DNA from: Streptomyces roseochromogenus subsp. oscitans DS 12.976
GTDB lineage: Bacteria > Actinomycetota > Actinomycetes > Streptomycetales > Streptomycetaceae
Length of the DNA stretch: 29,534 nucleotides
Direction: 5' to 3'
Assembly: GCF_000497445.1 (NCBI RefSeq)
Contig: NZ_CM002285.1
Location: 4,036,718 to 4,066,251, forward strand
Shown here: positions 1 through 29,534 of the stretch, one piece after another
How positions within the stretch are numbered: position 1 is the first letter of the stretch
Layout: each line of letters starts with the position of its first letter
Made by a program: the position numbers and the translations under genes
Notes under the pieces: model-generated
What the model was told of the DNA's origin: nothing
What the model saw: only the letters and a program-made list of their open reading frames with translations
Database searches by the model: none

Positions 1-1203
1 CGCGCCGGGCAGCCGGAGCCGTCGGCCAGGCGCCGCGTCGGCCGGAAGGTGGCGGTGAGCGCCGGAGCGCTCGGCCTCGTCGCGGCCGCCGCACTGGTCG
101 TCGTACAGCTGCTGGGAAGCGAAGGGACCACGCCGGCCGGTATGACCCCGCACACCAAGGCCGCGGTGTTCAGCTCCTGGGAGGCCAAGCCGCTGTCCGA
201 GGGGACGGGGATGCCTCAGTGTTCGTACGGGGCCGGCAGGTTGCTGTGTGCGCGGCCCGGTGCGGTCTTCGCGCTCTCCCCCGCCGACGGAAAGCTGCTG
301 TGGCACCACTCGGTCGCCGCCGGGCCGGTCAGCGGACCGCCGGTTCTCTCGGACTCGCTCGTGCAGCTCTCCACGAACGGCGGCTCGCGGCTGGAGGCCT
401 TCGACCTGCGCTCCGGCAACGAGGTGGGGAAGCGGCCGCTGCCGCAGGGCGCGACGGGCCGCTACGCCGGTGGCACGGCCCTGTTCACCGGAGCCGACGG
501 AACGGTCAGCGGCGTGGAAAGCAAGTCGGGCCGGACGAAGTGGAGTCATCGGCTCCCGGGCTCCGGCACCCCGTTCCTCGCCTCGTTCGGCGGGGACCCG
601 CTGGTCTACGCGACCACCACGTCGCCGGACGGGACGCGCACCCACGTCGCCGCGGTGGATCCCGGTACCGGTGCCGTGCGCTGGAACGCCTCGCTGAACG
701 GGGTGCTGGAGCCGGTCGGCAGCCAGGGCGGGTCCCTGGCCTTCCTGTCCGTCGACCGGGCCACCGGGGAGGCGAACGCCGTGGTCCGTTACACGCCGGG
801 CACGAAGACGTCGCGCCGGGTGGCGCTGCCGGTCCCGCGGCTGACGCCGCAGGCCACCGTGCACGGCGACACGGTGTACCTGCTGGCCACGGGCGGCTCG
901 CTGGAGGCCGTCGGCCTGAACGCCGGCAAGCGGCGGTGGCACATCGAAACGTCCGTCAGCCGCGGCTCGGCCCCGGTCGGCGACGGTGCGCACGTCTACT
1001 TCACCGCGGCCGACGGACGCCTGCTGGCGTTCGACGCGCACGACGGACACCTCATCGGGCAGACCCGGCCGCGGCTCGGCGCCGACGCGGACAAGGTCAC
1101 CGCGGAGCTGCCGGCACCGGTGGTCGTCGACGGCCACGTCTACGCCGCCGCTCCCGACGGAACGGTCTTCGGCGTCGGGGCGCGCAATCCGGCCGACTGG
1201 TGA
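1..1203 (+). CDS. Membrane-anchored PQQ-type beta-propeller protein (5' end cut by window; possible Ser/Thr kinase C-terminal part)
   Basis: The frame is open to the left edge, so the N-terminus is missing. A basic stretch (RRRVGRK) precedes one membrane helix (about bases 49-117). About 350 extracytoplasmic residues follow, containing repeated PQQ/quinoprotein-like blades: ADGKLLWHHS, SGRTKWSH, GTGAVRWN, AGKRRWHI and DGRLLAFDAHDGHLIG. These W-containing blades are typical of the sensor part of Streptomyces receptor kinases and of BamB-like propellers, where they bind ligands or proteins rather than act as enzymes. A basic juxtamembrane segment followed by one helix fits a PknB-type kinase lying upstream, but the kinase domain is outside the window, so that part is inference. 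It converges on ilvD and shares a terminator with it. A GTG at 49 could be read as a start, but it falls at the beginning of the membrane helix and is probably internal. Confidence 0.8.
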   Translation, partial: RAGQPEPSARRRVGRKVAVSAGALGLVAAAALVVVQLLGSEGTTPAGMTPHTKAAVFSSWEAKPLSEGTGMPQCSYGAGRLLCARPGAVFALSPADGKLLWHHSVAAGPVSGPPVLSDSLVQLSTNGGSRLEAFDLRSGNEVGKRPLPQGATGRYAGGTALFTGADGTVSGVESKSGRTKWSHRLPGSGTPFLASFGGDPLVYATTTSPDGTRTHVAAVDPGTGAVRWNASLNGVLEPVGSQGGSLAFLSVDRATGEANAVVRYTPGTKTSRRVALPVPRLTPQATVHGDTVYLLATGGSLEAVGLNAGKRRWHIETSVSRGSAPVGDGAHVYFTAADGRLLAFDAHDGHLIGQTRPRLGADADKVTAELPAPVVVDGHVYAAAPDGTVFGVGARNPADW

Positions 1204-1210
1204 CGTGCAG

Positions 1211-1302
1211 AGGTGACTGGCAAAGGTGACTGGCAAAGGTGACTGGCAAAGGTGACTGGCAAAGGTGACTGACAAAAGGGGACCGACAAGGTGACTGACA
1301 AA
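1211..1302. repeat. 13-bp tandem repeat downstream of the propeller gene
   Basis: Four exact copies of AGGTGACTGGCAA start at 1211, 1224, 1237 and 1250. A fifth with one change starts at 1263, followed by two decayed copies (about 1276-1289 and 1290-1302). The array begins 7 nt after the stop codon at 1201-1203 and ends at the terminator stem. The period is not a multiple of three, so it is not coding. Confidence 0.92.
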
Positions 1303-1331
1303 GGGGCCGCCCCCGCCGGAGGCGGCCCCTT
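1301..1331. terminator. Bidirectional intrinsic terminator between convergent genes
   Basis: Perfect 11-bp inverted repeat AAGGGGCCGCC / GGCGGCCCCTT with a 9-nt loop. It lies between the propeller gene and ilvD, which converge. The A and T residues at the stem ends give a short U tract in either direction. Confidence 0.85.
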
Positions 1332-1333
1332 CC

Positions 1334-1375
1334 ACGTGCGGCCTGGGTCAGCTTCTACGTGCGGGCTGGGTCAGC
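1334..1375. repeat. Duplicated 3' end of ilvD
   Basis: The 19 bases at 1357-1375, which include the first base-pairs of the ilvD stop codon region, are repeated with one mismatch at 1334-1352 (period 23). This looks like a small tandem duplication of the ilvD tail into the intergenic gap. Confidence 0.75.
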
Positions 1376-3224
1376 CCAGCTTGGTCACGTCGCGGACCGC
1401 GCCCTTGTCCGCGCTGGTCGCCATCGCGGCGTAGGCGCGCAGGGCGGCCGAGACCTTGCGGTCGCGGTTCCCGGGGGCGTAGACGCCGCCCAAGGCCTGC
1501 TCGCGGCGGGCCAGTTCGGCCTCGTCGACCAGCAGCTCGATCGTGCGGTTCGGGATGTCGATGCGGATGCGGTCGCCGTCCTGGACCAGGGCGATGGTGC
1601 CGCCGGAGGCCGCCTCGGGAGAGGCGTGGCCGATGGACAGACCCGATGTGCCGCCCGAGAAACGGCCGTCGGTGATCAGGGCGCAGGTCTTGCCGAGGCC
1701 GCGGCCCTTCAGGTACGAGGTCGGGTAGAGCATCTCCTGCATGCCGGGGCCGCCCTTGGGACCCTCGTAGCGGATGACGACGACGTCGCCGTCCCTGACC
1801 TCGTGGGTGAGGATGCGCTGGACGGCCTCCTCCTGGGACTCGCAGACGACCGCCGGGCCCTCGAAGGTCCAGATGGACTCGTCGACACCGGCCGTCTTGA
1901 CCACACAGCCGTCCACGGCCAGGTTGCCCTTGAGGACCGCGAGGCCGCCGTCCTTGGAGTAGGCGTGCTCGACGGAGCGGATGCAGCCGCCCTCCGCGTC
2001 CTCGTCCAGGGCCTCCCAGCGCTCGGACTGGGAGAAGGCCTGGGCGGAGCGGACACAGCCCGGGGCGGCGTGCCAGAGCTCGACCGCCTCCGGGGACGGG
2101 GAGCCGCCGCGGACGTCCCAGGTCTTCAGCCAGTCGGCCAGGGACGGGCTGTGGACCGCGTGCACGTCCTCGTTGAGCAGGCCGGCGCGGTGCAGTTCGC
2201 CGAGCAGGGCCGGGATGCCGCCGGCGCGGTGCACGTCCTCCATGTAGTACGTGCGGTTCTTCGCGACGTTCGGGGCGACCTTCGCCAGGCAGGGGACGCG
2301 GCGCGAGACGGCGTCGATCTGCTCCAGGCCGAAGGGGACGCCCGCCTCCTGGGCGGCGGCCAGCAGGTGCAGGATCGTGTTGGTGGAGCCGCCCATCGCG
2401 ATGTCCAGGGCCATGGCGTTCTCGAAGGCCTGGAAGGTGGCGATGTTGAGCGGGAGGACCGACTCGTCGTCCTGCTCGTAGTAGCGGCGGGTGAGGTCCA
2501 TGACCGTGCGGGCCGCGTCGACGTAGAGCTGCTTGCGCGCGGTGTGGGTGGCGAGGACCGAGCCGTTGCCGGGCAGGGACAGGCCGATCGCCTCGGTCAG
2601 GCAGTTCATCGAGTTGGCCGTGAACATGCCGGAACAGCTGCCGCAGGTCGGGCAGGCGCTCTCCTCGATACGGAGGATGTCCTCGTCGGAGATCTTGTCG
2701 TTGACGGCGTCGGAGATCGCGTCGACCAGGTCGAGGGTGCGGACCGTGCCGTCCACGAGGGTGGCGCGGCCGGACTCCATCGGGCCGCCGGAGACGAAGA
2801 CCGTCGGGATGTTCAGGCGCAGCGCCGCCAGCAGCATGCCCGGCGTGATCTTGTCGCAGTTGGAGATGCAGACCAGGGCGTCGGCGCAGTGGGCCTCCAC
2901 CATGTACTCCACGCTGTCCGCGATCAGGTCGCGGGAGGGCAGGGAGTAGAGCATGCCACCGTGGCCCATGGCGATGCCGTCGTCCACGGCGATCGTGTTG
3001 AACTCGCGCGGGATGCCGCCCGCCTCCGTGATCGCCTCGCTGACGATCCGGCCGACCGGCTGCAGATGGGTGTGGCCCGGCACGAACTCGGTGAAGGAGT
3101 TCGCGACCGCGATGATCGGCTTCCGGCCGATGTCCGCACCGGGTACACCGGAGGCGCGCATCAGGGCGCGGGCGCCCGCCATGTTGCGGCCGTGGGTGAC
3201 TGTGCGGGACCTCAGCTCGGGCAT
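1371..3224 (-). CDS. ilvD: Dihydroxy-acid dehydratase
   Basis: IlvD dehydrates 2,3-dihydroxy-isovalerate and 2,3-dihydroxy-3-methylvalerate to the 2-keto acids, the third common step of valine and isoleucine synthesis, in the cytoplasm with an Fe-S cluster. The 617-residue product has the length of the long (E. coli-type) family. Family signatures are present: [10 protein letters not shown] with C123 at 119-130, [10 protein letters not shown] with C191, C194 and C197 at 191-200, a GGSTNT motif near 340, and the C-terminal swivel domain with GRFSGG. The ATG at 3222-3224 is preceded by GAGGAG at a good distance. The gene stands alone: a TetR gene ends upstream and a shared terminator lies downstream. 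Very secure call. Confidence 0.97.
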
Positions 3225-3261
3225 CGTCGCTCGCTCCTCGAATGACCATCTGGCAATGAGT

Positions 3262-3304
3262 CCAGAGACTTCTGGCTGTCTATGAGACTACGCCGCCACT
3301 CCAA
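3262..3304 (-). promoter_or_regulatory. Putative ilvD promoter with adjoining inverted repeat
   Basis: Reading leftward, TTGGAG (3299-3304) and TAGACA (3277-3282) are 16 nt apart, a plausible housekeeping promoter. Immediately downstream lies the inverted repeat CCAGA-4 nt-TCTGG (3262-3275), at about the expected transcription start, which could be an operator. The boxes are inferred from pattern only. Confidence 0.4.
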
Positions 3305-3358
3305 GGGCTGGACACGGCTGTCCGGAATACGGGACGCGCGTTTCACCTGTCCGTGAGG

Positions 3359-4006
3359 TCACCGATCCGTGAGGTGATGCTGTACGACAGGGGCGACGCG
3401 CGCGATGATCTGCTCCAGGTCCGCCGACGCCAGCGGCTCCAGCTTGATCACGTAGCGCATCATCGCCGTACCCACCAGCTGGGCGGCGGCCAGCTCGGCG
3501 CGCAGCTCGGGGTCCGGCAGATCCACCTGGGCGGCGATCCGGCGCAGCAGCTGGGCGGCGATCAGGCGGCGGAAGACGGCGGCCGCGGTGTCGTTGTTGA
3601 CGGCCGAGCGGACGATGGCCAGCAGCGGGGTGCGGGTGGTGGGGTTCTCCCAGACACCGAAGACGAAGCGGGTCAGCCGCTCCCCCACCCCTTCCAGTGG
3701 GCCGTCGGCGACCGCGACCGGCGCGTCGAGCGCGGGCGCGAAGGCCACGGCGATGGCCGCCTCGAAGACCTGCTCCTTGGTGCCGAAGTAGTGGTGGACC
3801 AGCGCGGAGTCGACCCCGGCCGCCTTGGCGATGCCGCGGACGGACGTCTTCTCGTACCCGCGCTCGGAGAACTCCCCGCGGGCCGCGGTGAGGATGCGGT
3901 CGCGGGTGCCGGCGGACTCGGTGCGCGGCGGCCTGCCCCTTCGGCGGCCGGCCGGCTCGCCGGGCGACGGTGGCGTGCTCTCGGTCGGCGGCGTGTTCTT
4001 GGTCAT
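3359..4006 (-). CDS. TetR-family transcriptional regulator
   Basis: 215 residues. After a Pro/Arg-rich leader (GRRRGRPPRTES), residues about 32-80 form a TetR helix-turn-helix: RDRILTAARGEFSERGYEKTSVRGIA, then AGVDSALVHHYFGTKEQVF. The rest is an all-helical ligand/dimer domain containing the phrase VQHH near the end. The chosen ATG (4004-4006) gives the standard TetR N-terminus; a longer frame upstream would overlap the neighbouring gene. The start lies 10 nt after the stop of the upstream sugar-isomerase-like gene, so the two are probably one transcript. There is no strong ribosome site, suggesting translational coupling. The ligand and targets are unknown. Confidence 0.9.
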   Translation of the reverse strand: MTKNTPPTESTPPSPGEPAGRRRGRPPRTESAGTRDRILTAARGEFSERGYEKTSVRGIAKAAGVDSALVHHYFGTKEQVFEAAIAVAFAPALDAPVAVADGPLEGVGERLTRFVFGVWENPTTRTPLLAIVRSAVNNDTAAAVFRRLIAAQLLRRIAAQVDLPDPELRAELAAAQLVGTAMMRYVIKLEPLASADLEQIIARVAPVVQHHLTDR

Positions 4007-4016
4007 CGGTACTCGC

Positions 4017-4835
4017 TCATGGCCGGGGCACCCGGACCGCCGACGCCAGGTGCTTGCGGGTGAAGGCCAGGGCCTCGGCGAGGTCGGCCTCGCGCTCGGC
4101 GGCGGACATCGCGCGGCGGGTGTTGACCTCGATGACGACATGGCCGTCGAAGCCGGAGAGGGTCAGGTGTTCCAGCAGCTCGGCGCAGGGCTGGGTGCCG
4201 CGGCCGGGCACCAGGTGCTCGTCCTTGGCCGAGCCCCGGCCGTCGGCGAGGTGCACATGGCCGAGGCGGTCGCCCATGCGGTCGATCATGTCCAGGGCGT
4301 CCGCGCGGGCGGTCGCGGTGTGGCTGAGATCGATCGTGAAGTGCCGGTAGTCGTGCTGGGTGACGTCCCAGTCGGGGGCGTAGGCGAGCATCTCGCGGTC
4401 CCGGTAGCGCCACGGGTACATGTTCTCTACCGCGAACCGTACGTCCGTCTCGTCCGCCATCCGCCAGATCCCGTCGACGAAGTCGCGCGCGTACTGCCGC
4501 TGCCAGCGGAAGGGCGGGTGTACGACGACGGTGGAGGCGCCCAGCTTCTCAGCGGCCGCCCGGGCGCGCTGCAGCTTGACCCAGGGGTCCGTCGACCAGA
4601 CCCGCTGGGTGATCAGCAGGCAGGGGGCGTGGACCGCCAGGACCGGAATGCCGTGGTAGTCCGACAGGCGGCGCAGCGCCTCGATGTCCTGGCTGACCGG
4701 GTCGGTCCACACCATGACCTCGACGCCGTCGTACCCGAGGCGCGCGGCGACCTCGAAGGCCGTCGCCGTGGACTCCGGGTATACGGAGGCCGTCGACAGC
4801 GCGATACGCACGTCCGCGTCCCTTGCTTCAGCCAC
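4017..4835 (-). CDS. Sugar phosphate isomerase/epimerase-like TIM-barrel protein
   Basis: 272 residues of the xylose-isomerase-like / AP-endonuclease-2 barrel family. Signs are the alternating beta/alpha pattern [60 protein letters not shown] and GHVVIEVNT, which supply the acidic and His metal ligands (E in VEN, D in IDLSH, H in VHLAD, E in VIEVN). The substrate cannot be told from sequence. Two in-frame GTG starts exist. I chose 4833-4835 because TAAGGT (rightmost base 4848) lies exactly 7 nt before it, a leaderless arrangement; the alternative GTG at 4842-4844 overlaps that box. It is followed closely by the TetR gene, which may regulate it. Confidence 0.85.
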
Positions 4836-4933
4836 GTCCGTCACCTTAAGGGGTTGAGTGGCTCGGGTGTTGGGTGCCTATTCGCCGTTGTGACGTTCGC
4901 CATTTGCGGGTGCGGGTTCGTCGCGGTTGATCG

Positions 4934-5019
4934 GTCCCCCAAGTTCCGGGCTTCGCTCGAACCCGGGGGACCCCCATCGCGGCGGAGCCGCATATCGATA
5001 CAGCCCCGCGCCCCTCAGG
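4934..5019. repeat. Dispersed Streptomyces intergenic repeat (two hairpin modules)
   Basis: First module: GTCCCCC (4934-4940) pairs with GGGGGAC (4965-4971), with an inner GTTC/GAAC pair. Second module (4983-5019): a segment containing GCATATCGATACAGCC and GCGCCCCTCAGG. From general knowledge of the genus, such sequences recur between Streptomyces genes. A related copy is at 19242-19272. It lies just past the Ppx/GppA stop codon and may serve as its terminator. Confidence 0.65.
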
Positions 5020-5022
5020 TTT

Positions 5023-5955
5023 CTAGTCCGAACCCATGTGATCAAGGCGCCGCAGGATCACGCCCTCCCTCAGGGCCCACGGACAGATCTCCAGGTTCTC
5101 GACGCCGAACAGGTCCATCGCGCCCTCGGCCACCAGGGCGCCGGCCAGCAGCTGGCCGGAGCGGCCCTCCGAGACTCCCGGGAGTTCGGCGCGCTGGTCG
5201 GCGGTCATTCCGGCGAGGCGCGGGACCCAGGCCTCCAGGGACTCACGTTTGAGTTCGCGCTGGACGTAGAGGCCGTCGGCGCTGCGGGCGGCGCCGGCGA
5301 TGCGGGCGAGCTGCTTGAAGGTCTTGGAGGTGGCGACGACATGGTCGGGGATGCCGAGGCGGCTGAATTCGCCGACCGTGCGGGCGATCTCCGTACGTAC
5401 ATGGCGGCGCAACGTGCGCACGGCGTCGGGGGCGGGTGGGTCGCCGGGCAGCCAGCCGGCGGTGAGCCGCCCGGCGCCGAGCGGCAGCGAGACGGCGGCG
5501 TCCGGCTCCTCGTCTATGCCGTAGGCGATCTCCAGGGAACCGCCGCCGATGTCCAGGACCAGCAGCTTTCCGGCGGACCAGCCGAACCAGCGGCGGACCG
5601 CGAGGAAGGTCAGCCGGGCCTCCTCCGCGCCGGTGAGGACCTGGAGTCGTACGCCGGTCTCGTCGGCCACGCGCGCGAGGACGTCGTCGGCGTTGGTGGC
5701 CTCCCGGACGGCGGAGGTCGCGAACGGCAGCAGATCCTCGACGCCCTTGTCCTCGGCGGCCTGGAGCGCATCCCGTACCACGCCGACCAGCTTCTCCACG
5801 CCGTCGTCGCCGATGGCACCGCCGCCGTCGAGCAGTTGGGCAAGCCGAAGGTCGGCCTTGTGCGAATGTGCGGGCAGCGGGCGCGCGCCGGGGTGGGCGT
5901 CCACCACCAGGAGATGCACCGTGTTCGAACCCACGTCCAGGACACCGAGTCTCAT
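5023..5955 (-). CDS. Ppx/GppA-family phosphatase (exopolyphosphatase-like)
   Basis: 310 residues, the length of the short actinobacterial form, comparable to mycobacterial Rv0496. The sugar-kinase/Hsp70-fold phosphate loops are visible: [15 protein letters not shown] at the N-terminus, the [10 protein letters not shown] segment with its conserved [12 protein letters not shown] (second phosphate loop) and [10 protein letters not shown]. The family hydrolyses inorganic polyphosphate and/or pppGpp; which of these is the substrate here cannot be read. The ATG at 5953-5955 starts right at the first beta strand. It is preceded by TAGCGT then 7 nt, with no ribosome site, so the mRNA may be leaderless. 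It is divergent from the Cys-rich gene at 6027. Confidence 0.92.
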
Positions 5956-6026
5956 ATACGGAACGCTACTGCCAGATCGTCCGCCGACGGTCCCCGGAGC
6001 GGTCCTCGGCCACTTACCCTGGACAC
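5956..6026. promoter_or_regulatory. Back-to-back -10 boxes for two divergent, probably leaderless genes
   Basis: Rightward: TACCCT at 6015-6020, then 6 nt, then the GTG at 6027. Leftward: TAGCGT (rightmost base about 5968), then 7 nt, then the ATG at 5955. Both fit the TANNNT box placed so that transcription begins at the start codon. No convincing -35 was found on either strand. Confidence 0.45.
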
Positions 6027-6893
6027 GTGCCAAAGACGAAAAAGGCGAAGGATCACAAATCCTCCAAGGAGTTGAAGGATTCCTCGCAGGCGACGGCGTC
6101 CGTGTCCAAGAAGTCCAAGAATTCCAAGAAGGCCCCGAAGATGAGCGACGAGAAGGGGCTCGACTTCGCGCGCGCCTGGGTGGAGTTTCCTGATCCTGCG
6201 GACGACGAGCAGGTCTTCCGCTGTGATCTGACATGGCTGACCTCTCGCTGGACCTGCATCTTCGGCAGCGGCTGCCAGGGCATTCAGGCGGGCCGCGCGG
6301 ACGACGGGTGCTGCTCGCTGGGCGCGCACTTCTCGGACGAGGACGACGAGAAGCGGGTCGCCGGGCACGTGGCGCGGCTCACGCCGGAGATCTGGCAGCA
6401 CCACGAGGAGGGCACGCGGAACGGCTGGGTCTCGGAGGACGACGAGGGCTCACGTCAGACCCGGCCCTTCCAGGGCTCGTGCATCTTCCAGAACCGGCCC
6501 GGTTTCGCGGGCGGCGCGGGCTGCTCGCTGCACATCCTCGCTCTGCGGGAGGGCCGGGAGCCGCTGGAGACCAAGCCGGACGTGTGCTGGCAGCTGCCGA
6601 TCCGGCGGACGTACGACTGGATCGACCGCCCCGACGACACACGGGTCCTCCAGATCTCCATCGGCGAGTACGACCGCCGGGGCTGGGGTCCGGGCGGCCA
6701 CGACCTGCACTGGTGGTGCACCTCGGCGACCTCCGCACACGGCGCGGGCGAGCCGGTGTACGTCTCCTACCGGGCCGAGCTGACCGAGCTGATGGGCAAG
6801 GCGGGGTACGACCGTCTGGTCGAGCTCTGCGAAGCACGACTGGCGTCGCAGCTGCCGCTCCTCGCCCCTCACCCCGCCGACCCGACCCCGTAA
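6027..6893 (+). CDS. Cysteine-rich protein of unknown function with Lys-rich N-terminal tail (zinc/iron-chelating type?)
   Basis: 288 residues. Residues 1-42 are a low-complexity Lys/Ser tail ([24 protein letters not shown]). The remainder carries ten Cys: C66, C77, C83, C95-C96, C152, C166, C187, C231 and C268. Patterns include [25 protein letters not shown] and CWQLPI. The run CC ... C ... CSLH ... CWQLP recalls the YkgJ/DUF3109 cluster-binding proteins, so metal or Fe-S binding is likely, but I do not recognise the exact family. The GTG at 6027 was chosen for the -10 box 6 nt upstream; an ATG at 6141 would remove the tail. The tail could bind nucleic acid or another polyanion (inference). 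The neighbouring divergent gene acts on polyphosphate or pppGpp. Confidence 0.85.
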
Positions 6894-7482
6894 CTCCACC
6901 CCTCCCTTTCCCACCCCCCGTCTCGGTCGGCTGAAAGGGCACCGAGGGGGGCGACGCCCGGGTGCCTCCCGGGGGAGGGCGAGACCGACTGTCGCGTGCC
7001 AGGGGCGAGAGCCGCGATCAGGGACCGGCTCGCGCGTCCCGAGGTAAGAACCGACAGCCGCGTCCAGGCGCCGCCGGCACGGTCCCAGGGCCGCAGGCAA
7101 GGTCCGACCGCCACTTGCCGGGGGCAGCGGCAAGATCCGGCGACGGCATGCCGGGGGCAGCGGCACGGTCCGACCGCCGCGTCCCAGGGCCGCCAGCACG
7201 GTCCGACCGCCACTTGCCGGGGGCAGCGGCAAGGTCCGGCGGCTGCATACCGGGGGGGCAGCGGCAAGACCCGACGACCGCATGCCGGGGGCTCCGCCGG
7301 ACCCACGCCAGCGTCTCGGACCTGGCCCCCCGATCAGCCGCCCCACCCCATGCCCCTCCCACATCCCGCCTCTCCAAGCCCCACCCCCAGCCGCCAGAAG
7401 GACTAGCCGTCCCGGACCAGACGCTCCCGATCAGCCGCCCACACCCGATACCCCTCCCAAAGCCCACCCCCAAGCCCCACCC
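6894..7482. other. 589-bp non-coding, repeat-rich spacer
   Basis: Between the convergent Cys-rich gene and the sigma-like fusion gene. It holds a 33-bp minisatellite (7047-7300) and an imperfect 95-96 bp tandem duplication (from 7311) that runs into the end of the fusion gene. Open frames here on both strands merely read through the repeats. No promoter, RNA or recognisable gene remnant was seen apart from the duplicated gene tail. Confidence 0.75.
7047..7300. repeat. 33-bp minisatellite
   Basis: Units start at 7101, 7134, 7167, 7200 and 7233 (the last is 35 bp), with a partial unit at 7081-7100, a diverged unit at 7047-7080 and a final unit from 7268. Core phrases are GGTCCGACCGCC and GCCGGGGGCAGCGGCA. 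The units at 7101 and 7200 are identical over 33 bp while the 7167 unit is more diverged, as expected of unequal exchange. The 33-nt period equals 11 codons, so frames stay open on several strands without evidence of coding. Confidence 0.88.
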
Positions 7483-7510
7483 CTAGCCGCCAGAAGGGCT
7501 AGGCGTCTCG
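7311..7510. repeat. Imperfect 95-96 bp tandem duplication overlapping the 3' end of the fusion gene
   Basis: The phrases CGTCTCGGA / CGTCCCGGA recur at about 7312, 7407 and 7504. CGATCAGCCGCC recurs about 7331 and 7428, and the tail AGCCGCCAGAAGG with CTAG at 7389 and 7486. The copy ending at 7485 contains the real stop codon TAG of the fusion gene. In the outer copy the same codon reads TGG, so it is a decayed duplicate of the gene's C-terminal codons. Confidence 0.75.
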
Positions 7511-9198
7511 GAGTTGGTCGGGGACTGAGTCGGGGGTGGGGAGTCGGAGGATGGAGGTGGGGTTGTGGGGGTGGGGGGCGGGGTCGAGGTGGTTGGGGGT
7601 GGGGACTGGGTGGTCGGTGGGGGTGTGGGGGGTTGGGTGGGAGTGGTGGGTGGGGTGGAGGAAGGGGGCGGGGACGTGGGGTGGTGGGTCGGGGCCGTGC
7701 CGTAGCCGTCGATGGAGACCACCGTGCCGGCCGGGGAGATCGCCACCTGCGCGCGCCAGAAGCCGGAGGGCTCGCGGAGGTGGTCGACGTACATCTTGAT
7801 CGTCAACGTTTCGCCGGGGGCGAGGGTTCCCGCGGACCGGCTGAAGTAGAGCCAGGGCGCCGAGGTGGAGGCGGACCAGCGGACCGGGGCCGTGCCGGAG
7901 GCGGTTAGGGTGATCAGCGTGGTGTCACCGTCGTGCGCGGCGCTGACATCGACCCGCCCGGAGCCCTTGTCGCCCGCCCCGGAGACGCTGACGACCTCCA
8001 CGGAGACGTCCGCCTTGCCGTCCTGGCCGATGTGCGCGCCGGGCTTCACGCGCGCGTTCCCGGCGTTCTCGTAACCGCCGGCCGGGTCGCCGCCGAGGGC
8101 ATCGGGGCCCTCCGCCTCGCGCGCGGTGGCCGAGGGGCCGTCCCCCTCCGCCGTCGGGGCACCCCGGTAGGCAGCCCACAGGGCCAGGACGGGGGCGGCC
8201 ACCACCGTGGCCACGACCGTCGTCGTCACCGCACGCGCGCGCAGCCGGTCCCGGCGGGCCGCGCGGTCCTTGGGGTCCATCGGGAAGCCACGCCGGTCGA
8301 AGCGGGGTGCCGCGACGCCACGCGCGCGTGAGTGGTGCGCCAGAGCAACGTGCAGTGCCGCGCGAGGGGCTTCGAGGACGGGCAGCTCGGCCGGGGTGAC
8401 CGTGGCGCCGGGCCAGCGGCCGGGGACGGCTCGCTCGGCGGTACGGCGACAGCACGGGCAGTCGTCCACGTGCCGGACCAGCTCGCGGCGCAGGGCCGTA
8501 CTGAGGACCAGCCGGCTGTCCCCCGTGAGGTGGGCCACGCTGGGACAACCGCCGGTCTCGACGACGGCGAGGGCCGCGCGGGTGCGCTCGACCTCGCAGG
8601 CGGCCGTGGCCAGCAGGTCGCGCGCGGCGGCGGGTTCCATGCCGAGTACGGCGCCGACCTCGTGCGCGGCCAGGTGGTGGCGGACGGCCAGCTCCAGGGC
8701 CTCGCGCTGCTCGGGGGTCGTACCGGCCGCCTCCGGCCAGGCCAGCAGGGACAGTTCGCTGCGGCGCTGCTCCTGGACCTCCGGGGCCACGGTCTGCTCG
8801 GGGACCCGGCTCGCGGCCGCGGAGCGGCCCGCCGCGTGGGTGGCCTGACGTTTCTGCTTGGCCTCGGCCAGCTTGCGCAGGCACGCCCAGCGGGCCAGCG
8901 CGTACAGCCAGGCCCTGCGGTCGCCGGCGGCCTCGGGGACGCGGTGTCCGCGCCGCTCGGCCAGGGCGAGGACGTCGCCGAGGGCGTCGGTGGCCGCGTC
9001 GTGGTCGCACAGGACCGACAGACAGTAGGTGAACAGCCCGTCCAGGTACGGCTCGTAGCGGGCCGGCGGCCGTTGGGCGAGGGTGCGCCCGGGGACGCGG
9101 TCGCGCCCCTCCCGCGCCTCTCGTGCGGCACGCGCCTCGCGGTGCGCCCAGTGCGTGCCGCTGGTGCGGGTGGTGGTCTCCGGGCTACTGCTCATCAC
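7483..9198 (-). CDS. Membrane fusion protein: ECF-sigma-like domain, anti-sigma zinc motif, TM helix, extracellular BACON-like domain, Pro/Thr tail
   Basis: 571 residues. Residues 48-115 resemble sigma region 2 (YEPYLDGLFTYCLSVL, then AWLYALARW). Residues 160-212 resemble region 4 with its helix-turn-helix (TPEQREALELAVRHHLAAHEVGAVLGM). A zinc anti-sigma motif H243-x3-C247-x2-C250 (HVDDCPCC) follows. There is one membrane helix at about 323-345, then a secreted beta-rich domain (about 385-495; APWLYFSRSAGTLAPGETLTI is BACON/immunoglobulin-like), and a tail of about 75 residues rich in P, T and S. Similar ECF-type proteins fused to their own anti-sigma and membrane parts are known in actinobacteria. 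The sigma parts are weak, so promoter recognition is unproven. The GTG at 9196-9198 follows TACGGT by 7 nt (leaderless-like); the ATG at 9193-9195 is next to it. Confidence 0.88.
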   Translation of the reverse strand: MMSSSPETTTRTSGTHWAHREARAAREAREGRDRVPGRTLAQRPPARYEPYLDGLFTYCLSVLCDHDAATDALGDVLALAERRGHRVPEAAGDRRAWLYALARWACLRKLAEAKQKRQATHAAGRSAAASRVPEQTVAPEVQEQRRSELSLLAWPEAAGTTPEQREALELAVRHHLAAHEVGAVLGMEPAAARDLLATAACEVERTRAALAVVETGGCPSVAHLTGDSRLVLSTALRRELVRHVDDCPCCRRTAERAVPGRWPGATVTPAELPVLEAPRAALHVALAHHSRARGVAAPRFDRRGFPMDPKDRAARRDRLRARAVTTTVVATVVAAPVLALWAAYRGAPTAEGDGPSATAREAEGPDALGGDPAGGYENAGNARVKPGAHIGQDGKADVSVEVVSVSGAGDKGSGRVDVSAAHDGDTTLITLTASGTAPVRWSASTSAPWLYFSRSAGTLAPGETLTIKMYVDHLREPSGFWRAQVAISPAGTVVSIDGYGTAPTHHPTSPPPSSTPPTTPTQPPTPPPTTQSPPPTTSTPPPTPTTPPPSSDSPPPTQSPTNSETPSPSGG

Positions 9199-9354
9199 CT
9201 GTGCGACCGTAGGCGGCTGCGGAGTGCCCCTTCTCTAACCTTGAGCACTTTTAATCCGTACGGGTGAAACGATCCCTCATAAGGGGACAGGAACCCTTTG
9301 TTCCATGGCTCGATCCCGACGGGTCATGGCCGATACTGGTTCACCCACCCACGG

Positions 9355-9434
9355 CCAGTTCATCGCACGGATGGCCCGTTCATCCCATGGATGACTCGTT
9401 CATCCCACAGACGGCCCGTTCATCCGACCGACGG
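9355..9434. repeat. 20-bp tandem repeat, four copies
   Basis: Units start at 9355, 9375, 9395 and 9415. All share CGTTCATC (first copy AGTTCATC) followed by a variable middle and GACGG/GATGG-like end. The array lies about 55 bp upstream of the radA -35 box. Confidence 0.85.
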
Positions 9435-9439
9435 CCCAG

Positions 9440-9481
9440 GGAGACCTTTCGGCGGTCCGGGGAGACCCTTCGGCGACCCGG
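9440..9481. repeat. 21-bp tandem repeat, two copies
   Basis: 9440-9460 and 9461-9481 both read GGAGACC(T/C)TTCGGCG followed by (G/A)(T/C)CCGG. The array abuts the radA promoter, which begins at 9489. Confidence 0.85.
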
Positions 9482-9488
9482 GGACCGA

Positions 9489-9511
9489 TTGTCAGTGGTG
9501 CGGGCTACGGT
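9489..9511 (+). promoter_or_regulatory. RecA-NDp (PafBC-type) DNA-damage promoter of radA
   Basis: TTGTCAGTG (9489-9497), 8 nt, TACGGT (9506-9511) is a full match to the mycobacterial LexA-independent damage promoter motif tTGTCRgtg-N8-TAnnnT. The radA ATG begins 6 nt after the -10 box, so transcription should start at the A of ATG. Confidence 0.8.
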
Positions 9512-9517
9512 TTCCGC

Positions 9518-10927
9518 ATGGCTGCCCGTACCAAGACCACCAAGGACCGCCCGTCCTACCGCTGCACCGAGTGCGGCTGGCAGACGGCCAAGTGGCTCGG
9601 CCGCTGCCCCGAATGCCAGGCCTGGGGCACGATCGAGGAGTACGGCGCGCTCACGGTCCGTACGACGGCACCCGGCCGCGTCACCACCTCCGCGGTCCCC
9701 ATCGGCCAGGTCGACGGCCGGCAGGCCACCGCCCGCACGACCGGCGTGCCCGAGCTGGACCGGGTGCTCGGCGGCGGCCTGGTGCCCGGTGCGGTCGTGC
9801 TGCTCGCCGGCGAGCCCGGCGTCGGCAAGTCCACGCTGCTGCTGGACGTGGCCGCCAAGTCCGCGAGCGCCGAGCACCGCACGCTCTATGTCACCGGTGA
9901 GGAGTCCGCGAGCCAGGTGCGGCTGCGCGCGGACCGTATCGGCGCCCTGCACGACGAGCTGTATCTGGCCGCCGAGACCGACCTGTCCGCTGTCCTCGGC
10001 CACCTGGACGAGGTGAAGCCGTCCCTGCTGATCCTCGACTCGGTGCAGACGGTCGCCTCCCCGGAGATCGAGGGCGCGCCCGGCGGCATGGCGCAGGTGC
10101 GGGAGGTGGCGGGAGCGCTGATCCGCGCCTCCAAGGACCGCGGCATGTCCACGCTGCTGGTGGGCCATGTCACGAAGGACGGCGCGATCGCCGGCCCGCG
10201 CCTGCTGGAGCACCTCGTGGACGTCGTGCTCCACTTCGAGGGCGACCGGCACGCGCGTCTCCGTCTCGTCCGGGGTGTGAAGAACCGCTACGGCGCCACG
10301 GACGAGGTCGGCTGCTTCGAGCTGCACGACGAGGGCATCACGGGCCTCGCAGACCCGAGCGGGCTTTTCCTGACACGTCGGGACGAACCGGTCCCGGGCA
10401 CCTGTCTGACCGTCACCCTGGAGGGCCGCCGCCCGCTGGTGGCCGAGGTCCAGGCGCTGACCGTGGACTCCCAGATCCCCTCCCCGCGGCGTACGACCTC
10501 GGGCCTGGAGACCTCGCGCGTGTCGATGATGCTGGCCGTCCTGGAGCAGCGCGGCCGGATCAGCGCGCTCGGCAAGCGGGACATCTACTCCGCGACGGTG
10601 GGCGGGGTGAAGCTGTCGGAGCCGGCCGCCGACCTCGCGGTCGCGCTGGCGCTGGCCTCCGCCGCCAGTGACACCCCGCTGCCGAAGAATCTGGTGGCCA
10701 TCGGCGAGGTGGGCCTCGCGGGCGAGGTCAGACGGGTCACGGGCGTGCAGCGCAGGCTCGCAGAGGCGCACCGGCTGGGCTTCACGCACGCGCTCGTGCC
10801 GACCGATCCGGGCAAGGTGCCGCCCGGCATGAAGGTCCTGGAAGTGGCCGACATGGGGGACGCGCTGCGGGTGCTGCCACGCTCGCGTCGCCGAGAGGCC
10901 CCACGGGAGGCGGAGGAGCGCCGGTAG
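9518..10927 (+). CDS. radA: DNA repair protein RadA (Sms)
   Basis: RadA is a RecA-like ATPase that drives branch migration and processing of recombination intermediates. The 469-residue product has family length. It has an N-terminal zinc finger (C16-x2-C19 ... C30-x2-C33), Walker [10 protein letters not shown] at 98-106, Walker B SLLILD at about 169-174, the RadA signature KNRYG at 255-259 (usually KNRFG) and a C-terminal Lon-protease-like domain from about 340 ([34 protein letters not shown]). No ribosome site precedes the ATG, agreeing with a leaderless mRNA from the damage promoter. disA follows 80 nt downstream, a pairing conserved in actinobacteria and firmicutes. Confidence 0.97.
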
Positions 10928-10930
10928 ACT
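10925..10930 (+). promoter_or_regulatory. Possible separate -10 box for disA
   Basis: TAGACT overlaps the radA stop codon and lies about 80 nt before the disA start. No good -35 was seen, so disA may simply be read from the radA promoter. Confidence 0.25.
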
Positions 10931-11007
10931 TTGCGCAGGTCTCGCCCGTCCGTACGAACCGAGTGCGGGTACGGGAGCGCGTCAGAACCTGCGACCGGAG
11001 GAGTGCA

Positions 11008-12132
11008 GTGGCAGCCAACGACCGGGCAGCAGCTCCCGGAAAGTCCGGTGGGAGTGCCGGTTCCGATGGCCTGATGCGCGCCTCGCTGAGCGCCGTGGCT
11101 CCCGGTACGGCCCTGCGTGACGGCCTCGAGCGCGTTCTGCGCGGCAACACCGGCGGGCTCATCGTCCTCGGCTCCGACAAGACGGTCGAGGCGATGTGCA
11201 CGGGCGGTTTTGTCCTGGATGTCGAGTTCACCGCGACCCGGCTGCGGGAGCTGTGCAAGCTCGACGGCGGCATCGTGCTCTCCTCCGACCTGTCGAAGAT
11301 CCTGCGCGCCGGAGTGCAGCTGGTGCCGGACCCGACGATCCCGACGGAGGAGACGGGCACCCGGCACCGCACGGCGGACCGGGTCAGCAAGCAGGTCGGC
11401 TTCCCCGTGGTCTCCGTCTCCCAGTCGATGCGGCTGATCGCCCTCTACGTCGACGGTCAGCGCCGCGTCCTGGAGGACTCGGCGGCGATCCTGTCCCGGG
11501 CGAACCAGGCGCTGGCCACGCTGGAGCGGTACAAGCTGCGCCTGGACGAGGTGGCCGGCACGCTGTCGGCGCTGGAGATCGAGGACCTGGTGACGGTGCG
11601 GGACGTGTCCGCCGTCGCGCAGCGGCTGGAGATGGTCCGCCGTATCGCCACCGAAATCGCCGAATACGTGGTCGAACTGGGCACGGACGGGCGGCTTCTC
11701 GCGCTCCAGCTGGAGGAGTTGATCGCCGGGGTCGAGCCCGACCGTGAGCTGGTCGTCCGGGACTATGTCCCCGAGCCGACGGCGAAGCGGTCCCGTACGG
11801 TCGAGGAGGCGCTGTCCGAGCTGGACGCGCTGAGCCATGCGGAGCTGCTGGAACTCGGCACGGTGGCGCGTGCGCTGGGCTATACCGGGTCGCCGGAGAC
11901 GCTGGACTCCGCGGTGTCCCCACGGGGCTTCCGGCTGCTGGCGAAGGTTCCGCGCCTTCCGGGCGCGATCATCGACCGGCTGGTCGAGCATTTCGGGGGC
12001 CTGCAGAAGCTACTCGCCGCCAGCGTGGATGATCTGCAGACCGTGGACGGTGTGGGAGAGGCGCGCGCGAGGAGCGTGCGGGAGGGTCTGTCCCGGTTGG
12101 CCGAGTCGTCCATCCTGGAGCGGTACGTCTGA
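11008..12132 (+). CDS. disA: DNA integrity scanning protein, diadenylate cyclase DisA
   Basis: DisA joins two ATP into the second messenger c-di-AMP and scans DNA for branched structures. 374 residues. The N-terminal DAC domain has the catalytic D86 in LDGGIVLS (family consensus DGA; here DGG) and the ATP-binding RHR at 119-121 ([11 protein letters not shown]). A helical linker follows, then a C-terminal helix-hairpin-helix DNA-binding domain ([21 protein letters not shown]). The GTG at 11008-11010 is chosen because GGAGGAG lies at 10997-11003 and the resulting start MAANDRAA fits Streptomyces DisA; an upstream in-frame start at 10963 has no such site. c-di-AMP controls potassium and osmotic balance in Streptomyces. 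It probably shares a transcript with radA. Confidence 0.97.
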
Positions 12133-12186
12133 GTTCCGGCCGGGCGCCCAATGGCTCGGGGGGCGTGGTGGTCTTGCGGGTCCATG

Positions 12187-12221
12187 GTGGCTGCTCGCGC
12201 GGTTCCCCGCACCCCTCAGGC
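12187..12221. repeat. Dispersed Streptomyces intergenic repeat
   Basis: The phrase GGCTGCTCGCGCGGTTCC followed by CCGCACCCCTCAGG corresponds to a very common Streptomyces intergenic sequence (recalled, not searched). It lies between the convergent disA and membrane-protein genes. Nothing else was recognised in the 182-bp gap. Confidence 0.55.
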
Positions 12222-12314
12222 AGGCAAGCCGCAGCGTGCTTTTAGGAGCGCGTGGAACTGCCCGAACGCCCCCGCACACCCGCACCCGGCGACGAACCCG
12301 CGCCGCCCCCGTCC

Positions 12315-13115
12315 TCAGTCCGCCGACAGCACGAACGAAGCGCGTACCTTCCCGAACCCCGGCGCCTTCGCCTCCAGCAGATACGTACCGGCCTGCGCCG
12401 AACGCCCGGTGGGAGTGGGCGTCGCACACTGGGGCGCGCTCGGCCTGCGGTCCCACTTCACCGTGTACGTGATGCTCTGGCCCGCCGGCACCCGGAACAC
12501 CAGGTTCCCGGGGCCCTGCGGGCAGTCGGCCGAGGACCAGAACGGGTTGCTTCCGTCGGACGGCGTGATGGTCAACACCGTGCTCCTGGGCCCGAGATCG
12601 ACCTTGCAGTCCGTGGGCGAGCCGTTCTTCGCGGTGAGTTCGAAGGTCGGCGTCTGGTCCGGCGAGTAGGAGTTGTGCAGACTGCGCAGAGTCAACGCCA
12701 CTGCGGAGGACGTGCAGTTGGGGAGCGAGGAGGACGCCGGGAGCGTGTCGCCCGTACCGACGTCGCCACCGGAGCCCGAACCGGAGCCGCCGCCCGAGCC
12801 GTCACCGGACCCGGAGGACCCGCTGTCGGCGCCGGAGGCGGAACCGCTCCCGCTGGAGTCCCCGCCGCTCGACTCGTCGCGCCCGCCCGGGTGTTGGCTG
12901 ATCGCGGGACCGGACGAGGACGGCCCCGGCGTGATCGTGTGCGCGGGATTCTTGCCGTTGGACGCCTCGGCGTTCTTCTTGCCGCCCCCGCCGCCGGCGG
13001 TCGCGATCCAGGTGATCAGCAGTGCCAACAGGGCCACCACGGACAGCAGTACGACCCTCCTTCGCCAGTAGATGGAGGAGGGAAGCGGCCCGACCGGATT
13101 GCGCAGAGAACCCAC
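12315..13115 (-). CDS. Membrane-anchored extracellular protein of unknown function (Rv3587c-like position)
   Basis: 266 residues: a short cytoplasmic start (SLRNPVGPLPSSIYWRRR), one membrane helix (VVLLSVVALLALLITWIA), then a long Gly/Ser/Asp linker, then a compact secreted domain with four Cys (NCTSSAV, TDCKVDLG, ADCPQGPG, APQCATP) that could form two disulfides. I do not recognise the fold. It sits between disA and mutY, where M. tuberculosis has the membrane protein Rv3587c. GTG 13113-13115 was chosen: TAAGGT lies 7 nt upstream (leaderless-like) and it gives an ordinary single-pass topology. A GTG at 13224-13226 would add 37 residues in a region with poorer third-position GC. It converges on disA. 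Confidence 0.82.
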   Translation of the reverse strand: MGSLRNPVGPLPSSIYWRRRVVLLSVVALLALLITWIATAGGGGGKKNAEASNGKNPAHTITPGPSSSGPAISQHPGGRDESSGGDSSGSGSASGADSGSSGSGDGSGGGSGSGSGGDVGTGDTLPASSSLPNCTSSAVALTLRSLHNSYSPDQTPTFELTAKNGSPTDCKVDLGPRSTVLTITPSDGSNPFWSSADCPQGPGNLVFRVPAGQSITYTVKWDRRPSAPQCATPTPTGRSAQAGTYLLEAKAPGFGKVRASFVLSAD

Positions 13116-13122
13116 GGCCCAA

Positions 13123-13128
13123 ACCTTA
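13123..13128 (-). promoter_or_regulatory. -10 box for the membrane protein gene
   Basis: Leftward TAAGGT, 7 nt before the GTG at 13115. No clear -35 was found. Confidence 0.45.
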
Positions 13129-13295
13129 CGAGAGATACCCGCGCTTGCTTGCGTCACCCGCCGCTCGGGCGGCAACTTTTCCGGATCATCATCCCGGTAA
13201 CTGCCGTCAGCGGTGCGGCCCTTCACAGATCACGACACTGAGTGACCGCGCCGTCACCGGCCACGGGCGCCTGGCCGTGGGAGGATCGGAAGGCC

Positions 13296-14171
13296 ATGAC
13301 TGAGACGCTGCACACCCCTGTGATCGCCTGGTTCGACGCCCACGCCCGCGACCTCCCCTGGCGCCGCCCGGAGGCGGGCCCGTGGGGTGTGATGGTCAGC
13401 GAGTTCATGCTGCAGCAGACCCCGGTCAGCCGGGTGCTGCCCGTCTATGAGGAGTGGCTGGCCCGCTGGCCGCGCCCCGCCGGCCTCGCGAAGGAGGCAC
13501 CGGGCGAGGCGGTGCGCGCCTGGGGCCGGCTCGGCTACCCGCGCCGGGCGCTCAGGCTGCACGGAGCCGCCGTAGCCATAACGGAACGGCACGGCGGGGA
13601 CGTACCGACGGAGCACTCACAGCTGCTGGCGCTGCCCGGCATCGGCGAGTACACGGCGGCCGCGGTGGCGTCGTTCGCGTATGGGCAGCGGCACGCGGTG
13701 CTGGACACGAATGTGCGCCGGGTCTTCGCGCGGGCGGTGACGGGGGTGCAGTACCCGCCGAACGCGACGACGGCCGCCGAGCGGCGCCTGGCCCGTGAGC
13801 TGCTGCCGGAGGACGAGAAGACGGCCGCGCGCTGGGCCGCCGCCTCGATGGAGCTGGGCGCGCTGGTGTGCACGGCGAAGAACGAGGGGTGCGGGCGGTG
13901 CCCGATCGCCGCGCAGTGCGCCTGGCGGCTGGCCGGCAAGCCGGAGCACGCGGGGCCGCCGCGCCGGGGCCAGACGTACGCGGGTACGGACCGGCAGGTG
14001 CGCGGCAAGCTGCTGGCGGTGCTGCGGGAGGCACACGCGCCGGTGCCGCAGTCGGTGCTGGACCGGGTGTGGCACGAGCCGGTGCAGCGCGCCCGCGCGC
14101 TCGACGGGCTTGTCGCGGACGGTCTGGTGGAGCCGCTGCCGGGCGGTCTGTATCGACTGCCGTTGAGCTGA
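13296..14171 (+). CDS. mutY: A/G-specific adenine glycosylase MutY
   Basis: MutY removes adenine mispaired with 8-oxoguanine, preventing G-to-T changes. 291 residues from the chosen start. Catalytic Glu E36 is in SEFMLQQTP. The helix-hairpin-helix LPGIGEYTAAAV is near 113-124. Catalytic Asp D137 is in VLDTNV. The 4Fe-4S ligands C192-x6-C199-x2-C202-x5-C208 are perfect. The C-terminal region is short (about 80 residues) and lacks a full NUDIX-like 8-oxoG-recognition domain, as usual in actinobacteria. ATG 13296 has GGAAGG just upstream; an in-frame GTG at 13242 would add 18 residues. It is divergent from the membrane protein gene. Confidence 0.95.
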   Translation: MTETLHTPVIAWFDAHARDLPWRRPEAGPWGVMVSEFMLQQTPVSRVLPVYEEWLARWPRPAGLAKEAPGEAVRAWGRLGYPRRALRLHGAAVAITERHGGDVPTEHSQLLALPGIGEYTAAAVASFAYGQRHAVLDTNVRRVFARAVTGVQYPPNATTAAERRLARELLPEDEKTAARWAAASMELGALVCTAKNEGCGRCPIAAQCAWRLAGKPEHAGPPRRGQTYAGTDRQVRGKLLAVLREAHAPVPQSVLDRVWHEPVQRARALDGLVADGLVEPLPGGLYRLPLS

Positions 14172-14296
14172 CGGACAGCCAAGTCACAGCCTTGGGGGCT
14201 CTGTTACGGAGCCATTAGCCCGACAAAGGCCCACAGAAAGGGACATATCAACCAGCCTGCTTACCCCGCTCCCACGGTCGTTACACAACCGACGGA

Positions 14297-14355
14297 TAGC
14301 CGATTGCTAGCCGAAGGCTGGATCGGACAACGCCGTGACAACCACTCCGTAGTTT
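14297..14355 (+). promoter_or_regulatory. sigE promoter region with 11-bp direct repeats (candidate CseB sites)
   Basis: TAGCCGATTGC (14297-14307) is followed directly by TAGCCGAAGGC (14308-14318). GACAAC recurs at 14326-14331 and 14337-14342, again 11 nt apart. TAGTTT at 14350-14355 is a possible -10. OmpR-family regulators bind direct repeats one helical turn apart, and in S. coelicolor the sigE promoter depends on CseB, so these are candidate CseB sites. Confidence 0.45.
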
Positions 14356-14443
14356 CTTCTCCGTGCCCGGCAGACCACCGGACACGGGGATGCGGAACTT
14401 CAGGCACGGGGCCGGAGTACACGGGGAATGGAGGCGGTTGATC

Positions 14444-14983
14444 ATGGCGCAGGGCGAGGTGCTCGAATTCGAGGAGTACGTCCGCACCCGGCAGGACGCG
14501 CTGCTGCGCAGCGCCCGCCGACTGGTGCCGGACCCCGTCGACGCCCAGGACCTGCTGCAGACGGCGCTGGTGCGCACGTACGGCCGCTGGGAGGGCATCG
14601 CCGACAAGCGGCTCGCCGACGCCTATCTGCGCCGTGTCATGATCAACACCCGTACGGAGTGGTGGCGAGCGCGCAAGCTGGAGGAGGTCCCGACCGAGCA
14701 GCTGCCGGACGCGTCCGTGGACGACTCCACCGAGCAGCACGCCGACCGGGCTCTGCTGATGGACGTCATGAAGGTGCTCGCACCGAAGCAGCGCAGTGTC
14801 GTGGTACTGCGACACTGGGAGCAGATGTCCACGGAGGAGACGGCCGCGGCCCTCGGCATGTCGGCCGGTACGGTCAAGAGCACGCTGCACCGGGCGCTCG
14901 CCCGGCTCCGGGAGGAGCTGGAGGCCCGCGATCTGGACGCACGCGCGCTGGAGCGTGAGGAGCGGGAGCGTTGCGCGGCCTGA
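14444..14983 (+). CDS. sigE: ECF RNA polymerase sigma factor SigE (cell-envelope stress)
   Basis: 179 residues. Region 2 spans about 8-75 (DAQDLLQTALVRTYGRW for core binding, then the LRRVMINTRTEWWR segment). Region 4 spans about 105-160 (LAPKQRSVVVLRHWEQMSTEETAAALGMSAGTVKSTLHRAL), including the -35-binding helix-turn-helix. It founds the SigE family, and the sequence and the following cseA-cseB-cseC genes identify the S. coelicolor-type SigE system. That system responds to cell-wall antibiotics and directs cell-envelope genes. ATG 14444 has GGAGG at 14430-14434. There is no anti-sigma gene; control is transcriptional, through CseB/CseC. Its stop overlaps the cseA start by 13 nt. Confidence 0.95.
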   Translation: MAQGEVLEFEEYVRTRQDALLRSARRLVPDPVDAQDLLQTALVRTYGRWEGIADKRLADAYLRRVMINTRTEWWRARKLEEVPTEQLPDASVDDSTEQHADRALLMDVMKVLAPKQRSVVVLRHWEQMSTEETAAALGMSAGTVKSTLHRALARLREELEARDLDARALEREERERCAA

Positions 14984-15627
14984 CCGGGGCCGGGCCCGAC
15001 CGGGCCCGAGGCAGTTCACAGGCGGTGATCGCGGTGGGGGCCGTGCTCGCCGCCGTCGCCCTTTTCGTCGCCGCGTGCGGTACGGGGGGCACGGGCGCCC
15101 GGGACGAGGGCCCGGCCCATGCGTCGGCGGTCGCGGGAGCCGTCGCCTCCCCCTCGCCCAGCGCATCCGGAGGCTTCCGGCGGGTGGACGCCGTCTCACT
15201 GATCAAGAAGGACCCGAAGGTCTCCACGACGGTCAAGCGCGAGCTGGAGCCGTGCAGCGCCGACGAGTACCCGGTCGAGGTCTCCTACGGCTATCTGACC
15301 GGCGGATCCGTCAACGACATCCTCGTCAACGTGTCGACCTGCGGTGACTTGGTGGGCATCGCCACGTATGTGTACCGGGATGTCGACGGTTCGTACGAGA
15401 ATGTCTTCAAGGCGGAGGAGTCGCCGGTCTACGCAGAGATCGACGGCTCCGACCTGACCGTGACCAAGCAGGTGTACGACACGGACGATCCGGTGTCGAA
15501 CCCGTCAAAGGAGACGGTGACCACGTACACCTGGAAGGCGGGCCGGTTCGCCCAGAAGGACATACACGAGACCGACTACAGCAAGGTCGGCTCCGGCGAC
15601 GCCGCGACGCCCGCGCCGGACAACTGA
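14971..15627 (+). CDS. cseA: Lipoprotein CseA, negative modulator of the SigE system
   Basis: 218 residues. The signal peptide has Arg residues at 11 and 13, a hydrophobic core VIAVGAVLAAVALF and a lipobox VAAC with the lipidated Cys at 36, so the mature protein is anchored to the outer face of the membrane. The remainder is a compact domain with two Cys (EPCSADEY, VSTCGDL). In S. coelicolor CseA lowers sigE promoter activity. The only start that keeps the charged signal-peptide head is TTG 14971, preceded by GAGGAG; a stop lies in frame just upstream at 14956-14958. The start overlaps sigE, suggesting translational coupling. Confidence 0.92.
   Translation: MRGLTGAGPDRARGSSQAVIAVGAVLAAVALFVAACGTGGTGARDEGPAHASAVAGAVASPSPSASGGFRRVDAVSLIKKDPKVSTTVKRELEPCSADEYPVEVSYGYLTGGSVNDILVNVSTCGDLVGIATYVYRDVDGSYENVFKAEESPVYAEIDGSDLTVTKQVYDTDDPVSNPSKETVTTYTWKAGRFAQKDIHETDYSKVGSGDAATPAPDN
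14991..15008 (+). terminator. Hairpin just after sigE (possible read-through attenuator)
   Basis: Two copies of the self-complementary CGGGCCCG (14991-14998 and 15001-15008) can pair, for example CGGGC with GCCCG across an 8-nt loop. It begins 8 nt after the sigE stop, inside the cseA signal-peptide codons. In S. coelicolor most sigE transcripts end just after sigE, and this would be the natural place. There is no U tract. Confidence 0.4.
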
Positions 15628-15664
15628 CCCCCCACAGCACACCACGAGGACTGAGAGCACCGGG

Positions 15665-16369
15665 ATGGCAGACCAGACCCACGTTCTGTTCGTCGAGGAC
15701 GACGACGTCATCCGTGAAGCCACCCAGCTCGCCCTGGAGCGGGACGGCTTCGCGGTCACGGCCATGCCCGACGGTCTGTCGGGCCTGGAGGCGTTCCGGG
15801 CCAACCGCCCCGACATCGCTCTGCTGGACGTCATGGTCCCCGGTCTGGACGGGGTCAGCCTGTGCCGTCGTATCCGGGACGAGTCGACCGTTCCGGTGAT
15901 CATGCTGTCGGCGCGCGCCGACTCCATCGACGTCGTCCTCGGCCTGGAGGCGGGCGCCGACGACTATGTGACCAAGCCGTTCGACGGTGCCGTGCTGGTC
16001 GCGCGGATCCGGGCCGTGCTGCGCCGCTTCGGGCACGCGGGCGGCAGCGACCGGACCGAGACCGCCGAGGAAACGGTGACCGGTGGCGTGCTCACCTTCG
16101 GGGACCTGGAGATCGACACCGAGGGCATGGAGGTGCGCCGGGCCGGAGCGCCGGTGGCCCTCACCCCGACCGAGATGCGGCTGCTGCTCGAGTTCTCCTC
16201 GGCGCCGGGCACCGTGCTCTCCCGCGACAAGCTGCTGGAGCGCGTGTGGGACTACGGCTGGGGCGGGGACACCCGGGTTGTCGACGTGCATGTGCAGCGG
16301 CTGCGGCAGAAGATCGGCCAGGACCGGATCGAGACGGTCCGCGGCTTCGGCTACAAGCTGAAGGCCTGA
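15665..16369 (+). CDS. cseB: OmpR-family response regulator CseB
   Basis: 234 residues. The receiver domain spans 1-120: acidic cluster EDDD at 11-14, phosphorylated Asp D55 in LLDVMVPG, and K104 in YVTKPF. A winged-helix DNA-binding domain spans about 140-232 (LTPTEMRLLLEFSSAPGTVLSR, VWDYGWGGDTRVVDVHVQRLRQKIG, VRGFGYKL). When phosphorylated by CseC it activates the sigE promoter in the known system. It lies 37 nt after cseA and 11 nt before cseC in the same operon. Confidence 0.96.
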   Translation: MADQTHVLFVEDDDVIREATQLALERDGFAVTAMPDGLSGLEAFRANRPDIALLDVMVPGLDGVSLCRRIRDESTVPVIMLSARADSIDVVLGLEAGADDYVTKPFDGAVLVARIRAVLRRFGHAGGSDRTETAEETVTGGVLTFGDLEIDTEGMEVRRAGAPVALTPTEMRLLLEFSSAPGTVLSRDKLLERVWDYGWGGDTRVVDVHVQRLRQKIGQDRIETVRGFGYKLKA

Positions 16370-16380
16370 GCGGGGCGGTA

Positions 16381-17736
16381 ATGCGGGGGTTTCTTCGGTA
16401 TCCGGTCCGGCGCATGGAGCGCGCGGGCCTGCACACCGGGCTCAGATGGAAGCTCAGCGCGGCGATCGCGCTGGTGGCCGGGCTGGTGGCGATCGCGCTG
16501 AGCCTGGTCGTGCACAACGCGGCCCGGGTCTCGATGCTCGACAACGCACGTGACCTGGCCAATCAGCGCGTCCAGATCGCGCAGCGCAACTACGAGCTGA
16601 ACCGACGGCCGAACTTCCCCAACATCAAGCTCGACGACCCCGAGCTGCCGTCGGCGCTGCGCGAGAAGGCCGAGCAGGGCCGCAAGGCCAGCGACGTCAT
16701 CGACAGCGGCGGGGTGCCGGACATCTGGGCGGCCGTGCCGACCAAGGACGGGCATGTGCTCTCCCTGCACAGCCATATGCCGGACCGTTCCACCGATGTG
16801 CTGAAGGATCTCGACCAGGCGCTGGTCATCGGCTCCGTGGCGGTCGTGTTCGGCGGCAGCGCGCTCGGTGTACTGATCGGAGGGCAGCTGTCCGGGCGGC
16901 TGCGCAAGGCGGCGGCCGCCGCGAACCAGGTCGCCAAGGGCGAGACCGACGTCCGGGTGCGGGAGGCCATCGGCGGGGTCGTACGGGACGAGACCGATGA
17001 TCTCGCGCGCGCGGTGGACGCCATGGCGGACGCGCTGCGGCAGCGGCTGGAGGCCGAGCGGCGGGTCACCGCCGACATCGCGCACGAACTGCGCACCCCG
17101 GTGACGGGTCTGCTCACGGCAGCCGAACTCCTGCCCCCCGGCCGGCCGACGGAGCTGGTCCTGGACCGGGCGAAGGCGATGCGCACGCTCGTCGAGGACG
17201 TGCTGGAGGTGGCCCGCCTCGACGGCGCATCGGAGCGGGCCGAGCTGCAGGACATCATGCTGGGCGAGTTCGTCGCCCGGCGCGTGGCCGCCAAGGACCC
17301 GGAGATCGCCGTACGGGTGGTGCACGAGTCGGAGGTCACGACCGATCCGCGCCGCCTGGAGCGGGTGCTGTTCAACCTGCTCGCCAACGCCGCCCGGCAC
17401 GGCCGGCCGCCGATCGAGGTGACCGTCGAGGGCCGGGTGATCCGGGTCCGCGACCACGGTCCCGGCTTCCCGGAGGAGCTGCTCGCCGAGGGGCCGAGCC
17501 GCTTCCGCACCGGCAGCATGGACCGCGCCGGTACGGGCCACGGGCTCGGTCTGACCATCGCGGCGGGCCAGGCCCGGGTGCTCGGCGCCCGGCTCACGTT
17601 CCGCAACGTACGCCCTGCCGGAGCCCCCGCCGAGATTCCCGCGGAGGGCGCGGTGGCCGTGCTCTGGCTCCCGGAACACGCCCCGACCAACACGGGCAGC
17701 TATCCGATGCTGCCGCTGTCGGGAGGCGCGTCCTGA
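16381..17736 (+). CDS. cseC: Sensor histidine kinase CseC
   Basis: 451 residues. There are two membrane helices (about 24-46 and 148-168) enclosing a roughly 100-residue extracellular sensor, then HAMP (about 169-222), HisKA with the phosphorylated H235 in DIAHELRTP, and a HATPase domain with N336 in NLLANAARHG, G1 DHGPGFPEE and G2 GTGHGLGLTIA. It senses envelope damage and phosphorylates CseB. ATG 16381 is 11 nt after the cseB stop. The gene ends 16 nt from the stop of a convergent TetR gene, with no visible terminator, so the two transcripts probably overlap. Confidence 0.95.
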   Translation: MRGFLRYPVRRMERAGLHTGLRWKLSAAIALVAGLVAIALSLVVHNAARVSMLDNARDLANQRVQIAQRNYELNRRPNFPNIKLDDPELPSALREKAEQGRKASDVIDSGGVPDIWAAVPTKDGHVLSLHSHMPDRSTDVLKDLDQALVIGSVAVVFGGSALGVLIGGQLSGRLRKAAAAANQVAKGETDVRVREAIGGVVRDETDDLARAVDAMADALRQRLEAERRVTADIAHELRTPVTGLLTAAELLPPGRPTELVLDRAKAMRTLVEDVLEVARLDGASERAELQDIMLGEFVARRVAAKDPEIAVRVVHESEVTTDPRRLERVLFNLLANAARHGRPPIEVTVEGRVIRVRDHGPGFPEELLAEGPSRFRTGSMDRAGTGHGLGLTIAAGQARVLGARLTFRNVRPAGAPAEIPAEGAVAVLWLPEHAPTNTGSYPMLPLSGGAS

Positions 17737-17752
17737 GCCACTACCTGATCCG

Positions 17753-18334
17753 CTACCTGAGGAGCGAGTCCGTGAGCCGGTCGGCGGCGGCCTCGTCGAG
17801 CGGGGCGTGGCCGAGCAGGAAGCGGTACCAGAAGAACCCGTAGAACTGGTCGACCAGCAGGTCCAGATCCCGGTCGGCGGCCAGTTCCCCCCGCTCGCGG
17901 CCCCGTTCGAGCACCGCTCGTACCGCGGCCCTGCGGGACTGCGTGAACACCCGCATCAGCTCGGCCAGATGCGCGTCCCGGGCCGCCTCCCGGACGAGGG
18001 TGCGCAGCGCGGGCGCGGACGGCCGCCGCTGGGAGGCCTCGAACGTGGCGACCGCATATGCGCGCAGGTCCGCGCGGAGGTTCCCGGTGTCCGGCGCGGG
18101 CACGTCCTGGGCGGCGCGGTCGGTGAGCGCGTCCAGCAGGACCGCGCCCTTCGACGGCCACCAGCGATAGAGGGTCTGTTTTCCGACTCCGGCCGCCCGC
18201 GCGATGGTCTCCACGCTCACCGGGGCGCCGTCGGCGTCTGCCAGCAGCTCCAGCGCGGCGTCGAGGATCGCCCGGCGCGCCGCCTCGTTACGACGGCGGC
18301 CGGTGTGCGGACGGGGTTCGTTGCTGTCGTGCAC
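17753..18334 (-). CDS. TetR-family regulator, divergent from an SDR gene
   Basis: 193 residues. The helix-turn-helix is at about 20-67 (RRAILDAALELLADADGAPVSVETIARAAGVGKQTLYRWWPSK). The C-terminal domain (FYGFFWYRFLLGHAPLD) is of the TetR type with C-terminal domain common in Streptomyces. GTG 18332-18334 follows GGAGAGGA at a good distance. Two matching inverted repeats in the gap to the SDR gene are its likely operators, so it probably represses both itself and the SDR gene. Confidence 0.92.
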   Translation of the reverse strand: MHDSNEPRPHTGRRRNEAARRAILDAALELLADADGAPVSVETIARAAGVGKQTLYRWWPSKGAVLLDALTDRAAQDVPAPDTGNLRADLRAYAVATFEASQRRPSAPALRTLVREAARDAHLAELMRVFTQSRRAAVRAVLERGRERGELAADRDLDLLVDQFYGFFWYRFLLGHAPLDEAAADRLTDSLLR

Positions 18335-18381
18335 CGGCCCATCCTCTCCGAGTCCCGGCGGCTTACGCTGCCTGAAACACC

Positions 18382-18435
18382 TTGACGAGACTACCGGTCT
18401 CGGTAAGTCTTTAACGAGACCAGCGTTCTCGACAA
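18382..18435. promoter_or_regulatory. Divergent promoters with two TetR operators
   Basis: Operator 1 (18386-18402) is CGAGAC-5 nt-GTCTCG, perfect. Operator 2 (18415-18431) is CGAGAC-5 nt-TTCTCG, one mismatch. Centres are 29 nt apart. Rightward promoter: TTGACG (18382-18387), 16 nt, TAAGTC (18404-18409), so operator 1 fills its spacer. Leftward promoter: TTGTCG (18430-18435 complement), 16 nt, TAAAGA, with operator 2 filling its spacer. Confidence 0.75.
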
Positions 18436-18463
18436 AGAGCAAAGAGTCAGGAGAGAGCCACTC

Positions 18464-19216
18464 ATGAGCACTCCGAACAGCCCTGTGCACGCCCTCGCAG
18501 GACAGCGCGTCGTCGTCATGGGCGGCAGCTCCGGCATCGGCGAGGCGGCGGCCGCGTTCTTCGCGGCGGACGGTGCGGAGGTGGTCATCACCGGCCGCGA
18601 CCAGGACCGCCTCGACGCCGCGGCGGGCCGGGTCGGCGGCAAGGTCTCGGCGTACCGGGTGGACGGGGCGGACCGCGCCGCGGTGGACGCCTTCTTCGCG
18701 GGCTCCGGGCCCGTCGACCACCTGGTCGTCGCGCTCAGCGGCGGCAAGGGCGGCGGCCCCTTCGCCGAGCTGGACCTGGCCGAGCTGGCAGCGGGCTTCG
18801 ACGGCAAGTTCTGGCCGCACGTCCAGGTGCTCCAGGCCGCCCTGCCCGCCCTGCGCCGCGACGGCTCGGTGACGCTGGTGACCGCCGCCTCCGCCCGCGC
18901 CGCCCTGCCCGGCACCGCCGGCCTCGCAGCGATCAACGGCGCCCTGGAGGCGATGGTCCCGCCCCTCGCCGTCGAACTGGCCCCGCTGCGCATCAACGCG
19001 GTCTCACCCGGCGTCGTCGACACGCCTTGGTGGCAGGGCGTACCGGCCGAACAGCGCCGGACCCTCTTCGACGGCTTCGCCGCGATCACCCCCGTCGGCC
19101 GCGTCGGCCGCCCGGAGGACATCGCCCGCGCGATCCATATGCTGGCGGCCAACGACTTCGTGACCGGTGTGGTGCTGGAGGCGACGGGAGGCGCGACGCT
19201 GGCGACGGGACGTTGA
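18464..19216 (+). CDS. SDR-family protein lacking the catalytic Tyr and Lys
   Basis: 250 residues with a Rossmann fold. The cofactor loop GGSSGIG at 20-26 and the Arg in ITGRDQ suggest NADP(H) binding. S143 is in place (TAASARAA) and PGVVDTPWW follows strand 6. But the YxxxK pair of active reductases is replaced: the segment GLAAINGALEAM has L154 and N158 where Tyr and Lys belong, and the usual NNAG is ALSGG. The fold is clear; a classical dehydrogenase reaction is doubtful. It is divergent from and probably repressed by the TetR gene at 17753. GGAGAG precedes the ATG. Confidence 0.9.
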   Translation: MSTPNSPVHALAGQRVVVMGGSSGIGEAAAAFFAADGAEVVITGRDQDRLDAAAGRVGGKVSAYRVDGADRAAVDAFFAGSGPVDHLVVALSGGKGGGPFAELDLAELAAGFDGKFWPHVQVLQAALPALRRDGSVTLVTAASARAALPGTAGLAAINGALEAMVPPLAVELAPLRINAVSPGVVDTPWWQGVPAEQRRTLFDGFAAITPVGRVGRPEDIARAIHMLAANDFVTGVVLEATGGATLATGR

Positions 19217-19241
19217 CGCGCGCCCCGAAGCCGACGGCACT

Positions 19242-19272
19242 TCAACTCCTCAGGGGCGCGAGGCTGTGTCCG
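19242..19272. repeat. Dispersed Streptomyces intergenic repeat, second copy
   Basis: AGGGGCGCGAGGCTGTGTCC then GATCTGC matches, with few changes, the reverse complement of 4983-5019 (AGGGGCGCGGGGCTGTATC...GATATGC). It lies between the convergent SDR and VOC genes. Confidence 0.6.
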
Positions 19273-19302
19273 ATCTGCAACGCGCCCCGAGCTACCAGGC
19301 AC

Positions 19303-19749
19303 TCAGCAAGCCCAGTCCCGCTCCACATCCAGCCCGCCCTCACGGCGCTGCGTGAAGGAGAACCAGTTCCCGGAGTCGTCCCGGAACAGCGCCTCCGTGC
19401 CGTACGGCCGCTCCTGCGGCTCCTGCAGGAACTCCACCCCACGTTCCTTGAGCTTCTTGTAGTCACCGTGGATGTCATCGGTCGCCAGCACACCCGCACC
19501 GAGTGCCCCCTTGGCGACAAGCTTCCGCATCATCTCGGCGGACTCGGGGTCCATCGCCGGCGGCCCCGGCACCATGAGCGTCAGCTCCACGTCGGGCTGG
19601 CCCGGGGCGCCGACGGTGAGCCAGCGCATACCGCCCTCCCCCATGGTCATGTCCGTACGGACCTCCAGGCCCAGCTTCTCGGTGTAGAACTCCTTGGCCC
19701 GGTCCTGGTCGAGGACCCAGACGGTCGTGATGGCAAGCCCCTTGATCAT
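19303..19749 (-). CDS. VOC-family (glyoxalase/bleomycin-resistance fold) protein
   Basis: 148 residues with two beta-alpha-beta-beta-beta modules: AITTVWVLDQDRAKEFYTEKLGLEV at the start and VLATDDIHGDYKKLKERGVEFLQEP in the middle, ending GTEALFRDDSGNWFSFTQR. The usual first metal-ligand His in strand 1 is Thr here, so a metal-dependent reaction is uncertain. ATG 19747-19749 overlaps the stop of the upstream AraC gene (ATGA), and GGAG lies before it. The pair is one operon, the regulator first. Substrate not known. Confidence 0.9.
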   Translation of the reverse strand: MIKGLAITTVWVLDQDRAKEFYTEKLGLEVRTDMTMGEGGMRWLTVGAPGQPDVELTLMVPGPPAMDPESAEMMRKLVAKGALGAGVLATDDIHGDYKKLKERGVEFLQEPQERPYGTEALFRDDSGNWFSFTQRREGGLDVERDWAC

Positions 19750-20282
19750 GGCTCTGCTCTCCTGTCGGCGTTGCTGATGACGCTGGCGGTGCTGTCCGCC
19801 GGGGCGGACGCCTCTTCGCCACCGTAGGCAGCGGCGGCCCCGGAGCGCTTCTCCGATCTTGCGGTACTGAATCCGCCGGCCCAGAGCATGGCGTAGCAGC
19901 CGGGTATCAGGGAGGCGCCGCGGCCCACATGCCGGGCGCGGTACGCGCTCGGGGTGAGCCCGGTGCGAGCCTTGAAGCGGGCGGAGAACGTGCCGAGGCT
20001 GCTGAAGCCGACGAGCGTGCAGATCTCGGTCACGGTGAGGTTGGCACAGCGCAGCATCTCCTCGGCCCGCTCGATCCGCCGGTGGGTCAGATACTGGCCG
20101 GGTGTCTCGCCGTAGACGTCCTTGAAGGCGCGCAGGAAATGAAACCGCGAGTACCCGGCACACGCGGCCAGCGCGCCCAGATCGAGACCGGGGTCCGCCC
20201 AGTCCCGGTCCATGGCGTCCTTGGCCAGACGCAGCCGCCGCAGTTTGTCCATGCAGCCGATGGTGACATGGAGCACTGACAT
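19746..20282 (-). CDS. AraC-family transcriptional regulator
   Basis: 178 residues. The AraC double helix-turn-helix is at about 20-120: LDLGALAACAGYSRFHFLRAFKDVYGETPGQYL, then RIERAEEMLRCANLTVTEICTLVGFSSLGTFSARFKARTGLTPSAYR. No large N-terminal ligand domain is present; a C-terminal tail of about 55 residues follows. ATG 20280-20282 follows GCAGGAG by 5 nt. A longer frame upstream exists but lacks a ribosome site and crosses the hairpin at 20311-20340. The gene overlaps the VOC gene by 4 nt, so they are translationally coupled and the regulator may control the pair. Confidence 0.9.
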   Translation of the reverse strand: MSVLHVTIGCMDKLRRLRLAKDAMDRDWADPGLDLGALAACAGYSRFHFLRAFKDVYGETPGQYLTHRRIERAEEMLRCANLTVTEICTLVGFSSLGTFSARFKARTGLTPSAYRARHVGRGASLIPGCYAMLWAGGFSTARSEKRSGAAAAYGGEEASAPADSTASVISNADRRAEP

Positions 20283-20340
20283 CGACTCCTGCCAGCGCAA
20301 ACACCACAAACGCCCGCCTCTCGACCAAGCGAGACGGGCG

Positions 20341-20374
20341 AGCAAGTGGGCAAAAGGAGCAAGCGGGCAAAAGA
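20341..20374. repeat. 17-bp direct repeat, two copies
   Basis: AGCAAG(T/C)GGGCAAAAG followed by G or A occurs at 20341-20357 and 20358-20374, next to the exporter terminator. Confidence 0.75.
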
Positions 20375-20406
20375 AGACCCCGGGGCGGACACCAACCGGG
20401 GTCTTC
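20373..20406 (-). terminator. Intrinsic terminator of the exporter gene
   Basis: Perfect 11-bp stem GAAGACCCCGG / CCGGGGTCTTC with a 12-nt loop. Reading leftward, the stem is followed by TTTTGCCC. It lies 31 nt after the exporter stop codon. Confidence 0.85.
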
Positions 20407-20436
20407 AGTTCAGGCGCAGCTCGGATCAGGCATCGC

Positions 20437-22029
20437 TCAGACGGTTTCGGCGACCTGCACCGGAGCCACATCGCCGACGCTCTCCGCCGGAGGATTCCCG
20501 CTCTTGAGCGGAACCTCCTTCACGAACAGCGCGGCGGCCAGTGTGATCACCGCGACCCCCGCGCCCAGCAGGAATGCCGAGTGCGTACCGGCGGACACCG
20601 CGTGCTGGTAGGCCTCCCGTGCCACGGCGGGGAGCTTCGCCAGGCTCTTCGCGTCCAGCTGCGCGGACTTCTCGGTGACGCCCTTGCCCAGCGCGCCGGC
20701 CCGCTCGGCCATGACGTGCTTGACCCGGTCGTTGAACAGCGCGCCCATGATGGCGACACCGAAGGAGGAGCCCAGCGTACGGAACAGGGTCGTGGACGAG
20801 GAGGCCACGCCCATGTCCTTCATCTCCACGCTGTTCTGCGCCACCAGCATGGTGATCTGCATCATGCAGCCCATGCCCAGGCCCAGCACCGCCATGTAGA
20901 GACCCGAGGTGAAACGGGTCGTACCCGTGTCCATCAACGACAGCAGATACAGCCCGGCGATCATCAGCGCACCGCCGGCGATCGGGAAGATCTTGTAGCG
21001 GCCGCTCTTGGTGGTGACCCGGCCCGCGACCGTCGAGGTCACGAGCATCGCGCCGAGCATCGGCAGGAGCAGCAGACCGGAGTTGGTCGCGGAGGCGCCC
21101 TGCACCGACTGCTGGTACAGCGGCAGATAGAGCGTGGCGCCGAACATCACGAAGCCGGTGATGAAGCCGATGACCGACATCAGGGTGAAGTTGCGGCTCC
21201 TGAACATGTGCAGCGGCACCACCGGCTCGACGGCCCTGGTCTGCCAGAACACGAACCCGATCAGCGCGGCGACGCCGATGCCGATCAGTTCCATGATCCG
21301 CGCGGAGGTCCAGGCGTACTGGGTGCCGCCCCAGGTGGTGACCAGCACGATCGCCGTGATGCCGACGGTCAGCAGCAGGACACCCCAGTAGTCGATGCGC
21401 GCCCGCGCCCGCTTCTTCGGCAGGTGCAGCACCGCGCCGACCAGCGCCAGGGCCACGACACCCAGCGGCAGGTTGATGTAGAAGGACCAGCGCCAGCCCC
21501 AGTTGTCGGTGATGGTGCCGCCGACCAGCGGGCCGCCGATCATCGCCAGCGCCATGACGCCGGCCATCATGCCGGTGTACTTGCCCCGCTCCCGCGGCGG
21601 GATCAGATCGCCGATGATCGCCATGACGCCGACCATCAGACCGCCGGCGCCGAGACCCTGCACGGCCCGGAAGCCGATGAGTTCGCCCATGTTCTGGGCC
21701 ATGCCACTGAGCGCCGAGCCGATCAGGAAGAGGACGATCGAGCTGAGGAAGGCGCCCTTGCGCCCATACATGTCACCGAGCTTGCCCCAGACCGGGGTGG
21801 AGGCCGCGGTGGCCAGGGTGTAGCCGGTGACCACCCAGGACAGGTGCTCCAGGCCGCCCAGCTCGCCCACGATCGTCGGCATCGCCGTACCCACGATCAT
21901 GTTGTCCAGCATCGCGAGCATCATCGCGATCATGAGCGCGAGCAGGACCACTCGCACACTCTTGGGCCGTTTGCCCCCCAGTTTGCCCTCCTGTTTACTC
22001 TCCGCGACGATCTCGACCGTGTCCGCCAT
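20437..22029 (-). CDS. DHA2-type (14-TM) MFS multidrug exporter
   Basis: 530 residues. Length and hydrophobic pattern fit a 14-helix H+-antiporter of the EmrB/QacA type. Motif A GKLGDMYGRKG lies after helix 2, the helix-1 motif is LDNMIVGTAMPTI, the R in FRAVQGLGAG is motif B, and GGPLVGG lies in helix 5 (motif C, typical of exporters). Such pumps expel drugs or the cell's own antibiotics; the substrate is unknown. ATG 22027-22029 has GGGGGAG upstream. It is divergent from a TetR gene across a large inverted repeat, the classic arrangement of an inducible efflux pump. The terminator at 20373 follows it. Confidence 0.95.
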   Translation of the reverse strand: MADTVEIVAESKQEGKLGGKRPKSVRVVLLALMIAMMLAMLDNMIVGTAMPTIVGELGGLEHLSWVVTGYTLATAASTPVWGKLGDMYGRKGAFLSSIVLFLIGSALSGMAQNMGELIGFRAVQGLGAGGLMVGVMAIIGDLIPPRERGKYTGMMAGVMALAMIGGPLVGGTITDNWGWRWSFYINLPLGVVALALVGAVLHLPKKRARARIDYWGVLLLTVGITAIVLVTTWGGTQYAWTSARIMELIGIGVAALIGFVFWQTRAVEPVVPLHMFRSRNFTLMSVIGFITGFVMFGATLYLPLYQQSVQGASATNSGLLLLPMLGAMLVTSTVAGRVTTKSGRYKIFPIAGGALMIAGLYLLSLMDTGTTRFTSGLYMAVLGLGMGCMMQITMLVAQNSVEMKDMGVASSSTTLFRTLGSSFGVAIMGALFNDRVKHVMAERAGALGKGVTEKSAQLDAKSLAKLPAVAREAYQHAVSAGTHSAFLLGAGVAVITLAAALFVKEVPLKSGNPPAESVGDVAPVQVAETV

Positions 22030-22055
22030 CTCTTCTCACTCCCCCTGCGGCTCCA

Positions 22056-22124
22056 CTTACTTGCCGCCCGGCTAGTTCACTACACTAGGAAAGTAGACCT
22101 GTTACTAGCCGGGCGTCAAGTAAG
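22056..22124. promoter_or_regulatory. Divergent promoters inside a near-perfect 21-bp inverted repeat (TetR operator region)
   Basis: Arms 22056-22076 and 22104-22124 match in 20 of 21 positions (key words CTTACTTG and CCCGGCTAGT) around a 27-nt centre. Leftward promoter for the exporter: TTGACG (22114-22119), 18 nt, TACTTT (22090-22095). Rightward for the TetR gene: TTGCCG (22061-22066), then TAGGAA (22086-22091). Each arm thus covers one -35 box. Confidence 0.8.
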
Positions 22125-22152
22125 TTTCCGCGTGAGCGCGAGGAGTACGAGG

Positions 22153-22749
22153 ATGGGCGTCACCATGGACGGCACCAAGCAGCAGCGCCGCGGTAACACC
22201 CGCCAGCGCATTCAGGACGTGGCGCTCGACCTCTTCGCGGAGCAGGGCTACGAGAAGACCTCCCTGCGCGAGATCGCCGAGCGTCTCGACGTCACAAAGG
22301 CAGCCCTGTACTACCACTTCAAGACGAAGGAAGAGATCATCGTCAGCCTCTTCGAGGATCTGACGAGGCCGATCGAGGAACTCATCGAGTGGGGTCGCAG
22401 CCAGCCGCACACACTGCAGACCAAGCAGGAGATGGTGCGGCGCTACAGCCGCATCCTGGCCGACGCCGAGCCGTTCTTCCGCTTCATGCACGACAACCAG
22501 GGCACGGTCCGGGACCTGCGCATCGGCGACGCCTTCAAGGACCGGATGCGCGGCATGCGGGACATCTTCATCGACCCGGAGGCACCGCTCATCGACCAGG
22601 TCCGCTGCGTCAGCGCGATGTTCACGCTGCACGCGGGCATGTTCGTGATGCAGGACCTGGAAGGCGACTTCGAGGAGCGGCGCGAGGCCGTCCTCGAAGT
22701 CGCCCTGGGCCTCGTCACCCAGGCCCACGAACACGCCGGCGAGAACTGA
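22153..22749 (+). CDS. TetR-family repressor of the divergent exporter
   Basis: 198 residues. The helix-turn-helix is at about 16-67 (TRQRIQDVALDLFAEQGYEKTSLREIAERLDVTKAALYYHFKTKEEI), the canonical TetR form. The C-terminal ligand domain has FFRFMHDNQGTVRDLR. ATG 22153 has AGGAG at 22141-22145; another ATG is four codons on. Its position back to back with the exporter across a palindromic region makes it the likely local repressor, released when the pump's substrate binds (inference). Confidence 0.95.
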   Translation: MGVTMDGTKQQRRGNTRQRIQDVALDLFAEQGYEKTSLREIAERLDVTKAALYYHFKTKEEIIVSLFEDLTRPIEELIEWGRSQPHTLQTKQEMVRRYSRILADAEPFFRFMHDNQGTVRDLRIGDAFKDRMRGMRDIFIDPEAPLIDQVRCVSAMFTLHAGMFVMQDLEGDFEERREAVLEVALGLVTQAHEHAGEN

Positions 22750-22750
22750 C

Positions 22751-22984
22751 TCAGGACGAGGGCCGGCTCAGCGGGCCGGAGAAGTTGCCGGTGGAGCCGG
22801 ACAGGCCGATACGCCGGCCGGTCTTGACGTTCTGGCTGGCGTTGACGTCGGTCCGGGAAGAACGGGGCGTGGCGCGCTGGAACAGCGAAACCTCATGGAC
22901 CCGGGACCGGAACCGCCACCCGGTGAACGGACGTTCAACCGAGCAGCCACCCCTTGGCAGCCGAGCACTCGGTCCGCCCGGCAC
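22751..22984 (-). CDS. Possible small protein of unknown function
   Basis: Up to 77 residues; similarity not recognised. The last 47 codons (from about VSLFQRATPRSS) have almost only G or C at the third position, as in real Streptomyces genes, while the other two leftward frames do not. The protein end contains TDVNASQNVKTGRRIGL and SGSTGNFSGPL. The stop codon is 1 nt from the TetR stop, tail to tail. The start is uncertain: GTG 22982-22984 is used here, GTG 23003-23005 is possible, and coding bias fades upstream of about 22900. No clear ribosome site was found. Confidence 0.35.
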   Translation of the reverse strand: MPGGPSARLPRGGCSVERPFTGWRFRSRVHEVSLFQRATPRSSRTDVNASQNVKTGRRIGLSGSTGNFSGPLSRPSS

Positions 22985-23116
22985 CCACGTAAATGTGACG
23001 CACACCTCTGGTCACCTACCAACCAGTAACCCTACGGTTCCCCTCGCGCCACCCTCGCCTCAGATCATGCCCCTGACATTTCAGTCGCGTGTACGGACGT
23101 GAGAGGAACCCCACCG

Positions 23117-23737
23117 ATGACCAGAGGCCCCTGGGCTCGCCGTATATCCGCCACCGCCGTCTCCGTGGCCGCCCTCGCCGCGCTGGCCGCCCCGGCCCAG
23201 GCCGCGACCACGAGCGAGACCACCGCCACCGCCTCTTCCACGAAGGTGGACTACGCAACCTGGCAGAAGGACTGCCAGACGGTGATGGACCAGGCCCTGC
23301 CGTATCTGAAGCAGCGCATCGCCGCCCCCAAGCCCGGCGAGAAGCAGGCGATCGTCTTCGACATCGACAACACCACGCTGGAGACCGACTTCGGCTTCAG
23401 CTACCCGCAGCCGGCCAACAAGCCCGTCCTCAACGTCGCCCAGTACGCCCAGGAGCACGGCGTCTCGCTCTTCTTCGTCACGGCCCGCCCCGGCATCATC
23501 TACCTGCCGACCGAGTACAACCTCGAGCACGACGGCTATGACGTCTCCGGCCTCTACGTCCGCGGCCTGTTCGACCTCTTCAAGGACGTCGGCGCCTACA
23601 AGACAGCCCAGCGCGTCGACATCGAGAACCACGGCTACACGATCATCGCGAACATCGGCAACAGCGCCACCGACTTCTCCGGCGGCCACGCCGAGAAGAC
23701 CTTCAAACTGCCGGACTACAACGGGCAGTTGTCCTGA
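23117..23737 (+). CDS. Secreted HAD-superfamily acid phosphatase (class B-like)
   Basis: 206 residues. A signal peptide (ARR, then a hydrophobic Ala-rich core) ends at AQA with likely cleavage after residue 29. HAD motifs: nucleophile and acid D82 and D84 in FDIDNTTLE, Thr122 in FFVTARP, a Lys around 162 and acidic D186 in GNSATDFSGG. The cap follows motif I (FGFSYPQPANKP). The enzyme probably removes phosphate from external organic phosphates; substrate not readable. ATG 23117 follows GAGAGGA. An upstream GTG at 23099 is less likely because it puts an extra stretch before the signal peptide. Confidence 0.92.
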   Translation: MTRGPWARRISATAVSVAALAALAAPAQAATTSETTATASSTKVDYATWQKDCQTVMDQALPYLKQRIAAPKPGEKQAIVFDIDNTTLETDFGFSYPQPANKPVLNVAQYAQEHGVSLFFVTARPGIIYLPTEYNLEHDGYDVSGLYVRGLFDLFKDVGAYKTAQRVDIENHGYTIIANIGNSATDFSGGHAEKTFKLPDYNGQLS

Positions 23738-23857
23738 CGCGACGAGGGTGGCGGGTGGAGCCCGCAGCGATCGGCGGAAGGCGGACTTTCCCGGACATCG
23801 AAGTGCGGACTCGGCACGCCCGGCCCCACGGCCTTCTGAATGCCCGCTGGGCACAGC

Positions 23858-23892
23858 GAAGGGGCCGGCACCCCAAAGGCACCGGCCCCTTC
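23858..23892. terminator. Bidirectional terminator between the phosphatase and clpC
   Basis: Perfect 11-bp stem GAAGGGGCCGG / CCGGCCCCTTC with a 13-nt loop, between convergent genes, 24 nt from the clpC stop. Confidence 0.85.
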
Positions 23893-23915
23893 AACTCGGC
23901 CAATCCGCCGGAGGC

Positions 23916-26441
<2,526 letters not shown>

Positions 26442-26872
26442 CGTTAATCGCTCCTCAGAGCGGTCAGGCAGTGGGGGGAACTTCCCCTCCCTGTCCTTCC
26501 GCAGCTTAGTCCCGCAAGCGGGGACCGCTCATTCCAACTGCCGACACCGTCCTTGGCCTCCTGACCCCGAACGCCGACATCTGCTCCAACCCGATGGTGC
26601 GAGACGATGTTCCCGCAGGCCAGGCAGTTACCCCCATCGCCAGTACGCCGATGGCGAACGTGAGACGGCCCGACCTGCGTGTCGCCCCCTCCCACTAGGG
26701 ATGTCTTACCCGCTGGGACTGACACTCCATGCGGCGCGCACCCATTCCCTCCGCTACGGGCGAACAACCTTGCGCCTCCCCGCACCCCCACGCGCCCCCC
26801 TTTTTTCGCACTCTGTGCGATCGACAGGGTACCCAGCGTAACTTGCCGGTCGCATAGGCGGTTGCGCTTGGC
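26442..26872. other. 431-bp regulatory spacer between divergent clpC and the prim-pol-like gene
   Basis: Holds a leftward -10-like TAAGCT (26503-26508, 62 nt before clpC) just downstream of an imperfect palindrome with GTCCCGC/GCGGGGAC, the ClgR-like site at 26646-26659, and a 15-bp palindrome TCGCAC-TCT-GTGCGA (26806-26820) after a C6T6 run. No gene was seen in it. Confidence 0.65.
26646..26659 (-). promoter_or_regulatory. Candidate ClgR-binding site upstream of clpC
   Basis: On the clpC strand the site reads GTTCGCCATCGGCG, fitting the actinobacterial ClgR pattern GTTCGC-N5-GCG. ClgR activates clp and lon genes in Streptomyces and Corynebacterium. It lies about 205 bp before the clpC start, so a distant promoter would be needed. 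Confidence 0.5.
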
Positions 26873-27598
26873 ATGGTTGGCTCGGCCCCCACGACCCCCC
26901 TGGACCTCACAGCTCCCACAGCCCCCACGAGGCATCAGCTCGCCGTCCATACGGTTCCCCTTCCTCGCCGACCCCTCGATCCGGAACCGGAGCCCTGTGC
27001 TCCACCGGCCTGCCCGGATGCCCGGGCTCGCCACTGGTACGAGAACGATCTGGGATGGGCAACCGTGCCCGGACGGCCGCTGCGGCTGCTCACCGGGGTG
27101 CGGTTCGACGTCCTGGACGTGCCGGCCGAGGCGGGCGCGGAGGCGCTCCGGCATCTCGCACCGGGCTCGCCGGTGGCCCTCAGGGGCGACCGGATGGAGC
27201 TGCTGGTGGCCGCGGGCAGCGCGGAGGAGCTGCCGGGGCTGCTGGACTGGCTGGAGTGGAGCGCCGTGGCCCTCGACCTGCGAGCCCTGGGCGCGGGTGA
27301 CGCGCTGGCGGCTCCGGTCCCACCCGCCGGGGTGATCGTGCCGGCGCGGCCCGGAGCCGCTCAGCTGCGGGCCGGGTCCGTGCAGGGGGCCGCCGTATGG
27401 CTGCGACCCCCTGGTCCTGGAGGCGAGGTCGAGGCCTTCCTGCCGGCGATGCCGGCCGTGGGGCGCGAGGGGAGCGCCCCCGATCTCGTACGCCTGGTGG
27501 ACACGGTGGCAGCGCAGTGTCACCGGGTCCGGCTGCGGCGCCTGCGCGCCGGGCTGCCGACCGTCTGCCGGCCGGTTCAGCCGTTGGCCTTCTCGTAG
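26873..27598 (+). CDS. Unknown protein, resembles degenerate bifunctional primase/polymerase N-terminal domain
   Basis: 241 residues. A Pro-rich start (PTTPLDLTAPTAPTRH) leads into a domain with HWYENDLGWATVPG, RLLTGVRFDVLDVPAEAG and QGAAVWLRPPG. These echo the order of Prim-Pol N-terminal domains of Streptomyces (GW-hP-G ... FDVLDVP ... ), but I see no conserved acidic catalytic set, so any polymerase activity is doubtful. The gene is divergent from clpC and its last 22 nt overlap the end of lsr2 tail to tail. No good ribosome site before ATG 26873. Function unknown. Confidence 0.8.
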   Translation: MVGSAPTTPLDLTAPTAPTRHQLAVHTVPLPRRPLDPEPEPCAPPACPDARARHWYENDLGWATVPGRPLRLLTGVRFDVLDVPAEAGAEALRHLAPGSPVALRGDRMELLVAAGSAEELPGLLDWLEWSAVALDLRALGAGDALAAPVPPAGVIVPARPGAAQLRAGSVQGAAVWLRPPGPGGEVEAFLPAMPAVGREGSAPDLVRLVDTVAAQCHRVRLRRLRAGLPTVCRPVQPLAFS

Positions 27599-27912
27599 GC
27601 CTCGCGAATGGACGCCGGAACACGGCCGCGGTCGTTGACCTCGTATCCGTTCTCCTTCGCCCAGGCACGGATCGCCGCCGTGTCCTGACTGCCACCGGAA
27701 GCGGCACGCGCCTTTCCACGTCCGCCCGAAGCACGGCCACCCGTACGACGGCCGCCCTTCACATAGGGGTCGAGAAGGCCACGCAGCTTGTCCGCATTGG
27801 TGGTCGTGAGATCGATCTCGTACGTCTTGCCGTCCAGCGCGAACGTCACGGTCTCGTCCGCCTCGCCGCCGTCGAGGTCGTCGACAAGAAGGACCTGAAC
27901 CTTCTGTGCCAC
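27577..27912 (-). CDS. lsr2: Nucleoid-associated silencing protein Lsr2
   Basis: 111 residues, the normal length. Lsr2 coats AT-rich, often foreign, DNA and silences it, including secondary-metabolite clusters in Streptomyces. The N-terminal oligomerisation domain begins AQKVQVLLVDDLDGG (1-50). A Gly/Arg-rich linker (GGRRTGGRASGGRGKAR) follows. The C-terminal DNA-binding domain has the minor-groove RGR at 95-97 in NDRGRVPASI. GTG 27910-27912 is chosen as the family start, with AAGGAA before it; an ATG five codons upstream is less likely. Position next to clpC matches M. tuberculosis clpC1-lsr2. Confidence 0.97.
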   Translation of the reverse strand: MAQKVQVLLVDDLDGGEADETVTFALDGKTYEIDLTTTNADKLRGLLDPYVKGGRRTGGRASGGRGKARAASGGSQDTAAIRAWAKENGYEVNDRGRVPASIREAYEKANG

Positions 27913-27979
27913 CGGATTTCCTTTCATCGATAACGTTGAGGGTCAGGGGTGTGCGGCGTCCCGCCGTTTCGCCGCCCCT

Positions 27980-28001
27980 GTTATATGCAGTACTGCAGTA
28001 C
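27980..28001 (-). promoter_or_regulatory. Putative lsr2 promoter with overlapping palindromes
   Basis: Leftward -10-like TATAAC (27980-27985) has, just upstream, the palindromes GCAGTACTGC (27987-27996) and GTACTGCAGTAC (27990-28001), sharing a 7-nt period. The region to 28060 is AT-richer than the surroundings. A -35 is not clear. The transcript would have a leader of about 65 nt. Confidence 0.45.
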
Positions 28002-28127
28002 GTCGGAAAGCAAACCGCTTTTGCCGGAAAAACACAAACCCCTGGGAGAGGACCGGTAGAGGACGGGCGGACGGCCTCCGCCCGGAAACATGCGCGTTTC
28101 GGACATAGGGCACCTGGGCAAAGACGA

Positions 28128-28661
28128 TCACAGATGCAGAAGCATCCGGCTGTTGCCCAAGGTGTTCGGTTTCACTCGTTCGAGACCGAGGAACTCGGCG
28201 ACGCCCTCGTCATAGGAACGCAACAGCTCCGCGTACACATCGGTGTCGACCGGTGTCTCCCCGATCTCCACGAAGCCGTGCTTCCCGAAGAAGTCCACTT
28301 CGAAGGTCAGGCAGAAAACCCGGCGAACGCCGAGCCAGCGTGCGGTCTGCAGCAACTTCTCCAGCAAGTGATGGCCGACGCCGGCGCCCTTGAGGCCGGG
28401 CTTCACCGCGAGAGTGCGGACTTCCGCGAGGTCCTCCCACATGACGTGCAGTGCGCCGCAGCCGACCACCTCGGCGTTGTCATCGCGTTCCGCGACCCAG
28501 AACTCCTGGATGTCCTCGTAAAGCGTGACCGTGGCTTTGTCGAGCAGGATGCGGTCACGGACGTAGGCGTCGAGGAGGTGACGTACGGCCGGGACATCGC
28601 CGGTCCGGGCACGCCGGACGGTGATGGCTTTTGCGGAGACTTCAGGACGCTCTGCTGACAT
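28128..28661 (-). CDS. Amino-acid N-acetyltransferase (GNAT, ArgA-like)
   Basis: 177 residues with a GNAT fold. The acetyl-CoA loop is VKPGLKGAGVGHHLLEKLL (about 86-104) and FEVDFFGKHGFVEIG is the C-terminal motif. Length and sequence resemble the short actinobacterial N-acetylglutamate synthase (M. tuberculosis Rv2747, 174 residues), which makes N-acetylglutamate for arginine synthesis; assignment by resemblance only. ATG 28659-28661 is 9 nt after the BlaI gene stop, so the two form an operon. TAGCGT also lies 6 nt before the ATG, permitting a separate leaderless transcript. Confidence 0.9.
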   Translation of the reverse strand: MSAERPEVSAKAITVRRARTGDVPAVRHLLDAYVRDRILLDKATVTLYEDIQEFWVAERDDNAEVVGCGALHVMWEDLAEVRTLAVKPGLKGAGVGHHLLEKLLQTARWLGVRRVFCLTFEVDFFGKHGFVEIGETPVDTDVYAELLRSYDEGVAEFLGLERVKPNTLGNSRMLLHL

Positions 28662-28670
28662 GAGCGGACG

Positions 28671-29117
28671 CTATCGCCCGTCCGCGTCCTCTGCCGAGCC
28701 GGGGTTCTCCTCTTGTGCGGCTTCCTGTTGCCTCGGTTCGTGGGCTTCCGGGGTTTCCGGTCCCTGGACGATGCGTACGGCGTCCCTGAGGGCCAGGCGC
28801 TGTTCCTCGCTCATCATCCCGAAGAAGGCGACGAGAGCGGCGGCCGGGTTGTCGCTCTGCGACCAGGCGTCGTTCATGAGGGCGGCGGCGTACGCGGCGC
28901 GCGTCGAGACGGCCTCATATCGATAGGCCCGCCCTTCCGCCTCGCGGCGCACCCAGCCCTTCTGATGGAGATTGTCCAAAACGGTCATCACGGTGGTGTA
29001 CGCGATGGAGCGTTCCTGCTGCAGGTCTTCCAGGACTTCTCGAACGGTCACCGGGCGGTTCCACTTCCACACCCGCGTCATGACCGCGTCTTCGAGTTCT
29101 CCCAATGGGCGAGGCAC
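28671..29117 (-). CDS. BlaI/MecI/CopY-family transcriptional repressor
   Basis: 148 residues. A winged helix spans 1-75 (LGELEDAVMTRVWKWNRPVTVREVLEDL, IAYTTVMTVLDNLHQKGWVRRE), followed by a short dimer region (AAALVAFFGMMSEEQRLAL) and a charged tail of about 30 residues. Family members repress beta-lactamase, copper or respiratory genes and are often cleaved by a partner BlaR1-type M56 peptidase; no such gene lies in the window. GTG 29115-29117 has no ribosome site but TATTGT lies 8 nt upstream. Confidence 0.93.
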   Translation of the reverse strand: MPRPLGELEDAVMTRVWKWNRPVTVREVLEDLQQERSIAYTTVMTVLDNLHQKGWVRREAEGRAYRYEAVSTRAAYAAALMNDAWSQSDNPAAALVAFFGMMSEEQRLALRDAVRIVQGPETPEAHEPRQQEAAQEENPGSAEDADGR

Positions 29118-29125
29118 AGCTCAGA

Positions 29126-29148
29126 ACAATAGTGGGAGATCCCGACAA
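29126..29148 (-). promoter_or_regulatory. Promoter of the BlaI-family gene, RecA-NDp-like spacing
   Basis: Leftward TTGTCG (29143-29148), 11 nt, TATTGT (29126-29131). The TTGTCR and TANNNT cores and their spacing equal those of the RecA-NDp motif, but the middle gtg reads GGA. Confidence 0.4.
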
Positions 29149-29287
29149 TGGCGTGCCGGACGTGCACTATCTCCATGAATAGGAACAAAAAGGGCGTAAG
29201 ACTCGAAGCCGTACGAGGAAGCCGCGAGGGAAGTCACCCGGGTACGTCACATGGGGACAGCGACAGCAACAGGCCGTCGCACCGAAC

Positions 29288-29467
29288 TCAGGCGTCGCCG
29301 CCGGCGGAAGCCTGACGCGCACTCTCCGCGCGCGCGAGGGCGGCGTCCACGGCCGCGTCCTCCTTGGCCTTGGCGGCGCCACCCTGGGTCTTCACGATCA
29401 CCCTGACCACACCGATGAAGAACACGGCCATCACGACCGGAGGCACGAGCGCGGAGACGTAGTCCAT
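29288..29467 (-). CDS. Small single-pass membrane protein, 59 residues
   Basis: Begins MDYVSALVPPVVMAVFFIGVVRVIV, a single membrane helix, followed by a charged, Ala-rich helical tail (KTQGGAAKAKEDAAVDAALARAESARQ) on presumably the cytoplasmic side. Nearly every third codon base is G or C, supporting a real gene. ATG 29465-29467 is preceded by GGAGG immediately upstream and by TACTCT 6 nt upstream. Function unknown; small helix-plus-coil proteins of this kind are common in Streptomyces. Confidence 0.75.
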   Translation of the reverse strand: MDYVSALVPPVVMAVFFIGVVRVIVKTQGGAAKAKEDAAVDAALARAESARQASAGGDA

Positions 29468-29534
29468 GCCTCCAGAGTAGCCACGGCGACCGACACGAAA
29501 GGTACGGGGTACGCATACCCCCCGACGCCCCTCC

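Follow-up and report, generated by a model that had tools for sequence, protein, structure and literature searches.

A very likely PafBC-type promoter with a probable leaderless start at Streptomyces radA, and a probable separate promoter for disA

The site directly upstream of radA in Streptomyces roseochromogenus subsp. oscitans can, with good confidence, be read as the promoter of this gene. It would be a RecA-NDp promoter, a class that PafBC switches on in mycobacteria, and would give rise to a leaderless radA mRNA. The neighbouring gene disA would be served by a basal promoter of a TAGACT type together with damage-induced read-through from radA. That radA has a leaderless promoter of the PafBC type is very likely. 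The analysis covered a stretch of 29,534 nucleotides, which we call the window, together with the host genome and relatives. The argument builds on the following features:

9489..9497, plus strand: −26 element of PafBC type in the radA promoter, TTGTCAGTG, covering about −29 to −21 for a transcript that begins at the ATG
9506..9511, plus strand: −10 element TACGGT, covering about −12 to −7 for a transcript with that start
9518..10927, plus strand: radA (RadA/Sms DNA repair protein), ATG start, stop codon TAG at 10925-10927; TIGR00416 with 507.9 bits, cut-off 403.05
10919..10959, plus strand: near-invariant element CGCCGGTAGACTTTGCSCWGGTCTCGCCCGTCCGTACGAAC, which surrounds the stop codon of radA and includes TAGACT (10925-10930); proposed as a promoter for disA itself
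11008..12132, plus strand: disA (diadenylate cyclase), GTG start after GGAGGAG; NF010009 with 527.8 bits, cut-off 201 (scan from 11005); start placed by tblastn and the Shine-Dalgarno sequence

The −26 element is followed by eight bases (9498-9505), the −10 element, six further bases (9512-9517) and the ATG of radA. The preliminary description had claimed a fit to the RecA-NDp motif tTGTCRgtg-N8-TAnnnT and a start codon 6 nt beyond it. Indeed all defined bases match, and the ATG lies at the claimed distance. A pattern scan found this one exact match only in the window. When up to three mismatches were allowed, 7 matches were obtained compared to a mean of 3.7 for shuffled sequences, which is not significant, so that within the window only the exact match carries weight. 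Two RecA-NDp-like sites were seen on the minus strand near the end of the window: in one case (29474-29496) 6 nt separate the site from the downstream ATG of a predicted protein of 59 residues; in the other (29126-29148) a predicted gene for 136 residues follows at 44 nt. Two short tandem arrays are located 5' of radA, at 9353-9437 (20 bp, 4.2 copies) and 9432-9484 (21 bp, 2.5 copies); among the best 80 of 565 named loci, only one (L129) contained repeat-like matches. A free-text literature search for TTGTCAGTG gave no title on this subject among the matches listed.

One could alternatively regard the motif as a constitutive housekeeping promoter, in which TTGTCA serves as a poor −35 element for the primary sigma factor and PafBC is not needed. 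The −10 box agrees with the usual TANNNT, as this reading would demand. TTGTCA and TACGGT are, however, separated by 11 bp compared to the 16-18 bp of a canonical −35 element, and a consensus scan of 9190-12300 found no promoter of the sigma-70 type. The lack of a canonical −35 element at 16-18 bp from the −10 box is a property of RecA-NDp promoters. Furthermore, the conserved part is the extended TGTCRGTG, which marks repair genes (see below). A housekeeping promoter is thus improbable, and we retain the RecA-NDp reading.

We compared the upstream regions of radA among Streptomyces, as had been proposed in the preliminary description, and in other families. The radA starts were anchored by tblastn for 30 unnamed and 80 named Streptomyces loci, the latter being the best 80 of 565; the two sets overlap partly, and two loci (L102 and L142) share their upstream sequence. 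A genus sample comprised 61 genomes, three of which (G197, G204 and G223) provided no usable radA start. Outside the genus, where a RadA match was found in 177 genomes, 72 loci were chosen from the similarity-sorted matches listed. The host RadA itself is 99% identical to that of S. alanosinicus, and its nearest relatives among the best 80 of 565 named ones belong to Streptomyces.

The relaxed form TGTC-N12-TANNNT was present upstream of radA at 137 of 138 Streptomyces loci (30/30 unnamed, 79/80 of the best 80 of 565 named, 28/28 other genus genomes) and at 59 of the 72 chosen loci from other families. Reversed text gave no match at any of the 210 loci. The core TGTCRG-N10-TANNNT was found at 30/30 unnamed, 78/80 named (best 80 of 565), 25/28 genus and 52/72 other-family loci. 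The full strict motif was less constant, with 15/30, 47/80 (best 80 of 565), 2/28 and 5/72 loci, respectively. Among the 13 other-family loci that missed the relaxed form, ten kept this layout apart from one mismatch within TGTC, for which reversed text gave 0 of 72; one was a masked slice and two showed nothing. The fixed motif columns averaged 1.93 bits of information over 99 distinct Streptomyces rows, compared to 0.28 bits for 58 upstream columns. The distance between the motif end and the start codon was 6, 7 or 8 nt in 194 of the 196 relaxed matches. The two exceptions, with 25 nt, come from one family, and the start may be misplaced there.

This fixed distance bears on how radA is translated. 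The radA reading frame opens at the first ATG, GTG or TTG past the upstream stop in the list of open reading frames. Hence there is no earlier start that would place the promoter within the gene. A sequence resembling a Shine-Dalgarno element preceded radA in none of the best 80 of 565 named loci. A −10 element close to the start codon and a missing Shine-Dalgarno sequence are the marks of a leaderless gene. Due to the fixed spacing of 6-8 nt and the missing Shine-Dalgarno sequence, the radA mRNA is probably leaderless. An in-frame start codon 6-10 nt below the motif was also found at 17 of the 33 exact motif copies of the host genome described below, with one of these (L007) on a weak reading frame. 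For recA, which is among the host sites, the chosen start may lie further down.

The motif is strongly enriched in the host genome (9.78 Mb), where the exact form occurred 33 times compared to 0 for the reversed pattern. For the looser core TGTCRG-N10-TANNNT 95 copies were found compared to 16 for the reversed pattern. Across 150 sampled Streptomyces genomes we counted 3739 exact copies against 14 of the reversed pattern. Each of the 150 genomes carried at least one, with a median of 23 copies per genome and a range of 5-44. A sample of the whole class gave a match in 145 of 197 genomes, many of them with one or two only. The motif is not a product of chance. In two genomes of one family (G174 and G154, family f19) exact motifs were unusually numerous, with 119 and 63 copies, and in the second of these the 23-mer TTGTCGGTGCCCGCCCGTAGGGT was recurrent, as if located on a repeated element.

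The genes below the host sites were characterized by an NCBIfam scan of 32 of the 33 strict sites (a 32-codon fragment, L025, was left out) and of 7 of the 62 sites that match the core only. Repair or replication genes follow 12 of the 33 strict sites (32 scanned), in agreement with the repair-rich regulon of RecA-NDp promoters. They comprise a DinG/YoaA-like helicase, recA, pcrA, radA, dnaX, ogt, uvrB, uvrA, a Hel308-like helicase, ruvC, a RarA-like ATPase and ung. Several of these names rest on hits that stay under the curated cut-off, since the gene runs past the end of the locus or the family model is only a related one. Other strict sites precede genes without a repair function, i.e. those for ribosomal protein S6, folB, a phytoene-desaturase-like protein, a dipeptidase and a sigma factor, and several genes had no NCBIfam family match. 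The S6 gene lies 70 nt below its strict site (L013, host contig C1:4773814) and is followed by an ssb-like gene, such that a single-strand-binding protein may belong to the regulon. Among the seven genes scanned at core-only sites were ligA, a PcrA-related helicase, recQ, a DEDDh exonuclease and sbcD; the predicted start of ligA is 292 nt away from its site. A second host contig (C2, 119 kb, perhaps a plasmid) contains core-type sites at 92786 and 96666, each followed by a predicted small gene at a distance of 7 and 37 nt, respectively.

Control of radA by LexA as part of the SOS response would be another way to connect the gene with DNA damage, and an effect of LexA on radA has been reported for C. 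glutamicum (PMC9960051). A LexA box near the promoter would then be expected. The S. venezuelae consensus CGAAC-N4-GNNCG was, however, absent between −300 and +30 of radA at all 80 loci (best 80 of 565 named) as well as from the window, and radA is unnamed in the main text of the S. venezuelae study (PMC9380542). We therefore rejected LexA control of radA, which we regard as exceedingly improbable in Streptomyces. In the gap between radA and disA, the same consensus was found on either strand in 3 of 79 named Streptomyces loci. A variant with N5 occurred in 40 of the 79 gaps and resembles two LexA half-sites whose spacing is wrong. Since N5 differs from the published spacing, we do not claim a LexA-like site there.

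A promoter of the RecA-NDp class further demands its activator. The host genome encodes a pafB-pafC pair downstream of two genes of the Pup-ligase family. The two products are similar to their counterparts in the M. smegmatis PafBC bound to RNA polymerase (7p5x), with E-values of 8.2e-58 for PafB and 3.8e-52 for PafC. The host PafB shares the segment RMFERDK, residue for residue, with PafB of M. smegmatis and of Arthrobacter (6sj9), such that the DNA-reading helix is kept. By counting along the 6sj9 chain, which assumes no numbering offset, its arginines are residues 44 and 48; R44 and R48 of PafB have been considered candidates for reading DNA (PMC6789036). A different activator, e.g. another WYL-domain protein or some unknown factor, might read the site instead of PafBC: WYL regulators are abundant in Actinobacteria (PMC6789036), and our searches of open-licence papers on PafBC and Streptomyces returned neither a demonstrated Streptomyces regulon nor PafBC binding data. 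Given that both subunits are encoded next to Pup-ligase-family genes and that RMFERDK is identical in the three organisms, such a replacement is highly improbable. PafBC itself is thus the preferred reader of the site.

We also considered whether the motif is tied to the presence of PafBC across the class. A PafC match was obtained in 176 of 197 class genomes, i.e. nearly everywhere, and thus offers no usable contrast; the idea was dropped. Ten of 20 listed genomes with no PafC match, several of which are incomplete, still had one to five exact motifs. The radA core was present in two genomes with no PafC match (L248 and L289), both 78% complete. In the host, a small gene placed between the two Pup-ligase-family genes is preceded, at a distance of 35 nt, by a core-type site (L086, contig C1:7779250). 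Judged by eye and by its position this would be the gene of the Pup protein, and the site would link the regulator to its own locus.

The preliminary description had proposed for radA a LexA-independent promoter of the PafBC type together with a leaderless start. As far as sequence can tell, this proposal is strongly supported by conservation, enrichment in the genome, the presence of PafBC, the promoter geometry and the missing Shine-Dalgarno sequence and LexA box.

The described arrangement closely resembles known systems. Mycobacterial PafBC promoters contain the core TGTCRG-N10-TANNNT (PMC8151990), the −26 element has been described for PafBC of M. smegmatis (PMC11804915), and the PafBC regulon of mycobacteria has been reported to include radA (PMC8922275). 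Core, −26/−10 geometry and the inclusion of radA are thus shared. Here, in contrast, the organism is a Streptomyces, PafBC dependence is predicted from sequence, and most host sites carry A at the R position (TTGTCAGTG). Within the genus, a RecA-NDp promoter was described for recA of S. rimosus (Ahel 2002, as cited in PMC5087735) and for SCO6735 of S. coelicolor, which was reported to be UV-inducible (PMC5087735). Motif and genus agree with our case, while the genes differ; radA adds the fixed spacing of 6-8 nt and disA as a neighbour. A more distant likeness exists to the sigma adaptation by the SARP regulator AfsR of Streptomyces, where the activator is placed between sigma region 4 and a poor −35 element, as is PafBC (PMC10936776); activator, site and signal all differ.

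The 2022 S. venezuelae study (PMC9380542) stated that an initial search suggested the PafBC motif not to be conserved in this species. It also described a recA reporter that responded only after prolonged mitomycin C treatment. Such a late response does not speak for a fast PafBC response. At the same time the study leaves open a RecA/LexA-independent damage response in Streptomyces. Our genus-wide data, from 150 genomes among which S. venezuelae was not identified, speak against the remark on missing conservation.

We next turn to disA, for which the preliminary description had raised, as a condition, transcription from the radA promoter. In the host disA starts 80 nt below radA. Among the best 80 of 565 named loci it was in all cases the next gene on the same strand, with a gap of 79-82 nt in 77 of them, and it was recovered from 13 of the 20 other-family slices. 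The gap contains no terminator-like site; a weak candidate was seen inside radA at 10346-10363, for which shuffled sequences gave a mean of 0.6. Adjacency on the same strand with a short gap free of a terminator is what an operon requires. Since disA is next on the same strand and the gap lacks a terminator-like site, read-through from radA into disA is likely. An RNA structure in the gap was considered and rejected: the structure scan gave a z-score of −0.42, and no Rfam match was obtained in 9200-11100.

The sequence before disA nonetheless points to a promoter of its own for this gene. Of 110 Streptomyces loci, 107 carry a TAGACT box upstream of disA, in most cases at a distance of 82-85 nt from the start codon, compared to 1 in reversed text; in the host the box overlaps the radA stop codon. 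About 40 nt around it are near-invariant in 98 distinct rows, and the element was kept in two loci (L105 and L124) where the radA stop codon lies elsewhere. The PafBC half-motif was present upstream of disA at none of the 110 loci. Because of the conserved box, the near-invariant element and the missing half-motif, disA probably has its own promoter, with the TAGACT box as candidate −10 element. For the 13 disA loci of other families, TANNNT occurred upstream in 12 compared to 3.0 expected. A consensus scan revealed no recognisable −35 element for the box. A Shine-Dalgarno-like sequence precedes disA at 79 of the 80 loci (best 80 of 565 named). The first 24 bases of CGCCGGTAGACTTTGCSCWGGTCTCGCCCGTCCGTACGAAC occur once in the host genome at up to three mismatches, and the element may contain more than a −10 box.

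Published data on disA fit such separate control: DisA levels were constant throughout the development of S. venezuelae (PMC10117811), and DasR represses disA in S. erythraea, binding upstream of the gene there and in S. coelicolor (PMC11076491). DasR thus concerns the same radA/disA region, though as a different regulator with a different signal, and no clear dre-like site stood out here. The best dre-like candidates scored 11 of 16 for the region preceding radA and 10 of 16 for the gap, close to the 10.4 and 9.6 of shuffled sequences, and were rejected.

If radA and disA instead formed one operon read from the radA promoter only, c-di-AMP synthesis would rise directly with DNA damage. The constant gene order, the short gap free of terminator-like sites and the designation of radA-disA as an operon in Mycobacterium and C. 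glutamicum (PMC11653572, PMC9960051) are in agreement with this. Such an operon should have no promoter-like element of its own before disA, but one is present: the TAGACT box in nearly all Streptomyces loci with no PafBC half-motif in any, the excess of TANNNT in other families and the persistence of the 40-nt element where the radA stop codon is shifted all argue against it, as do the constant DisA levels in S. venezuelae. We thus consider a purely shared promoter unlikely. The conditional claim of the preliminary description is only partly supported: adjacency and the gap free of terminator-like sites are in its favour, whereas the conserved −10-like box, the own Shine-Dalgarno sequence and the missing PafBC motif speak against the radA promoter as the only source of disA transcripts. 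If disA has its own promoter, the link between DNA damage and c-di-AMP would be an addition by read-through and not the sole drive.

The proposed mechanism starts with the activation of PafBC by single-stranded DNA derived from damage, as found by others for M. smegmatis. PafB would then read TTGTCAGTG about 26 bp upstream of the start while PafC would contact the housekeeping sigma factor, both as shown in M. smegmatis. RNA polymerase would melt TACGGT and start at, or at most 1-2 bases from, the radA ATG, giving the leaderless mRNA that the spacing and the missing Shine-Dalgarno sequence suggest. Translation of disA would begin from its own Shine-Dalgarno sequence. Its transcription would probably combine a basal level from the TAGACT-type promoter with damage-induced read-through from radA.

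RecA-NDp promoters were already known in mycobacteria and for Streptomyces recA and SCO6735, as was radA as part of the mycobacterial PafBC regulon. New, as far as we found, are the genus-wide evidence from Streptomyces against the remark in PMC9380542, the constant distance between motif and radA start across the class, and the box that belongs to disA separately. Taken together, it seems rather probable, though less firmly so than the promoter assignment itself, that Streptomyces possess a damage regulon of the PafBC type, tens of genes in size, which the 2022 S. venezuelae study did not find. The leaderless PafBC promoter of radA, with its spacing of 6-8 nt, would then be ancestral in Actinomycetes, and disA would have been kept behind radA on a separate promoter, whose −10 element overlaps the radA stop codon, providing basal c-di-AMP plus damage-induced read-through. 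The occurrence of the motif in every sampled Streptomyces genome and its position before recA, uvrA, uvrB, ruvC and radA in the host bear on the question of a RecA/LexA-independent damage response left open by PMC9380542. Two claims that are easily merged can be kept apart: radA is very likely damage-inducible, while disA, which encodes the c-di-AMP synthase, is probably not under the control of the radA promoter alone.
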